64,000 nt of DNA from Dyadobacter sp. UC 10 (GTDB lineage Bacteria > Bacteroidota > Bacteroidia > Cytophagales > Spirosomataceae). The position numbers and the translations under genes are program-made. The stretch covers positions 6,196,501-6,260,500 of the forward strand of contig NZ_VSRN01000001.1 of NCBI RefSeq assembly GCF_008369915.1. Reading direction: 5' to 3'. This document shows, one piece after another, positions 1-64,000 of this stretch (positions are counted from its first letter, which is position 1; the number at the start of each line of letters is the position of its first letter). Below the pieces are notes generated by a model. The model did no database searches. It was not told the DNA's origin and was given only the letters and a program-made list of their open reading frames with translations.

Positions 1-1157
1 CCCAGATAGTCACTGTCGAGCGCACGGTTAATGAACTGGCCAAGCAGCAGGATAATCGTAATCGCCATCGTTAAGGCGATCAGCGCCATGATTGCGTAAT
101 AGGTAACCGGTGACGCAACTCTGGCTGCAAATGCATTGAATTCGGCTTTGATCTGGTCAAGCTTATCGTCGACAAACCTGGTGAACATCGCGAACGGACT
201 TTTTTTGACAGCTTTTTCGACCTTTTCAGCTGGTTCCGGGATTGCGCCCCCGCTGTGCGCAGTTTCCACCTCATGCCGCGAAATCAGCACCGCGTGCTCG
301 TTGGGAGAAATGGCGACGCCATCGGATCTCGCATATACCTTTGTAAACTCGGCCCCGAAATACAGGATGATCGATGAGTAATAGATCCAGGTGAGGAGAA
401 TCACAATAGATGCGGAGGTTCCATAGGTTGCACCCAGGTCGGACTGACCGAGGTAGAAACTGATCGCGAACTTCCCGATAGCAAACAATATGGACGTAAA
501 CGAAGCGCCGACGAGGCATTCTTTCCAGCGTAAATGGCCGTCGGGCAGTATCTTGAAAATCACCGTAAAAAGTGCCGCAATGATTACCAGTACCAGACCT
601 ACATTTAAAATCGAAAATATTACGACCGAAACCTCCGAGAAATACCTTTCCAGCCTGTTACTGAGCAGATCCACCGCTGCATTTACACCCAGTGAAACGA
701 TCAGCAGGAACCCGAGCGTGAGAATAATGGAGAAGGACAACAGTCTGTTTTTCAGATATTGCAGCCAGCTCCGCTGCGGTTTCGACTTGATAGACCAGAT
801 ATAATTGATTGAATCCTGTATTTCCGCAAAAACCCCCGTGGCACCGATGAGCAGCGTAATCCCTCCGACCGCCGCAGCTACATTTGATTTATCTGTGATC
901 GCCGCATTTTTGATCAGCTCCTGGACCTGCTCCGCAGCCTGGTTTCCCACCAGTCCGCTGATCTGTGCAAACAATTCACCCTGAAAAGCCTCCCGGCCGA
1001 AAAAAATGCTGACAATCGAAATGATCAGCAGCAGCATGGGAGCCAGTGAAAATATGGTATAGTAAGAAAGCGCCGCGGCCAGTTTGAGCACGTTATCCTC
1101 AGCGAATTCTGAAAAACTTTCCTTTAATAGAGAGAGTATAAATTTGATCCGTTGCAT
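1..1157 (-). CDS. YihY/BrkB family inner-membrane protein (3' end outside window)
   Basis: The reading frame opens at an ATG at 1157 and stays open to the left edge, giving at least 385 residues with no stop, so the C-terminus is missing. The N-terminal part (starting MQRIKFILSLLKESF) continues with LAAALSYYTIFSLAPMLLL, which is typical of the YihY/BrkB family of polytopic inner-membrane proteins whose biochemical role is unsettled. After the usual core of roughly 280 residues comes a charged linker (HEVETAHSGGAIPEPAEKVEKA), then an extra hydrophobic helix (MALIALTMAITIILLLGQ) near the edge. This makes the protein longer than the usual 280-330 residues. It starts 50 bases after cobC on the same strand, but nothing ties it to cobalamin. 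Family assignment is firm; function unknown. Confidence 0.85.
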   Translation of the reverse strand, partial: MQRIKFILSLLKESFSEFAEDNVLKLAAALSYYTIFSLAPMLLLIISIVSIFFGREAFQGELFAQISGLVGNQAAEQVQELIKNAAITDKSNVAAAVGGITLLIGATGVFAEIQDSINYIWSIKSKPQRSWLQYLKNRLLSFSIILTLGFLLIVSLGVNAAVDLLSNRLERYFSEVSVVIFSILNVGLVLVIIAALFTVIFKILPDGHLRWKECLVGASFTSILFAIGKFAISFYLGQSDLGATYGTSASIVILLTWIYYSSIILYFGAEFTKVYARSDGVAISPNEHAVLISRHEVETAHSGGAIPEPAEKVEKAVKKSPFAMFTRFVDDKLDQIKAEFNAFAARVASPVTYYAIMALIALTMAITIILLLGQFINRALDSDYL

Positions 1158-1207
1158 AATGAAGTGTTAGGTCGATGGAATTATCCAAGCCCTCTCTCCA
1201 AAAACAA

Positions 1208-1750
1208 TCATACCAGGCGGGACTGCGAGCCTTCATGCAATACAATGATCTCACCAAAGTTGACCTTATAATCAAAGCAGTCTTTCAGCTCAGTAGAATT
1301 ATGGATTGCCAGTAAAATCCGGATCACCCCGGCATGCGAGATTACGGCAACCTTCTCTGGACTCTCTTTTTTTAGCTCATTCCAAAACGAAATAATGCGG
1401 AACTGCATTTGCAGCATACTTTCTCCGCCCGGCACACAGACATTAACATAATCGTCCATCCAAAATTGCAGCGTCCGCTGGTCCACGGCGTCCCAGGTTT
1501 TTCCCTCCCAGTCTCCAAAATGCAATTCCCTCAGACGCGGATCGATTACAAAGTCGGCATTAATTTTAGTAGCCAGTGCGGTGCAACGCAGCGACGGACT
1601 GGAATATACCTTATCGAATTGCGCTGGCAGGTTCAGCCGGACAGCTTCTATTTCCTCTGCGGAATTGGTATGCAAAGGTACTTCTGACCACCCGTAAATC
1701 TGCCCGACGGGTACCAGTGGCGTGGTATGGCGGATCAGATAAATTTCCAA
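1208..1750 (-). CDS. cobC: Alpha-ribazole-5'-phosphate phosphatase-like histidine phosphatase
   Basis: A 180-residue histidine phosphatase of the phosphoglycerate-mutase fold. The phosphorylated-His motif is IRHTTP near residue 6, followed by SSPSLRCTALA, GDWEGKTWD and the second catalytic His in SHAGVIR. In nucleotide-loop assembly CobC removes the phosphate from alpha-ribazole phosphate or adenosylcobalamin phosphate. The assignment over other members of this broad fold rests on context: it overlaps cobS by 16 bases and is the last gene of the cobU-cobT-cobS-cobC run. It is cytoplasmic and translationally coupled to cobS. Length fits the family. A general phosphatase role cannot be excluded from sequence alone. 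Confidence 0.85.
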   Translation of the reverse strand: MEIYLIRHTTPLVPVGQIYGWSEVPLHTNSAEEIEAVRLNLPAQFDKVYSSPSLRCTALATKINADFVIDPRLRELHFGDWEGKTWDAVDQRTLQFWMDDYVNVCVPGGESMLQMQFRIISFWNELKKESPEKVAVISHAGVIRILLAIHNSTELKDCFDYKVNFGEIIVLHEGSQSRLV

Positions 1751-2526
1751 AGTACCGTTATTGAAAAGTAAAATGCGACCTCAGAAACCTGCTGGATTGC
1801 ACCCAGACAGTCTCCGGTATAGCCACCGATCCATTTAGTGAAGTAGCGCACGAGTGCGAATGTCAATATAACTGGCAATATGCCGCAGATAAAAATCAGT
1901 GGCGATTGGGAATGCCAGCCAAAGAACAAAACCGGCACCAATGCAAAGAATGAGCCGGTCAGAATGCTGTCAAGACCCGTGCCCCCGCCTACTGGTTTTG
2001 CTTTACTATCCTGATCCGACCTGGCATAAGGTTGCGTGAAAATCACAAATACCGGCATCAACCTGCTCCATGCGTGTGCGCTGATTGACAGCGAGATAAG
2101 TATTGCGAAATCATCCGAGCATTGCAAAGCCAGATTTTGCAGGAGCAGGAATTTGAATGCGAGCAACAGCATCAGCCCTACCGAACCGTAAGTACCGATG
2201 CGGCTGTCTTTCATGATTTCCAGAATTTTAGCTTTCGTCCAGCCACCGCCAAAACCGTCGCATACATCAGCGAATCCATCTTCGTGGAACGCGCCTGTAG
2301 CCAAAACGGAAGCAGCCATAGACAGCAGCAATCCGATGTTCAGGTTTGTGAAATACGCTCCGGCGAGCCAGCTGCATCCGGCGACCAAGCCCACGATCCA
2401 GCCAATTAAAGGTAAATATCCGGTGGCGCGATTGAGATTTTCGGGTTTGTAGTGCACCCAGCGCGGTGCTGGGAAACGCGTATAAAATTGCAATGCGGTA
2501 AAGAAAAGCGTGGCTTGCTGTTTCAT
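1735..2526 (-). CDS. cobS: Adenosylcobinamide-GDP ribazoletransferase (cobalamin synthase)
   Basis: 263 residues, mostly hydrophobic with six or so membrane segments, as expected for CobS. Family landmarks are FYTRFPAPRW near the N-terminus, the acidic segment GAFHEDGFADVCDGFGGG that binds metal, and KDSRIGTYGSVGL. CobS joins adenosylcobinamide-GDP to alpha-ribazole (or its phosphate) at the inner membrane, the final assembly step of the nucleotide loop. The start overlaps the stop of cobT by 4 bases and the end overlaps cobC by 16 bases, so the genes are coupled. Assignment is firm. Confidence 0.96.
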   Translation of the reverse strand: MKQQATLFFTALQFYTRFPAPRWVHYKPENLNRATGYLPLIGWIVGLVAGCSWLAGAYFTNLNIGLLLSMAASVLATGAFHEDGFADVCDGFGGGWTKAKILEIMKDSRIGTYGSVGLMLLLAFKFLLLQNLALQCSDDFAILISLSISAHAWSRLMPVFVIFTQPYARSDQDSKAKPVGGGTGLDSILTGSFFALVPVLFFGWHSQSPLIFICGILPVILTFALVRYFTKWIGGYTGDCLGAIQQVSEVAFYFSITVLWKFI

Positions 2527-3542
2527 AGCGACTTGTTGCTTACGCCAGCACTTTCGAAACTTGCCATTTCATTTAAAAACGCAACGGCACTTTGCAGGAT
2601 CGGATAAGCAACGGCGCAGCCTGTTCCCTCGCCCAGCCGCATTCCCACATGCAGAATTGGCTCAGCATTCAGGTGCCGTAGTAAATATCCGTGCCCCTTC
2701 TCCGTGGATTCGTGGCAGAAGACAGCATGTAACGAAAGATCTGCATGCATTTGAAAAGCGCACAAATAAGCCACAGAAGCAATAAATCCATCGACCAATA
2801 CCACCATACCCCTCTCCGCAGCCTCCAACATCGCCCCGCATATCATCGCAATCTCGAAGCCGCCAAATGTTTGTAAAACACGCAACGGATTCGCACCCGT
2901 ATCGCCATGGTTTTGCATTGCCTGAGTCAAAGTAGCCAGTTTCGCAGACAACTGTCCATCATTCAAACCCGTACCTTTTCCGACACAATCCGCGAGCGGC
3001 ACATTCAGCAACTTGCTCATGATCACAGCAGCCGAGGACGTGTTACCAATACCCATTTCCCCGAAACCAATTACATTGCAACCCGTCGCATGCACATGAG
3101 CTACAATTTCCCGGCCACGCCGCAGGCATTCCTGACATTCAGCCGCTGACATCGCTGGGCCTGTCAGAAAACTCCGTGTCCCAAATGCCACCTTCGCATC
3201 GATCAGCTTTTCATTTTTACCAAAATCGAAATCGACTCCGGCATCCACGACCAGCAACTCTATGCCATTTTGTTTCGTAAAGACATTGATCGCTGCGCCG
3301 CCGCTGATAAAATTCAGCACCATTTGCGCAGTAACCTCTGGCGGATAGGCACTTACCCCACTCGCTGCAATGCCGTGACTGGCCGCAAATACAATAATAT
3401 GCGGCTTTATCAGCGCCGGCGTTAATGTACCCTGGATATGCGCGATCTGGAATGCCAGCTTTTCCAGCAAGCCCAACGCGCCCATAGGCTTGGTTTTGAA
3501 ATCGATTTTATGCTGGATCTGTTCTGCTATTTCTGAATTCAT
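2523..3542 (-). CDS. cobT: Nicotinate-nucleotide-dimethylbenzimidazole phosphoribosyltransferase
   Basis: 339 residues, the usual CobT length. CobT transfers the phosphoribosyl group of nicotinate mononucleotide to the lower-ligand base, giving alpha-ribazole phosphate. Diagnostic stretches are KTKPMGALGLLEKLA at the N-terminus, FAASHGIAASGVSAYP, the glycine-rich GFGEMGIGNTSSAA, and VDGFIASVAYLCA, with HESTEKGH and the C-terminal LRLGEGTGCAVAYP-like segment carrying the catalytic Glu of the family. It overlaps cobS by 4 bases and follows cobU after 11 bases. It activates the lower ligand for CobS. Confidence 0.97.
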   Translation of the reverse strand: MNSEIAEQIQHKIDFKTKPMGALGLLEKLAFQIAHIQGTLTPALIKPHIIVFAASHGIAASGVSAYPPEVTAQMVLNFISGGAAINVFTKQNGIELLVVDAGVDFDFGKNEKLIDAKVAFGTRSFLTGPAMSAAECQECLRRGREIVAHVHATGCNVIGFGEMGIGNTSSAAVIMSKLLNVPLADCVGKGTGLNDGQLSAKLATLTQAMQNHGDTGANPLRVLQTFGGFEIAMICGAMLEAAERGMVVLVDGFIASVAYLCAFQMHADLSLHAVFCHESTEKGHGYLLRHLNAEPILHVGMRLGEGTGCAVAYPILQSAVAFLNEMASFESAGVSNKSL

Positions 3543-3553
3543 GGCTTATATTT

Positions 3554-4066
3554 TTAGCTTGATTTTTTCAACCATAAAGGCAGGCCGGAAACCATAAAAA
3601 CAGCCTCTCCTGCCTTTGTGGCAACATATTGATTGGCCCAACCCTGCAAATCGGTGAACTTCCGGCCCATTTCTGTTGCGGCGTGTACACCCATTCCGAT
3701 TTCGTTGGAGATGATTATGAAAGTGCCTTCCATTGCTGAAATGGAATCAATATCAGCTTTGAATGCTGTTAAGGTTCGCTCCATATCCTCGTCATACTGG
3801 ATAAACAGGTTAGTAAGCCAAAGCGTAATGCAATCAATAACCACGGTTCGCCGCGCGATGGGCTGCAAATGGATATCCCGCTCCGCCTCGATCGAAGACC
3901 ATTCGGGCCCGCGATCCGCCTTGTGCCGCGCAACGCGTTCGGCGAAATTTTCGTCCCAAACCTTCGCCGTAGCGACATAAACAGGTTTCTCACTCAGTTT
4001 GAGGGCCATTTCCTGGGCAAATCCGCTTTTACCGCTTCTCGCGCCGCCACTGATATAAATGATCAT
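3554..4066 (-). CDS. cobU: Adenosylcobinamide kinase / adenosylcobinamide-phosphate guanylyltransferase
   Basis: 170 residues with the P-loop GGARSGKSGFAQ at residues 7-18, the normal start of CobU. Further family marks are VYVATAKVWDENFAERVARH, the guanylylated-His region RHKADRGPEW, VVIDCITLWLTN and IIISNEIGMGVH. The enzyme phosphorylates adenosylcobinamide and then attaches GMP, producing the substrate for CobS. Its start overlaps the end of the adenosyltransferase gene by 4 bases. Salvaged cobinamide and de novo intermediates both pass through this step. Confidence 0.96.
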   Translation of the reverse strand: MIIYISGGARSGKSGFAQEMALKLSEKPVYVATAKVWDENFAERVARHKADRGPEWSSIEAERDIHLQPIARRTVVIDCITLWLTNLFIQYDEDMERTLTAFKADIDSISAMEGTFIIISNEIGMGVHAATEMGRKFTDLQGWANQYVATKAGEAVFMVSGLPLWLKKSS

Positions 4067-4644
4067 TTCTCAACTGTTTTGAAACGCTTGTATAAAAACA
4101 GCTGCCACTTTTCTTCGGCTACACCTGCTTTGTCCATTTCGGTACGTGCGAGGGTAAAGAAAAGGTCGGAAAGCCGGTTAATATATGCCGGGACCGCTTC
4201 ATTCACCTCGTCTGTTTTGATCAGAGACACCAGTCTCCGCTCCCCGCGGCGCATTTGTGTGCGAACCATATGGCACAATGCAGATACCTCGTTACCCCCC
4301 GGCAGCAGGAAATAATCAGAGGGCGAAGTCATGGCAGCTTCGAGGTCGTCGATCCACGTTTCACAAAAAGCTGCGCCGTCAACGGGCATCGGGTTTGTGT
4401 TTTCTTTTTTTGCGTCCGAAGGTCGCGCCAAATGCGACATCATATCCATCAGGTCCTTCTGGATTTTGTGCAGGTTAGGCTGCCATTCATGGGCACTACC
4501 AAGCTTTACACGCATTAATCCGATCGTAGAATTGGCCTCATCCAGCGTTCCGATGCACTCAATACGTACATCGTCCTTGTCAACCCTGCTTCCACCAAAC
4601 AGGCCGGTGGTTCCTTTGTCTCCTTTTTTCGTGTAGATTTTCAT
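4063..4644 (-). CDS. PduO-type cob(I)yrinic acid a,c-diamide / cobalamin adenosyltransferase
   Basis: 193 residues of the PduO fold, unrelated to the CobA/BtuR type. The ATP-binding N-terminus reads YTKKGDKGTTGLFGG (residues 4-18). It is followed by RIECIGTLDEANSTIG and the helix-bundle C-terminus with NRLSDLFFTLARTEMD. The enzyme attaches the 5'-deoxyadenosyl group to cob(I)alamin or a biosynthetic precursor. Located directly ahead of cobU with a 4-base overlap, it probably serves both synthesis and salvage. A 116-base gap carrying simple repeats separates it from the upstream btuF-like gene. Confidence 0.94.
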   Translation of the reverse strand: MKIYTKKGDKGTTGLFGGSRVDKDDVRIECIGTLDEANSTIGLMRVKLGSAHEWQPNLHKIQKDLMDMMSHLARPSDAKKENTNPMPVDGAAFCETWIDDLEAAMTSPSDYFLLPGGNEVSALCHMVRTQMRRGERRLVSLIKTDEVNEAVPAYINRLSDLFFTLARTEMDKAGVAEEKWQLFLYKRFKTVEK

Positions 4645-4655
4645 GTTTTAATTTT

Positions 4656-4702
4656 CAATGAATGAATGACCGAATGATTGAATTAGTGCATGAATCAATT
4701 GG
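4656..4702. repeat. Simple GAATGA/GAATTAGTG-type repeat
   Basis: The intergenic gap between the adenosyltransferase and the BtuF-like gene holds degenerate copies of GAATGA, GACCGAATGA and GAATTAGTG. The same words build the long arms of the two B12 riboswitches near 20.3 and 20.8 kb. There is no riboswitch core here, so only the repeat family is shared. It could form weak secondary structure in the polycistronic transcript. Confidence 0.6.
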
Positions 4703-4760
4703 CCGCCGCAAAACGACGAATAGGCAGTGGCAAGCAAAGTCCCATTAAAGATTTAGGTCG

Positions 4761-5951
4761 TTACTCTACCCTTTTATAATAAACCATTTCATGCTGCGGC
4801 AGTAACTCTGGATGCAGGATCTTAATCAAATCCGACAAAACCAGATGTGGGTTTACAGCCCCGGATTCCCAATAATCGTTCGCACCGTCGACCGTATGTC
4901 TCTTGTTATGGGTAAAAATATTGCCGTTTTTAAATGCCTTGAAATCGGCATAGCGCCGGTCCTTACTTAGCAATTCCTGCTTTGACCTTACGCCGAGAAT
5001 TCCCAGATTCAGCCAGTAATCGGCCTTTAATGCGATGGGGTATACCGTTTCGAAGTTCAGCGGCAGGCTTCCGGTCGCTCTCGTATCTGCCCAATGATAA
5101 CTTCCGCCAGCGTCCTTGAAGAACCGGCAGACATAGCTTGTGCCGTTTGGGACAAACCACGCATCTTTCGAATTGATGCCCGAAATCAGGCTGGGCATTG
5201 TTTTACTATGCTTTGCCAATGCGGCCAACCGGTTATATTCCTTCTCGACAATACCAAATTTGCGGTTAACCTCCGCTTCCTTGTTCAGTAAAGCCGCCAG
5301 CAACTTCACCCATTCCGCACGTCCAAGCGGCGTGGTCTCAATCCACTCGGAATTAACCATTACCGGAATCCCGGCCAGTTTGAGTGACTGATATCGATTT
5401 ATTTTAGAGACGGGGCTTCCTATCGCCATCACGAGATCCGGATGCATCGCGATAAGCAGTTCCTCATTTAATCCCTGGTCTTTTCCCACTTCCCTAATCT
5501 CGCCGGAGTTGATGCGGGAGATGATTTTTGGGGAAGATACATAAGTCAGGTTGCCCATTCCGGTGACAATGTTTTCCGCATTGAGAAAGCCCACCAAACC
5601 AATGTGCAGGGACGACATAGGCACCAGACTTTGAATGGGTATCTGGATGATTTGCGCATGATGGTAACCCGCAGGTTTCGGCGTCCCGCGCTGCAACAGC
5701 ACATAAGTCATGGTATCCGTCGTACGCTCAAACGGACTCATGATTTTTACGACTTTATAATTCTTATGGTAGTCAATCGTAAAGCCTCTCGCATGCCGGA
5801 TTGACACTTTTTCTTTAAAAAGCGGCGGCCCTTCGTAACCAGATTCGCCTCTTTCGTAAAGCATGGAAGAAGTGCTGCAAGCGTATAAAACAACTCCAAC
5901 AACTATAACCCAAAATCTTGATAAATAACTACTTAACTTCAAGTTGTTCAA
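4761..5951 (-). CDS. BtuF-like cobalamin/iron-type ABC substrate-binding lipoprotein
   Basis: 396 residues. The N-terminus has a hydrophobic signal ending in a lipobox (VVLYACSTSS, Cys near residue 25), so the protein is probably lipid-anchored. The body reads as a class III (BtuF/FepB-type) periplasmic-binding fold: SLHIGLVGFLNAENIVTGMG, then HPDLVMAIG, a middle helix, VPNGTSYVCRFFKDAGG and a second lobe ending with NPHLVLSDLIKILHP. It would deliver a corrinoid or metal chelate to an ABC importer. No BtuC or BtuD partner is in the window. The start overlaps the end of the upstream NTPase gene by 23 bases. Ligand specificity is inferred from the surrounding cob genes. Confidence 0.85.
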   Translation of the reverse strand: MNNLKLSSYLSRFWVIVVGVVLYACSTSSMLYERGESGYEGPPLFKEKVSIRHARGFTIDYHKNYKVVKIMSPFERTTDTMTYVLLQRGTPKPAGYHHAQIIQIPIQSLVPMSSLHIGLVGFLNAENIVTGMGNLTYVSSPKIISRINSGEIREVGKDQGLNEELLIAMHPDLVMAIGSPVSKINRYQSLKLAGIPVMVNSEWIETTPLGRAEWVKLLAALLNKEAEVNRKFGIVEKEYNRLAALAKHSKTMPSLISGINSKDAWFVPNGTSYVCRFFKDAGGSYHWADTRATGSLPLNFETVYPIALKADYWLNLGILGVRSKQELLSKDRRYADFKAFKNGNIFTHNKRHTVDGANDYWESGAVNPHLVLSDLIKILHPELLPQHEMVYYKRVE

Positions 5952-6471
5952 GTTTCGTTAAAGTAAATTCAACCCGTTCCCCGACGGAGGCAAACGGCAG
6001 CTCAATCACATGATAGCCCAGCGTTGTATACATTTTTTTTATTTCAAAATACAAGGCATTTGCTTCCGCAAACGTCTGCCAGCGCTCCGCGTCATTCACA
6101 TAAATGGCCTCCCAGGATGGCGCTACGAATACATTGCAGGCATAACGGTATTTTTTAGCTGCTATCAAATATGCATGATCCACATCCAGGCCGCCAAAGC
6201 GCAGGTAAGCGATAATGTCAGGAATGCCCCGGTCGAAAAATGTCAAACCGTTATTTCCAGCATACTCAAAATCACGCACCATTTCTTCCAGGCACAACCT
6301 GGCAAAACCAGCCAAATCGACCCACGGAACCATATTGGTGCCAGCCTCGACTTGCCCACGGATCAATTTTCTCGAAACCTCGGGTATACAGCAAAAACCG
6401 GCCTTTTCCAAACCACCCAACAAGCTGGATTTCCCCGCCCCCGGCCCCCCGGATATTATTATCTTATTCAT
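5929..6471 (-). CDS. P-loop NTPase of AAA_28 type inside the cobalamin operon
   Basis: 180 residues. A Walker A motif SGGPGAGKSS lies at residues 7-16, followed by CCIPEVSRKLI and the segment TFFDRGIPDIIAYLRFGG, which is characteristic of the predicted-ATPase family AAA_28 (PF13521). These proteins resemble small-molecule kinases, but no activity can be assigned. The gene overlaps the btuF-like gene by 23 bases and is preceded by a palindrome-flanked 138-base gap, so it is likely co-transcribed with the transport and assembly genes. A role as a kinase or accessory factor in corrinoid handling is inference only. Confidence 0.8.
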   Translation of the reverse strand: MNKIIISGGPGAGKSSLLGGLEKAGFCCIPEVSRKLIRGQVEAGTNMVPWVDLAGFARLCLEEMVRDFEYAGNNGLTFFDRGIPDIIAYLRFGGLDVDHAYLIAAKKYRYACNVFVAPSWEAIYVNDAERWQTFAEANALYFEIKKMYTTLGYHVIELPFASVGERVEFTLTKLEQLEVK

Positions 6472-6487
6472 CCCATTTCGCTCGTTT

Positions 6488-6509
6488 GCCGTTGACTGAA
6501 GTCAACGGC
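6488..6509. repeat. Palindrome GCCGTTGACT-GA-AGTCAACGGC
   Basis: A perfect 10-base inverted repeat with a 2-base centre sits just upstream of the NTPase start. A sister copy lies at 6595-6618. As RNA it would form a strong short hairpin, and it resembles REP-type intergenic palindromes. Confidence 0.8.
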
Positions 6510-6594
6510 TATTGAATTCGTTGCTTTTTATTTTTAATATCTCCGTCAAAATCTAATTTCTTTCTATTCAAAAACACCAGCAAAAAACCTCAAT

Positions 6595-6618
6595 TACCGT
6601 TGACTTCAGTCAACGGTA
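6595..6618. repeat. Palindrome TACCGTTGACT-TC-AGTCAACGGTA overlapping the cbiB stop
   Basis: A perfect 11-base inverted repeat around a TC centre, sharing the core CCGTTGACT/AGTCAACGG with the copy at 6488-6509. It includes the cbiB stop codon (6610-6612). The pair brackets an AT-rich spacer of about 85 bases. Confidence 0.8.
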
Positions 6619-7551
6619 GCACACTAAAAAAGTACCCACGCACGACAGGACGATCATTAGCAAACAGACCTTATGATTGATCCACGCCACTTTTTGAATC
6701 TCCGTCACTTGAATAATCCGCCCATTCTCCCCAATAAAAGGTTTGTTTACCAGCACGCTCTGATACACATTCGGCCCGCCGAAACGGCAATTGAGAATGC
6801 CTGCCAACGCGGCTTCCGGATAACCTGCATTCGGACTTTTATGGCTGCTACCATATTTGAAAATAAACTGTAAACCTCTGCCACTGCCAGTCACCAACAC
6901 CATCAGGAAGGCTGTTAAACGGGCAGGGATAAAGTTGGCTGCGTCATCCAGCCGCGCGGCAAACTTGCCAAACTGCTCATAACGCGGGTTGCGGTAACCT
7001 ATCATAGAATCCATGGTATTGACCATCTTGTAAGCCATCATCCCAGGCAGCCCACCGATTGCATAGTAAAACAGCGGAGCTACGACGCCATCGCTCAAAT
7101 TTTCGGACATGGTTTCAAATACTGCGATCCGTATCTGCTGTTCATCCAATTGAGCCGTGTCGCGGCCAACTATCCGGGAGAGCTGCCTGCGCCCCGCTTC
7201 CAAGCCACCAATTTCCAGCACCGAAAACACATTACGACCTTCCGAGATCAGGCTTTTATTGGCAAGTCCATAGTAAACTCCAATACTGTTAACCAAGACA
7301 AACAGCCATTTCAACTCAATAATGACAGTATCTAACAGCGTTAAAATTAAATACACGATCAGTACCAGCGATATGGCCAGGAACGCGCCTTTCCAGATTT
7401 TGTATCCGCCTTGATTCAACTTCCGTTCTCCCAGCGCAATTACATTTCCAAATAAACGCATCGGATGTGGCCAGTGATCGGGGTCGCCAAGCAGGAGATC
7501 CAGCGCATAGCCTATCAGCAGCGGCGCGATCAGTAATAGCGCTTCGTCCAT
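6610..7551 (-). CDS. cbiB: Adenosylcobinamide-phosphate synthase
   Basis: 313 residues with several membrane helices, the usual CbiB/CobD(Pseudomonas) form. Landmarks are the N-terminal LLIGYALDLLLGDPDHWPHPMRLFG, then SENLSDGVVAPLFYYAIGG, MVNTMDSMIGYRN and LDDAANFIPARLTA. The enzyme joins adenosylcobyric acid with aminopropanol phosphate at the membrane. The start overlaps the end of the aminotransferase gene by 22 bases, coupling two enzymes of the same branch. The stop codon lies inside a palindrome. Confidence 0.96.
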   Translation of the reverse strand: MDEALLLIAPLLIGYALDLLLGDPDHWPHPMRLFGNVIALGERKLNQGGYKIWKGAFLAISLVLIVYLILTLLDTVIIELKWLFVLVNSIGVYYGLANKSLISEGRNVFSVLEIGGLEAGRRQLSRIVGRDTAQLDEQQIRIAVFETMSENLSDGVVAPLFYYAIGGLPGMMAYKMVNTMDSMIGYRNPRYEQFGKFAARLDDAANFIPARLTAFLMVLVTGSGRGLQFIFKYGSSHKSPNAGYPEAALAGILNCRFGGPNVYQSVLVNKPFIGENGRIIQVTEIQKVAWINHKVCLLMIVLSCVGTFLVCYR

Positions 7552-8552
7552 TCCTCCAGTGCATTAATTAATAATTGATTTTTCTGCGGGCTCAGCGTCG
7601 CAAGCCTGAAATGCTGCCGGGTGAGGCTACGAAAATTGCCTGCATCCCGGATCAGGATCTGGTAGTTATCGATCAGAAACGTTTTCAGCTGTGCGGCATT
7701 CCTAATCAGGGTTTTGGCCAGGAAAAAATGGGTGTCGCTATCCTCAATTTCAAGGGCTTCATTCTGTCTGAGCTGAGCGACAAAATCAACTCTATCCGCC
7801 AGCAATTCCGCAAAAGGCGGCTGAACCGACTCAAAATGATCAAAAATAAAATGCCCCGCTGCCAATGCCAACGCATTCACAGACCACGGTTGCCTGATCC
7901 GCAGCAACTGATCAATCCATTCGTTTTTAGTGACAATATATCCCAATCGCAACCCCGGGATCGCATAAGCCTTGGTCAGCGAACGCATAATGACCAGGTT
8001 ATCAAACTGATCGAGCAGCCCGATGACCGATTGTGCCGACGGAGCGAAATCAATGAATGCTTCATCCACCACAAACACACATTGGCGATTAATACGCAGC
8101 CAGAATTGCAGGTCCGGGAATGTGAAGCCTGTCGGATTGTTGGGGTTGCATATAAATACCACGTCCGTTTTCAGCCTGGGCATTTCGAGTGCATCTTTCC
8201 AGCTCAAAAACTGCATTTCGTGGCCGTAAGTAGCGCAGGCATCCTCATATTCCGAGAAGGACGGCGTTACGATCGTTGTCTTTTTCCCTGCAAAAAGCTG
8301 CGCGATGAGATAAATGCTTTCAGTCGTTCCACTGGTGACCAGAAGCTGATCTTTTTCGAGGTCGTGATGTGAGGCGATTTTTGCCGTGAGTGACTCGCCA
8401 ATTACCTCAGGATACCGGTTAATGTCTGCCCAATGCTCAAAAATGTGTGCTTTCAACCCCTCCGGTTCGCCTCCATACCAAACATTCGTGCTAAAATCCG
8501 CCGATATCTTTCCGCCAAACCGGTAACCATCATCTCCATGCCCGTGCAACAT
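7530..8552 (-). CDS. cobD: L-threonine-O-3-phosphate decarboxylase-like PLP enzyme
   Basis: 340 residues of the class I/II aminotransferase fold. The N-terminus HGHGDDGYRFGG resembles the HGGD start of CobD/CobC-type enzymes. Other marks are the CNPNNPTG loop, VVDEAFIDFA with the PLP-nitrogen Asp, and MRSLTKAYAIPGLRLGY with the Schiff-base Lys. In this setting it should make (R)-1-amino-2-propanol phosphate for CbiB. It sits 3 bases after cobQ and overlaps cbiB by 22 bases. Histidinol-phosphate aminotransferase is the close relative; context decides for CobD. Confidence 0.92.
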   Translation of the reverse strand: MLHGHGDDGYRFGGKISADFSTNVWYGGEPEGLKAHIFEHWADINRYPEVIGESLTAKIASHHDLEKDQLLVTSGTTESIYLIAQLFAGKKTTIVTPSFSEYEDACATYGHEMQFLSWKDALEMPRLKTDVVFICNPNNPTGFTFPDLQFWLRINRQCVFVVDEAFIDFAPSAQSVIGLLDQFDNLVIMRSLTKAYAIPGLRLGYIVTKNEWIDQLLRIRQPWSVNALALAAGHFIFDHFESVQPPFAELLADRVDFVAQLRQNEALEIEDSDTHFFLAKTLIRNAAQLKTFLIDNYQILIRDAGNFRSLTRQHFRLATLSPQKNQLLINALEEWTKRYY

Positions 8553-8555
8553 ACG

Positions 8556-10043
8556 CTAGTTTTTGAGGGTTTTGTAAATCGATTCCATATCCACATTTGC
8601 GCGGATCAGATCCGCCAGCTTATCGTATTGCAACTCTTTAAATTGCTCAAAACTTAGCTCATTATCAATCCGTTCCGATGTGTAAGATTGAAGCACCTGT
8701 GCGATCACATGATCATTGTCAAGCACGCCGTGCAGGTAAGTTCCCCAGGTTTTATGGTTTAAATAATAACCGTCTTCCCGACCGTCCGACAATTTCGCAA
8801 CTGCATTGCCTTTGCCAGAAGCAGTCGTTTCACCCATGTGAATCTCGTAACCGAACGCAACGCCATCCTCTTCCCGAAACCTAAACTGACATTGCAAGGT
8901 CGTTTTCTCAGCTTGCAGCGTGGTACTCACCGGCAAAATGCCAAGCCCGGGAATACTTTCTATCGTTCCTTCAACATGATACGGATCCATAATCCGCTCG
9001 CCCATCATCTGGTATCCACCGCAGATCCCTATCACCGTCTTCCCAGATTTATGCGCCTCCGTAATCGCTTTTGCCACACCATTATTTTTAATAAACAGCA
9101 TATCATCAATCGTGTTTTTGCTGCCCGGAATGATCACAATGTCTGCTTTTGCAATTTCATCGGGTTCGTTGGTGTAAAACAGGTTGACCCTCGGGTCATT
9201 TTCCAGCCTGTCGAAATCAGTAAAATTGGAGAGCCGCCGCAAAAGAATCACAGCCACATTTACACTGCCCTTTACCGAAGTCCTGTATTTGGCTTGGAGC
9301 GAAACCGAATCCTCCTGCTCAATGTGAATGTCCCGGAAATAAGGTAACATGCCCACCACCGGTAAGCCCGTGAGGTCTTCCAGCATCCGTTTTCCATCTT
9401 CGAACAACCGCCCGTCGCCTCTGAATTTATTGATGATAATGCCCTTCATGCATGCTTTTTCCTCCTCGGTAAGCAAAGCAATTGTCCCGTAGATACTGCC
9501 AAAAACACCTCCCCGGTCAATGTCGCCGATCAGATAAGTGGCGGCGCCGGCGTGGGCGGCCATGCGCAGGTTGGTAATGTCCCGGTGTTTCAGGTTTAGC
9601 TCAGAAATACTCCCCGCCCCTTCCAATACGATCGGATGATAGCTTGCTGAAAGCCGGTCGAATGCCTGTTTCACAGATTCGAACAACTCGCGGCGGTCAT
9701 TTGCCATAAAATACTCGTAAGCTGACTGATTACCAACCGGTTTCCCGTTCAAAACCACCTGTGAGGACCTATCGCTGGTCGGCTTCAAAAGAACCGGGTT
9801 CATGTCCGACAAACATGGAATACCAGCCGCCTCGGCCTGCACAGCCTGCGCGCGTCCGAGCTCCAGGCCGTCGGCCGTGACATAGCTGTTCAGCGACATA
9901 TTTTGTGCTTTAAATGGTGCGGGCTGATATCCATCCTGTTTAAAAATCCTGCAAAAACCGGCTGTTATCACGCTTTTCCCTACATCTGAGCCGGTTCCTA
10001 CAAACATAATCGGCCGCAGTTTTCCGTTATTACTGTCTTCCAT
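8556..10043 (-). CDS. cobQ: Cobyric acid synthase (glutamine-hydrolysing)
   Basis: 495 residues, the normal CobQ length. An N-terminal dethiobiotin-synthetase-like ATPase domain opens with FVGTGSDVGKSVITAGFC and contains PFKAQNMSLNSYVT. A C-terminal class I glutamine amidotransferase-like domain contains the nucleophile motif GICGGYQMMGE and a late His in GTYLHGVLDND. CobQ amidates four carboxyls of adenosylcobyrinic a,c-diamide to give adenosylcobyric acid. The start overlaps the chlD end by 14 bases. Confidence 0.97.
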   Translation of the reverse strand: MEDSNNGKLRPIMFVGTGSDVGKSVITAGFCRIFKQDGYQPAPFKAQNMSLNSYVTADGLELGRAQAVQAEAAGIPCLSDMNPVLLKPTSDRSSQVVLNGKPVGNQSAYEYFMANDRRELFESVKQAFDRLSASYHPIVLEGAGSISELNLKHRDITNLRMAAHAGAATYLIGDIDRGGVFGSIYGTIALLTEEEKACMKGIIINKFRGDGRLFEDGKRMLEDLTGLPVVGMLPYFRDIHIEQEDSVSLQAKYRTSVKGSVNVAVILLRRLSNFTDFDRLENDPRVNLFYTNEPDEIAKADIVIIPGSKNTIDDMLFIKNNGVAKAITEAHKSGKTVIGICGGYQMMGERIMDPYHVEGTIESIPGLGILPVSTTLQAEKTTLQCQFRFREEDGVAFGYEIHMGETTASGKGNAVAKLSDGREDGYYLNHKTWGTYLHGVLDNDHVIAQVLQSYTSERIDNELSFEQFKELQYDKLADLIRANVDMESIYKTLKN

Positions 10044-11907
10044 GGATTGTTGCGTTGATCGTTTCTGTGATCGTTTCAGTCGTCAGATCGTCGAGCGACA
10101 GATATTCTCCTTTCAGCGCATTTGCCAGTTCCGCAGCCCTTCCGAGCCGCAGATAACCGTTTTCTGTGTCGAGAACCAAACATTTAAGCTGCATTTCCCC
10201 GATCGCAGCAGCGAGCTGCAAAGTCTGTTGCCAGGGATCGCCACCGCCTGCAAGCGGCACATTGGCCTTTCCGTCACTGAGCACGATGAGCATCGGTTTC
10301 GTATCAACCGGTTGACTTTGAATTAACTCCAAAGCAACTTTCATAGCGTGAGCCAGTGGCGTTCTTCCTCCAGTTGGCAAACTCTTCATGGTTTCCTCGG
10401 CGAATTCAATGCTGCGGGTCGGCTCCAAAAGCACTTCCGCTTCCACGCCGCGGAAAGCGATTACGCCTACCCGATCACGCTTTTGATAAGCATCCTGCAA
10501 CAATGCGAGCACGCTTCCTTTTACAGCTTCCATCCTTTTTCCCGCCGCCATAGAACCAGACGCATCGACCACAAACAGGATCAAATGACCGGTTTTTCCA
10601 CTTTTCACTTTCTGATACAAATCCTCGCTCCTGATTTCCAGCTGGTCGGGATCGCGGACAAGCGCATTTCGCACTGTTTCCGAAACCGCCAGACTGCCGC
10701 CAGCAAACTTCTCTGCACCAACCTGAAAACCCTTAGGCATATCCAGCGTTTTCTTGCGGCGGCCAGCATTCAATTCAGGTGAAAAAACGGTTTTATCCAA
10801 ATTGATTTCAGGTATTTTGTTAAAAACACCCGGCATAAAAACCTGTTCTGTTGCATTGGAAGGGCAATTTCCTTCACCGCATTCGTCCCTACTGTCGTTA
10901 CTTCCAGACCGAACTTCCTGCGTTTTCTGCTGGTCTATCTGGTTATTTTCAGGCTGAGAATCGCGGTTTTCAGGTGTACCATTTGTTTGTGCCTGGGTAT
11001 CATTTTGTTTTTGTTCAAAAGGCTTTTTTCCCCTCCTGTGCATTAAAACCAGCCCGGTTGCTTTGCGGATATCGTCGGCGTTTACAACCTTCCGATTAGC
11101 CAGTGCGGCGATCGTAGTTGCGGTTTTGTACAGCACGATATCAGCCCGCAGGCTTGCCACCGACCATTCAATGCAAAGCTGGCTGATCAATGTCAGCAAT
11201 CCTTCCGGCATAGCTACGGAGGGAAGCAGGTTTTTAGCATTTGTGATCTGCGTTTTCAAAGCTTGTTGTGCGCCGCTCCAATGTGCATGGAACTGATCCG
11301 GATTATGCTCAAAAGCAATCCTTCTTTTCACAACTTCGGTTCGCTCCGAAATGTCCTGCTGCGCCTCCACTTCCACCATTAAACCAAAACGATCAAGAAA
11401 TTGCGGGCGCAGATTTCCTTCCTCCGGATTCATCGTACCGATAAGCACAAAACGCGAAGGGTGCGAAACGGAAAGTCCCTCACGCTGAACAGTGTTAACC
11501 CCCGAAGCCGACACATCCAGTAGAATATCGACCAGATGATCGGACAACAGATTCACCTCGTCCACATATAAAATCCCCCGGTGTGCACTTGCGAGCAGGC
11601 CCGGAAGCAGCTTTTGCTTTTTCTCCGACACCATGGCCGCGATGTCCAGACTTCCTATCACGCGATCCTCCGAAGCTCCCAGCGGCAAATCGACAAAAGG
11701 AACCGGAATGTCAACCGTCGTTTCTGACCCGTCTCCGGCCATAAAGGGCATTACCGCCGCCAATCCTCTCGCTGCCGTTGTTTTGGCCGTACCTTTTTCA
11801 CCCTTGATCAGCACCCCGCCAATCGCAGGATTGACCGCGCAAAGCAGTAAAGCCTGCTTCAATTTATGCTGTCCAACTATCGCAGAAAATGGATATTGAT
11901 CACTCAT
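10030..11907 (-). CDS. ChlD/BchD-type chelatase subunit (AAA+ plus VWA), partner of CobN
   Basis: 625 residues. Residues 1-290 form an AAA+ domain of the ChlI/BchI type: Walker A GEKGTAKT at 36-43, Walker B GILYVDEVNLL and sensor IGTMNPEEGNLRPQFLDRFG. A Gln/Asn/acidic linker follows (about 297-380). A C-terminal von Willebrand A domain carries the MIDAS motif VVDASGSM. In many cobalamin producers CobN works with chlD-type subunits instead of CobS and CobT, and the position 18 bases after cobN supports a cobalt chelatase here. No separate small ATPase subunit gene is visible. At the AAA+/linker border lies an A AAA AAG heptamer followed by a stop in the -1 frame (see separate entry), which would give a 297-residue ATPase-only product. 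Confidence 0.93.
   Translation of the reverse strand: MSDQYPFSAIVGQHKLKQALLLCAVNPAIGGVLIKGEKGTAKTTAARGLAAVMPFMAGDGSETTVDIPVPFVDLPLGASEDRVIGSLDIAAMVSEKKQKLLPGLLASAHRGILYVDEVNLLSDHLVDILLDVSASGVNTVQREGLSVSHPSRFVLIGTMNPEEGNLRPQFLDRFGLMVEVEAQQDISERTEVVKRRIAFEHNPDQFHAHWSGAQQALKTQITNAKNLLPSVAMPEGLLTLISQLCIEWSVASLRADIVLYKTATTIAALANRKVVNADDIRKATGLVLMHRRGKKPFEQKQNDTQAQTNGTPENRDSQPENNQIDQQKTQEVRSGSNDSRDECGEGNCPSNATEQVFMPGVFNKIPEINLDKTVFSPELNAGRRKKTLDMPKGFQVGAEKFAGGSLAVSETVRNALVRDPDQLEIRSEDLYQKVKSGKTGHLILFVVDASGSMAAGKRMEAVKGSVLALLQDAYQKRDRVGVIAFRGVEAEVLLEPTRSIEFAEETMKSLPTGGRTPLAHAMKVALELIQSQPVDTKPMLIVLSDGKANVPLAGGGDPWQQTLQLAAAIGEMQLKCLVLDTENGYLRLGRAAELANALKGEYLSLDDLTTETITETINATIHGRQ
11015..11037 (-). promoter_or_regulatory. 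Candidate -1 programmed frameshift site within chlD
   Basis: On the coding strand the heptamer A AAA AAG spans 11029-11023 and is phased correctly for tandem slippage (codons GGA AAA AAG, residues 293-295). A slip of -1 reads GCC TTT TGA, so translation ends after Ala-Phe with TGA at 11017-11015. This gives a 297-residue protein made of the AAA+ domain. AGGAGG lies at 11037-11032, only 2 bases before the heptamer, closer than the 10-14 bases usual for a -1 stimulator. No clear downstream stem-loop is visible. Programmed frameshifting in chlD genes lacking a small-subunit gene is known in other cobalamin producers. Confidence 0.65.
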
Positions 11908-11925
11908 TTACAGTTAATTAAGATA

Positions 11926-14900
11926 TTATTCAGCCCGCACTTCCAGTAACGCCTCACTTTTGAGATACAAATCTTTCAAACCTTCCAGAGCCACCCCGGA
12001 AGGCGATTCCCACATGCCCCGCTGTACTGCTTCAAGCAATCTTTCAGCAATCGCGTTGAGCGCCCAGGGGTTGCTTTCTTCAAAAAACTGCTGCATTTGC
12101 GGGTCCAGCGCGTAGGTTTGCGCCAATTTTTCGTACATCCAGTCGTCTACCACATTCGCCGTCGCATCGTAGCCAAAAATATAATCGACCGTCGCCGTAA
12201 GTTCCAATCCGCCTTTATAGCCGTGCTTCTTAATGCTTTCGATCCATTTCGGATTAATAACCCGCGACCTGAAAACTCGTAATGTTTCTTCTTTCAAATC
12301 GCGCACGACAGGCTGCGCCGGATTTTGGGAATCGCCGAAATAATGCCTTGGCTGCTGGCCCGTCAGATTGCGGATCGTGGCGATCATGCCCCCGTGAAAT
12401 TGCAGGTAATCGTCACTGTCAAAAATGTCGTGTTCGCGGTTATCCTGGTTGTGCAGCGCCACTTCCACACCCGCAAGCCGCTGCCTGAACTCACTTCTGG
12501 CATCCACGCCCTGCGCATTTTTCGAGTAGGCATATCCTCCCCAGTTGACATAAGCTTTGGCCAGATCCGCATCCGAATGCCAGTTCCGTTCATCGATCAG
12601 CGGCAAAATTCCCGCCCCGTAGGTGCCGGGAGCTGCGCCAAATATCCGGTAACCCGCTTTTTCCTCGGCTTCCTCAATCGCCAGATTATTGTCCTTTTGG
12701 AGTTCCGATAAATCTTTTAAATAGTGTTTTCGAATAAAATTGTCTTCAAGCGGTTCGTCAAGTGCGATGACCAGCTGCACCGCTTCATCCATCAAATCGA
12801 TCAAATGCGGAAATGCATCACGAAAAAAACCGCTGATGCGCGTGGTAACATCAATGCGCGGACGGCCAAGCTCCGCCAATGCAATTACCTCGACGCCCGT
12901 AATCCTTCTGCTTTCTGCCTGCCAAACCGGACGAACGCCTAGTAGAGCCAGTACCTCCGCAACATCGTCCCCATGCGTGCGCATCGCGCTGGTACCCCAA
13001 ATGCTGATGCCGACGCTTTCCGGGTATCGCCCAGTTTCTTTCAAATGCCTTTCCAGGACTTCCCGCGCGAGCTGCTGTCCCACTTCCCACGCCGCCTTCG
13101 AGGGCAGTACCCGGGGATCGACCGCATAGAAATTGCGCCCGGTTGGCAGTATATGCGCCATTCCACGCGTAGGAGCGCCGCTTGGGCCAGCCGGCACATA
13201 ACCGCCTGAAAGCCCGTGAAGCAGGTTCGTAATTTCCTCATCCGTCCGCGCCAGATTGGGAACCAACTCATGGCAAACAAATTCCAGAATGGCTTTTATA
13301 TCAGAAAAACCGGAATGTTTCGATGTAATGCTTAGTGTTTCAAATAGCACCCGATCAATGGAATCCTGCCTAAAATTGTAGTATTCCAAAAGCCTGAAAA
13401 GGTGGCTACTCAGCGCATCGATCACCTCCAAAGCGTCAGCGCCGGTTACGATTTTCCTGCCTGCGAGGGTCTCAAAAAGAGCACTTACTAAACCAAGCTT
13501 CTCCCCTTTTCTGGCAAGAATATCGTTTAGTTCAAGGTCAAATATCGCCGCGATTTCCGACTGCAATCCAGGCACCGGTCCATTCTGCAAACGGGTGAGC
13601 GATTGCAGCATATCGGCCAATGTATCGCCTGTGGGCATTTCTCCCAGGGTATGCAAACCGTTTCGGATCTGTGCAGCCCCCAGCTCACACAGATAGCCGT
13701 CTATGTCTTCAATCAAATGCGCAATATCTTTTCCATCCATTTCGGTCAGGCTTACCGGCACTCCCTCAGGGGTCATTTCATCGTCCCAATCGTGCTTATG
13801 GTCGCCATGATCGCGGGCGAGCATGACGGAAAGATCGGTATCGAGGTTCGTTTGCCGGATTAATTCCCAGATCTGCCTTTGCAGCAGCGGCAATTTGGAA
13901 GGATCCAGACTTTCGACCTGATAATATTCGTCCACCAATTGTGTCAGTTGCGCCAATTCACCATAACTGTCAGCAGAGGTCATGGGCGGCGTAAGATGGT
14001 CGATGATCACTGCATGTGCCCGCCTTTTAGCCTGAGAACCTTCTCCCGGGTCGTTGATAATAAAGGGATAGAAAAGCGGCATGTCACCCAGCAACGCGTC
14101 AGGGAAGCAGTTTTCCGACAAACCAATACCTTTTCCCGGCAACCATTCCAGGGTTCCGTGCTTGCCCACATGTACGATCGCATCGGCACCCCAACTGTCA
14201 CGCAGCCAGCGATATAGCGCATAATAATGGTGCGTTGGAGGCAAGTCGGGCTGGTGATAGATGGCGTCCGGATCCATGCCGTATCCGCGCGGCGGCTGCA
14301 ATGCCACGAACGCATTGCCAAGATCCAGCCCCGCCAATACGATTTGTTTGTCGTGGACAAATGTTTCGCCCGGCGCAGGCCCCCATTGTTTCACTATCTT
14401 TTGTTTAATCTGATCAGGAAGTTCATCAAACCACCTCTGATATTGCTGAACCGGCACATGTCCGGCAGCATTCGCGAGTTGTTCGTTGGTCAGATAATTA
14501 TGGTCATAAGAACATCGATCGATCAATGTATGGATCAATTCATTGCCTGTCGCGGGAAGCTTTTTGATCTGGTAACCCTCCGCCTGCATTGCGTGCAGCA
14601 TATTCATCAGCGAGGCCGGTGCGTCCAGCCCTACTGCATTTCCAATCTGCGATGCTTTCGTATTGGAGTTGGTAAAAATGAATGCGATGCGTTTCTGTGC
14701 ATTTTTCAAATGTCTCAACCGCGCAAAACGGATTGCCAGACCCGTTACTCTTTCAACCCTGTTTTCAAGCGGCTCATAACCTTTTGTTTCCTTTCCTTTT
14801 TCTTTAAATGAAACCGGAACGGTAATAATCCGGCCGTCAAATTCCGGGATCGCCACATTCATGGCGGTATCGAGCGGGTTCAGTCCACGCGCTGACGTTT

Positions 14901-16209
14901 CCCACGGCCCCCGGCTCATTCCGCTGGTGATCGCCTGTAAAACAGGCACATCCAGGTTTGTCAGTGCTGCTACCGGCTTGCTGATCGTTCCCACGGGCTG
15001 AATATCGGTCATAGCAAATGAGATCGTATTGATCAAAACATCGACCTTAACTCCCTCATCAACAAAATATTGAAATGCAAGCGGCTTACCCGTAACCGGA
15101 TCGGCTGATTTCAGTGACGATGTAAAAACAGGCAGTACATTTACATTCCCGTTTTCCAGCGAACGGACCATCGCGTCCACAAAATGCGTATTTCCGCTGA
15201 TCCAATGTGCGCGGTAGAATGTGAGCGCGACGGTCGGAAGCGCGGGATCTTTGTATTTCAGCCAGTCTGTCATAGCTGCATTTTCAGGAAGATCCGGATG
15301 ATATATGCCGTGTTCCGGTAATTGCAACGCAGGTTCAGCGCCAAAGCCGGTCATTAGCAAATGGTCTGACAAATAGCACAATAGCGATGTAAAATTGATG
15401 TACCCGCCTGCCTGCAGATAATTTAGAGTTTCCTGCAAAATGTCCGGTGAAACCGTTGAGACAGCTGCAAAGTCGGGATTCAGCTCTCCGGTTCCGCTGA
15501 CAATAATCAGGTGCTGCTGCCGCTCCTTCGCCAGCCTGACCAACTCACCATAACCCGGAATACTACTCAGCCGGCCGTGAATCCGGATCACAATGATCTG
15601 TGCTTCTGCCAGTTCACGGGCCAGCAACTGCGCCATTTGCTCATCACTTTTCACAGCCAGCAGGCTGATACCCATGGTTTTAGGAAAATCATCCGGCAAT
15701 GTTTCCATCGCGCGGCTCAATGTCAGCAAATCCGTATCGGCATGGGTCATGAAAACGATTCCTTCCGTCGGTATGGCCGGCTGCCCGCTGATCGTGGCTG
15801 TTTCCGAACCTTTCCAGGTGTAAAACTGAAATACATATTCGGCCAGGTCGGCAGGCGGAACAAGATAGCGGTCCGCCTTGACCATGCTTTCGATGTAATC
15901 AAAAATGGCGATGATCTGCCAGTCATTATTGATGGAATGAAACCAAACCGAATGTCCGTCGAAAAGCAATGTCACGACATTTGCCAGCGTGCACGGGCCC
16001 AAACAGCCGCCTTTGGTCATGTGCACCACATTGCGGAGCTTTCTGCGCAGCCACTCACTTTTGTACAATTCCACGGGAACAGCATCATAACCCCGATCCA
16101 CCCGCCCGCAGCAGCAGGCATTGTAACAATACGACAAATGCCCCCGTCGCTGCACAAGGTTAATCGCTTTTCCGTCAGAACGTGTTATTCGCTGGCGTTT
16201 GGTTGTCAT
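11926..16209 (-). CDS. cobN: Cobaltochelatase CobN with fused N-terminal Fe-S ferredoxin-like domain
   Basis: 1427 residues. From about residue 135 onward it is a full CobN/BchH-type large subunit, which binds the tetrapyrrole and inserts cobalt late in the aerobic pathway. Landmarks include HGTLEWLPGKGIGLSENCFP, PLPFYPFIINDPGEG-like text, GVRPVWQAESRRITGVEVI and GAAPGTYGAGILPLID. The first 130 residues are an extra domain with Cys28, Cys32-34, Cys69 and Cys73 (YCYNACCCGR and GGCLGPC), the pattern of thioredoxin-like [2Fe-2S] ferredoxins. The gene precedes chlD by 18 bases and follows cobB after a 220-base repeat-rich gap. Confidence 0.95.
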   Translation of the reverse strand: MTTKRQRITRSDGKAINLVQRRGHLSYCYNACCCGRVDRGYDAVPVELYKSEWLRRKLRNVVHMTKGGCLGPCTLANVVTLLFDGHSVWFHSINNDWQIIAIFDYIESMVKADRYLVPPADLAEYVFQFYTWKGSETATISGQPAIPTEGIVFMTHADTDLLTLSRAMETLPDDFPKTMGISLLAVKSDEQMAQLLARELAEAQIIVIRIHGRLSSIPGYGELVRLAKERQQHLIIVSGTGELNPDFAAVSTVSPDILQETLNYLQAGGYINFTSLLCYLSDHLLMTGFGAEPALQLPEHGIYHPDLPENAAMTDWLKYKDPALPTVALTFYRAHWISGNTHFVDAMVRSLENGNVNVLPVFTSSLKSADPVTGKPLAFQYFVDEGVKVDVLINTISFAMTDIQPVGTISKPVAALTNLDVPVLQAITSGMSRGPWETSARGLNPLDTAMNVAIPEFDGRIITVPVSFKEKGKETKGYEPLENRVERVTGLAIRFARLRHLKNAQKRIAFIFTNSNTKASQIGNAVGLDAPASLMNMLHAMQAEGYQIKKLPATGNELIHTLIDRCSYDHNYLTNEQLANAAGHVPVQQYQRWFDELPDQIKQKIVKQWGPAPGETFVHDKQIVLAGLDLGNAFVALQPPRGYGMDPDAIYHQPDLPPTHHYYALYRWLRDSWGADAIVHVGKHGTLEWLPGKGIGLSENCFPDALLGDMPLFYPFIINDPGEGSQAKRRAHAVIIDHLTPPMTSADSYGELAQLTQLVDEYYQVESLDPSKLPLLQRQIWELIRQTNLDTDLSVMLARDHGDHKHDWDDEMTPEGVPVSLTEMDGKDIAHLIEDIDGYLCELGAAQIRNGLHTLGEMPTGDTLADMLQSLTRLQNGPVPGLQSEIAAIFDLELNDILARKGEKLGLVSALFETLAGRKIVTGADALEVIDALSSHLFRLLEYYNFRQDSIDRVLFETLSITSKHSGFSDIKAILEFVCHELVPNLARTDEEITNLLHGLSGGYVPAGPSGAPTRGMAHILPTGRNFYAVDPRVLPSKAAWEVGQQLAREVLERHLKETGRYPESVGISIWGTSAMRTHGDDVAEVLALLGVRPVWQAESRRITGVEVIALAELGRPRIDVTTRISGFFRDAFPHLIDLMDEAVQLVIALDEPLEDNFIRKHYLKDLSELQKDNNLAIEEAEEKAGYRIFGAAPGTYGAGILPLIDERNWHSDADLAKAYVNWGGYAYSKNAQGVDARSEFRQRLAGVEVALHNQDNREHDIFDSDDYLQFHGGMIATIRNLTGQQPRHYFGDSQNPAQPVVRDLKEETLRVFRSRVINPKWIESIKKHGYKGGLELTATVDYIFGYDATANVVDDWMYEKLAQTYALDPQMQQFFEESNPWALNAIAERLLEAVQRGMWESPSGVALEGLKDLYLKSEALLEVRAE

Positions 16210-16223
16210 TTTGTTGGTGGTTT

Positions 16224-16455
16224 TTGGCTTTTAGCTGTTAGCTATTAGCCGTTAGCTATTAGCTTTTGGCGGTTGGCCGTTTGCTGCTATTTGTTAGCTC
16301 TAATCTCTCTTTATTATTCTTATTTTACCACTAAATATCAGGCAGTTCAATCCTTATCACTAAAAACTAATGGCTAACAGGTAATAGCTAACAGCCAAAA
16401 GCTAACAGCCAAAAGCTAACAGCTAATAGCTAATAGCCAAAGGCCAACAGCCCCC
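16224..16455. repeat. Long inverted repeat of AGCTAATAGC/AGCTAACAGCC units
   Basis: The left arm (about 16224-16302) carries TTAGCTGTTAGCTATTAGCC-like units. The right arm (about 16369-16455) carries complementary GCTAACAGCCAAAAGCTAAC-like units, separated by a roughly 65-base AT-rich stretch. The RNA would fold as a very long hairpin between cobB and cobN. The right arm runs into the end of cobB and supplies its last codons and TAG stop (GGC TAT TAG). Confidence 0.8.
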
Positions 16456-17758
16456 TGACAAACTCCTCCCTTTCCGCCCAATACAAATGCATGTAGGAAG
16501 CATATGTATTCAGCTTTCTATAAATCCTCGTTTCCGTTTCAATCAATTTCGCATTGGTAATGCGGATTGACTCCGGCTGCATTTCGTTTTGTATCAAATT
16601 GCTGTAATGAAACTCGTGGCCTTTTATTTCCATATTATTCCAATTCGCGATCCGGTAACCCAGTGTCATTTTTGCACTTTGCATGGAAGTGGCGCAGTCC
16701 AGCACGCCCGCCATAGGGAATGTTTCTCCGCTTTGCGTTGTAAGGCTTTTTGCCAGGTACATTAACCCGCCGCATTCAGCGAGTGTCCGGCCTCTTTCAT
16801 CACAGTAGGCTGCTACACTGGCTCGCATAGATACGTTTTCACTTAATTTTTCAGCAAATAACTCAGGATAGCCGCCGGGCAGATAAAGGAAATCGGTTTT
16901 CGGCAAATGGTTGTCGTGCAACGGACTGAACCAGGTGATCTCTCCGAAGCGGGAAAGCATTTCAATATTTTGCTGATATAAAAAAGTGAAAGCTTCATCC
17001 CGCGCAATGCTGATTTTCAGTTGTCCGGGTTTTTTCGAAGATTTTGAATGTTCGCGGCTTGTGCTGCTATGCTTTTCACGCTGTGTGATTTCCAGTAAGC
17101 GATCCAGGTTTACAGTTTTGGGAAGTACCTCTGCAAGATTTGAGATAATCTCTTCGTAATCTGTCCCGGCAGTGATTTGCAACCCCAAATGCCGCGAAGG
17201 AATGCTTATATCCTTATTCAGAGGAAGATAACCCAAAGGCTCAACGCCGGCGTCGGCACAAGCTTCCTTCAAAAACCCGTAATGCGATTCGGTGCTGACG
17301 AAGTTGAAAATGACGCCGGCAATGTTGATTCTTTTATCAAAATTTTTAAAACCAAACAACAAAGGAGCCGCCGAGTAAGCCATAGACTTCGCATTTACCA
17401 CCAAGATCACAGGAACATCCAGTAAATGCGCGATCTCCGCGCTGCTGCCCTGCATTTTATCCGCTCCGTCAAAAAGCCCCATCACCCCCTCCGTCACCGA
17501 CACGTCGGCAGTAGCACTAAATTTCCCGTAACTCTCCCGCACATGCTTTTCCGAAGACATAAAGGTGTCCAGATTGATACTTGATCGACCCGCAGCCGTG
17601 GTATGATGGATCGGATCAATGTAATCCGGGCCGCATTTGAATGGCTGAACCACCATCCCCCTATTTTTCAGCGCGCGCAACAAGGCCAGCGTAAGGGTCG
17701 TCTTACCGGAGTTGCTCGATGGAGCGGAGATCAGGAAATGGGAGCTTTTGAATGTCAT
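16430..17758 (-). CDS. cobB: Cobyrinate/hydrogenobyrinate a,c-diamide synthase
   Basis: 442 residues of the CobB/CbiA family. The N-terminal ATPase domain starts with SAPSSNSGKTTLTLALLRAL and includes CGPDYIDPIHH and TEGVMGLFDG. The C-terminal glutamine-amidotransferase-like domain has FLYLPGGYPELFAEKLS and the nucleophile segment AECGGLMYLAKSL. The enzyme amidates the a and c side chains using glutamine and ATP. The amidation precedes cobalt insertion in the aerobic pathway, which fits CobN next door. It is the first biosynthetic gene after the riboswitch-led TonB receptor, separated from it by a hairpin. Confidence 0.95.
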   Translation of the reverse strand: MTFKSSHFLISAPSSNSGKTTLTLALLRALKNRGMVVQPFKCGPDYIDPIHHTTAAGRSSINLDTFMSSEKHVRESYGKFSATADVSVTEGVMGLFDGADKMQGSSAEIAHLLDVPVILVVNAKSMAYSAAPLLFGFKNFDKRINIAGVIFNFVSTESHYGFLKEACADAGVEPLGYLPLNKDISIPSRHLGLQITAGTDYEEIISNLAEVLPKTVNLDRLLEITQREKHSSTSREHSKSSKKPGQLKISIARDEAFTFLYQQNIEMLSRFGEITWFSPLHDNHLPKTDFLYLPGGYPELFAEKLSENVSMRASVAAYCDERGRTLAECGGLMYLAKSLTTQSGETFPMAGVLDCATSMQSAKMTLGYRIANWNNMEIKGHEFHYSNLIQNEMQPESIRITNAKLIETETRIYRKLNTYASYMHLYWAEREEFVRGLLAFGY

Positions 17759-17769
17759 TGTGCTTGTTT

Positions 17770-17872
17770 CTGTGTTACACGGAGAGCCTCGGAGAAAGAA
17801 TGAGGGGCACGGAGATTATTTTTCTCTGTGGTCCTCCCCTTAACTCCGAGTACCTCCGTGTCACCTCAGAGA
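17770..17872. repeat. Intercistronic inverted repeat (CTCCGTGT / ACACGGAG)
   Basis: Between the receptor stop and the cobB start, TCTGTGTTACACGGAG and CCTCGGAG (from 17770) are complementary to CTCCGAG and CTCCGTGTCACCTCAGAGA (to 17872). An inner pair is AGGGG...CCCCTT. The transcript would form a long nested hairpin. It could attenuate or stabilise the message between receptor and biosynthetic genes; no T-run follows, so a simple terminator is not supported. Confidence 0.65.
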
Positions 17873-17873
17873 G

Positions 17874-20066
17874 CTATATGTTATACTTTAAACTGACCAA
17901 AAAATTCCGAGTTGCGCCCGGTGAAAACTGGTTGGCAAAAATGGCATTGGCGAAATATTTTTCATTGAATAAATTATTGACGTTCAAGCGCAAGGCGGTG
18001 CGACCAACCCGGTAGCCAACTGCCGCGTCAACCACCGTATAAGCCGGAAGTGCATAAATATTGGCACTATTCGTGAATGTTTCATCCATATAATTAACGC
18101 CCGCACCAACGCTGAATCCTTTCAGGATGCTCTGCTGAACTTCATAATTAAGCCACACATTAACCATATTTTCAGGTGCGAAAGCCGTTTTGTTTCCCGC
18201 CGCCGGATTCACTTCTGAGCCGTCGTGCGGAAGGTATTTTGCCTTTGCCAGGGTGTAGCCTGCATTGATGTCCAGTCCGGGCGATGGATTTCCGTGAATT
18301 TCAACTTCCAAACCTTTTGATTCCGCCGATCCGATCGGTTTCAAAACCCCACCCGGCAAGCTTTCCAGCTGGTTATTTTTACGCATGTAGTAAATTGACA
18401 GGTTACCCGACCATTTGCGGGAAATTTCCAGCCGGCTGCCGATTTCAGCCTGATAACCATCCTCGGGCTCAAAGGTTTCACCATTCGCTGCTACCCGGCG
18501 CGAAGGCTTGAAGTAAGTAGCATAAGACCCGTAAACCGACAAAGTTTCAGTCGGCTGATAAACCAGACCAAGGCGGTAAGTCAATGCAGATTTCGCTACT
18601 TTCGACTCGGGACCTTCCGCGGTTACTTCCCTGTCGCCATTGACCTGATCACTGAAATAGGTGCCTCTGAAAATATCATAACGCAACCCCGCTAACGCTT
18701 TTAATTTCTCCGAAATCTTTAACCAATCCTGCACATAAATCCCGTGCACGTTTTCCATCGTAGCCCGGTAATTGGTAGTCACGAAATCGACATAACCCTG
18801 ATTCGCGACCGGATCCTTAACCGGAATGGTAGCAAACTGACCCGGCCCGAAAACATCCCCGTTATAAGTCCGGCGATCCATCAAGCTCAGTGAATAACCG
18901 GCAAGCAGCTTATGCTCAATGCCTCCGGTGTTGAAATCAAACGTCAGTTCGAGCTGGTTTTGCAGCGGTTTGGTGAGGTGATTAAAGTAAAAGGGATAGG
19001 ACCTGGTGATCGAATCCAGCGTAGGGTTCAAAGTCAGCTCCTCCGCAGAAAAGTAGTTGATATTGTCATCGTAATAGGATAGCTGGTTCGAGAGTTTCAG
19101 TTTCGAATTGATCTGGCGGACGTATTTGAGCTGAAAATCATACCGCGTGTTTTTCAAAAAATCCTGCGGATCGTTGTAGCGTGTATTTACGTTCAAACCC
19201 GGTACTACTTTGCTTCCTTCCAGCATCGGAATGCCCGTGTCGGTATCGTAAATGTCCTTATTGGCGCCTATCGTCAGGTAAAACAGGTCTTTTTCAGTTG
19301 GAGTGTATTCCAATGCCAGATACCCATTGTTTGTGTTCGAGCCGGAATGCCGGTAACCTTCCGTGTCGGACATCCCAAAATCGACCCGGTAACGCAGCTT
19401 GTCATTGATCGCCCCGCCCGCTCCGGCACGCATCCTTTTGGTGTTAAAACTTCCGTAGGTAGTAGAAAAATCAGCTTTGAACCCGGCAGTTGGCTTTTTC
19501 CTGACGATATTAATGATCCCTCCCAATGCAGAATGCCCGAACAGTGCCGAAGCAGGGCCTTTGAGAATTTCAATGCTTTCGACATTGGCCAGGTTCGTGC
19601 TCGGCGCGCTCGTGGAAATGTTGTGGCGCTCGTCGCGGACACCGTCCGTGAGCAATACAAAGTTGGAAAACCCGCGGATCGTGAAATGCTGAAATCCGCC
19701 GTAAGTGTTGTTGGCTCGCACACCGGTGGTGTTTTTCATCGCTTCACCGAGGTCATCCGCGCCGCGCTGCTCAATGGTTTTGACGCTGACACCCGAAGTG
19801 GAAACGGGCATATCCCGTATCGGAACGTCGATTTTGTTGATGGCAGAAAATGACTTCCGCCGTTCTTCCGAAATGATAACTTCGGACAAATCGCGTGCTT
19901 CGCCGTCCTTGTCCGGATCAGGCTTCACAGTGTTTTGCTGCGCATAACCAGCCGAAGTGAGCACGATAAGTCCGCCGAATACCGCAGTGCAGACGCCGAT
20001 TTTTAATTGAATGGTCCGGTTGCTCCTGCCGTCAGTTCGCGGACCGCAGTTTTGTAGCATTTGCAT
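17874..20066 (-). CDS. TonB-dependent receptor, siderophore-receptor type, led by a B12 riboswitch
   Basis: 730 residues with an N-terminal signal peptide ending near GYAQQ (about residue 45). A plug domain follows with IPIRDMPVSTSGVSVKTI-type text, TTGVRANNTYGG, FTIRGFSNFVLLTDGVRDE and ESIEILKGPASALFGHSALG. A 22-strand barrel ends in LKYNI. The plug and barrel resemble the ferric-siderophore receptor subgroup (FhuA-like), yet the gene lies about 170 bases downstream of a cobalamin riboswitch and leads the cob genes. The likely substrate is therefore a corrinoid or a cobalt chelate rather than iron, but this is inference. Two ATG codons (20066 and 20060) are possible starts; the first is used. 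Confidence 0.92.
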   Translation of the reverse strand: MQMLQNCGPRTDGRSNRTIQLKIGVCTAVFGGLIVLTSAGYAQQNTVKPDPDKDGEARDLSEVIISEERRKSFSAINKIDVPIRDMPVSTSGVSVKTIEQRGADDLGEAMKNTTGVRANNTYGGFQHFTIRGFSNFVLLTDGVRDERHNISTSAPSTNLANVESIEILKGPASALFGHSALGGIINIVRKKPTAGFKADFSTTYGSFNTKRMRAGAGGAINDKLRYRVDFGMSDTEGYRHSGSNTNNGYLALEYTPTEKDLFYLTIGANKDIYDTDTGIPMLEGSKVVPGLNVNTRYNDPQDFLKNTRYDFQLKYVRQINSKLKLSNQLSYYDDNINYFSAEELTLNPTLDSITRSYPFYFNHLTKPLQNQLELTFDFNTGGIEHKLLAGYSLSLMDRRTYNGDVFGPGQFATIPVKDPVANQGYVDFVTTNYRATMENVHGIYVQDWLKISEKLKALAGLRYDIFRGTYFSDQVNGDREVTAEGPESKVAKSALTYRLGLVYQPTETLSVYGSYATYFKPSRRVAANGETFEPEDGYQAEIGSRLEISRKWSGNLSIYYMRKNNQLESLPGGVLKPIGSAESKGLEVEIHGNPSPGLDINAGYTLAKAKYLPHDGSEVNPAAGNKTAFAPENMVNVWLNYEVQQSILKGFSVGAGVNYMDETFTNSANIYALPAYTVVDAAVGYRVGRTALRLNVNNLFNEKYFANAIFANQFSPGATRNFLVSLKYNI

Positions 20067-20237
20067 ACTTTTAACCTGATTTTAGGTGAGTTAAAAGCTC
20101 TTGCCAGAATTTTTAATGCAAGCGAAAGAAGACGAAGAAGGAAAGACCGGGCGAACTACACCCGAAAATCACGGCTCAAAAACCGGAAAAATCCAGACCA
20201 GACGAAGCTTCATTTCGCGGAAGCATTGTCAACAAAA

Positions 20238-20515
20238 AAAGGCAGGTCTCCTGACTTGTAACATTCACATCGTCCTTCCCGGGGCTTTTAATTTTGAATG
20301 ATTGAGTGACTGAATGATTGACTGATAAAAAAATATTCGGTCATCGCAGTGGCGACCCGGTCTATAATTCAGTCATTCAGTCATTCGCTAATTCAATCAT
20401 TAATTCCCCAGTGGACATCATTCTGATGTAAACTCTTTGCGTTACTTACAGTTGCGCGACAGCTCGTGATTTGCACACGATTCCCTATTAATTCACGTGG
20501 TTAGTAAAACCTTTT
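20238..20515 (-). promoter_or_regulatory. Cobalamin riboswitch with repeat-expanded arm (minus strand)
   Basis: On the minus strand the order of conserved elements is AATAGGGAATCGTGTGCAAATC (20500-20480 area), GAGCTGTCGCGCAACTGTAA, CCACTG at 20414-20409, GGGAAGG at 20280-20274 and the B12-box-like GTCAGGAGACCTGCC at 20255-20241. This is the cobalamin riboswitch signature. The arm between CCACTG and GGGAAGG is 128 nt and consists largely of AATGATTGA, GAATGACTGA and their complements, which pair into a long stem with an apical GGTC/GACC hairpin. It precedes the siderophore-type receptor and possibly the whole cob operon. About 170 nt separate it from the start codon. Confidence 0.9.
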
Positions 20516-20553
20516 CCTGTTGGAAAATAAAGTAAAGAACTGTTTCAAGGCTG

Positions 20554-20561
20554 CAAAAGTA
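20554..20561 (-). promoter_or_regulatory. Candidate Bacteroidota -7 box TACTTTTG
   Basis: On the minus strand TACTTTTG matches the Bacteroidota -7 consensus TAnnTTTG exactly. It lies about 40 bases before the conserved riboswitch core, the right place for transcription to start just ahead of the aptamer. No convincing -33 TTG was found at the usual spacing. Confidence 0.4.
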
Positions 20562-20609
20562 GAGGAATAAGTTAATTTTCATGTCAGTGTAAAACAAAAA
20601 ACTCCATAT

Positions 20610-20952
20610 TTGCGGCTCAATTGGTTCACGCGCTTTGCGTGATGAAAAGGGAATCCGGTGAAAATCCGGAGCAGTACCCGCTGCTGTAAGTTCATATTTT
20701 GTGTTGCAACATTTTGTGCCACTGGGAAGTAATTTTGAGTTAGTGATTAGTGAGTTAGTGAATTAATGAGTTAGTGAATTAGTGAATGACCGAATTAGTG
20801 AATGTTTTTGTATTAGACTTATAAAACCCTCACTCACTCACTCACTCACTCACTCACTCACTCACTCACTCACTCACTAATTCACTCACTCACTAATTCA
20901 ATCAATCCCCCGGGAAGGCGTTGCAACTGGGCGAGCCAGAAGACCTGCCAGT
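20610..20952 (+). promoter_or_regulatory. Cobalamin riboswitch with repeat-expanded arm (plus strand)
   Basis: Conserved elements in order are the hairpin CACGCGCTTTGCGTG, GGGAATCCGGTGAAAATCC at 20649, GCAGTACCCGCTGCTGTAA, CCACTG at 20719-20724, GGGAAGG at 20912-20918 and GAGCCAGAAGACCTGCC ending near 20949. The arm between CCACTG and GGGAAGG is about 187 nt, mostly GAGTTAGTG/GAATTAGTG units facing a (CACT)n run and CACTAATTC units. For example, GAATTAGTG pairs exactly with CACTAATTC. It precedes the cobalt-type transporter and BtuB-like receptor genes. A CATATTTG near-match to the -7 box lies at 20605-20612. Confidence 0.92.
20829..20878 (+). repeat. Tetranucleotide tract (CACT)12 inside the riboswitch arm
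   Basis: An uninterrupted run of 12.5 CACT units forms much of the 3' side of the expanded riboswitch arm. Tracts of this length are prone to slipped-strand length change, so the arm may differ between isolates. Confidence 0.9.
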
Positions 20953-21099
20953 CGATATATTATCCGGATTGCTTTCGGGAAGAAAGGCGATAGGACGATG
21001 GCGGTGGCTTCTTTTGGGCTGCTGCCCTGCGCCTGCATTGTTCCCAAAGTTTTTCGAGATAAGCGGTTTTTTACTTATCCAAGATTAATCGAAAAACGA

Positions 21100-21729
21100 A
21101 TGGTCAACATCCTACTCATTGATTCCCTGCTTCTTGGCGTCCAGCATTCCTTTGAACCCGATCATATGGCGGCGGTTTCTGTATTGGCCAGCGAGGATGC
21201 CAAAAGTCCTTCCCAACGCTGGAAACTGATCTGGCGTTCGTCCCACTGGGCGCTCGGACATTCCTTTACGCTCATCCTGTTTGCTGTGCTGGTTTTGCTG
21301 CTGAGATCGACGCTTACCCTTGACATTTCGGAGAAAGTAGAGCTGCTCGTCGGGCCGCTGATGATCTGGCTGGGTGTGGTTGCGATCCGGCGGAACTTTG
21401 TGAAAGACAGAACTTTGCATTACCCTAACCCGCAGCAAAAATTCAGCCGCTCGTTTTGGGTAGGAATGGTCCACGGACTTGCGGGAACAGGCGGCGCATG
21501 TGCCGTGGCGCTGACCCTCGCCGCAAGCGATGCGTCTACGGCGGTCTGGATCATCATTTTGCAAAGTGTCGGAATTATTCTTTCCATGTCGGCTTACGGC
21601 TATTTTTTCGCCACTTCCATCCACCGTTTCGCGGGCAAGCGGGAAACATTTCTCAAAGTCGTCAACTACACCGTCGGCGCATTTTCAATCCTTATCGGAA
21701 CAATCACTCTGTATGAATCCCTTGTATAA
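21100..21729 (+). CDS. Nickel/cobalt transporter-like membrane protein (HX4DH motif)
   Basis: 209 residues from the chosen ATG at 21100, with about six membrane helices. The first helix contains GVQHSFEPDHMAAV, which carries the HX4DH signature of NiCoT-type nickel/cobalt permeases, and a second His/Gly segment is GMVHGLAGTGGACAVAL. The fold also resembles the UreH/HupE-type group. Placement straight after a B12 riboswitch argues for cobalt uptake to feed CobN. The frame is also open to an upstream ATG at 20998 (243 residues, after GAAAGGCGATAGGACG), which would add a 34-residue leader. The downstream start is preferred because it begins at the first membrane helix. Confidence 0.85.
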   Translation: MVNILLIDSLLLGVQHSFEPDHMAAVSVLASEDAKSPSQRWKLIWRSSHWALGHSFTLILFAVLVLLLRSTLTLDISEKVELLVGPLMIWLGVVAIRRNFVKDRTLHYPNPQQKFSRSFWVGMVHGLAGTGGACAVALTLAASDASTAVWIIILQSVGIILSMSAYGYFFATSIHRFAGKRETFLKVVNYTVGAFSILIGTITLYESLV

Positions 21730-23893
21730 ATTTTTACGCTTACCCGTTCATTTACTGCCCTTTATCAGCTACTTCCAGAGCAATGCACAAACTACCCCGA
21801 CAGACAGTTCGAATGCGAACCTGCTCGATCCCATCGTAGTTACAGCCACGCGTTTTGACACAAACAAAGAGCGCATTGCCCAAAAAATCGACCTGATTTC
21901 CTCGGAAGATATGCGACTGACGCCCGCCCAGGACCTTACCGATATGGTTCGGAAATCGGCAGCCGTGGATGTGATCCAATATCCGAATTTGTCAAGCGGG
22001 ATAGGAATCCGGGGTTTCCGGCCGCAGTTTTCCGGATTGAACCAAAGAACATTGTTACTGATCGATGGCCGCGCCGCCGGGGCGACCAACTTGTCCCAAA
22101 TCAACCTGAATGGCGTTGAGCGGATCGAAGTCCTGAAAGGCCCTGCTTCCTCGCTTTATGGTTCGCAGGCAATGGGCGGGGTGATTAATGTGATTACCAA
22201 GCGGTCCAAAGGTGCAGCCAGCGGCAATGGCTTTGTAGAATATGGTAGTTTTAAAACGATTCAGGCTGGCCTCAACACCGGTGGAAATCTGACCAAAAAG
22301 CTTGATTACGACCTTTCATTTACCTATTTGGAAAGATCAAAATATTACAGGATTGGCAGCAACAACTGGCTTAGAAATGCATTTGACTACACATCTTCCC
22401 AGAAAAATTACACTGCCCAGCCCATTGAAAAAGTGGACGAAACGGTTAATGATGGCGCAAAAAGGCCTTACACGCAGCTGCATTACTATTCGGGTGCACT
22501 GCGGCTGGGTTATCAGCTGAACAAACGTCTGCGACTCGATGTGCGTGGCGAAACATTTCAAGCAAAAGATGTCGAGTCACCCGGTGAAATTTCTTCCGGC
22601 AGCACAGAAGCGAGTACCAAGGATATTGGCCGGGCTGCGCTGGATATTGCACTTTCTGCGGAAATAGGCGCTCATACTGCAAGCGTGAAAGTGTTCGGGG
22701 CAGACGAACATACTTCTAATTATACCCTGAACGTTTCCGGCAAGCCCGTCGCGCCTTTCCGCTCGGCTGCCGGTAAAAACAGCTGGAAAGGTATTCAGAT
22801 TAAAGACGTCTGGAAACTGCAAAAACATTCATTGATAATAGGTTACGATTATCTGAATGCTTCCACCAAAAGTCGTCGCTGGACCAACGATACTACTGAG
22901 CGAGCGCCCACCCAGCCTGAATATGCGATCATTTCATCTGCATTTTTTGCTCAGGCAGTTCTGGATTTTGGTAAAATCACTTTGCAGCCCGGCGTGCGCT
23001 TCGACCATATTACATTTGATGTACACGAAACTGCCCTGTTGCCTACCTACAAAGCAGGTAAGGAAAAAACACCTTTTACAAGTCCAAGCCTGGGCATAAC
23101 CTATAATCCGGTTCATTATTTGTTTTTAAAAGCCAATGTCGGCCGCGCCTTTGTAACAACGGATGCTTACAATGTGGCCGGATATAACGAGATAAGAGAC
23201 GCAAAAGGCAGGATCGCCGTAACAGCCGGGAACCCGGACCTGAAAAACGAAAACAGCCTCAGCTGGGACGCAGGAATACATTTGAGCAGACCAAAATCAG
23301 GCTTGTCGGCCAGTGTTACCTATTTTGCGACACAGGTCGATAACCGGATCGCGAAGACGATCAGAACAGTGAACGAGCCTTTGCAAAACGGCGACGTAAT
23401 CGTGTCCAGAGCAACTTTTGTGAATGCGGCCGACGCGCAGATCAATGGCCTGGAAACTGAGCTATCCTATAATTTGGGCGCATTAAATGATTACCGATAC
23501 GTTTTGCGGGCATTTTGGAATGGCACTTCCCTGCTGAAAGCGAGGGAACTGATTATAGGGTCCGACGCTTCGGAAACAACGAGGAATATTCAGAATGTGG
23601 CCAGAAATACATTTAATTATGGCCTGGAATATGACAACCTCAAATGGCTCCGCATCCGGTTATCCGCCCGGACGGTGGGCATGCGGACAGATATCGATTA
23701 TACCGATCCGATCAATCCCGAAATCGAATACCCAAACTATATGATGATCGACCTGGCAGCTGCATTCAAAATTTCAGCCAGTCACCTGCTCACCCTGAAA
23801 ATCGCTAATGCAACTGACGAGAATTATTATGAAAAAAGAGGCTATAACTTGCCGGGAAGGGCAGTTTCCTGTCGGTACAGTTTTTCGTTCTGA
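21713..23893 (+). CDS. BtuB-like TonB-dependent outer-membrane receptor
   Basis: 726 residues from the ATG at 21713, which overlaps the transporter gene by 17 bases; the start is chosen because a signal peptide (MNPLYKFLRLPVHLLPF...NAQ) follows directly. A TonB-box-like DPIVVTATR lies near residue 40. The plug has IRGFRPQFSGLNQRTLLLIDG and GVERIEVLKGPASSLYGSQAMGG, and a barrel ends with the aromatic CRYSFSF. Co-transcription with a cobalt transporter behind a B12 riboswitch makes cobalamin or another corrinoid the probable ligand. Unlike the minus-strand receptor, its plug is of the BtuB/vitamin-receptor style. Confidence 0.93.
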   Translation: MNPLYKFLRLPVHLLPFISYFQSNAQTTPTDSSNANLLDPIVVTATRFDTNKERIAQKIDLISSEDMRLTPAQDLTDMVRKSAAVDVIQYPNLSSGIGIRGFRPQFSGLNQRTLLLIDGRAAGATNLSQINLNGVERIEVLKGPASSLYGSQAMGGVINVITKRSKGAASGNGFVEYGSFKTIQAGLNTGGNLTKKLDYDLSFTYLERSKYYRIGSNNWLRNAFDYTSSQKNYTAQPIEKVDETVNDGAKRPYTQLHYYSGALRLGYQLNKRLRLDVRGETFQAKDVESPGEISSGSTEASTKDIGRAALDIALSAEIGAHTASVKVFGADEHTSNYTLNVSGKPVAPFRSAAGKNSWKGIQIKDVWKLQKHSLIIGYDYLNASTKSRRWTNDTTERAPTQPEYAIISSAFFAQAVLDFGKITLQPGVRFDHITFDVHETALLPTYKAGKEKTPFTSPSLGITYNPVHYLFLKANVGRAFVTTDAYNVAGYNEIRDAKGRIAVTAGNPDLKNENSLSWDAGIHLSRPKSGLSASVTYFATQVDNRIAKTIRTVNEPLQNGDVIVSRATFVNAADAQINGLETELSYNLGALNDYRYVLRAFWNGTSLLKARELIIGSDASETTRNIQNVARNTFNYGLEYDNLKWLRIRLSARTVGMRTDIDYTDPINPEIEYPNYMMIDLAAAFKISASHLLTLKIANATDENYYEKRGYNLPGRAVSCRYSFSF

Positions 23894-23896
23894 CAA

Positions 23897-23939
23897 AAAC
23901 TATTCAAAGCCGGCGTGAAATACCGGCTTTAAATAGTTT
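23897..23939. terminator. Bidirectional terminator-like hairpin
   Basis: AAACTATTCAAAGCCGG pairs with CCGGCTTTAAATAGTTT around a short loop, between two convergent genes. The A/T ends give a T-run on either strand. Confidence 0.8.
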
Positions 23940-25198
23940 CAGGAAAAACGGTTGCGGGCATCGTAGGCCAGTCCCAGCCCGACGCTGGAAAGCTTGTTTT
24001 CCTCCGACCAGTTGGCGGCTGGAAATAGCTTCCTGAACTGCTCCTGGATCAGGGGAATTTCGGTAGAGCCGCCGGTCATAATTACCAGTCCGATCGCTTC
24101 GGGCGCAATGCCGGCCACCTGCAAACATTCTTCTGCTGCATTTACGATTTTCTCTGTTTTTGAAATAATGGCTGTGTTAAAATCTTCTCTGGCCACATCG
24201 ATACGCAGATCCTGATCAATAAAAGGTAGTTCGGCCTCGAAGTTCTCCCTGCTCGCCAGACCGATCTTGATCTTTTCCGTTTCTGCCAGCACCGCATGTC
24301 CTGTTTCCTGTTCAAGCACATTGATCAGCCTGCCGTAGCGAACCGGATCATGCGTTTCGCGCAGCAACTGCTTGGCCTGGAACAAAATCCGGTTTGTATA
24401 TAAGAAATTCACCTTGCTCCATTCCGACAAATCGAAATAATGGTAAGACGGCACTTCGAGGTTTTTGGCGCCGTATCTCGTCCGAAAACCTAGTTCCGGC
24501 ATCATTTCGGCCAGGCTCAGATCTTTGTCAAAATCATTTCCACCGAGGCGCACGCCGGTATTTGCCAGGATATCGCTGTTTCTATCGTGCTTTCTGGCAT
24601 TTTCCTTTGAAAGCCGGATAATCGTGAAGTCCGAAGTTCCGCCGCCCAGATCCACCACTATCGCCAGTTTCTCACCGGAAAGTCTGGCTTCGTGGGCAAA
24701 TGCGGCGGCAATAGGCTCGTATTGAAAACCGACATGATCGAAACCAAGCCCTTTCGCAATGGCCTTTAACTCGTTTTCCGCCCGCTCGTCGGCGGCGGGA
24801 TCATTGTCTACGAAATGAACCGGACGCCCCATTACGACGTGGCGAAGTTCCTTCCCGCAATCGGCCTCGGCTTTGCGTTTCATCTGGTCAAGGAATGCCG
24901 CAATAATCTGGTCAAATTTCATCAGTTCGCCGTTGACCATCGTCCCCTGCCGCATCGCAGGAGTGCCGAGAACACGTTTCAGGCTTCGCATCAACCTGCC
25001 GGGCTGGCGGTCCAGGAAACGCTCCGTTGCCTCCCGGCCGAACGAGGCGTGATTGTCCTTCCGCGCGAAGAACATGGCACTGGGAATAGTTACATGGTCG
25101 TTTTCAACCGGGATAAGAAACACGTCGTCACGATCCGCTACCGCCAGACTGGAATTGGAAGTACCGAAATCAATGCCGCAAAAAAGAGGGTTTGTCAT
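23939..25198 (-). CDS. yegD: Hsp70-family chaperone-like protein (YegD type)
   Basis: 419 residues from the ATG at 25198, where the family start MTNPLFCGIDFGTSNSSLAV begins; a longer frame to 25249 adds only 17 unlikely residues. The actin/Hsp70 ATPase fold is shown by phosphate-1 IDFGTSNSS, phosphate-2 VVDLGGGTSDFTII and the adenosine motif VIMTGGSTEIP. There is no long substrate-binding domain as in DnaK, matching E. coli YegD. The protein should be a cytoplasmic ATPase of unknown client. It is convergent with the BtuB-like receptor and not linked to it. Confidence 0.9.
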   Translation of the reverse strand: MTNPLFCGIDFGTSNSSLAVADRDDVFLIPVENDHVTIPSAMFFARKDNHASFGREATERFLDRQPGRLMRSLKRVLGTPAMRQGTMVNGELMKFDQIIAAFLDQMKRKAEADCGKELRHVVMGRPVHFVDNDPAADERAENELKAIAKGLGFDHVGFQYEPIAAAFAHEARLSGEKLAIVVDLGGGTSDFTIIRLSKENARKHDRNSDILANTGVRLGGNDFDKDLSLAEMMPELGFRTRYGAKNLEVPSYHYFDLSEWSKVNFLYTNRILFQAKQLLRETHDPVRYGRLINVLEQETGHAVLAETEKIKIGLASRENFEAELPFIDQDLRIDVAREDFNTAIISKTEKIVNAAEECLQVAGIAPEAIGLVIMTGGSTEIPLIQEQFRKLFPAANWSEENKLSSVGLGLAYDARNRFS

Positions 25199-25314
25199 TG
25201 AATTGGAAAATTGGGCGCGCAATTTCTGATTATTTGCCCGGCAAACCAAATTACCAATCGAACTTCATCAGTTAAAAAAACGAATGGGTGGGCCAAATAA
25301 AGCATGCACCTGAA

Positions 25315-26646
25315 CTAGAAAACGATATTTCCCCGGTGAATCAGCGACTTAACCGGTGATACTCTCGACACTGCCTCTGCCGAGCAACTTGCCTCGATTA
25401 ATACCATATCTGCCGGATCTCCTGCTTTCGGCCAGCTCCGGCTCCCCTTATCGTCCAGCGGCAGTACATTGTGAGTAGCCAGTTTCAATATTCTTGAAAG
25501 GTCAAATTCTGTTCTGTAACCATACAATTGCGCGGCCAGATTTGCTTTCTGAAGAATGCTTCCGCTCCCGAAAGTGCTCCACCAGTCTACGATACAATCA
25601 TTTCCAGTCACCACATCTACGCCGTGTTTATATAAAACCGGGATCGGCATAATCGTTCCTCCAAAAGGAATCGTGGAAGCAATACCGATTTTGGCATTGG
25701 CCAGCTGCTGCGCAACCTCCTCCGTTTTGCCTTTGTCGAGATTAGCCAGTGCGAAGCTGTGACTGACAAACGTCCTGCCTTTCAGAACGGGACTTTCATT
25801 CACCTTATCAATCAAATACTGAATCGTTTTCATACCCGATTCCCCGCCTTCATGGAGGTGAATATCAATCCCTTTGTTGTTGTCGAGTGCCAGTTGTATG
25901 ATAAAATCCATGTGTTTTTCAATACCGCCGTCAATGCTGGTAGGGTCAAGTCCCCCTATAAAATCAATATCCATTTGGGCGGCATCCTTCATCAGGCCCT
26001 CGGACTTGGTGTAATAGATACCGTGCTGCGGAAAGGCAACAAGTTCTGCCTGGAAGGAATCTTTTTTATTTTCCAGCGCCTTTTGCAGGTTTTTCAAAGA
26101 ATTCAATCCGGATGTAGGCTCGATATTGACGTGAGACCTGGCATAATTGGTGCCGTACGATTGCAGAAGTTCGATCAGTTTTTCAGTTCTGGGAACGGAA
26201 GTCTTCAGCAGTTCGGGAATGATTTGCTGCTCATAAGCGATCATATCTTTTACCGTCCTGTTCTTTGCAGACTTGGCTTTCCAGGGAAGCCCGTAAAAAG
26301 TTTTGTCCAAATGAATATGCATATCACGGAACGGCGGCAGCATCAGGAGTCCTTTTGCATCAATGGCGTCCGCAGCAGGTTTATTTGCCAGAATACCTTT
26401 GATTTTCCCTTCATGCACCTCAATACAAAAAAGATCCGTCCTCGTGCCGGTCACTTCACCTTCCGGATCATATTCAAATCCGGTTTCCAGCCTTACATTT
26501 TTCAGTGTATAAGATCTCTTGTTCTGAGCAGGTAAGGTCCGTTCACGCGATACATTTTCCGGCACGTTCAAAATGCCGCTGCCGCCAGCCAGCAGCACGG
26601 ATGCAGATTTGATAAAATGGTTTCGGGAAATATGTTGTGGCTCCAT
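25315..26646 (-). CDS. Exported amidohydrolase of the cytosine-deaminase-like family
   Basis: 443 residues. The N-terminus (RNHFIKSASVLLAGGSGIL) looks like a signal or Tat-like sequence. The metal-binding motif HIHLDKTF matches the HxHLD start of cytosine-deaminase-like amidohydrolases. Further ligands are in DIHLHEGGE, FVSHSFALAN and GNDCIVDWW. The C-terminal GDPADMVLIEAS is typical of the composite beta domain. The substrate is probably a cyclic amide, amidine or deaminated base, but cannot be set from sequence. No neighbour gives context; it faces away from the sensor kinase. Confidence 0.85.
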   Translation of the reverse strand: MEPQHISRNHFIKSASVLLAGGSGILNVPENVSRERTLPAQNKRSYTLKNVRLETGFEYDPEGEVTGTRTDLFCIEVHEGKIKGILANKPAADAIDAKGLLMLPPFRDMHIHLDKTFYGLPWKAKSAKNRTVKDMIAYEQQIIPELLKTSVPRTEKLIELLQSYGTNYARSHVNIEPTSGLNSLKNLQKALENKKDSFQAELVAFPQHGIYYTKSEGLMKDAAQMDIDFIGGLDPTSIDGGIEKHMDFIIQLALDNNKGIDIHLHEGGESGMKTIQYLIDKVNESPVLKGRTFVSHSFALANLDKGKTEEVAQQLANAKIGIASTIPFGGTIMPIPVLYKHGVDVVTGNDCIVDWWSTFGSGSILQKANLAAQLYGYRTEFDLSRILKLATHNVLPLDDKGSRSWPKAGDPADMVLIEASCSAEAVSRVSPVKSLIHRGNIVF

Positions 26647-26956
26647 AATTATTTATCGGATAATATTAAATTTCAGGTAAACTGGCAGTCTCCTGTACAA
26701 TTGAACAGTGTTTAGAATTAACTTCGGAAATCAAAGCACTTTTACCAATAAATTACACAACGCCATGTAGCCATTTAGCTACGTGCGTATTTTAGTAAAT
26801 TTTCATAAAAGCTGCTTTGTGTTAGCATCCACCGATCAAATATCCGTTCTATTTCCCTGGAAACCATATTGAAAAACGCTTGATAACGCCCGCTAACCCA
26901 TTTTCTCTCACTTTCTCTGACATAACCGCCACAGGCACAGTTCACAGCACTTACCA
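26647..26956. other. Divergent intergenic region with a small hairpin
   Basis: This 310-base gap separates the amidohydrolase and the histidine kinase and must hold both promoters. The only structure seen is the hairpin CATGTAGC-CATTTA-GCTACGTG at 26764-26785. No clear -7 box was found. Confidence 0.5.
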
Positions 26957-29041
26957 ATGAAGAAAGACTTCTTTTCGCTCGCACAAGCAAAAATTCTTCA
27001 GATAACCCTATTGTCCCTGTCCCTGTTATGGAGTTTTTCGGGATGTCAGAACTCGCCTGGGAACGAACAGGAAAAAGAGCTGGAAGTGTGGATCGACAGC
27101 CTGGACCGAAATTCAAGGAAGATCGGGATCAAAAAATCAATCATGCTCCTTGATTCTTTAATGGGCACAAAGGAAGAGAAAAGCTTCAATGAACGCGTGC
27201 AGTATTATAAGTTCATGAAAGTGCTGAGCCACCGCGACTCTACTTTGCAACAAGATGCACTGAATTATACAGATAGTCTTCTGCTGCTGTTTTCCTCGGT
27301 CCGTGTGCGGGAATTGTACCCAACCGATTATTCCAAAGCGTTGCTATTGAAAGGAGACGATCTTTTTAAACAAAAAGAGTATTACAAGGCATACAGGAAC
27401 TATTACCATGGTAAATCATTTTTGACCGCCCTGGGTGAAATATGCGAATGTGCGAGGTACAGCAGCAGGATTGCAAACATTTCCTATAAAGAAGAAAATT
27501 ACCATCGTGCTATCGCTTACTGGGAACAAGAGCTGAAAGAACTTGCGGAATGTCCTAAGGCAGACAATTTTCAGCTGGAGTTTATCGAAGTACAGGGCAG
27601 CATCCGGAATATTGGAATGGCCTACGTGCAATTGAACAAGCCGGACATTGCATCGACTTATTTCCAGCAGGCTATGGATTTCATTGACAAAAATGAGTCA
27701 AAATTTCCGCGCGAGAAGAATTTCATAAAGTTTGCCCGGCTTGTCATTCTCCAGAATCAGGCAGAAGCATATGCATTGAAAGGGGAAGTAAAGATCGCGG
27801 AAAGGCTTTTGAAAAAATGTCTTCAGCACGACCCGGAAATAGACTGGTCGGTAGAAGTAGAGCAGCAATCACGCCTGATACTGACCAGGATTTACATAGA
27901 TACCAAACAATATGACAAGGCAGAAGAACAACTGAATATCCTGAAAACCCTGCCCGCCGCTTCAAACAATACGGCCACGGCTAGTATGTACCAAAAGCTG
28001 GAAGCTTACATTTTATTCGGTCAGGAAAAGTTCAGAGAAGCGGGCGGATTGCTGATCACCAGCCTCAAAGCAGATGAGGTTAGTAAAATGAAAAAAAACG
28101 GAGAGAATAAAAGTGACGTCGGCGCACTGCTTCAACAAGTTCAGCGGGCCCACGAAACGGAGCTTACCGTCGCAAAGGATGCACAGAAAGAACTGATATT
28201 GCGGTTTTCGATATTGATCTCAATCACACTGTGCGTCATTATTTACCTGATCTGGCGCAGTGCCAAAAAAAGTGCGGCGAATTTGCGCGCCGTCACGGAA
28301 TTGAACAAAGCAATTACCCAAAGCAATATCGTTTTGCAGGATACCGTGAATGCACTGGAACAGGCGGAGGCCGAGAACGAGAACGTTTTGAAAATCGTCG
28401 CGCACGACCTGCGAAGCCCGATTGCAGCAATGATATCGGCATCACATATGGTATTCTGGGACCAGATCCCGACCAGCGAACAGCTTGAAATAGTCACCGC
28501 TATGCAGCATTCCGGCGAAATGGCGAATAACCTCATCGGCCAGATACTGCAGTCGAGCTCCGATCGTGAAAAAATCTCGAAAAGTGACGCCGCCCTGCAA
28601 GAGATCGTACAATCGTGCGTGGATATGCTGAGTCATAAGGCAGGTGAGAAACAGCAAAAGCTTGAATTTCAATATGAGGAAGTGACGGCACCTGTTGACA
28701 GGGAAAAAATATGGCGGGTGTTCTGCAACCTGCTCAGCAATGCCATCAAATTTTCGCCCCGCGAAAGCACGATACTTATTCATTTACAGAAACAGGGCGA
28801 TATGGTCCTGCTGACGGTGAGAGATCACGGCATAGGGATCCCGGACGAGCTGAAAAGTCAGATTTTCCTGCCGTCCAACGAAGCCAGACGGTCCGGCACC
28901 GCAGGCGAGCAATCTTTCGGGATAGGCCTTTCTATTTGCAGGCAAATTGTTGAAGGACACGAAGGAAAGATCTGGTTCGAATCGGAAAGCGGCCTCGGCA
29001 CCGCTTTTTTCGTTGAACTGCCGGCAACTGCAACCATTTGA
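26957..29041 (+). CDS. TPR-containing membrane sensor histidine kinase
   Basis: 694 residues. An N-terminal signal ends at a lipobox-like FSGC (Cys30). Residues 40-400 form an extracytoplasmic helical region with TPR-like repeats (YSKALLLKGDDLFKQKEYYK, YHRAIAYWEQEL). One membrane helix lies at about 411-433, followed by a coiled coil and the HisKA domain with phospho-acceptor His483 in KIVAHDLRSP. The ATPase domain has NLLSNAIKFSPRES, DHGIGIP and GIGLSICRQIVEGHEGK. There is no receiver domain and no response regulator beside it. Instead an ECF sigma gene starts 41 bases downstream, suggesting joint expression. Confidence 0.92.
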   Translation: MKKDFFSLAQAKILQITLLSLSLLWSFSGCQNSPGNEQEKELEVWIDSLDRNSRKIGIKKSIMLLDSLMGTKEEKSFNERVQYYKFMKVLSHRDSTLQQDALNYTDSLLLLFSSVRVRELYPTDYSKALLLKGDDLFKQKEYYKAYRNYYHGKSFLTALGEICECARYSSRIANISYKEENYHRAIAYWEQELKELAECPKADNFQLEFIEVQGSIRNIGMAYVQLNKPDIASTYFQQAMDFIDKNESKFPREKNFIKFARLVILQNQAEAYALKGEVKIAERLLKKCLQHDPEIDWSVEVEQQSRLILTRIYIDTKQYDKAEEQLNILKTLPAASNNTATASMYQKLEAYILFGQEKFREAGGLLITSLKADEVSKMKKNGENKSDVGALLQQVQRAHETELTVAKDAQKELILRFSILISITLCVIIYLIWRSAKKSAANLRAVTELNKAITQSNIVLQDTVNALEQAEAENENVLKIVAHDLRSPIAAMISASHMVFWDQIPTSEQLEIVTAMQHSGEMANNLIGQILQSSSDREKISKSDAALQEIVQSCVDMLSHKAGEKQQKLEFQYEEVTAPVDREKIWRVFCNLLSNAIKFSPRESTILIHLQKQGDMVLLTVRDHGIGIPDELKSQIFLPSNEARRSGTAGEQSFGIGLSICRQIVEGHEGKIWFESESGLGTAFFVELPATATI

Positions 29042-29082
29042 AAAATCTGCATCATTGAAATGCACATTTCAATCCGGATAAC

Positions 29083-30504
29083 ATGTCAGACAGTTTTTGG
29101 GAAGCCACCTACCGGCGAAACATCGGAAAAATGATAGGCATTTGCTGTCGGTATACCCAGGACCGGCAAACCGCCGAAGACCTGGCACACGACGCATTTG
29201 TAATCGCCATCGACAAGGTTTCGAGCTTTGAGAACAGGGGACCGTTCGAAGCCTGGCTCAGACAGATCGTCGTGAATGTGGCTTTGCAATATTTACGAGC
29301 CCAAAAACAACAGGAAAAGCTCGGACAAAATGCCTATCCGGCGATTTACGATCACCATCACGAAGAGAGCCCGGATAACGATCTGAATGCATTTTCGGAG
29401 CAGGAATTATTATCAGTAATCGGCCAGCTACCTGAGCACCACAGACTTGTATTTAATTTATATGTCATCGATAATTTTACGCACGCCCAGATTGCAGCGC
29501 AGCTTGGCATCAGCGAAGGCACTTCCAAATCGCATTTAGCGAGAGCAAGAAAAAAAATCCGGGTGCTTCTTCATCTGCTTTTAACGAATAATAAGGAGCG
29601 AAAGAGAGCATTCCTTTTTATTATTTTCCCGCACCGGATCTGGCATATAGACCAGCTATTTACCGACATTTTAGGGCAGTTTTCCATTCCACCGCGGGCT
29701 GAACATTTATTTCATCAAGTCGACCTGAATGGCGCAGCTATCCCAAAATACCAACCTCTTTTTATTCAGAAAAGCACCTATTTAAAGACCGGGGCTCTGG
29801 GAATAGCAACCGCTGGTCTATTAGCCGGTATTTCAATATTTTCATTAAATACCAATAACCAAGAGCATGCTGCACCAATCCTATTTGAAAAAGACTCATC
29901 CGCAATCAATCTGACCCAGGTTAATGTAAAACAGAAGGCAAATCAAAAAGCGTTATTTCCCGATACCTCGGCTGCCACCATTCCTGAAAATCCCATCATA
30001 TCTGAAAAACCTAAAAATTTAGAAGAAATGAAAAATCTGAGCACTTTGGGAGGACTTATGCTGGCAGGCCTGACGCTTGACTCTGCCAGATTAATACCGG
30101 AATTACCGGTCCGGTTTAAGGCCCAGGACATTACGGAGACGCGGAATGTCAAGCCGGCTGAACAGGAAATTGTAAAGTCTGCGGCCAATCGAAAAGGCAG
30201 GCCCCTGTCCGGCACATTCTATGCGTCGGAAATACACTGGTCGGAGAAAAATAATGAATTGTTTTTATTGGGAAAAAATGTAAAAGTTGATTTCAACACA
30301 CAGAAATTTACCGGTAGCGGGAGGTTTTCCTTTATCAGTCAGTTTGGCTATCTGGTTATCGACGGCAAACCGGTAGAACTGAACGAAACAGTGAAACTTG
30401 CAGAAAACAAATATCATTTTCGGGAGTTGCGTGAAGCCGACGGAATCCGGAAATATGGTGACAAAGGAAAAGGCGGAGTTGTGGAAATCGCGCTGGCTGA
30501 TTAA
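29083..30504 (+). CDS. ECF-type sigma factor fused to a transmembrane and periplasmic tail
   Basis: 473 residues. Residues 8-75 match sigma region 2 (QTAEDLAHDAFVIAIDKV, PFEAWLRQIVVNVAL). Residues 105-162 match region 4 (LPEHHRLVFNLYVIDNF, IAAQLGISEGTSKSHLARAR). A usual ECF factor would end near here. The protein instead continues through a linker and one membrane helix (about 234-255) into a 215-residue tail. The tail ends YGDKGKGGVVEIAL after YLVIDGKPVELNE, similar to the plug-like repeats at the C-terminus of Bacteroidota M56/BlaR1-type and TonB proteins. The gene follows the sensor kinase by 41 bases. A membrane-tethered sigma factor released by proteolysis is a reasonable but untested idea. 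Confidence 0.88.
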   Translation: MSDSFWEATYRRNIGKMIGICCRYTQDRQTAEDLAHDAFVIAIDKVSSFENRGPFEAWLRQIVVNVALQYLRAQKQQEKLGQNAYPAIYDHHHEESPDNDLNAFSEQELLSVIGQLPEHHRLVFNLYVIDNFTHAQIAAQLGISEGTSKSHLARARKKIRVLLHLLLTNNKERKRAFLFIIFPHRIWHIDQLFTDILGQFSIPPRAEHLFHQVDLNGAAIPKYQPLFIQKSTYLKTGALGIATAGLLAGISIFSLNTNNQEHAAPILFEKDSSAINLTQVNVKQKANQKALFPDTSAATIPENPIISEKPKNLEEMKNLSTLGGLMLAGLTLDSARLIPELPVRFKAQDITETRNVKPAEQEIVKSAANRKGRPLSGTFYASEIHWSEKNNELFLLGKNVKVDFNTQKFTGSGRFSFISQFGYLVIDGKPVELNETVKLAENKYHFRELREADGIRKYGDKGKGGVVEIALAD

Positions 30505-30545
30505 GCGGTTGATTTACTTTTTTCTGCCTGAAATTTCCGTTTTAT

Positions 30546-30583
30546 AAAAAATGGCGTCCCAAATTCGTGGAGACGCCATTTTT
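30546..30583. terminator. Bidirectional terminator AAAATGGCGTC...GACGCCATTTTT
   Basis: A 10-11 base stem with A- and T-runs on its flanks lies between the convergent sigma-factor gene and katG. It can serve both strands. Confidence 0.85.
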
Positions 30584-30605
30584 GCATACATTAAAAAATT
30601 GACAT

Positions 30606-32897
<2,292 letters not shown>

Positions 32898-32943
32898 CTA
32901 ATAATAAACTGTATTTCTTACTGAGCAGGTCGGCAAGATATAA

Positions 32944-32966
32944 GATTGAAAATTATAATCACAATC
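32944..32966. promoter_or_regulatory. Inverted repeat GATTG-N13-CAATC upstream of katG
   Basis: An AT-rich imperfect palindrome about 70 bases upstream of katG, in the divergent promoter gap. It could be an operator for a peroxide-responsive regulator, but no match to a known box is claimed. Confidence 0.3.
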
Positions 32967-32985
32967 GATTAATTCTATGGAAGGA

Positions 32986-32993
32986 TAGGTTTG
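32986..32993 (+). promoter_or_regulatory. Candidate -7 box TAGGTTTG
   Basis: An exact TAnnTTTG match, 87 bases before the PHP-type gene. No -33 TTG is seen at the expected spacing, so support is moderate. Confidence 0.35.
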
Positions 32994-33079
32994 GTCTATT
33001 ACTTATCTAGCCACGAATGGCCGGAAAAAATCACATTCAGCTAACAATGAGGTAATAGCAGGAACGGATATTTACCGCT

Positions 33080-34264
33080 ATGAAACCTCTGCCTACCATC
33101 GGAATTCTATGCTGCACCTGGATTTTCTGGCTGCTGATTTCACAATACCTGCTTTGCGCACGCTACCAGTTCCCTGATCCTGAGCCTTTCGAAGGACCGG
33201 TTGTTTACAATCCATACGATTCTGTCAGCCAGCAGGATTGGGTCAAATGCAACTTTCACGCACATGCCCGCGCCTGGAACGGGGTAACCAATGGAAAAGG
33301 CAGCGCCAGCGACATCCACTCGGCTTACGACTCGCTGAAATATGGGGTGCATTGCGTATCAAATTACCATCATATCGATACAACCAACGAAGAAGAACGA
33401 ACTTATCTGCCTGTTTATGAACACGGTTATAATACTACCAAAACCCATCAGCTGGTGTTAGGCAGCTCAAATGTGCAGTGGCTGGACTACCTTCTGCCGC
33501 AAACCGTCCACAATAAACAGCATGTGCTTGACAAACTTTACGAATGGAAAACAGTAACTGTACTGAACCATCCCGCTATCAGAAACGGATACACAAAAAA
33601 CGACCTGGCCCAGCTGGGCAACTACGATTGCATGGAAGTGCTGAGCCCGGCAGCGACTTCTACACAGGAATGGGATGCGGCACTTTCGGCTGGCAGAAAA
33701 GTGTTTGTGGTAGGAAATGATGATACGCACGATGTAATTTCCGGGAACAGGCTGGGCAAAATGTGCACGTTCGTAAACAACCCGGCCAAGACTGGATCCG
33801 GTGTGCTGGAAGCCTTGCGGGCGGGCCGCAGCTATGGAGTTGCGATGGGCGAAACCCAGCCTATCGACTCTGTGCCTTACCTGCTTTATGTGAAAGTTGA
33901 AAAGGATTCTGTGTTCATTAAAGTCAGCGATACAGCCCAAAAAGTGAGTATTTACGGACAAAATGGCAGGACAATAAAAACAGCCCGTGAAACAGACCGT
34001 ATTGCATTCCTGTTTCGCCGGGACGACCATTATGCGAGGGCCGAATTTCACTTTTCCAATGGTACCGGCATTTATCTTAACCCTGTCTTCTTTACGCCGC
34101 GATCGGGTTACCGTGCAGTGAGGCCATATGTCAACCCTGGCGAGACCCTGCTGTTCCGGTTTTCGGGTATTTTGGCTATTTGCTTTTGGCTGGGCATCGT
34201 GTGGAGACTTTCCGGCGGGAACGGGCTGCAAGGATTCGGAACCGGACGCCTGGCAATCAAGTGA
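33080..34264 (+). CDS. Membrane-anchored PHP-like metal-dependent phosphoesterase
   Basis: 394 residues. A hydrophobic N-terminal segment (GILCCTWIFWLLISQYLL) serves as signal or anchor, and a second helix lies near the C-terminus (FSGILAICFWLGIVW). Between them CNFHAHARAW, then SNYHHIDTTN, VTVLNHPAIRNG and GNDDTHDV look like the His/Asp metal ligands of the PHP superfamily. The likely role is hydrolysis of a phosphate ester outside the cytoplasm or at the membrane; the substrate is unknown. Its TGA overlaps a GTG start for the next glycosyltransferase, so the two are probably coupled and may act on the same surface glycan. Confidence 0.75.
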   Translation: MKPLPTIGILCCTWIFWLLISQYLLCARYQFPDPEPFEGPVVYNPYDSVSQQDWVKCNFHAHARAWNGVTNGKGSASDIHSAYDSLKYGVHCVSNYHHIDTTNEEERTYLPVYEHGYNTTKTHQLVLGSSNVQWLDYLLPQTVHNKQHVLDKLYEWKTVTVLNHPAIRNGYTKNDLAQLGNYDCMEVLSPAATSTQEWDAALSAGRKVFVVGNDDTHDVISGNRLGKMCTFVNNPAKTGSGVLEALRAGRSYGVAMGETQPIDSVPYLLYVKVEKDSVFIKVSDTAQKVSIYGQNGRTIKTARETDRIAFLFRRDDHYARAEFHFSNGTGIYLNPVFFTPRSGYRAVRPYVNPGETLLFRFSGILAICFWLGIVWRLSGGNGLQGFGTGRLAIK

Positions 34265-35832
34265 CAGCCGCCTCCACCCGATTGCCAGATACACGGAACG
34301 GTTCAATCCGGTACCCGATGTACATTGCTTTTGTTATTCTCGGTTTCAGTGCGCTACGACTTGCCGTCGCCTCGCTCACGAGCCTGGGGAATGATGAAGT
34401 CTATTACTTCACTTACGCTGTTCAGCCCGACTGGAACCATTTCGACCATCCGCCGCTGGTCGGCATTTTTATCAGGCTCTTTACCTTCAATCTCCGCTGG
34501 ACGGATGAGATTGCGCTGAGAATGCCCGCCATAGTCGGCGCGGCAGTCAATACCATGTTGATAGCCCGCTGTGGGCGCATGCTGGCGGATAAAGCTGCCG
34601 GCCTGCTCGCTGCCATTTTTTACAATGCCTGCATTTACACCAGTATCATATCAGGGACTTTTATTCTCCCTGACTCAGTACAGCTCACTTTTTGGCTGCT
34701 CGCCACACAGGCCGCATTGAATGCGATCAATACCCAATCGACGAAAAATCTGAACTTAAACCTGCTGTTATTCGGGATTTGTACGGGCCTGGCCGTGATG
34801 TGCAAAGTGCATGGTATGTTTTTGTGGGCCGGGCTTTTCGGTTTTATTGTTTTAAGGAAACGGAGCTGGCTGAAAAATCCAGTACTCTTCCTCGCTTGCG
34901 GGCTTACTGTCCTGATTTCCTCTCCTATTCTATTCTGGAATTTAAGTAACGACTTTATTTCCTGGCAATTCCACAGCGAGCGCGTTGAAATGAACCAGGG
35001 CATTCAACTGAAATCATTTCTCGCAAATGTGATCGGGCAGGTTTTATATTTCAATCCCGTCCTGATTTTTATCGCAGTCATGAGCGTTACCGGCATCATC
35101 AAACAGTGGCGCAATATCCGGAGTGACAACATTCTGCTGCTACTCGGGATCGGCTGCCCGATTATTCTGGCAACTGCAATGGTATCGCTTTTCCGGCCAA
35201 CGCTGCCGCACTGGAGCGGCCCCGGGTATCTGGCAATTATGTTGCTTTCGGCAATTTATATAAGCCATTCTGTCTCTGAACAACCGCGTTATATCAACCT
35301 CACGAAAGCATCAGTCGCCCTAATATTAGTTGTCTTCGTGGCCGGCACGCTGGTAATCCTGTATTTTCCGGGTGCATTGTCGGATAAAAGTGCCCCGCAT
35401 ACCGGTAAAAACGACGCTACCCTGGATATGTATCACTGGGAGGATCTTCAAGCCGGTTTTGAGATTTTGCGGGATCGCGATATTGCTGATCGTAATATGT
35501 CGGCAGCGGCGCCGGTGGTGGTGTATAAATGGTTTCCCGGCGCACATATTTACTATTACGCTGCATACCCGATGAAAATGCGGGTTCGTGCGGTGGGTAA
35601 GGTGCATGACCTTCATAAGTTTCAGTGGATGAACGGAATGTCAGCAAATTGCCCCGCCGGAAGTGACGCATACTATATTACCCCTTCCAACGATTTTACC
35701 GATCCCCAAACCATTTTCCAGGATCATTTCCGCCGCATTGAAAAGTCAGGCACGGTCACGCAGCGGCGCAGCGGAAAGATCGCCCGGCGCTGGTACGTTT
35801 ACAGACTAAAAAATGCGTCCCGGCCATTTTAG
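34261..35832 (+). CDS. GT39/ArnT-like polytopic glycosyltransferase
   Basis: 523 residues from a GTG at 34261 that overlaps the previous stop (GTGA); an ATG at 34318 at the first membrane helix (MYIAFVILGFSALRL) is an equally good start. The early acidic loop SLGNDEVYYFTYAVQP with DHPPLVGIFIRLF is the signature of PMT_2/GT39-type GT-C enzymes, which use polyprenyl-phosphate sugars at the outer face of the inner membrane. About ten membrane helices follow, then a soluble C-terminal part with VVVYKWFPGAHIYYYA. Acceptor and sugar are unknown. Coupled to the PHP-like gene upstream. Confidence 0.85.
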   Translation: MTAASTRLPDTRNGSIRYPMYIAFVILGFSALRLAVASLTSLGNDEVYYFTYAVQPDWNHFDHPPLVGIFIRLFTFNLRWTDEIALRMPAIVGAAVNTMLIARCGRMLADKAAGLLAAIFYNACIYTSIISGTFILPDSVQLTFWLLATQAALNAINTQSTKNLNLNLLLFGICTGLAVMCKVHGMFLWAGLFGFIVLRKRSWLKNPVLFLACGLTVLISSPILFWNLSNDFISWQFHSERVEMNQGIQLKSFLANVIGQVLYFNPVLIFIAVMSVTGIIKQWRNIRSDNILLLLGIGCPIILATAMVSLFRPTLPHWSGPGYLAIMLLSAIYISHSVSEQPRYINLTKASVALILVVFVAGTLVILYFPGALSDKSAPHTGKNDATLDMYHWEDLQAGFEILRDRDIADRNMSAAAPVVVYKWFPGAHIYYYAAYPMKMRVRAVGKVHDLHKFQWMNGMSANCPAGSDAYYITPSNDFTDPQTIFQDHFRRIEKSGTVTQRRSGKIARRWYVYRLKNASRPF

Positions 35833-35937
35833 CTTCAAAATACGCGGGTGAGTTTGCCTTTTCCGCACCCTATGTTAATTAGTTGTTATGATTTTCAGAA
35901 GAAATACAACTTAACATTCGGGTAAAATTCGCATAAG

Positions 35938-35945
35938 TAGTTTTG
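35938..35945 (+). promoter_or_regulatory. Candidate -7 box TAGTTTTG for the alkaline phosphatase
   Basis: An exact TAnnTTTG match 28 bases before the ATG at 35973. A TTG at 35943 that could extend the frame lies inside this box, which argues for the ATG start. Confidence 0.45.
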
Positions 35946-35972
35946 CCGAAAGTCAAAATACCCGTTACCGTC

Positions 35973-37367
35973 ATGAAAAGAAGGGATTTTTTTACCAATA
36001 GCGCCGCAGGTCTGCTCCTCGGCCCGATGTCATTCTCTGGAAAATCTGTCAGCCCGCAGTCGCTACTCAAGACAAAGGACGCTGCGAAAAATATCATATT
36101 CATGGTCAGCGACGGCATGAGTACCGGCACGCTTAACATGGCCGACCTGCTCCTGAAACGTAAAGAAGGACGTGAAAGCGCCTGGATGAAGTTATATAGT
36201 GAAAAAACCGGGCGACGTGCATTTATGGAAACTTCATCTTCCAGTGCGATCGTCACCGATTCGGCGGCAGGCAGCTCGGCATGGGGCGGCGGCAGGAAAG
36301 TCCCGAACGGTAACCTGAATGTAAATGCCGACGGTAGTTTTAATAAGCCTATCCTGCAAAAATTCAAAGAAGCCGGGAAATCGGTAGGTTGCGTAACCTC
36401 CGTTACCATTACCCACGCCACTCCCGCAGGTTTTTGTATCAATAATAAATCAAGAGGGGACGAATCGGAGATCGCGGATCAATATCTTGACCAGAAATTT
36501 GACGTGATGATGGGCGGAGGCGCAGAATTTTTTACGCCTGAGAAAAGAAAAGACAAAAAAGACCTGTTCGCAGCATACGAAAAGGCGGGTTATCATGTGG
36601 CCCGCAGCCTTGCCGGCTTAAAGGCACTGCATGATCTGCAGAAGCCGGTAATGGGTGTGTTTTGTGAAGGCGCACTTCCCTATTCTCTCGATACTTTGGA
36701 AGATAGCGATCTTCAAAAAAATGTTCCGTCCCTTGCGGAAATGACCAGGAAAACGCTTGCACTCTTATCGAAAAACCCAAAAGGGTTTGCGGTTCAGATC
36801 GAAGGCGGAAAGGTAGACTGGGCTGCACATTCAAACGATTCGGGCGGGCTACTGTATGATCAGATCGCCTTTGACGCCGCGATTGCCGAAGCATTGGAAT
36901 TTGCAGCCAGGGATAAAGAAACGCTGGTTATCATCACAACGGATCACGGCAATGCCAATCCCGGGCTTTTTGGCGGAGACAAAAAATTTGATCTGCTGCA
37001 AAAATTCAGGCATACCAACAATTGGATATTTGGAGGATTGCAGGAAATGCTTTCACCTTCGCAGCTGATTGAGCGCATTGAATTTGCCCAGGGATATGCA
37101 ATCAGGAAAGAAGAAGCCGAAAAGCTGCTCGGCCTTTTTGGTACTAAAAATGAAAGCGGACTTTACGTGGCCAATAAACCCCTTTCCAAAGAACTTGGGG
37201 CGATCCAGACACGCTATACCGGCATTGGCTGGGCAGGAATGGACCATTCTTCGGACTACGTCGAGCTAGCCATGTTCGGGCCCGGCAGTGAAAATCTTAA
37301 CCCTTTCGTACAAAATACGGAACTGCACAATTTCATGCTCGATGTGACCGGAATTGCCCGCGTCTGA
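35973..37367 (+). CDS. Alkaline phosphatase (PhoA superfamily), Tat-like signal
   Basis: 464 residues from the ATG at 35973. The N-terminus MKRRDFFTNSAAGLLLG has the twin-arginine pattern of folded exported proteins. Metal and catalytic motifs are NIIFMVSDGMSTG (Asp47), VTDSAAGSSAWGGG with nucleophile Ser97, EGGKVDWAAHSNDSGG, TTDHGNANPG and WAGMDHSSDY. The enzyme should hydrolyse phosphomonoesters outside the cytoplasm. Length and order fit the family. It is monocistronic by spacing, with its own likely promoter. Confidence 0.93.
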   Translation: MKRRDFFTNSAAGLLLGPMSFSGKSVSPQSLLKTKDAAKNIIFMVSDGMSTGTLNMADLLLKRKEGRESAWMKLYSEKTGRRAFMETSSSSAIVTDSAAGSSAWGGGRKVPNGNLNVNADGSFNKPILQKFKEAGKSVGCVTSVTITHATPAGFCINNKSRGDESEIADQYLDQKFDVMMGGGAEFFTPEKRKDKKDLFAAYEKAGYHVARSLAGLKALHDLQKPVMGVFCEGALPYSLDTLEDSDLQKNVPSLAEMTRKTLALLSKNPKGFAVQIEGGKVDWAAHSNDSGGLLYDQIAFDAAIAEALEFAARDKETLVIITTDHGNANPGLFGGDKKFDLLQKFRHTNNWIFGGLQEMLSPSQLIERIEFAQGYAIRKEEAEKLLGLFGTKNESGLYVANKPLSKELGAIQTRYTGIGWAGMDHSSDYVELAMFGPGSENLNPFVQNTELHNFMLDVTGIARV

Positions 37368-37513
37368 CGCTGAAAAATCCCGGATCGGTCTGGAAAGCCG
37401 CCTGTATTCCCCGATGCTTCGCGCCCGAAGGGAATGGACTGATTATTTGCGTAAGCCAATATCTCGTGCTAGTTTACGAGACAAACCTATTGTTATGCAA
37501 AATCCGGTCGCGT

Positions 37514-38089
37514 ATGTTTTTTCCTAAAATTTACTTCTTCACCATACTGGGCGGCGTCCTGCTCACCGGCTGTAAAGACACGCAGCGCGAAGAGCAACTC
37601 GCTGCACGTGAACAGGCTGTTATCCGCATGGAGGCTGAATTTGCGATGAAGGAAGCAGATTACCGGTCGCTTGTAAGCATGCGCGACAGCCTGCTTACCA
37701 GAAAGGATACGGTGATTATCCAGGCCTGGCCGGACGCGATGGCGGGAATATGGAACAGCAAGTCGGTGTGCCGCGAATCTACCTGCACCGAATATGTAAT
37801 CGGAGATCAGCGGTCTAATTTCTGGGAGTTTGTAAGCGATTCAACAGGGCTGTTTACCCGGGTGGTCGACGGCAACAACAAGGTGGTACGCGTTTATACC
37901 GCAGAACTTGACAGTACGGGTATCAGGCTGTATTTCAAAAGTGATTCGGCTGCAAGCAAACGGACGGATATCCGGATAGACCTCAGCCAGGTAAATGCCG
38001 ACTTCTTCAAAGGCACGCAGGCCACGAATATCGACCAGGCATGTAATGCGAAATTTTCCGTGGAGCTTACCCGCACAACCAAACGCTGA
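37514..38089 (+). CDS. Hypothetical lipoprotein with N-terminal coiled coil
   Basis: 191 residues from the ATG at 37514, which places a signal peptide (MFFPKIYFFTILGGVLLTGC) directly at the start with a clear lipobox LLTGC. A charged helix (REEQLAAREQAVIRMEAEF) that may form a coiled coil follows. The rest is a probable beta-rich domain starting MAGIWNSKSVC with a Cys pair (SVCRESTC), which may be disulfide-linked. No family recognised. It lies 3 bases before the antiporter gene, so both are likely in one message. Confidence 0.75.
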   Translation: MFFPKIYFFTILGGVLLTGCKDTQREEQLAAREQAVIRMEAEFAMKEADYRSLVSMRDSLLTRKDTVIIQAWPDAMAGIWNSKSVCRESTCTEYVIGDQRSNFWEFVSDSTGLFTRVVDGNNKVVRVYTAELDSTGIRLYFKSDSAASKRTDIRIDLSQVNADFFKGTQATNIDQACNAKFSVELTRTTKR

Positions 38090-38092
38090 TCT

Positions 38093-40219
38093 ATGCAGTT
38101 TTTAAACATACACATCGGTAGCTTACCGATTGAAGACCCGGTATTGAAATTTCTGCTGGAACTGGTGATCATCCTGAGCGCGCCGCTTTTGCTCAATAAA
38201 ATAAAAGTACCTCATTTACTCGGCCTGCTGATCGCGGGCGCCCTGGTTGGTCCGAATGGTTTCAACTTGCTGGCGCGGGACAGCAGCGTGGTGGTTACCG
38301 GTACCACCGGGCTGCTTTACATTATGTTCCTGGCCGGGCTTGAAATTGACATGGGCGATTTCAAACGGAACAAATGGAAGAGTGTGACTTTCACGGCCTA
38401 CACATTCGCGATTCCTTTTATCCTCGGTTTTATGGGCGGGTACTACGTCCTGCATTTTTCGATACTGACCTCTGTCCTTTTTGCAAGTTTGTTCTCCTCC
38501 CACACACTTATCGCCTATCCGATGGTGAGCAAGCTTGGGATTTCGAAGAACCTTGCGGTCAATATCACGGTAGGCGGCACGATGATCACGGATGTATTGT
38601 CGCTTCTGGTACTGGCCGTCTGCGTCGGAATGACCCAGGGTGAGGTCGACAGCGCCTTCTGGACACGGCTTGGTTTATCAGTCATTGCATTCAGCGTGAC
38701 GGTACTTTTCGTTTTTCCGATTATAGGCAGATGGTTTTTCAAGAAAGTCGACGACAAGATTTCACAATTCATATTCGTGCTTGTGATGATCTATCTGGCG
38801 GCTGTACTGGCGGAGCTGGCTGGGATAGAGGCGATTATAGGTGCTTTCTTCGCAGGGCTGGCGCTGAATAAGCTGATCCCCCACTCTTCCGCGATGATGA
38901 ACCGCGTAGAGTTTGTCGGGAACGCTATTTTCATTCCTTTTTTCCTGATCAGCGTCGGAATGCTGATCGATTTTAGTGTTTTCTTCAAAAGCCTTGAAAC
39001 GCTGGGAGTAGCGGCGGTTATGCTCGTTGCTTCCATCGGCGGAAAATATCTTGCCGCTATTTTTACCCAAAAAACCTTCCGGCTGACCAAAGATGAAGGG
39101 ATGCTTATATTCGGAATGAGCTCTGCTTCTGCTGCGGCCACACTCGCCGCTGTAATGGTTGGTTACAATATCATTGTGTCGGAAACGGCAAATGGAGAAT
39201 CGGTCAGGCTGCTGAGCGAGCATGTTTTGAATGGTAGTATCCTTCTGATTTTAATATCCTGCACGGTTTCTTCCTTCGTGTCGATGTCGAGTGCGCAGCG
39301 GATCGCTGAATCCGACAAAGAAGATACCGCTTCGGGCATAAACCGTGAAAACGAGAACATTTTGCTGGCCGTTAATTACGAAGAAACCGTCGAAAAGCTG
39401 GTTAACCTCAGCCTGCTCGTCAAGGGAAAAAGTGACGACAACCGGCTTCTTGCGCTCAATGTCATCAATGATACCAAAAATGAATCGTCTGTAAAAAATG
39501 CTAAAAAGACATTGCACATTGCCGTAGACACAGGCGCTGCTGCGGATGTGGAAGTGCTTCCGCTCACGAGGTATGACAATGACGTTTCCACGGGTATCAG
39601 CAACGTGATCAAGGAACAAAATATTACCGACCTCATCATCGGGTTGCAGCCCGACAAAGGCTTCACCCCTTCTTTTGTATATAACCTCTACAACGGTTAT
39701 CTCCAGAATGACAACGTAAACACCCTGATCTACCATGCCGGCCAGCCTATTTCCACCGTAAAAAGGTATGTGGTACTGATCCCGCCAAAAGCTGAAAGGG
39801 AAGCCGGTTTTTTCAGTGCATTGCTGCGTGTGTGGAACATTGCCAAAAATTCGGGCGCTGAGATGAGCTTCTATTCCAACCGGCCGGTTATTGACATTCT
39901 GAAAAAAGTAGTCAATAAATCCAGCATCGAACTAAGCCTGAACACCATCGACAACTGGCAGGAAGCCGAGCAGGCTGCAACTGACCTGCGCGACGACGAG
40001 GGCCTCATCGTATTCATGGCCAAGCGTGGAATGGCCTCCTATTTTCCGCAGATGGGATTCATTCCGGAATTTTTAAACCAGTATGTGAAGGAAAACAACT
40101 TCCTTTTGATCTATCCGTTCCGTGACGACCACCCGGACCAGATTGAAAGGAGATCCGTGAGTAATCATGATGACTTTGTGGAGATCGGCCAGATGATCAG
40201 TAAAGTTTTTTCACGGTAG
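38093..40219 (+). CDS. CPA2-type cation:proton antiporter with cytoplasmic USP-like tail
   Basis: 708 residues. About residues 15-410 are twelve or so membrane helices of the KefB/NapA-like (CPA2) exchanger fold: LLNKIKVPHLLGLLIAGALVGP, LLYIMFLAGLEIDM, the unwound-helix regions and AGIEAIIGAFFAGLALNKLIP. The remaining 290 residues are cytoplasmic with two universal-stress-like halves (NILLAVNYEETVEKLVNLS and YVVLIPPKAEREAG), which in relatives bind nucleotides or regulate activity. The transported ion is Na+ or K+; sequence does not decide. It follows the lipoprotein gene by 3 bases. Confidence 0.9.
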   Translation: MQFLNIHIGSLPIEDPVLKFLLELVIILSAPLLLNKIKVPHLLGLLIAGALVGPNGFNLLARDSSVVVTGTTGLLYIMFLAGLEIDMGDFKRNKWKSVTFTAYTFAIPFILGFMGGYYVLHFSILTSVLFASLFSSHTLIAYPMVSKLGISKNLAVNITVGGTMITDVLSLLVLAVCVGMTQGEVDSAFWTRLGLSVIAFSVTVLFVFPIIGRWFFKKVDDKISQFIFVLVMIYLAAVLAELAGIEAIIGAFFAGLALNKLIPHSSAMMNRVEFVGNAIFIPFFLISVGMLIDFSVFFKSLETLGVAAVMLVASIGGKYLAAIFTQKTFRLTKDEGMLIFGMSSASAAATLAAVMVGYNIIVSETANGESVRLLSEHVLNGSILLILISCTVSSFVSMSSAQRIAESDKEDTASGINRENENILLAVNYEETVEKLVNLSLLVKGKSDDNRLLALNVINDTKNESSVKNAKKTLHIAVDTGAAADVEVLPLTRYDNDVSTGISNVIKEQNITDLIIGLQPDKGFTPSFVYNLYNGYLQNDNVNTLIYHAGQPISTVKRYVVLIPPKAEREAGFFSALLRVWNIAKNSGAEMSFYSNRPVIDILKKVVNKSSIELSLNTIDNWQEAEQAATDLRDDEGLIVFMAKRGMASYFPQMGFIPEFLNQYVKENNFLLIYPFRDDHPDQIERRSVSNHDDFVEIGQMISKVFSR

Positions 40220-40234
40220 GACAAGCCAACACAC

Positions 40235-41935
40235 TCACCCCTGCAGGTTAAAAGCAATACGCCTGATCTGCTGTTTTTCGGTGGGGCAAAAAACCGCCAG
40301 TTGATAATGGCTGCCCGGTGTAAGCGTACTGCCTAAACTATTATACATAAATATCCCTTTCTTGAAGTAATCACCGGTCCTGAGCATATTAACCCTCCCA
40401 TTTTTGACCGGATCGGCGACGAACAGGTACATATTTGTCTCGTTGTATACAACCAGATAAGTGCCTTCAAAATGGTTGGGCGGAGACGGATATTCATCTG
40501 TGTGGATAGAAACACATTTGTCGTTCGGGCCGTCGCATTCCTCGTTTGCGGAAACTTTAACATTTTGCAGTACCGGCGCATTCCGTATCGCTTCAAGCGT
40601 CAGCTGTGGGAAAACGGTTTTAAAAGCATATACGGGCTTGCTTTTTCGGCTGATGGAATCGCTGAGTATTTTGCTCGCGCCCTCATAATAGCTGGTGTTC
40701 CGGTAAATGACCCAGTGACCATTTTTGTTATAATTAAATAACCCCGAAACCATATACGATTTGTAGTTGGACAGCTTGTCGTAGCTTGTATAATAATTAA
40801 ACAGCAGCAACAGCAGGCTTGCAGCGCCAAACGATAAACCGACTAACCGTTTTTTTCGGAAATGGATCAGGCAGCCGCAATAGGCGAGTATCCAGAATAC
40901 CATCGAATATATTTTATAGCGGCTCGATAATGTCGTCATTACGGCTCCCAGAGTCCGGGAATATGCCATCGCCAGCGAAGTAATCAGGATGAATGCTGCC
41001 ATTCCCAACCACGCCACTTTCAACTTTTTCAGCGCGGGATCTTCTGTACTTTTTTTGATTAAAAAAAGAAAGCAACCGCCACAAACAGCCAGAAGCAGAC
41101 ACAGGCCAAGAAGCAACGCGGGGATATTGGCTGCGACGAGTGGCGCATTTGAGTTTTCGCTGTAATCCAGGATACCACCGACAAAAGCCAGCATATTATA
41201 AACCAGGTACAACGGTTCCTGAAAGTGATTGGAGATGGAAAATGCTTTTGTACTGCTGTGGGCCTCGAAGTCCCGGAAATAGAGGATGATCGCGACAAGC
41301 CCTGTCAGGCCCCATACAGCCGCTGTCCTGAACATTCGCTGATAAATCAATACCGCAAGACCTGCGGCAAATGCAAACATTCCGTTGCCGAACGAATAAG
41401 TGGCAAGGAGTGCAGCCAGAAGCGGAAGTATCAGACTGAGCTTATTAGTATTTGAATAAACAATCAGATACACTGTCAGCAAACCCAGGAAGCCAACCGG
41501 CATGTAAACGGTGCTGGCACCTGCCCATAAATTGGCCTCATAAGTCACCGGACTGAATAATGTAAGCACGACCGGAATGAGGTAATACAGCGAAACGCCC
41601 GTTTTTTTAATCATTTTCCAGAAAAGCACTGTAAACCCAACGAGTGTGAGGTTACCGATCAGGACTATGACGACAAAATTGACCTGACTCGTCAACCAAT
41701 AGGAAAGCAAAGCCGTAAAGCGGGAATAGACAATACGGTGCTCAACCCACTGGTCGATTAGGAGATGGAGGCGCTCTGCAAATGTCTTCGCGTCCTGAAA
41801 TTCCTGGGTGAAAAGCAACAGACAATAAAGATCATCCCCGTTCGGGACATTCACGGCATTGCGGAAAATGAGAGCAAAAAAGGCGACAATTAACGCACTA
41901 CAAACAACGAAAGGTAAGGCGGAACGCGAAGTCAT
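40235..41935 (-). CDS. Polytopic membrane protein, possibly GT-C-like
   Basis: 566 residues with about ten membrane helices in residues 8-400, then a soluble C-terminal part. An early loop VPNGDDLYCLLLF contains two acidic residues after the first helix, where GT-C glycosyltransferases keep their catalytic Asp, but the rest does not match a family I can name. The C-terminal domain with NVKVSANEECDGPNDKCVS is probably outside the cytoplasm. It ends 15 bases from the convergent antiporter gene. Function unknown; a lipid-linked sugar transferase is a guess. Confidence 0.7.
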   Translation of the reverse strand: MTSRSALPFVVCSALIVAFFALIFRNAVNVPNGDDLYCLLLFTQEFQDAKTFAERLHLLIDQWVEHRIVYSRFTALLSYWLTSQVNFVVIVLIGNLTLVGFTVLFWKMIKKTGVSLYYLIPVVLTLFSPVTYEANLWAGASTVYMPVGFLGLLTVYLIVYSNTNKLSLILPLLAALLATYSFGNGMFAFAAGLAVLIYQRMFRTAAVWGLTGLVAIILYFRDFEAHSSTKAFSISNHFQEPLYLVYNMLAFVGGILDYSENSNAPLVAANIPALLLGLCLLLAVCGGCFLFLIKKSTEDPALKKLKVAWLGMAAFILITSLAMAYSRTLGAVMTTLSSRYKIYSMVFWILAYCGCLIHFRKKRLVGLSFGAASLLLLLFNYYTSYDKLSNYKSYMVSGLFNYNKNGHWVIYRNTSYYEGASKILSDSISRKSKPVYAFKTVFPQLTLEAIRNAPVLQNVKVSANEECDGPNDKCVSIHTDEYPSPPNHFEGTYLVVYNETNMYLFVADPVKNGRVNMLRTGDYFKKGIFMYNSLGSTLTPGSHYQLAVFCPTEKQQIRRIAFNLQG

Positions 41936-42239
41936 TTTTAATATTTATCCAAACCGGTAATGAGTGGGAAGGTGTAGGTAAAAAGGCCCACCCACCTGAG
42001 TTTGAATTGAAGAAAGCTGCATCGAATGAGAATAGTATATCTGTCGTAAAACTATTTGCTTTATAGATGAAATCCTACATACCGGAACAGTTTTATGATG
42101 CATAAGCAAGCTCATTATATACCGTGTAATTTTATTTCGCAGAAACTTTCCTTTTTTTTACAATGGCCCGAAGCGCTATAATCTGGTGCATTGAGGACAA
42201 ACGATGCTGATCACCTTTAACAACCAAACCCATATCCGG
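41936..42239. other. Divergent intergenic region
   Basis: AT-rich gap between two divergent genes. It holds promoters for both presumably; no clear -7 box or repeat was seen. Confidence 0.5.
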
Positions 42240-43226
42240 ATGCGCAATACGATTTTACTTTTCTTTCTTGCCAACTGTTTTGCAGTGCCATATGCACATG
42301 CACAAAAACCGCGTATGATGTTCGGCGACACGACCGGCACCGGTATCCCCTACTCCAAAGACCCGGTCGTGGTTAATTTCAAGGGCAAATACCTGATGTA
42401 TTTTTCAATCCGAAAATTCCCCGAACGCGACAAGCCCATGTCGGGATGGGCGATCGGGATTGCGGAAAGCCGGAACCTTACCGATTGGAAGAAGATAGGA
42501 GAAATTTTGCCGGAAGCTGAATATGAAAAGAAAGGTCTATGCGCCCCCGGGGCACTTTTGAAGGACGGAAAGGTGCATTTGTTCTACCAAACCTATGGCA
42601 ACGGCCCCAAAGATGCCATTTGCCATGCTACATCCGAAGACGGCATTCATTTCACACGGAACAAGACAAACCCAATTTTTCGTCCGGCCGGAGACTGGAA
42701 CAATGGCCGTGCGATAGATGCCGAAGTTTACTTCTACAAGAATAAATACTTCCTGTACTTCGCCACGCGGGACCCGGAGGGCAAGATACAAATGCAGGGT
42801 GTCGCAACAGCCCCCGCGGGCAGCAACTTTGACAAACAAGACTGGACTCAGGCAACCGCTCAGCCGATCCTGAAACCGGAACTTCCCTGGGAAGGCGAAT
42901 GCGTGGAGGGCGCTTCCGTCATCGGACGTAACGGAAAGCTTTATATGTTTTATGCCGGCGCTTACAACAACTGGCCGCAACAAATAGGCCTTGCTGTAAG
43001 CGAGGATGGGATTAAGTGGGAAAGAGCAACGGACATTCCATTTCTGCCAAACGGAAAACCGGGTGAATGGAACAGCAGCGAATCGGGTCACCCGTGCATT
43101 TTTGAGGATACCGACGGCAAAACTTATCTGTTTTACCAGGGAAACCCGGACAAAGGCAAAAGCTGGCTGCTGTCGAATGTCGAAATAGGCTGGAACGCAA
43201 AGGGGCCTTATATCAAACAGGATTAA
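42240..43226 (+). CDS. Secreted GH43-like beta-propeller glycosidase
   Basis: 328 residues from the ATG at 42240, chosen because the signal peptide (MRNTILLFFLANCFAVPYAHA) begins there. The body is a five-bladed propeller like GH43/GH32/GH117 enzymes: YSKDPVVVNFKGKYLMYFS with the likely catalytic Asp, GLCAPGALLKDGKVHLFYQT, RAIDAEVYFYKNKYFLYFATRD and ECVEGASVIGRNGKLYMFYAG with a candidate acid Glu. It should act on a plant or algal oligosaccharide in the periplasm or outside. The exact family and substrate are undecided. Confidence 0.8.
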   Translation: MRNTILLFFLANCFAVPYAHAQKPRMMFGDTTGTGIPYSKDPVVVNFKGKYLMYFSIRKFPERDKPMSGWAIGIAESRNLTDWKKIGEILPEAEYEKKGLCAPGALLKDGKVHLFYQTYGNGPKDAICHATSEDGIHFTRNKTNPIFRPAGDWNNGRAIDAEVYFYKNKYFLYFATRDPEGKIQMQGVATAPAGSNFDKQDWTQATAQPILKPELPWEGECVEGASVIGRNGKLYMFYAGAYNNWPQQIGLAVSEDGIKWERATDIPFLPNGKPGEWNSSESGHPCIFEDTDGKTYLFYQGNPDKGKSWLLSNVEIGWNAKGPYIKQD

Positions 43227-43321
43227 CCGGTTGAGTTCTGAATAACGGGAACCCCGCGCCGCGCATATGAGTAAATAAGCAGACTGATTGTATTTATATG
43301 TAAAATAATTATATATAAAAT

Positions 43322-44284
43322 ATGCTCAACTTCGATAAAGCCTGCATTTCACTGTCCATTTTATTTATATCGCTTTTACATCCGCTTTCAAGCATTGCCC
43401 AGCGCAGTTCAGTGAACTGGATCGATGCGCACGCGAAACCACTTTCGTCCGATTCCGCTGCCACCGAGCGTGACTTTTTATTTTTATCCGAAAAATTGAA
43501 AGGAAAAACGATAGTCGGATTGGGGGAAGCATCACACGGTACGCAGGAATTCTTTTTGCAAAAACGCAGGATTATTCAGTACCTCGTAACCCATGAGGAT
43601 TTCCGGACCATCGCGTTCGAATCTGCGGCGAACTATATTGAACCAATCAACCGCTATATTCAATCAGGTGAAGGAAACCTGAAAAGTATGCTGGCTGGCA
43701 TGGGGTTATATAACGCGAGCGAAATCTTCAAACTCTGCCAGTGGCTGATGCAGTATAATGCATCCAGGCCGGCTTCCGGGAAGGTCACGTTGATCGGGTT
43801 TGATGACGAAGCATTCTGGGGCGATCCATTGGGGCGGGATGAGCTGATGGCAGGAAAGTTTATAGCGGCACAAAAAGCGAATCGGCAGAAAAGCATTCTC
43901 TGGTCCCATAATCTGCATCTCGCGAAAGACACAACAATGGCACAGTACAAAGGAATGGGCTTTCACCTCAAAGCGCACTATGGCACTCTGTATTACGCTC
44001 TCGGCTTCGATACATTTACCGGAAGTGTACATGTGCTGAACGACGGACTGTTTGAAAGTCACGAATTTGCAGGAGACGAAAACACTTATTCGGCGTTGTT
44101 CAGTAAGTCGAAGTTTGAATCTTTTTTCATCGACTTCACGGCAGCCCCTGAATCTTTCAAGTCGGCTAACTACATTACCAATATCTATTCCAACTGGCAG
44201 GAACGGCGCATGCTACCGATTATCCCCGGCGCTGATTTTGACGGGCTGATTTTTATAAGGCAGACAACCGCTTCAAAACTTTAA
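43322..44284 (+). CDS. Erythromycin-esterase-like exported hydrolase
   Basis: 320 residues with a signal peptide (CISLSILFISLLHPLSSIAQ). The EreA-type fold is shown by IVGLGEASHGTQEFFLQKRR, FRTIAFESAANYIEPIN, LIGFDDEAFWG and SHNLHLAKD with catalytic His residues. Members cleave the macrolide lactone or other, mostly unknown, esters. Export and a serine hydrolase 7 bases downstream suggest a paired secreted role, perhaps in compound detoxification; that is inference. Confidence 0.85.
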   Translation: MLNFDKACISLSILFISLLHPLSSIAQRSSVNWIDAHAKPLSSDSAATERDFLFLSEKLKGKTIVGLGEASHGTQEFFLQKRRIIQYLVTHEDFRTIAFESAANYIEPINRYIQSGEGNLKSMLAGMGLYNASEIFKLCQWLMQYNASRPASGKVTLIGFDDEAFWGDPLGRDELMAGKFIAAQKANRQKSILWSHNLHLAKDTTMAQYKGMGFHLKAHYGTLYYALGFDTFTGSVHVLNDGLFESHEFAGDENTYSALFSKSKFESFFIDFTAAPESFKSANYITNIYSNWQERRMLPIIPGADFDGLIFIRQTTASKL

Positions 44285-44291
44285 TCTTTCT

Positions 44292-45737
44292 ATGCGCATC
44301 CTGTTCGTTTTACTCAGTGTTCTCGTAGTTTCAAAACTCTGTGCGCAAACGTCAAAATTGACGGTTTCTGAGAAGATCAGGCTGGTTGAGAGTTCGCTGC
44401 TACCTGCAATTGTGATGGAGGGGGAAACGATTCCCTACATGAGCATCACCGATCGCATGAAGCAACTTGACGTTTCAGGACTTGGACTGGCTATTATTAA
44501 GGACGGGCGAATAGAATGGGCCAAAAGCTACGGCATTGCGGATCGTCAATCAGGCCGCGCGGTAAATGAACACACTTTGTTCCAGGCTGCCTCGGTTAGT
44601 AAGCCAGTCACCGCATTGGCTGTTCTGCATTGGGTTGAAAAAGGCAAATTCGAGCTGGATACGGATATTAACCACTACCTGAAAAACTGGAAAGTACCTG
44701 AAAACGAATTTACCAAAACTGAAAAAGTAACCCTGCGACGATTGCTAAGTCACGAAGCAGGAATTACCGTGCATGGATTCCGGGGATACTCAGTATCCGA
44801 TTCCGTGCCCACGTTATCGCAGGTTCTTCGGGGAGAAAAGCCGGCCAATTCCCGCCCGATCGTGCCGGATACTATTCCGGGAAGTATATTTCGCTACTCA
44901 GGCGGCGGTTATACGATCATACAGCAGGCATTGACCGATCAACTTGGTAAAGCGTTTCCCGATATCATGCAGGAAACAGTATTTGACAGGATTGGCATGA
45001 AAAACAGCACGTTCGGTCAGCCGGTCCCAGCTAAATTCCGGAGCAATGCTGCAACCGGATACAGAGCCAATGGGAAGGAGATAGACGGAAACTGGCATAC
45101 CTATCCTGAATTGGCCGCCGCGGGTTTGTGGACTACGCCGACCGACCTGGCCCGGTATGTGATCGAGATACAACAATCTTTAAAAGGAAAATCAAACCGC
45201 ATTATCTCGCGGGAAACTGCCAGCACAATGGTAACCAATCCGTCGCACCCCTACGGGCTTGGCCCTATGCTGATAAGCCAGGACGATTCCCTGGTTTTCA
45301 TTCACGGCGGCAGCAATGAGGGTTTCCGCTGCATTTACATCGCGGAGGCAACAACAGGCAACGGAGCGGTGATCATGACCAATTCGGATAATGACTTTAC
45401 GCTGATTTACGACATCGTCAGGAGTATTGCGAAAGTTTATAACTGGTTTTTCTATAAATCCGGCAAAATCAGCAGGTTTGACTTAAATAACGACCAGCTC
45501 GCGCGCCTTACCGGTACATACAATATGCCCGGTTATACTTTTGAACTCGTTCAAAATAATGGATTGCTGCATTTAAAGCCACATTGGGAAAAGCCTGTCA
45601 TGGAGCTTTTACCAAAAAGTCTCACTCAATTTACGGACCGCGACGGGCGGTACGACGTAGAGTTTGTGTATGACAATTCCGGAAAAGTAAAAGCAGCGAA
45701 AGTTTTTGGCGACACGTTTGAAAAAACCGACCAATAG
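44292..45737 (+). CDS. Exported beta-lactamase-family serine hydrolase
   Basis: 481 residues with a signal peptide ending near KLCAQ. The class C beta-lactamase/DD-peptidase fold has SxxK at Ser101-Lys104 (AASVSKPVTAL), the Tyr motif RYSGGGY and the third motif VFIHGGSNEGF. A C-terminal lipocalin-like domain starts near LTGTYNMPGYTFELV. Such proteins are esterases, D-aminopeptidases or resistance enzymes; activity is not predictable. It shares long stretches with the gene at 61412, including NEFTK...KVTLR and GMKNSTF/Y, so the two are paralogues. Confidence 0.9.
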   Translation: MRILFVLLSVLVVSKLCAQTSKLTVSEKIRLVESSLLPAIVMEGETIPYMSITDRMKQLDVSGLGLAIIKDGRIEWAKSYGIADRQSGRAVNEHTLFQAASVSKPVTALAVLHWVEKGKFELDTDINHYLKNWKVPENEFTKTEKVTLRRLLSHEAGITVHGFRGYSVSDSVPTLSQVLRGEKPANSRPIVPDTIPGSIFRYSGGGYTIIQQALTDQLGKAFPDIMQETVFDRIGMKNSTFGQPVPAKFRSNAATGYRANGKEIDGNWHTYPELAAAGLWTTPTDLARYVIEIQQSLKGKSNRIISRETASTMVTNPSHPYGLGPMLISQDDSLVFIHGGSNEGFRCIYIAEATTGNGAVIMTNSDNDFTLIYDIVRSIAKVYNWFFYKSGKISRFDLNNDQLARLTGTYNMPGYTFELVQNNGLLHLKPHWEKPVMELLPKSLTQFTDRDGRYDVEFVYDNSGKVKAAKVFGDTFEKTDQ

Positions 45738-46059
45738 CACCGGCAACTGCACTATTTCAAATTTCACGTAGAATAAATTTTACCGTTTACTAAGTTTTTT
45801 CCTATAATTTATAGGATATGACTAATATTGGGCTACGACATTATCCTGACCTCAACTTTCTGGCCCTATGAATACACGTTTTACCCCCTATACACTTCTT
45901 CGCAACAATATCTCAGCTTCTTCCTGAGCCCCGGCAGCCTATTCCGGCCCGGTCTTTCAATACTATTTTGTCACACACGCACTTTGCACCAATCCCGCTG
46001 ATTGCCAGCCGGGAGCTGGTGCTATTCATCAATCCGTTCATCCTTTAACCAATTTCTAC
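45738..46059. other. Intergenic region before the collar-protein cassette
   Basis: 322 bases without a recognised gene. It contains a 19-codon frame at 45868-45927 (MNTRFTPYTLLRNNISASS), which is too short to support, and AT-rich sequence that likely holds the promoter of the cassette. Confidence 0.45.
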
Positions 46060-46569
46060 ATGGCAGAACCATTTCTATCTGAAATCCGAATGGTAAGTTT
46101 CAATTTCCCTCCGAAAGGCTGGGCACTTGCCAACGGACAACTTCTCCCTATCAATCAAAATCAGGCGCTTTTTTCGCTGCTGGGCACTACTTATGGTGGC
46201 AACGGCCAGACCAACTTCGCTTTACCGGATTTCCGCGGCCGAGTTCCTGTTCATATGGGCAACGGACACACGCTTGGTGAGCGGGCAGGCCAGGAAGCGC
46301 ATACCATTACGATGCAGGAGACGCCTCAGCATAACCATGTTGTCACGGCAGTGGATTCCGGCCCTTCGGGTTCAAATGACCCTACGACCTCCTATCTGGC
46401 CAACAGTACACCCAACAACTTCTATTCCACCGTCGCAGGCGCTCTTACGTCAGTCAACGCCGCGACTGTTTCGAATGTTGGTGGAAGCCAGCCGCACAAC
46501 AACCTGCAACCGTTCCTGGTGATAAATTTCTGTATTGCATTGCAAGGTATTTTCCCAAGCCAGAACTAG
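46060..46569 (+). CDS. Phage-tail-collar (Mdp-like) protein 1
   Basis: 169 residues of the tail-collar family (PF07484 type). The N-terminal half is the conserved FNFPPKGWALANGQLLPIN, then ALFSLLGTTYGGNGQTNFALPDFRGRVPVH. The C-terminal half ends with SQPHNNLQPFLVINFCIALQGIFP, the usual close of microcystin-dependent-protein-like members. These proteins resemble the collar of phage tail fibres, but in many non-phage genomes they occur as small tandem genes of unknown function. No signal peptide. It is the first of three tandem paralogues spaced 48-50 bases. Confidence 0.92.
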   Translation: MAEPFLSEIRMVSFNFPPKGWALANGQLLPINQNQALFSLLGTTYGGNGQTNFALPDFRGRVPVHMGNGHTLGERAGQEAHTITMQETPQHNHVVTAVDSGPSGSNDPTTSYLANSTPNNFYSTVAGALTSVNAATVSNVGGSQPHNNLQPFLVINFCIALQGIFPSQN

Positions 46570-46618
46570 CGTTTCCGGGTAATTCTTTCCATTTAAATCA
46601 AAACAAACCACAAAATAT

Positions 46619-47134
46619 ATGGGACAACCTTATGTGGGAGAGATCAGAATGTTTGCAGGCACTTTCGCCCCGAATGGGTGGCAACTTTGCCAGGGCCAGA
46701 CACTCCCAATATCTGAGAATGAAGTGCTTTTCCAATTGATAGGAACCACTTATGGCGGCGACGGAGAGGAAACTTTCCGGCTGCCCGATCTCCAGGGACG
46801 CCTGCCGGTCCATATGGGCCAACTTTCGGGCGGAAGTAATTACGTCATCGGAGAATCCTCGGGAACCGAAGAGGTCACTCTGACAACCCAGCAGATCCCA
46901 GTGCATACTCATGCTTTTCAAGCCTCCAGTAACCTTGCCGACGCGGCGAGCCCAAAAGATGCCGTGATCGGGACATCGACGACGACAAACGGATTCATAG
47001 CGAGCATACCCAGCCAGCCCATGGCGGCGGATATCCTCCCGGTCGGCGGTAGCCAGCCGCATTCCAACTTGCAGCCTTATTTGTGCGTAAACTTTATCAT
47101 ATCCATGTTCGGGATATTTCCATCGCCAACCTAG
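46619..47134 (+). CDS. Phage-tail-collar (Mdp-like) protein 2
   Basis: 171 residues with the same order of motifs: FAGTFAPNGWQLCQGQTLPI, LFQLIGTTYGGDGEETFRLPDLQGRLPVHMG and SQPHSNLQPYLCVNFIISMFGIFPSPT. The middle (THAFQASSNLADAASPKDAV) is the variable region that distinguishes the three copies. Divergence from copy 1 is large enough for an old duplication. Likely one message with its neighbours. Confidence 0.92.
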   Translation: MGQPYVGEIRMFAGTFAPNGWQLCQGQTLPISENEVLFQLIGTTYGGDGEETFRLPDLQGRLPVHMGQLSGGSNYVIGESSGTEEVTLTTQQIPVHTHAFQASSNLADAASPKDAVIGTSTTTNGFIASIPSQPMAADILPVGGSQPHSNLQPYLCVNFIISMFGIFPSPT

Positions 47135-47181
47135 ACGCTCCCGGCAGGCAATTGTAGAACCTTAAAACCCATTCAACCAAC

Positions 47182-47700
47182 ATGGCAGATCAATTTTTAG
47201 CAGAGATAAGAATATTTCCGTTTAATTTCCCTCCCGTCGGCTGGGCATTTTGTGACGGACAACTCATGCCCATTTCACAAAACACCGCATTGTTTTCATT
47301 GCTGGGGACCTATTATGGCGGTGACGGCAAATCCACGTTTGCGCTGCCCGATCTTCAGGGTTCATCGCCCATGCAACCCGGCCAGGGGCCCGGCCTTTCG
47401 GAGCACTTTCTCGGAGAACAATCCGGCACCGAAAATGTGACATTGCTTCAAAGCGAAATGCCCAACCATACCCACGTGATGAACGCGGCGCCCGAAGCTG
47501 CGGAAATCAAGACGCCAACAAACGCGGCGCTTGGATTTTCCACGCAGGGGAATATTTATGCCAGCACGTCTCCCAACGCCCAGATGAACTTCCAGGCACT
47601 GTCGGTCTACGGAGGTAGTTTGCCACATAACAACATGATGCCTTATCTAACGGTGAATTTCTGCATCGCGTTACAAGGCATTTTCCCACAGCGCCCCTGA
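47182..47700 (+). CDS. Phage-tail-collar (Mdp-like) protein 3
   Basis: 172 residues, with FNFPPVGWAFCDGQLMPIS, ALFSLLGTYYGGDGKSTFALPDLQG and LPHNNMMPYLTVNFCIALQGIFPQRP. It lacks the RVPVHMG variant after the DLQG turn (reads SSPMQPG instead). Followed after 46 bases by the acetyltransferase gene. Confidence 0.92.
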   Translation: MADQFLAEIRIFPFNFPPVGWAFCDGQLMPISQNTALFSLLGTYYGGDGKSTFALPDLQGSSPMQPGQGPGLSEHFLGEQSGTENVTLLQSEMPNHTHVMNAAPEAAEIKTPTNAALGFSTQGNIYASTSPNAQMNFQALSVYGGSLPHNNMMPYLTVNFCIALQGIFPQRP

Positions 47701-47746
47701 CAGGCACTGATTGGCATCGTTTATAATTTTCTGATTATCAATACAA

Positions 47747-48244
47747 ATGAAGCTTACGAATACCGCTCTTGCACTAAGGCCGATTACGCCAAAAGACTTG
47801 CCTTTCCTGATGGAAATTTATGCGAGTACAAGGGAAGCAGAAATGGAAAGAGTCCCGTTCTGGACGGATCTCATGAAAAAGGAATTCCTGGCAAGCCAGT
47901 TCAGGGCACAACACGAATACTATCAGAAAAACTATATCGGTGCCTGTTTCTGGGTTATTGAACTTGAAAACAAGATCATCGGGAGACTTTATCTCGATGA
48001 AAATTTCCAGGGTAAGGGTATGCGGATCGTTGATATCAGTATCCTGCCCACATACCGGAACCGCGGATTGGGCCAGGGTATTTTTAAAGATCTCATGAAA
48101 AGGTCAGCGGAACTAAATATACCACTTACTATTCATGTAGAAGCCTTTAATCCGGCCAAGAATCTGTATACCCGCCTTGGATTTAAAACAATCAGTGAAA
48201 CTAACGGAATTTATCATTTAATGGAATGGAAGCATACGATTTAA
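47747..48244 (+). CDS. GNAT-family N-acetyltransferase of the collar cassette
   Basis: 165 residues. The acetyl-CoA fold is shown by LRPITPKDLPFLMEIYASTRE, FWVIELENKIIGRLYLDEN, the acetyl-CoA loop STLPTYRNRGLGQGIFKDL-like segment (ISILPTYRNRGLGQG) and FNPAKNLYTRLGFKTI. Substrate unknown. The end overlaps the next gene by 19 bases. Its fixed place between collar proteins and the small protein suggests modification of a cassette product, which is inference. Confidence 0.9.
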   Translation: MKLTNTALALRPITPKDLPFLMEIYASTREAEMERVPFWTDLMKKEFLASQFRAQHEYYQKNYIGACFWVIELENKIIGRLYLDENFQGKGMRIVDISILPTYRNRGLGQGIFKDLMKRSAELNIPLTIHVEAFNPAKNLYTRLGFKTISETNGIYHLMEWKHTI

Positions 48245-48534
48245 GCCAGCTTACTGCAGCAGAATTTCAATCGCGAAAGGGCGACCCCGTGGTTATCCAT
48301 TTTGCTCCAAATTTTTCGCTGCCATCCACCATTCTCGGAGCCACCGAGCTGAATGGCTATTCTCCTCTTGAGCGGAACTCGTTTTCAGTAGAGTTTCAGA
48401 CCAATGGGGATCACAGGGTCATTGAACAGGGGATTTACAGGGTCGTTCAACAAGACGATAAATACCTCGACATTTTTTTAGTTCCGATAGCTCAGGACCC
48501 GCTGGGCACGCGCTACGAAGCAGTTTTTTCTTAA
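48226..48534 (+). CDS. Small DUF6916-like protein
   Basis: 102 residues, no signal peptide or membrane segment. It reads as a beta-rich domain with FEPLERNSFSVEFQTNGD-like text (SPLERNSFSVEFQTNGD) and a C-terminal FLVPIAQDPLGTRYEAVFS, which resembles the DUF6916 family found beside collar proteins. Function unknown. It overlaps the acetyltransferase gene by 19 bases, so translation is coupled. Confidence 0.7.
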   Translation: MEAYDLSQLTAAEFQSRKGDPVVIHFAPNFSLPSTILGATELNGYSPLERNSFSVEFQTNGDHRVIEQGIYRVVQQDDKYLDIFLVPIAQDPLGTRYEAVFS

Positions 48535-48595
48535 CCAGGACCGTGAAATTTAACATTAGAACTATGACTCAGAACTTTCTCTTCAAACTCCAACC

Positions 48596-51500
48596 ATGAA
48601 AAACATCTACTTCTATCTGGCAGGCATCGTCCTGCTGATGTCGGGGACCGAAATGGTCAGCAAGCGTAGCGGCGATACGCCAACTTCCCATGAGTGGGTG
48701 GCGAAACCGCAAAGCAACTCCGACAAAAAATCACAGGAAAAAGTGCCTTTTACACGTGTGCGCAAAAATTCCCGCGCCAAAGCATTGCTCGCACCCAGTA
48801 TCAGTGCCACCAACACTTATGCCGTCACAAGTGGCGGAGCCACAGCCGGCGGCGAACTGGAATATACAGTTGTGATCACAAACGGCGGACCGGATCCTGC
48901 CACAGGAACTACCTTTACTGAAACGATCGACATTCATACCACACTGGTACCAGGGTCTGTAACAGCAAGCCCTATTGCGGTGAATGACAGCTACTCCACA
49001 ATCGGGAACGTCGGAATTGATATCGCCGACGCCCAGGGCCTTTTTGCTAACGACGTGAGCCCTATGAATACTCCGCTGAGCCTGAGCGGTTCCACCACCA
49101 TCACGAGTGCCAATGGCGGAACAGCAACCGTTACAGCGGCTAACGGCGCGTTCACTTACGAACCTGCGGCGGGTTTTACAGGAACCGACACATTCACATA
49201 TACAATCCAGAACGGATCAGGCATGACTTCATCCGCCACGGTAAGCATTTCAGTAACCGGTGCCATCTGGTTTATCAAAGACGGCGCGCCCGGCGGCGGC
49301 ACAGGAACGCTCGCACAGCCCTTCAATAACCTGAACGCATTCCAGGGCATCAACAACGGAGCAGGTAATAATGCGAAAGACGGACATTTCATATTTATTT
49401 ACAGCGGCAATTACGACGGCGGTATTACAGTCCGTAACAACCAGAAAGTGTTCGGGCAGGGAGCCAGCTCGTCGCTACTAACGCTGACGGGTCTTTCCGC
49501 GCCAAGCGGTAGCAATCTGCTACCGACGACCGGAGGCACCCGTCCTGCGCTCACCAACAGTGCCGGTAGTGTGTTCACATTGTCGGGTGTAGCCACAGTT
49601 CAGGGACTCAACATCGGTAATAGTTCAGGCGCGAAGTTGTTCAGCAGCGCTGCCGGCTTATTCACAGCAAGTGAAATCGACCTGAGCGGCACCGGCTCCG
49701 CGATTAATATTTCAAACAAACAGCTGGCTGCTACTTTCGGCCAGGTGTCGTCTACCGTTTCCAGCGGCTCGACCAGCCCGATCAAGCTTTCGAATGTTAC
49801 CGGTAACCTTACAATCAGTTCCGGAACCCTGACAGCGAACAACAGTACCAATATACCGGCGCTTGACATTGCGGGTGGGATTGCCCTTGCCGTCAATCTC
49901 ACAGCCGTGAACGCGAACGGAGGGAACAAAGGGATGATCATTTCCGGCACCACCGGCACCTTCCAGGTCTCCGGTAACGGTACGACGGCCGGAAGCGGCG
50001 GAACGATCCAGAATATTAGTCAACGGGGCATAGAGCTGCTGAGTACCACCGGTATTACCCTCAAAAACATGAACCTGGTGAACGCCAATCAAAATGACGG
50101 TACCGCACCATCCGGCACTTCCTCCGACATGAATAACCTGAATGCTAATGCAGCGGTATATGCGCTCAATACCAATGGTCTGACAATGGACCGCGTTGCC
50201 ATCAGCGGAACCGTGGCCCAGGAAGGCATTAACCTTCGGGGTTGCAGCAATTTCAATTTCACCAATGGTTCTATCGGCTCATCAGGATCGCCCACCATTT
50301 CCGTTGAAGGCTGTATTTTCGCCGTAAACACTGGCGGTACCAACACGATCACCAATTCAACTTTCACCGATCCGGGAGGCCGTGCTGTATATTTCGCCAA
50401 TTTCAGCACTAACATGACCTTGCTGACTGTCGATAACTCCACATTCCAGGATGCCGACGGCGCTTCCGGCCTGCAAGTTGTCGGTTACGGTACGTCCACT
50501 ATGAAAGTGAGAATTCAGAACAACTCTAGATTCCTGAACTGCCGGACAGCCGGTGCTGAGGTCTATGCCAATGACAACTCGGTGATAACGGCCAGCATGG
50601 TCAACTTGACGGTAGACCCTGGCGCTGGTGTGGGCAGGGGGCTTGATGTCGCCGCAGCTAATAATGCCACGATGTACTTCAATATCGAAGGCAATAACGT
50701 CAAACACCACAGTGGTATCGGGATCAACTCGTTTGCGTCCGGAAATGGCCGTATCGAGGGATACATCCTAAACAATACAACAGAAAACCTCGCCGGGTCT
50801 TCCGCAGTATCCGGTATCGTCAGTTCGGTAGAGGGGGTTACACCTGGTGCCAACCAACCGGAGGCTGTCGTTGTAATAGAGGGCAATATTGTTAAAAGTG
50901 TGCTTAACATCCATGGCATTTCTACAAGCGCGCTTAGTACCGGGGGCGCCGAAAGCAGCTTTACAATTAAAAACAACGATATCCAGGTTACGGGGCCTAT
51001 CGCGTGGTATGGTATCGACGTACTTGCACCCGGCCTGGGCGTGGCACCGCTCAATACCGCTACAATTTGCAGCAATGTGAGTGGTAACGCGGTCACGTTG
51101 TCAGCTCCTGGCAACTTTGCCTATCGCGCCAGAACCGGCAATCCCGGTACGACAATACGCTCACAGGGTACCGGTAGCTCCATTGTGGACGTATGGAATA
51201 ACGGAGGCAATACTCCATTGAACAGGGCTTTTCCTGCTGGAGTAGGGACCTTTACCTTCGGGGCAACCTGTCCAACGCCGGGTGCCATCTCTTTCCGTGA
51301 AGGCGCAGCAGAAGTTCTGGCGGAAAAAGAATCTGTTGAAAGCGGCACCGTTGAACCTGTAACCGCCCCTGGCAAAGAACCACAATCTGTGGTTGCAACC
51401 GCAACACCTGTTACCGAACCCATTACCAAAGAAGTAACTGAACCCGTTTCTCCAAGCCCGGCCAGAACCGAGGCTCCACTGGCTGGTGAAACCGTGACTG

Positions 51501-53572
51501 TTAATGGTGCCGGAAGCGGCTTTACGCTGGCAAACGGTAAGAGCACAACCATTAAATTCAGGGTCACCATTAACAATGACATTCCGGCATCGGTTTGCCA
51601 GCTTTCTACACAGGGTACTGTTTCGGGGAGTAATTTTGCCAGCGTCCTGACTGACGATCCTGGCGCAGCCGGGGCGGACAATCCGACTGTTACTAATGTT
51701 ACCTCGACCCCGGTGATCACCTTCTGCCCTGGCGATCAGACGGTATCACCTGACGCAGGTACTTGTACTTCCACGCAAACCCTAGCGGCGACCGCAGATG
51801 CATGTCCGGCGGCAACCATTAGTTATACTGTCGACGGAAACCCGATTACTTTCCCCTATGCTTTCCCCGCAGGTGCAACCACAGTAATGGCAACAGCATC
51901 AAACGGCGTCGGAACGCCCCTTACCTGTGCATTCACGGTGACTGTCACCCCTACCCCGGCACCACCTATCACGGATGAGCCTGATGCAGAGACCATTTGC
52001 GCCGGCGCAGGTATTTCGTTTACCGTAGCTTCTTCTCAGGCAGGTGTTACCTATCAATGGCAGAAAAAGCCTGCGGCTGGCGTGTTTGAGGATATTACGG
52101 TTGGAACAAACCCAACTGCCGATGACGCGACGCTGACACTCACCAACGTGCCTGCTGCCGATAATCAGTCGGAATACCGCTGCATTATTTCAAACCCATG
52201 TAACAACAGCACATCAGCCGCTGCGGTGTTAACTGTTAATGAGATCACCACTTCTTCTTTAACAGGAACAACTACTGTCAATCAGGGAGCCGCGGCGCCG
52301 CTAGTTACTTTTGAAGCAACGGGTGGTACGCTGCCTTATACGTTTACCTACAAGATCAACAACGGAACAAACCTGACCGTAACCACGACTGGAGTTAACA
52401 CTTCCGCAACGGTCAGCCAGCCAACGGACGCAATTGGCGTTTTTACGTATGAACTCGTAAGTGTAACGGATGCACGGTCCTGCTCTCTGACACCTCCTTC
52501 TGCGCAGACCGCCACCGTGACCGTTGCTTCCGACCTCACTGCGACCATTTCGGGTACTGCAAATGCTTGCGAGGATGCAACAGAGCCAGTAATTACGTTT
52601 ACGGCTGTCAATGGAATTGCGCCGTTCACATTTACCTACAAGATCAACGGAGGGGGTGATCTGACGGTGTCCACAACGGGTGTCAATACGACCGCTACTG
52701 TGAATGCGCCCACATCGGCTACCGGCACATTCATTTACTCGCTGACAAACGTCAGCGGCGCTGGTGGTGCCACTACTCCGGTCGCAGGGCAAACTGCAAC
52801 GATCACAATAAACGAGGTTCCGACAATAGCCCTCACTGGTGACGAATACGCCTGCGCGAGCGACCGGAATACTTATACGGTTTTCTTCACGGCCTCGCCG
52901 GGCGCGGTGGTTACTTCGGATAAGGGTGTTGTTAGCGGCAATACCGTTACAGGGATCCCGAGCAAGGAAACAGCCACACTGACCGCCACGCTTGGAACGT
53001 GCTCTAGCGATCTGCCCGTTTTCAAAGACTGCTCACTGCCGGTAACCCTGATCGACTTCAAGGGTTCCAACGTTGAAAACACCGCTGTTCTGAAATGGAG
53101 CACCGCGGAAGAAACAAAAAGTGACCGGTTCGATATTCAGCGCAGTACTGACGGCAAAAACTGGCAAACAGTTGGCACTGAAAAATCACACGGTGAAAGC
53201 TATTCGATGATTTCTTATTCTTTTGTCGACAAAAAACCTGTCGGCGGAGATAATTTTTACCGCCTCAAAATGGTCGACCTGGATAAGACATTTGCTTACA
53301 GCAAGGTGATTAATGTACGGTTCGCTAACGAAGTCCTGAAGTCGGAATTTTACCCGAACCCCGTTTCGGATGTGCTGACTCTGTCGAGTACCAGCTGGAA
53401 CCAGGTGCAATCGGTGGAAATCCACAATATGAATGGAACTTCGGTTTATCGTTCCGGTAAAACGGTATCGAAAACCGTTTCGGTGAAAGATCTGCCTGTT
53501 GGCATCTATATTCTTACAATTACCCATTCGAATGGTGAAATTGTAAATCGCAAGGTGCTGATCAACCGTTAA
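48596..53572 (+). CDS. Giant secreted beta-helix/Ig-like protein with T9SS sorting domain
   Basis: 1658 residues. A signal peptide is followed by a DUF11-like region (ELEYTVVITNGGPDPATG), a cadherin-like Ig domain (AVNDSY...GTDTFTYTIQ) and, from about residue 225 to 870, a right-handed parallel beta-helix rich in Asn and Gly turns (starting IWFIKDGAPGGGTGT). Then come a Pro/Thr/Glu-rich linker, a HYR-like repeat (TFCPGDQTVSPDAG), Ig-like repeats (TYQWQKKPA) and two related repeats (PYTFTYKINNG, PFTFTYKINGG). The end (EFYPNPVSDVLTL, PVGIYILTITHSNGE, NRKVLINR) is a type A T9SS sorting signal, so the protein is exported across the outer membrane. Role may be adhesion or surface binding. Confidence 0.9.
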   Translation: MKNIYFYLAGIVLLMSGTEMVSKRSGDTPTSHEWVAKPQSNSDKKSQEKVPFTRVRKNSRAKALLAPSISATNTYAVTSGGATAGGELEYTVVITNGGPDPATGTTFTETIDIHTTLVPGSVTASPIAVNDSYSTIGNVGIDIADAQGLFANDVSPMNTPLSLSGSTTITSANGGTATVTAANGAFTYEPAAGFTGTDTFTYTIQNGSGMTSSATVSISVTGAIWFIKDGAPGGGTGTLAQPFNNLNAFQGINNGAGNNAKDGHFIFIYSGNYDGGITVRNNQKVFGQGASSSLLTLTGLSAPSGSNLLPTTGGTRPALTNSAGSVFTLSGVATVQGLNIGNSSGAKLFSSAAGLFTASEIDLSGTGSAINISNKQLAATFGQVSSTVSSGSTSPIKLSNVTGNLTISSGTLTANNSTNIPALDIAGGIALAVNLTAVNANGGNKGMIISGTTGTFQVSGNGTTAGSGGTIQNISQRGIELLSTTGITLKNMNLVNANQNDGTAPSGTSSDMNNLNANAAVYALNTNGLTMDRVAISGTVAQEGINLRGCSNFNFTNGSIGSSGSPTISVEGCIFAVNTGGTNTITNSTFTDPGGRAVYFANFSTNMTLLTVDNSTFQDADGASGLQVVGYGTSTMKVRIQNNSRFLNCRTAGAEVYANDNSVITASMVNLTVDPGAGVGRGLDVAAANNATMYFNIEGNNVKHHSGIGINSFASGNGRIEGYILNNTTENLAGSSAVSGIVSSVEGVTPGANQPEAVVVIEGNIVKSVLNIHGISTSALSTGGAESSFTIKNNDIQVTGPIAWYGIDVLAPGLGVAPLNTATICSNVSGNAVTLSAPGNFAYRARTGNPGTTIRSQGTGSSIVDVWNNGGNTPLNRAFPAGVGTFTFGATCPTPGAISFREGAAEVLAEKESVESGTVEPVTAPGKEPQSVVATATPVTEPITKEVTEPVSPSPARTEAPLAGETVTVNGAGSGFTLANGKSTTIKFRVTINNDIPASVCQLSTQGTVSGSNFASVLTDDPGAAGADNPTVTNVTSTPVITFCPGDQTVSPDAGTCTSTQTLAATADACPAATISYTVDGNPITFPYAFPAGATTVMATASNGVGTPLTCAFTVTVTPTPAPPITDEPDAETICAGAGISFTVASSQAGVTYQWQKKPAAGVFEDITVGTNPTADDATLTLTNVPAADNQSEYRCIISNPCNNSTSAAAVLTVNEITTSSLTGTTTVNQGAAAPLVTFEATGGTLPYTFTYKINNGTNLTVTTTGVNTSATVSQPTDAIGVFTYELVSVTDARSCSLTPPSAQTATVTVASDLTATISGTANACEDATEPVITFTAVNGIAPFTFTYKINGGGDLTVSTTGVNTTATVNAPTSATGTFIYSLTNVSGAGGATTPVAGQTATITINEVPTIALTGDEYACASDRNTYTVFFTASPGAVVTSDKGVVSGNTVTGIPSKETATLTATLGTCSSDLPVFKDCSLPVTLIDFKGSNVENTAVLKWSTAEETKSDRFDIQRSTDGKNWQTVGTEKSHGESYSMISYSFVDKKPVGGDNFYRLKMVDLDKTFAYSKVINVRFANEVLKSEFYPNPVSDVLTLSSTSWNQVQSVEIHNMNGTSVYRSGKTVSKTVSVKDLPVGIYILTITHSNGEIVNRKVLINR

Positions 53573-53617
53573 AAAGCTGAACGCCTTGTTTTAATACCAG
53601 GCGAATCGACTAAAATA

Positions 53618-53662
53618 AAAACAGGTAGCAGGGGAAGAAACTTTTCTCCTGCTACCTGTTTT
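53618..53662. terminator. Strong terminator hairpin
   Basis: AAAACAGGTAGCAGG pairs perfectly with CCTGCTACCTGTTTT around a 15-base loop, right after the giant gene, with a T-run on both strands. Confidence 0.9.
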
Positions 53663-53740
53663 CTCATTTCTGGCTGAAAACATTCATATTCCAAACTATT
53701 CGTTCAGAAACCGACGCACCGAGCCCAGATATCCTAATTA

Positions 53741-54238
53741 TCAATCAAGCAATGTCGCAAAGCTTTTGAGTGAATTAATCTTTTGGAACATCGTTGACTT
53801 GACGAGTTCCATGAGGTCTGGGGGAAGTCTTTGTAATCTTTGACCCTGCCAATCCCGCTCGTCCGCTACCGATCTGCCTGCACGCTGAACAGCCAGCAAT
53901 CCATATATTGCCCCTCCCAAAGAATGATCTGCCATGTGGGCGGTGGCGACTGTCTGGCCAATAGCACGGGCGATCGCTATTGACGTTGGGTCTGACAACT
54001 CACGCGCCACAGCGTGTGCTCCCAGGGAAGCCTTCATTGCTACTCCGGTCCCGACTATACCCTCTTCCCAATTTTGGGCAACCTGCAAAGCATGGATCAG
54101 GCGATCGTCGATCGGACTCTTCATAAGTGGCAGAACATGCTGACAACATTCCCTTGCCCACCACATCAAATGGCGATGGTGTTCTTTTGTGAGGATACCG
54201 CCTCTGTGCACGGCAACAAAACGTTTATCCCGCATCAT
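53741..54238 (-). CDS. Imm-5-like putative immunity protein
   Basis: 165 residues, all alpha-helical in appearance. The pattern CQHVLPLMKSPIDDRLIHAL, NWEEGIVGTG, ARAIGQTVATAHMADHSLGGA matches the Imm-5-like family of predicted immunity proteins associated with polymorphic toxins. No toxin gene lies next to it; the upstream 40-codon frame is too small. Cytoplasmic by lack of a signal. It may be an orphan immunity gene or have another role. Confidence 0.75.
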   Translation of the reverse strand: MMRDKRFVAVHRGGILTKEHHRHLMWWARECCQHVLPLMKSPIDDRLIHALQVAQNWEEGIVGTGVAMKASLGAHAVARELSDPTSIAIARAIGQTVATAHMADHSLGGAIYGLLAVQRAGRSVADERDWQGQRLQRLPPDLMELVKSTMFQKINSLKSFATLLD

Positions 54239-54262
54239 TTCATCGTTTGTTCACTGCCAAAT

Positions 54263-54385
54263 TTAACTATTAATCGTTCTTATCACCGCGGCCCCTTTGC
54301 CGATTTCCTTCTGCGGCATACCGTTGATAGCTGCCCCTATACCCCGCGAAACCATCAGCTCAAATTTTGCGATATGCTCGTCCAT
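54263..54385 (-). CDS. Possible small protein upstream of the Imm-5-like gene
   Basis: A 40-residue frame starting MDEHIAKFELMVSRGIG, preceded by AAGACAGG, ends 24 bases before the Imm-5-like gene on the same strand. Codon use looks ordinary, but no family is recognised. It could be a genuine small gene, a decayed remnant or chance. Confidence 0.3.
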   Translation of the reverse strand: MDEHIAKFELMVSRGIGAAINGMPQKEIGKGAAVIRTINS

Positions 54386-54568
54386 TCCTGTCTTCAGTTT
54401 TGTGAAACAGCAACTCACTGGTAAAGTTTTTTTGTAGTTGACTTATGACCAGGGAATGGCAACCGCTCGATGAGCCAGTGTGGGGACAATGAGGGTTGTT
54501 TTTCAGGATAATTGCAGAAGCTACCGCTGGATATAATCTGCGGTATTTTGGGACAAATTAAAAATAGT

Positions 54569-55456
54569 ATGTCAAGGCAGATCTACAATAAAACCATTAA
54601 AATTGATGGAATTGATCTTTTCTACCGGGAAGCCGGGGATGAAAAGAACCCATCCCTACTGCTACTCCATGGATTCCCTACCTCGTCGGTAGCTTTCAAG
54701 AATCTGATGATTGCGATGTCCGATCAGTATCATCTTGTCGCTCCGGATTACCCGGGTTTTGGGTTTAGTGAATTTCCCGTGCCAGATAGTTTTGAGTATA
54801 CATTTGGGAACATTTCAGCTTTAATAAACAAATTCACAGAAGCAATCAGCTTAGATAAATTCTTTATTTACCTCCATGATTACGGTGCACCGATCGGGCT
54901 TCAGTTGTGCGTAAATCATCCTGAAAAAATTACCGGTATAATCGTGCAAAGTGGCAATGCACACCGGGAAGGTATGGGGCCGGAATGGGACGAATATATT
55001 GACTATTGGTACAACCCGACAAGCGAAAAAAAGAAAAAGCTCATCCAATTCTTAAGTGTGGAAGGTATAAAAAATCAATACTTTGGTGGACTTCCCGAAG
55101 AAGTATTGTCCCGGGTCAGTCCGGAATTGTGGATGCTGGACTGGGACTTTCTGAAACGTCCGGGTAATATCGAAAAGCAGTTTGAATTGAATTGTGATTT
55201 CAAAACCCATCTGGAAATGTTTCCTGTTTACCAGGAGTATTTCCGTAAGCACCAACCACCGGCCCTTGTCATTTGGGGGAAATACGAGCTATTTTTTTCA
55301 GTGAAAGAAGTTCCCTGCTACAAGCGAAACCTGCCCGCAGCACAAATCCATGTTTTAGACGGAGGACACGATGTCCTGGATACTCATTTTGATGAGGTGC
55401 TGAGACTGATAACAAATTTTGTAAGTGAGCAAAGTGCCCGGGCCAAATCCAGGTGA
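54569..55456 (+). CDS. Alpha/beta hydrolase with Asp nucleophile (dehalogenase/epoxide-hydrolase type)
   Basis: 295 residues from the ATG at 54569 (MSRQIYNKTIKIDG), preferred over an upstream frame that adds 19 unconserved residues. The oxyanion motif LLHGFPTSS lies at residues 33-41. The nucleophile elbow is YLHDYGAPIG with Asp104 in place of Ser, as in haloalkane dehalogenases and epoxide hydrolases. A late Asp/Glu and His (VLDGGHDVLDTH) complete a triad. Substrate unknown; cytoplasmic. Confidence 0.88.
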   Translation: MSRQIYNKTIKIDGIDLFYREAGDEKNPSLLLLHGFPTSSVAFKNLMIAMSDQYHLVAPDYPGFGFSEFPVPDSFEYTFGNISALINKFTEAISLDKFFIYLHDYGAPIGLQLCVNHPEKITGIIVQSGNAHREGMGPEWDEYIDYWYNPTSEKKKKLIQFLSVEGIKNQYFGGLPEEVLSRVSPELWMLDWDFLKRPGNIEKQFELNCDFKTHLEMFPVYQEYFRKHQPPALVIWGKYELFFSVKEVPCYKRNLPAAQIHVLDGGHDVLDTHFDEVLRLITNFVSEQSARAKSR

Positions 55457-55476
55457 TCAGATTGCCATTGGTTGAG

Positions 55477-56052
55477 CTATCGGGCTTTCCTTAACATGGG
55501 CCTTAAAACCGGTGAGCTGCCCGACTGAATTTCGCCGATAACCTCGAACCCGTGACGCTCATACAGCGGAATATTTCTGGGATTTGAAGATTCGAGATAT
55601 GCGATTAACCCGTCCCGGTCAACGGCCTTGAGTCCTTCGATTAGCAGTGCAGAGCCTATTCCCTCTCCCTGGTGCGCCGGATCAACACCTATCATTGGTA
55701 AATACCAGTGCGGTTTTGTTGGATGGAATTTTTCCATTTGCTCAAAAATCCCGTGCATATCTTCTTTAATATCGTCACCGGTGTTCTCTTCGAACAACCT
55801 GGATAACGATTCTTCGTCGGATACTGCACCCGGCGGCAACCATAAGGCAGCACCTGTAAAACCATCAGCAATATATGCAGTGCCCTTCCCGAACGCGTTA
55901 CCGCCGAAAGCTTTCGCTATCGAAGAGAAAATCGCCAAGTATTTTGCCGGGTCCGGCAGGGACCATCGGGCCATCGGATCAGTGCTGAATGCCAATGTTA
56001 ATACGCCAATAGCGCCTGCCTGATCAGAATTCGAAGCTGTTTTTATCATCAT
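55477..56052 (-). CDS. GNAT-family N-acetyltransferase
   Basis: 191 residues. The acetyl-CoA binding region is MIGVDPAHQGEGIGSALLIEG, followed by YLESSNPRNIPLYERHGFEVIGEI. The N-terminus (DQAGAIGVLTLAFSTDPMARW) resembles the subgroup that acetylates small amines or antibiotics, including puromycin-type relatives. Substrate unknown. It is convergent with the alpha/beta hydrolase, 20 bases apart. Confidence 0.88.
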   Translation of the reverse strand: MMIKTASNSDQAGAIGVLTLAFSTDPMARWSLPDPAKYLAIFSSIAKAFGGNAFGKGTAYIADGFTGAALWLPPGAVSDEESLSRLFEENTGDDIKEDMHGIFEQMEKFHPTKPHWYLPMIGVDPAHQGEGIGSALLIEGLKAVDRDGLIAYLESSNPRNIPLYERHGFEVIGEIQSGSSPVLRPMLRKAR

Positions 56053-56159
56053 ACCATTTTCGTTTCCTAAAAACTACGAGAAAGATAACAATCGATTATA
56101 TATGAACCTGTTCCGATTTGAAATCTACTATTGCAAAATACTAAACGCCGCGGCATTCG

Positions 56160-56240
56160 CAGCTTGCTCTTTTGCTCACCATAACGTCCCGATTCGCCGT
56201 GCCTCATGTTATCGGCGTAGATATAGATAATGTTCGGCGA
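56160..56240 (-). pseudogene. Decayed N-terminal fragment of a second sulfatase
   Basis: On the minus strand 27 codons read SPNIIYIYADNMRHGESGRY then GEQKSKL. This closely follows the usual sulfatase start of the type PNIIYIxADDxGxGExGxYGQ. Stops lie upstream (near 56250) and no sulfatase sequence follows. The fragment sits immediately downstream of the intact sulfatase gene on the same strand, so a second copy was probably lost by deletion. Confidence 0.6.
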
Positions 56241-56291
56241 TTGCTGAATTCAAATTGAAACGTTAGAGTAGCCGGTAATTAAACAGGATAT

Positions 56292-57713
56292 TTACTTGGG
56301 TATAAACCTGGGATTATAGTCCGGATTCGCCTGCGATGGTATCGGGGTATTCAGTTTCTTCTGAAATTTTTGAAGCGCCGAAAGCATTGTCGCCGTCTGT
56401 TTTACATTCACTTTCGCAAGGTCAATGCGCTCGCCGGGATCATTTTCCAGATCATATAGCTCCAAGACATCATCTTCAAAGAACTGAAGCAGCTTCCATT
56501 TCCCGATCCGGATAGCGCTGCCGGGTCTGGTCCGGAACAGGGGATCCCGGCTGTCATCTTTAATGCCCTGGTAATTTTCGAGATAGACAGGGAAATGCCA
56601 GAAAATCTCGCGGTTTTCAAATTTTTCCTCCGATCCTTTCTGCATGAGTGAAAGAATGCTGAGTCCGTCCCTGGTCACTTTGGCTGGTATGGTAATGCCT
56701 GCGCGCGCTGTCACTGTCGGATACAAGTCGATCATCTGAACCGGCGTTTCGATTTTTGCGGACTCGATTTTAGCCTGTTTGTCATAAATCAGCAGCGGCA
56801 CCCGTATTCCTCCTTCATAATAGGAACCTTTGCCAGCCCGCAAAGGCCACTGCCGTGACAGCGCAGCAATTCCCCCGTTATCGGAAGTAAAAATCAACAA
56901 TACATTTTCGAGTTTGAGACTGTCAATGCCCGCCATGATCCTGCCTACATTGGCATCCATATTTTCAACCAGTGCCGAGTAGTGCGGATTGGTACCTTGT
57001 CCGTCAACCGCAGCCTGTTTTTTATATTTTTCAACCAGGCCCGGTTTTCCCTGTAACGGTGTATGGATTGCAAAGTATGGAATATACAGCAGGAACGGGT
57101 TTCCCTTGTTATTTGCCATGAAATCAATGGACTCCGTTGTCAGCCGGTCGGTCAGCTCTTCGCCTGCCGGGCCATCGGGCAGGTATTTCAGTTGATAGGG
57201 ACTGAAATAAGTCTTTGGGCTGCCCGCTTTTCCGCCTCCTTTATGAATATCAAAACCGTGCTGCCTGGGATCGTCGCTCAAATGCCATTTGCCCATTAAT
57301 GCAGTTTTATAACCAGCTGATTGAAAAAGCTCGGCCAAGGTGACGAATGCAGTATCGAGATCTGTGCGATTAGGCGTGGGTACCAGCTTTCTTGTTTCTG
57401 ACCTACCCCGTTCGGAGCTTCCTACAGTATAAATCCCATGACGCGGTGTGAGGCTTCCAGTCAACAGGCTGGCACGGCTTGGTGCACAGTTGGATGCATT
57501 GGCATAGGCATTGGTGAAAACTACCGATTTTTTGGCAAGCCGGTCAAGGTTGGGCGTCTGGTAAAATCTGGAACCCATGAATCCGACATCTTTCCAGCCC
57601 AGATCGTCTGCAACAATCAGGATGATCTGTAACGGTTTTTCCGAAGACTGGCAATATCCCGCATGCATACAGGCAAACATTAAAAAAAATAAAAAACATA
57701 TCCTGTAACTCAT
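56292..57713 (-). CDS. Exported sulfatase (formylglycine type)
   Basis: 473 residues from the ATG at 57713, where a signal peptide (MSYRICFLFFLMFACMHAGY) begins; an ATG at 57749 is an alternative. Metal ligands are in LIVADDLGWKDVG (Asp36, Asp37). The C-x-P-S-R motif is NCAPSRASLLTG with Cys76, to be converted to formylglycine. Further marks are MGKWHLSDDPRQHGF and FTSDNGGIAA. The enzyme should remove sulfate from a polysaccharide or related compound in the periplasm or outside. It starts about 40 bases after the VOC gene. Confidence 0.92.
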   Translation of the reverse strand: MSYRICFLFFLMFACMHAGYCQSSEKPLQIILIVADDLGWKDVGFMGSRFYQTPNLDRLAKKSVVFTNAYANASNCAPSRASLLTGSLTPRHGIYTVGSSERGRSETRKLVPTPNRTDLDTAFVTLAELFQSAGYKTALMGKWHLSDDPRQHGFDIHKGGGKAGSPKTYFSPYQLKYLPDGPAGEELTDRLTTESIDFMANNKGNPFLLYIPYFAIHTPLQGKPGLVEKYKKQAAVDGQGTNPHYSALVENMDANVGRIMAGIDSLKLENVLLIFTSDNGGIAALSRQWPLRAGKGSYYEGGIRVPLLIYDKQAKIESAKIETPVQMIDLYPTVTARAGITIPAKVTRDGLSILSLMQKGSEEKFENREIFWHFPVYLENYQGIKDDSRDPLFRTRPGSAIRIGKWKLLQFFEDDVLELYDLENDPGERIDLAKVNVKQTATMLSALQKFQKKLNTPIPSQANPDYNPRFIPK

Positions 57714-57754
57714 AAGGCTAAACTTAACCATTTCCCGCCAGCATTTCATTTTAC

Positions 57755-58207
57755 TTACTTTTTGCCAATTTCTTCTGCCAGCCCAACAAGAAGTCCTTCG
57801 GCTCCCCGCATGTAACATAGTCGATAGGAATTTTCATACTGAACCACTTCTCCGACAAGTTGAGCACCATGCCTGGTTAGTCTGGATACCATTTCATCAA
57901 TGTCTTCCACTGTGAACATCGCACGCAGGTAACCGAGGGAATTTACAGGCGCAGTCCGGTGGTCTGACATGACAGGCGGCGTAAGAAATTTTGAAAGTTC
58001 GAGCCGGCTGTGGCCATCAGGGGTAACCATCATGGCAACTTCCACATGCTGAGCGCCAAGACCGGTAACACGACCAGCCCATTCTCCTTCTATTGTCCCT
58101 CTCCCTTCGAGCGTCAGGCCTATCTCAGAGAAAAAGGAAATAGCGTTGTCAAGCGATTCTACAACGATGCCGACATTGTCCATTCTTAACAATTTGTTTT
58201 TTGCCAT
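57755..58207 (-). CDS. VOC (glyoxalase/bleomycin-resistance) family protein
   Basis: 150 residues from the ATG at 58207 (MAKNKLLRMDNVGIVVESLD). The paired beta-alpha-beta-beta-beta units are visible as NVGIVVESLDNAISFFSEIGL and YLRAMFTVEDIDEMVSRLTRHG, ending QYENSYRLCYMRGAEGLLVGLAEE. Metal-binding positions are plausible (His/Glu near VEVAM and C-terminal Glu). Substrate unknown. An ATG at 58231 is a possible alternative start. Confidence 0.88.
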   Translation of the reverse strand: MAKNKLLRMDNVGIVVESLDNAISFFSEIGLTLEGRGTIEGEWAGRVTGLGAQHVEVAMMVTPDGHSRLELSKFLTPPVMSDHRTAPVNSLGYLRAMFTVEDIDEMVSRLTRHGAQLVGEVVQYENSYRLCYMRGAEGLLVGLAEEIGKK

Positions 58208-58391
58208 TGTTTTGTTGCTTATTTGTTTCATTCCATTGCGTTTTAAGCACGTCGTATAACACAATATCGCTCAAAAACAGCCTATTGACCGGGTTTCAGG
58301 AGAACATGCGTGCTTTGTGTGCTTATTGTTGTAGAGGAAACCGATGGAGATATTTACTTAACCAGGGGATTATTTGCTCATCCGCCTCCGA

Positions 58392-59162
58392 TCACCCGAG
58401 CCGGACACCTGTAAATTTTGCAGCTTCCCTGTAAAAATGGCTGCTGTCGTAATATCCGAATTTGGCTGGATCAAATTCTTCGCGTTTTACATAGGCGGTC
58501 AGCGCTGTTCTGGCCCTGAGTATGGAAAAATATCCTTTGGGGCTGATTCCGATAACTCGGTGAAAATAGCGGTTGACGCTCTTGGGTGTTACAAAATGCT
58601 TTTCCGCGAGCTGGCTGACGTTTAATTGCAAATGGGTATTTTGATATGTTTCAGTTAAATCCTGGACGAAAGTCAGATAATGATCCGTCAACCGGGCCTC
58701 ATGTTTTGCTATAAGATACTCTTCCATAATTTTACTGCGGGTAGCAAAGGACAAGCTGTTTTTTAGCTGTTCAATCAGGTGCATTGGGAGAATGAAGCGC
58801 AGCGGTATGACTTTTCCTTTCATGTGAACCTGGGATATTCCCAGGATAGCTTCCAATCCGCCGGGCTTAAATTTAATCGTGAAAATCCGATCGCCGGCGA
58901 GGTTATGCCGTGTGGTATGCAGATCCCTCAGCACCAGAATGTCCATGTCCCTGTCAATTGCAAAAGCAGAATTGTTCAGGGAAATCCGGTATGTGCTTCC
59001 GAGGTTGATGTACATCGTCGGTGTCCAGCTCGGGAACATTTCCACCGTAAACTCAAAGCCATTGACAACAGATTCAGAGAAAAAATCAATATGATCGGCA
59101 AGCTCGCAGCAAGGCTGAGCAAACGTATAATGATCCCGGATAGGGTCGAATATCTCTCTCAA
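58392..59162 (-). CDS. AraC-family transcriptional regulator
   Basis: 256 residues. The N-terminal ligand-sensing part resembles the DUF6597-type AraC sensor (YTFAQPCCELADHIDFF, FKPGGLEAILGIS). The C-terminal double helix-turn-helix contains VSQLAEKHFVTPKSVNRYFHR, GISPKGYFSILRARTAL and FGYYDSSHFYREAAKFTGV. It probably controls a neighbouring gene, such as the divergent peptidase or the VOC/sulfatase pair; the target is unknown. Confidence 0.9.
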   Translation of the reverse strand: MREIFDPIRDHYTFAQPCCELADHIDFFSESVVNGFEFTVEMFPSWTPTMYINLGSTYRISLNNSAFAIDRDMDILVLRDLHTTRHNLAGDRIFTIKFKPGGLEAILGISQVHMKGKVIPLRFILPMHLIEQLKNSLSFATRSKIMEEYLIAKHEARLTDHYLTFVQDLTETYQNTHLQLNVSQLAEKHFVTPKSVNRYFHRVIGISPKGYFSILRARTALTAYVKREEFDPAKFGYYDSSHFYREAAKFTGVRLG

Positions 59163-59228
59163 TTGTCCGTTTTTTACCTTGACGAATATACTGACCGGCA
59201 GCTAGATTTGGAAAAAAAACATATTTGT

Positions 59229-60728
59229 ATGTCAACACGCATCCTGTACCTCCTGATCATCCTTATTTGCGGCCATCGGGCCAGCGCACAACATGCTAAA
59301 ATTGAAAACTGCGATTGCGATTTTAAAATCGATCCGGAAGTATTGAAGATAGTACCGGATCATGTAAAGCAACATTATAAGCCCGGACCGGACCTGCCTG
59401 ACAGTAGTTTTCAAAAACAATGCGGTTACCTGGTAGTCCCTGAAAACCGAAAAAAGAAAAATTCCACGCTGATCAAACTTCCCTTCATTGTCGTCAAAAG
59501 TAAAAACCCGAACAAGCGCAGCGATCCGGTACTTTATACCGGCGGCGGACCGGGTGGGAGTTCCCTGGGTTCAGCGGCAGGGCTCATGAAAAGCCCGATT
59601 ATTGAGAACAGGGATTGTATTGTATTTGAGCAGCGGGGCACCCGCTTTGCGTTGCCATACCTGCGCACATTTGAACTTGATAAAGCGCTTAAAGAGGCTG
59701 CGCGTCGCAATTTGGACAAGGATAGCATGACGATTGTCGGCGTTAAAAACTACAAGGCAGCACTTGAAAAAAGGGGGATTGATCTTTCCGGCTATAATAC
59801 GGACGAAACGGTGTCCGACATTCATGACCTGCTGAAAGCTCTGAAAATCGATTCTGTGAACTTATTTGGTATATCGTATAGCGGCGGCCTGATGACGGCG
59901 GTACTGCAACGTGACCCCTCCCGCATCCGCTCTTTGATCCTGGATTCGCCGCTGCCAACATTTGTTCCCATCGACGAAGATGAACCGGTAAATTTTATGG
60001 AGGCCCTTCATATTTATTTTGATAAGGTGGCGGCGGATTCGGCCAGTAAAAAGCTTCATGCCGATCTCAAAAGCCAATTCCATCAATATTTCAGTTCTAT
60101 CGCCACAAAAACTTTCTATCTGCCTTACCTGGAAGCGGGCACAAAGGATTCGGTACGGATAAAATATACTAAAAACGAGCTTTTGAGTGTCGTGCTCGAC
60201 AAGCTTTACGACGATTCGGGACGGAAAGACCTGGCCCGGATCATTACGGATCTGACAGCCGGAAAGCACCAGACTTACATGCGGCATTATTTTGACGATT
60301 TTTTTCGAAGGAATGCAGCGCCGGACGGCATGCGCCTATCGGTGTACTGTGCAGACCAGACTGCTTACCATTCCGAGAAAGTGCGCGGGGAACTGGATAA
60401 AATATATCCTTATCTGGCAGGTTTTCATATCAATGATGTTTATCAAAGCATGTGCGATTGCTGGAACGTACCACCGATAAACCGGGAGACAAAGCAGCCC
60501 TTTTATTCGGATAAGCCGGTATTGTTGGCGGATGGCGAAATGGACCCGGCATGCAGGCCCCTGTATATCGATCGCATCAGCCATTACATGCCCAACAGCC
60601 AACGCTTCCTGCTCCTCAATAAAGGACATGGCGTGATCGGAAATTCGATGAGGGCGATGGTGAGGGCGTTTCTGGCGGATCCTTATAAGAAAATAGTGTC
60701 GGCAGATAACAGCATTATCGCTTATTAA
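59229..60728 (+). CDS. Exported S33-type alpha/beta-hydrolase peptidase
   Basis: 499 residues from the ATG at 59229, which begins a signal peptide (MSTRILYLLIILICGHRASA). The frame continues upstream through the AraC gene, but that is antisense and not used. The oxyanion segment TGGGPGGSSLGS, the nucleophile elbow FGISYSGGLMT, and the late Asp (ADGEMDPACRP) and His (NKGHGVIG) match proline-iminopeptidase/tripeptidyl-peptidase-like S33 enzymes. A Cys pair near the N-terminus (ENCDCDF) may form a disulfide. It likely trims peptides outside the cytoplasm. Confidence 0.9.
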   Translation: MSTRILYLLIILICGHRASAQHAKIENCDCDFKIDPEVLKIVPDHVKQHYKPGPDLPDSSFQKQCGYLVVPENRKKKNSTLIKLPFIVVKSKNPNKRSDPVLYTGGGPGGSSLGSAAGLMKSPIIENRDCIVFEQRGTRFALPYLRTFELDKALKEAARRNLDKDSMTIVGVKNYKAALEKRGIDLSGYNTDETVSDIHDLLKALKIDSVNLFGISYSGGLMTAVLQRDPSRIRSLILDSPLPTFVPIDEDEPVNFMEALHIYFDKVAADSASKKLHADLKSQFHQYFSSIATKTFYLPYLEAGTKDSVRIKYTKNELLSVVLDKLYDDSGRKDLARIITDLTAGKHQTYMRHYFDDFFRRNAAPDGMRLSVYCADQTAYHSEKVRGELDKIYPYLAGFHINDVYQSMCDCWNVPPINRETKQPFYSDKPVLLADGEMDPACRPLYIDRISHYMPNSQRFLLLNKGHGVIGNSMRAMVRAFLADPYKKIVSADNSIIAY

Positions 60729-61411
60729 CTGGTGAATTCCGAAGTAGGAACAATCCCAAAAACATATGTCAAAGCATCATTTGTCTGCGCAAAAGGACAG
60801 ACCAGCTCTTTTCGCTTTTTATCAAATGATCAGCCCATTCCGAGCTTCTACGCTGTTGGAGAATTAATGAGCAATCTTTACCGTCGTAAACCCCGCCCGC
60901 GACTTTGGAGCGAATCGGCGGACAGATCCAATTGTCCGACAATTGTACTGTGACTTTGACAGCGCCTTTGCACTGAAGTAATCTTGGAGAAATTTGGCTC
61001 TGGCCTGTCCGCCGGGTGAGCATGTTATGTATTTTTTCTGTCTGAATTGCTGCGTATGGATTATTGGTTGGTATGCCTGATTCGTTTAAGCAGGTTGACG
61101 ATAGATGGTCAAGATTCTTCTTCGGGCAACCGGGCTTGCATTTTGGGTTTAATTTTTAAAACTACAATGGTTAGATGAAGGCAGTTACTTGCTTCGTAGG
61201 GGCTAAAATCCATAGCGGTCCGTAAAATCAGACGGCACAGGCCGCCCTGCGCCGAAGCGTCGGAACGCCGAACCGTCGGACCGTCGGACCGTCGAAGCGG
61301 CAACTTTTACATTTCGTTAACCTTCTTTCACAGGTCATTAACAGACGAAAAGATAGAAACTCCTAGCTTGCGGTGGTTGAAATCCTTTAAAAAAAACCGA
61401 CTAAAGCGTCC
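60729..61411. other. Long intergenic region with CCGTCGGA tandem units
   Basis: 683 bases without a supportable gene. Near 61253-61302 a GC-rich block repeats CGAAGCGTCGGAACG and (ACCGTCGG)3, and the surrounding sequence is AT-rich. A 73-codon frame at 60732 lacks any recognisable feature and is not called. Confidence 0.5.
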
Positions 61412-63151
61412 ATGAAAAACCAACACCTCTTTCTGATTCTTTCCTTACTATCAGTTGTATTTCACGCCCAGGCAGATGATCTGGACGATTTTATCCGAAG
61501 CCAAATGCAGAAGCGGGGTATTCCCGGCTTGTCCCTGGCAATCATTCAGGACGGAAAAATCCTGAAGGCTCAGTCATATGGATTTATTGATAAGGGTGGA
61601 AAGGTGCCTGTTACGACGAACACCCTGTTTCAGGCAGGCTCGGTGAGTAAATCGGTTGCGGCTATGGGCGCTCTGTATTTGGTTGAACAGAATAAACTTC
61701 TTCTCGATGAGGATGTTAACGTAAAACTTAAAAGTTGGAAAGTTCCCGATAACGAATTTACAAAAGACAAAAAGGTTACACTGCGCGGGCTACTCAGTCA
61801 TACTACCGGTCTTACGGTGCACGGATTCCCCGGATACGCCGTGGGTGCGAAGATCCCTTCGGTCTTTCAGATCCTGGATGGAACAGCCCCAGCCAATACG
61901 CCACCGGTCCGCGTAGACTTTATTCCGGGCTCCCGATGGAGGTATTCAGGAGGGGGCTATACCGTCATGCAACAATTGATGGTGGATGTGACTGGCGCTG
62001 CTTTTCCGGAATTCATGAAAATTAATGTGCTTTCGCCATTGGGTATGAAAAACAGTACCTACAAGCAACCTTTACCTCCGGAACTGGCAAAATTGACGGC
62101 AACCGGTCATTACAACAATCGAAGTTTAGTGGAAGGTCGCTGGCACATTTATCCTGAGATGGCAGCAGCGGGATTGTGGACTACGCCGTCCGATCTGGCC
62201 CGGTTCGCGATCAGTATTCAGAATGCTTATGCCGGAAAATCAGGAAGCGTTTTATCCCAATCCATGACCCGCCAGATGCTGACAGATCAGAAAAACAGGG
62301 ATGGACTTGGTGTTTTTTTGCAGGGTGACAGTACTACGCTCCGTTTCGGTCACAACGGACGCGACGAGGGTTTCGATGCATTACTAACCGCTAGTGTGGA
62401 CAAGGGACAAGGCATTGTGATCATGATCAATGCGAATGATAACTCGCATATGATGGGCAGGATTGTTGATTTTATTGCTGACTATTACCACTGGGATGGA
62501 TTTCCTGTAAAGACCAAACCGGCCGCGGTAGATGTCGATCCCCAAACTTTAAAGGGTTTCGAAGGTCGGTATGAATTGTTTAATAATCGAATTGTCACTT
62601 TTAAGGCTGAAAATCAGCGACTCTTTACCCTGGAAGATGGTTTTGTGGATGAGGAATTTGTGCCCGTCACCAATAGTAAGTTTACATCGACTGACCGGAA
62701 TGTGTCTGTAATCTTCAATCCCGATGCGAATGGAAATGTGACTGGCTTCACGCTTCAAGACAATGATCAACATTATGAGCGAAAGGTACCACGTATCGGG
62801 CCGCTTGCCCATGGTCATCGAACCAATGCAGATCCTGACCCGTCGCGCACACCCAAAATCATGGCGGCTTTGCAGGCCATGGTAAAAGGCGGTACAATAT
62901 TAGAAGAAGCATCAGGCCTTACTTTGGGAGCCAAACGCGATTTTGCAGGCGGAATGCGAGAGCCGGAAACTCTAAAATCATTAACTTTCATTCATTCAGA
63001 AAACGTCGCAGGTCGGGGAATTCAGCGCCATGACAGCGAGGTAAGCGAAATAGTGACTTACCAATTGAAGTCCAATCAGCCGGACACCTATATACTGGTC
63101 CATCTGACCTCCGACGGCTTGGTTACGGATTGTGATCTGGTTGAAAAATAA
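61412..63151 (+). CDS. Exported beta-lactamase-family serine hydrolase (paralogue of 44292 gene)
   Basis: 579 residues with a signal peptide (NQHLFLILSLLSVVFHAQA). SxxK is Ser77-Lys80 (QAGSVSKSVAA), the Tyr motif is RYSGGGY and the late motif FGHNGRDEGFD has HNG in place of the classic KTG. After the catalytic domain comes a lipocalin-like part (GFEGRYELFNNRIVTFK) and a further C-terminal segment of about 100 residues not found in the paralogue. The two share many exact stretches (GLWTTPSDLARF/Y), so they are duplicates of one ancestor. Substrate unknown. Confidence 0.9.
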   Translation: MKNQHLFLILSLLSVVFHAQADDLDDFIRSQMQKRGIPGLSLAIIQDGKILKAQSYGFIDKGGKVPVTTNTLFQAGSVSKSVAAMGALYLVEQNKLLLDEDVNVKLKSWKVPDNEFTKDKKVTLRGLLSHTTGLTVHGFPGYAVGAKIPSVFQILDGTAPANTPPVRVDFIPGSRWRYSGGGYTVMQQLMVDVTGAAFPEFMKINVLSPLGMKNSTYKQPLPPELAKLTATGHYNNRSLVEGRWHIYPEMAAAGLWTTPSDLARFAISIQNAYAGKSGSVLSQSMTRQMLTDQKNRDGLGVFLQGDSTTLRFGHNGRDEGFDALLTASVDKGQGIVIMINANDNSHMMGRIVDFIADYYHWDGFPVKTKPAAVDVDPQTLKGFEGRYELFNNRIVTFKAENQRLFTLEDGFVDEEFVPVTNSKFTSTDRNVSVIFNPDANGNVTGFTLQDNDQHYERKVPRIGPLAHGHRTNADPDPSRTPKIMAALQAMVKGGTILEEASGLTLGAKRDFAGGMREPETLKSLTFIHSENVAGRGIQRHDSEVSEIVTYQLKSNQPDTYILVHLTSDGLVTDCDLVEK

Positions 63152-63253
63152 TAGCTGTTTGAAGCGAATATGCAGGTAAATTGTTGCCGGCAATCGCCAA
63201 AGTTCGAAATGCTTTCCCCAGAACGGCATGACAGGATTTGTCGCTGAATCATT

Positions 63254-63261
63254 TAGATTTG
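63254..63261 (+). promoter_or_regulatory. Candidate -7 box TAGATTTG
   Basis: An exact TAnnTTTG match 40 bases before the ATG at 63301, favouring this start over an upstream one at 63238. Confidence 0.4.
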
Positions 63262-63300
63262 TGGATCCACATTGGCTCAGCCACCTATCAACACGTAAAT

Positions 63301-63675
63301 ATGATAAAGGGTATTACAAAAGAAGACGTATTGACTAATGAGGCCCGACTTTATGAAGCGATTAAGTCAAGGGACATAGATGAACTTGATGCATTACTGC
63401 ATAACGATTTGTTGTTTATCATTCCGAGCGGTGAAGTGATAACGAAGGAAATAGATCTGCAAACTTATCGCGATGGAGCACTGCAGGTTGATAAGATAAA
63501 TGCGACTGTGGAGGAACTGAATATTATTGATGATTCAGCAGTGATCACATTGGTCATGGAACTCAAAGGAAGAGCCGGCAATGTCTCCTTCGACGCCCGC
63601 TTTCGTTACATCCGTTTTTGGAAACGATTTGATGATGGTATCAAAGTAATCGGCGGAAGCGGAAGAGCATTATAA
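63301..63675 (+). CDS. NTF2-like/DUF4440 protein
   Basis: 124 residues from the ATG at 63301. The pattern NEARLYEAIKSRDIDELDALLHNDLLFIIPSGEV, then VITLVMELKGRAGN and RFRYIRFWKRFDDGIKVIGG matches small SnoaL/NTF2-like proteins of the DUF4440 type. These bind a ligand in a cone-shaped pocket and have no fixed activity. No signal peptide. Confidence 0.85.
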   Translation: MIKGITKEDVLTNEARLYEAIKSRDIDELDALLHNDLLFIIPSGEVITKEIDLQTYRDGALQVDKINATVEELNIIDDSAVITLVMELKGRAGNVSFDARFRYIRFWKRFDDGIKVIGGSGRAL

Positions 63676-63885
63676 TTTATTGCGCTTCCATTGGATTGGA
63701 GGTAATAAATTTCCTTTTGACGCCGACTTTGACAGTTTAGGGTTAGAAATCATTTAACATTCCAATTCGGTAAGCTAATTAAGTAAGCAAAACAGGTTAC
63801 CTATTGCTTGATCCGGATTCAAGGAGAACATAGAAGGCCTCACTATGGCTCATTGCCACCATTAGGTTACGCCGTTCCTGCGGTT
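63676..63885. other. Intergenic region right of the NTF2-like gene
   Basis: A weak terminator-like inverted repeat, TTTATTGCGCTTCCA/TGGAGGTAATAAA, follows the stop. The rest shows no gene or clear element up to the tandem repeat. Confidence 0.45.
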
Positions 63886-63963
63886 GTTGGTGACAACACC
63901 AACAAGGGCGAGTTGGTGACAACACCAACAACGGCGAGTTGGTGACAACACCAACACCGGCAG
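63886..63963. repeat. Three 26-nt tandem repeats with internal palindrome
   Basis: Three units of 26 nt begin at 63886, 63912 and 63938. Each starts with GTTGGTGACAACACCAAC, a 7-base inverted repeat around a small centre, and ends in a variable AAGGGCGA/AACGGCGA/ACCGGCAG. Degenerate pieces (ACAAGGGCGA, ACAAGGGTGG) continue toward the window edge, so the array may be longer. No open frame explains it. Confidence 0.85.
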
Positions 63964-64000
63964 GAAATCAACAAGGGCGAGAAACCGACAAGGGTGGGAA

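Follow-up and report, generated by a model that had tools for sequence, protein, structure and literature searches.

Two divergently oriented cobalamin riboswitches of Dyadobacter sp. UC 10 carry long hairpin arms at the same loop of their fold, and both arms belong to a repeat family that is dispersed over the genome. Our analysis indicates that a dispersed hairpin repeat resembling an intervening sequence (IVS) has probably been captured repeatedly and independently at this tolerated apical riboswitch loop within Dyadobacter. This gives a concrete source for unexplained variable riboswitch insertions and offers, among close relatives, a naturally occurring set of sites with and without the insert. 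Moreover, it connects short-unit hairpins to the intervening-sequence protein, for which the loci described below are offered for probing its role. A partial literature search returned no account of either this repeat family or PF05635 genes flanked by short-unit arms; as far as the literature was searched, both the identification of the insert and the association of PF05635 genes with short-unit hairpins are new.

Two cobalamin riboswitches with hairpin arms at one loop

The window, the whole 64-kb stretch of DNA that was analysed, contains two cobalamin riboswitches (Table 1), both of which are full-length and score well against an RF00174 gathering score of 31.5. TonB-dependent receptors flank the pair on both sides, the plus-strand receptor also being supported by Pfam, and a CobB/CobQ-type amidotransferase (Pfam) lies beyond the minus-strand receptor. 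Both riboswitches thus show the context of RF00174, upstream of cobalamin-related or uptake genes.

Table 1. Positions of the riboswitches, their arms and an adjacent gene in the window.
Feature	Position	Strand	Details
TonB-dependent receptor ORF	17874-20066	-	Pfam TonB barrel and plug
Cobalamin riboswitch	20224..20529	-	RF00174, 95 bits, full model 1-189; 5' of TonB-dependent receptor
NTGA hairpin arm, 128 nt	20281..20408	-	In place of the apical loop of the CCACTG/GGGAAGG helix
Nested 22-nt GC hairpin GACCGGGTCGCCACTGCGATGA	20341..20362	-	Differs from the genomic repeat GACCGGGTCGCCGGTGCGATGA by 2 mismatches
Second, divergent cobalamin riboswitch	20605..20966	+	RF00174, 94 bits; 5' of a 243-aa ORF and TonB-dependent receptor
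NTGA/NTTA hairpin arm, 187 nt	20725..20911	+	Equivalent fold position

A sequence-only reading had placed an insertion between CCACTG and GGGAAGG of the minus-strand riboswitch and a second one at the same point of its plus-strand neighbour. The length and coordinates of the former are exact on the sequence, and the equivalence of the two sites agrees with Rfam, since the nucleotides left unmodelled by RF00174 (118 in the minus-strand and 178 in the plus-strand riboswitch) fall at one shared loop. The minus arm is predicted to fold into a hairpin of -38.3 kcal/mol (z -3.9) and the plus arm into a longer one of -67 kcal/mol (z -7.4). Both arms are composed of (NTGA)n tetramers, the TGA arm preceding the TCA arm, and NTTA is a frequent unit variant within the plus arm. 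The longest period-4 TGA run reaches 8 units in the minus arm and 12 in the plus arm, compared to a maximum of 3 units in twenty copies of the 64-kb window simulated with an order-1 Markov model. Because both arms are built from NTGA and run TGA-first, they represent one repeat family and not two types; the earlier reading was correct that the exact words differ between the arms but not that these are different repeats. The apical GGTC/GACC element that it described in the minus arm is real and corresponds to the nested hairpin of Table 1.

NTGA repeats are dispersed over the genome

Comparing the arm repeats with the intergenic repeats of the same genome, as the sequence-only reading had suggested, revealed a dispersed NTGA family with arrays mainly in non-coding DNA. 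(NTGA)6 with at most 1 mismatch gave 242 overlapping matches in the genome versus 26 for the reversed control, and the 22-nt repeat GACCGGGTCGCCGGTGCGATGA is present in 17 copies genome-wide versus 0 for its reversed control. All 17 copies sit at NTGA arrays, and through its nested 22-mer the minus arm is linked to these arrays. In a sample of 864 kb (40 evenly spaced 20-kb stretches plus the window), 32 of 36 arrays with a period of 4, 7 or 8, overlapping periods being counted separately, were located in non-coding DNA, which makes up 12% of the sample. Further short-unit families of the genome include TTRGCTN heptamers and GGAGGAAG arrays. Among 21 NTGA clusters, which were partly picked by pattern search and are therefore no census, 7 were two-armed, including the riboswitch pair, and all of these run TGA-first, whereas the other 14 were one-armed at the threshold applied. 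As most of the genomic arrays are one-armed, what moves may be something other than the hairpin. The window itself also contains a short NTGA array with one arm, TGAATGAATGACCGAATGATTGAATTAGT (4659-4687), in an intergenic position beside a gene end.

Long arms are ordinary in Dyadobacter

Among the cobalamin riboswitches of the genus, which were retrieved in score order so that the proportions are no census, at least 61 carry a long arm of 35-238 nt at this loop and at least 31 a short loop of 7-21 nt. The long arms form hairpins, and those of the NTGA type, a class assigned by reading the sequences, account for 57 of the 61. Counted by loci, NTGA arms occur in about 30 of 48 Dyadobacter species, and every long arm with a callable polarity is TGA-first. 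The long arms outside the NTGA type are L171- and L176+, both from one species (G020), and L143- and L197+, which differ. In G020, both riboswitches carry at the same site arms of another unit, GAATTAAGAGTGAAGAATTAAGAATGA. The longest arm, the 238 nt of L182 (G007:C3:70196-70607), seemingly consists of two NTGA hairpins, either consecutive or nested.

A strict pattern of two TCATTCA words beside GGGAAGGC matched 11 stretches among 84,980 species, 10 of them in Dyadobacter. A slightly shorter version was present in 14 of 48 Dyadobacter genomes and in none of 174 genomes from 35 other genera of the family. Since even this shorter version is strict and misses this genome's own arms, its figures are underestimates. 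The earlier reading had named ordinary arm lengths in this riboswitch class as a finding that would speak against its hotspot; long arms at this site are indeed ordinary within Dyadobacter, but the strict NTGA pattern was not seen in the other genera of the family. RNase P RNA showed no NTGA run in the 30 Dyadobacter genomes whose sequence was read, and its length is about 394-416 nt in all 48 genomes of the genus; therefore, not every structured RNA hosts an NTGA arm.

PF05635 genes lie between short-unit inverted arms

At G000:C1:1081396-1081876 in this genome, NTGA arms bracket a gene of the family PF05635 (23S rRNA intervening sequence protein), and most of the 20 relatives compared also have an NTGA-armed PF05635 gene at this chromosomal spot. 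More generally, the 5' and 3' flanks of 26 of 33 Dyadobacter PF05635 loci, which correspond to 8 chromosomal spots, are complementary to a degree above that of 99% of random genome positions. Random positions served as control in place of flanks exchanged between loci, which were unsuitable because many of these loci share a spot, some with the gene inverted. In the wider order, 16 of 29 PF05635 loci exceeded the same complementarity score, as did 0 controls. The flanking arms of the Dyadobacter loci are mostly built from short units other than NTGA, which explains why a detector restricted to NTGA found arms at only a few of them. At several loci (L065, L073, L068, L081 and others) both the orientation of the PF05635 gene and the arm unit differ between species at one spot. 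Around an NTGA-armed PF05635 gene, several NTGA hairpins follow each other in some species (L102, L107, L112 and L115), apparently as a cluster of elements.

None of the riboswitch arms contains a PF05635 gene, and even the longest is too short for one. The riboswitch arms may be gene-free relatives of the PF05635-bearing elements. On a broader and more doubtful view, the Cytophagales might harbour a class of IVS-like mobile hairpins with short-unit arms, whose gene-bearing forms encode PF05635 proteins and whose gene-free copies enter loops of structured RNAs, including riboswitches, where they may be cut by RNase III.

History of the arms and alternative explanations

A tree of 83 riboswitch cores, constructed with the arm removed, counts changes of state and is blind to gain versus loss. 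The distribution of long and short states requires 20 changes on this tree, a number that is perhaps slightly high because L013 and L148 were wrongly scored as long (both are excluded from the long-arm counts), and at least 7 changes are forced by starred branches. Most of these changes were probably gains. Near relatives contrast in their loops, with 7 nt in L017- and L025+ versus 89 nt in L021- and 128 nt in L001-. Deep starred branches (2.12 and 1.12 changes per column) separate the clades to which the cores of the two window riboswitches belong; each clade includes short-loop members, and a simple duplication is therefore ruled out. Together with the 20 changes and the dispersal of the repeat over the genome, this supports the earlier proposal of a hotspot for a repeat family. 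Descent of both arms from a single riboswitch by duplication and inversion would agree with cores that are of one class, adjacent and divergent, but in some pairs one loop is short and the other long (L025, L017), and the core tree opposes such a descent unless every short loop is a secondary loss; we consider it highly improbable.

A more serious, though still unlikely, alternative is that no insertion took place: slipped-strand expansion of short words would have lengthened the loop in situ, and template switching between the arms would have kept these complementary. The low complexity of the units, the variation in copy number and length and the different unit types of different species at identical PF05635 spots would fit such growth, as would the fact that the comparison of filled and empty sites yielded no clear target-site duplication, the empty loops being too variable to judge. 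However, the NTGA word, its polarity and the AAT...GAATGA ends recur on many branches, which is unexpected from unrelated loops, and the minus arm holds a 22-nt, non-tetrameric element of the genomic family. Selection of the arm as a functional riboswitch element, such as an RNase III site or a means of controlling the speed of folding, appears improbable to us. The NTGA long arms of the riboswitches are two-armed hairpins in contrast to the 14 one-armed genomic clusters, and their paired columns are well conserved among orthologs; yet the two-armed form is also expected if the aptamer folds only with self-complementary inserts. Furthermore, the same riboswitch occurs without the arm in near relatives, and neither arm length nor words are conserved. 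Covariation within orthologous arms is weak, two sets yielding 1 compensatory pair each, and we therefore make no claim of selection on the pairing.

Repeated capture of a dispersed hairpin, the explanation that we favour, most likely proceeded as follows. The source would be an intergenic short-unit hairpin, here (NTGA)n with TGA first and TCA second and ends near AATTTTGAATGA ... TCATTCAAAATT, which would be copied to new sites, perhaps aided by IVP-type proteins. Its landing site would be the apical loop of a peripheral helix, the one closed by CCACTG/GGGAAGG, where a self-complementary insert would add a long hairpin to the outer end of the helix and leave the ligand-binding core intact. 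Copies in riboswitches would survive only if they were self-complementary, so that the existing helix is extended and the aptamer core remains foldable. With its self-complementarity and the core left intact, the arm would therefore be tolerated and probably be near neutral, and it probably has no regulatory role.

Relation to known systems

Intervening sequences of rRNA take the place of small helix loops (PMC4990558). In Coxiella, the element stands in place of a helix loop, is bounded by terminal inverted repeats, contains heptameric repeats and is a substrate of RNase III cleavage; the role of the intervening-sequence protein is still described as unknown (PMC4990558). The Dyadobacter arms resemble the 23S rRNA intervening sequences in that a small riboswitch loop is replaced by an extended stem-loop, and the PF05635 genes of the genus likewise lie between short-unit inverted arms, as the Coxiella element has its heptameric repeats. 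Unlike the rRNA elements, the Dyadobacter arm resides in a riboswitch and carries no S23p/IVP gene. Certain fixed sites of riboswitches are known to accept stem-loop insertions, which are long and non-conserved, and the P8-P10-P11 domain of AdoCbl aptamers has been described as optional (PMC2258182). The arms studied here share this character of long, non-conserved stem-loops at tolerated sites, but differ in that the insert belongs to a repeat family found across the genome, which has reached the site repeatedly. As for a target-site duplication of the kind that marks mobile palindromes of the MITE/REP type, filled and empty sites in Dyadobacter showed no clear one, with the caveat on the empty loops given above.

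The units also resemble STRR-type repeats in being dispersed, degenerate, short and mostly intergenic. STRR-type repeats consist of heptamer units and have a cyanobacterial host, and their dispersed short degenerate tandem units reportedly also occur within a structured RNA gene. In contrast, the Dyadobacter repeats belong to another phylum, are based on an NTGA tetramer and are hosted by a riboswitch, with the RNase P RNA lacking an insert. A heptamer hairpin is present in our window as well: at 16210-16455, between a CobN-like gene and the CobB/CobQ-type gene, TTRGCTN units form a first arm at about 16211-16286 and a second at about 16375-16455, in the same two-arm layout as in the NTGA hairpins.
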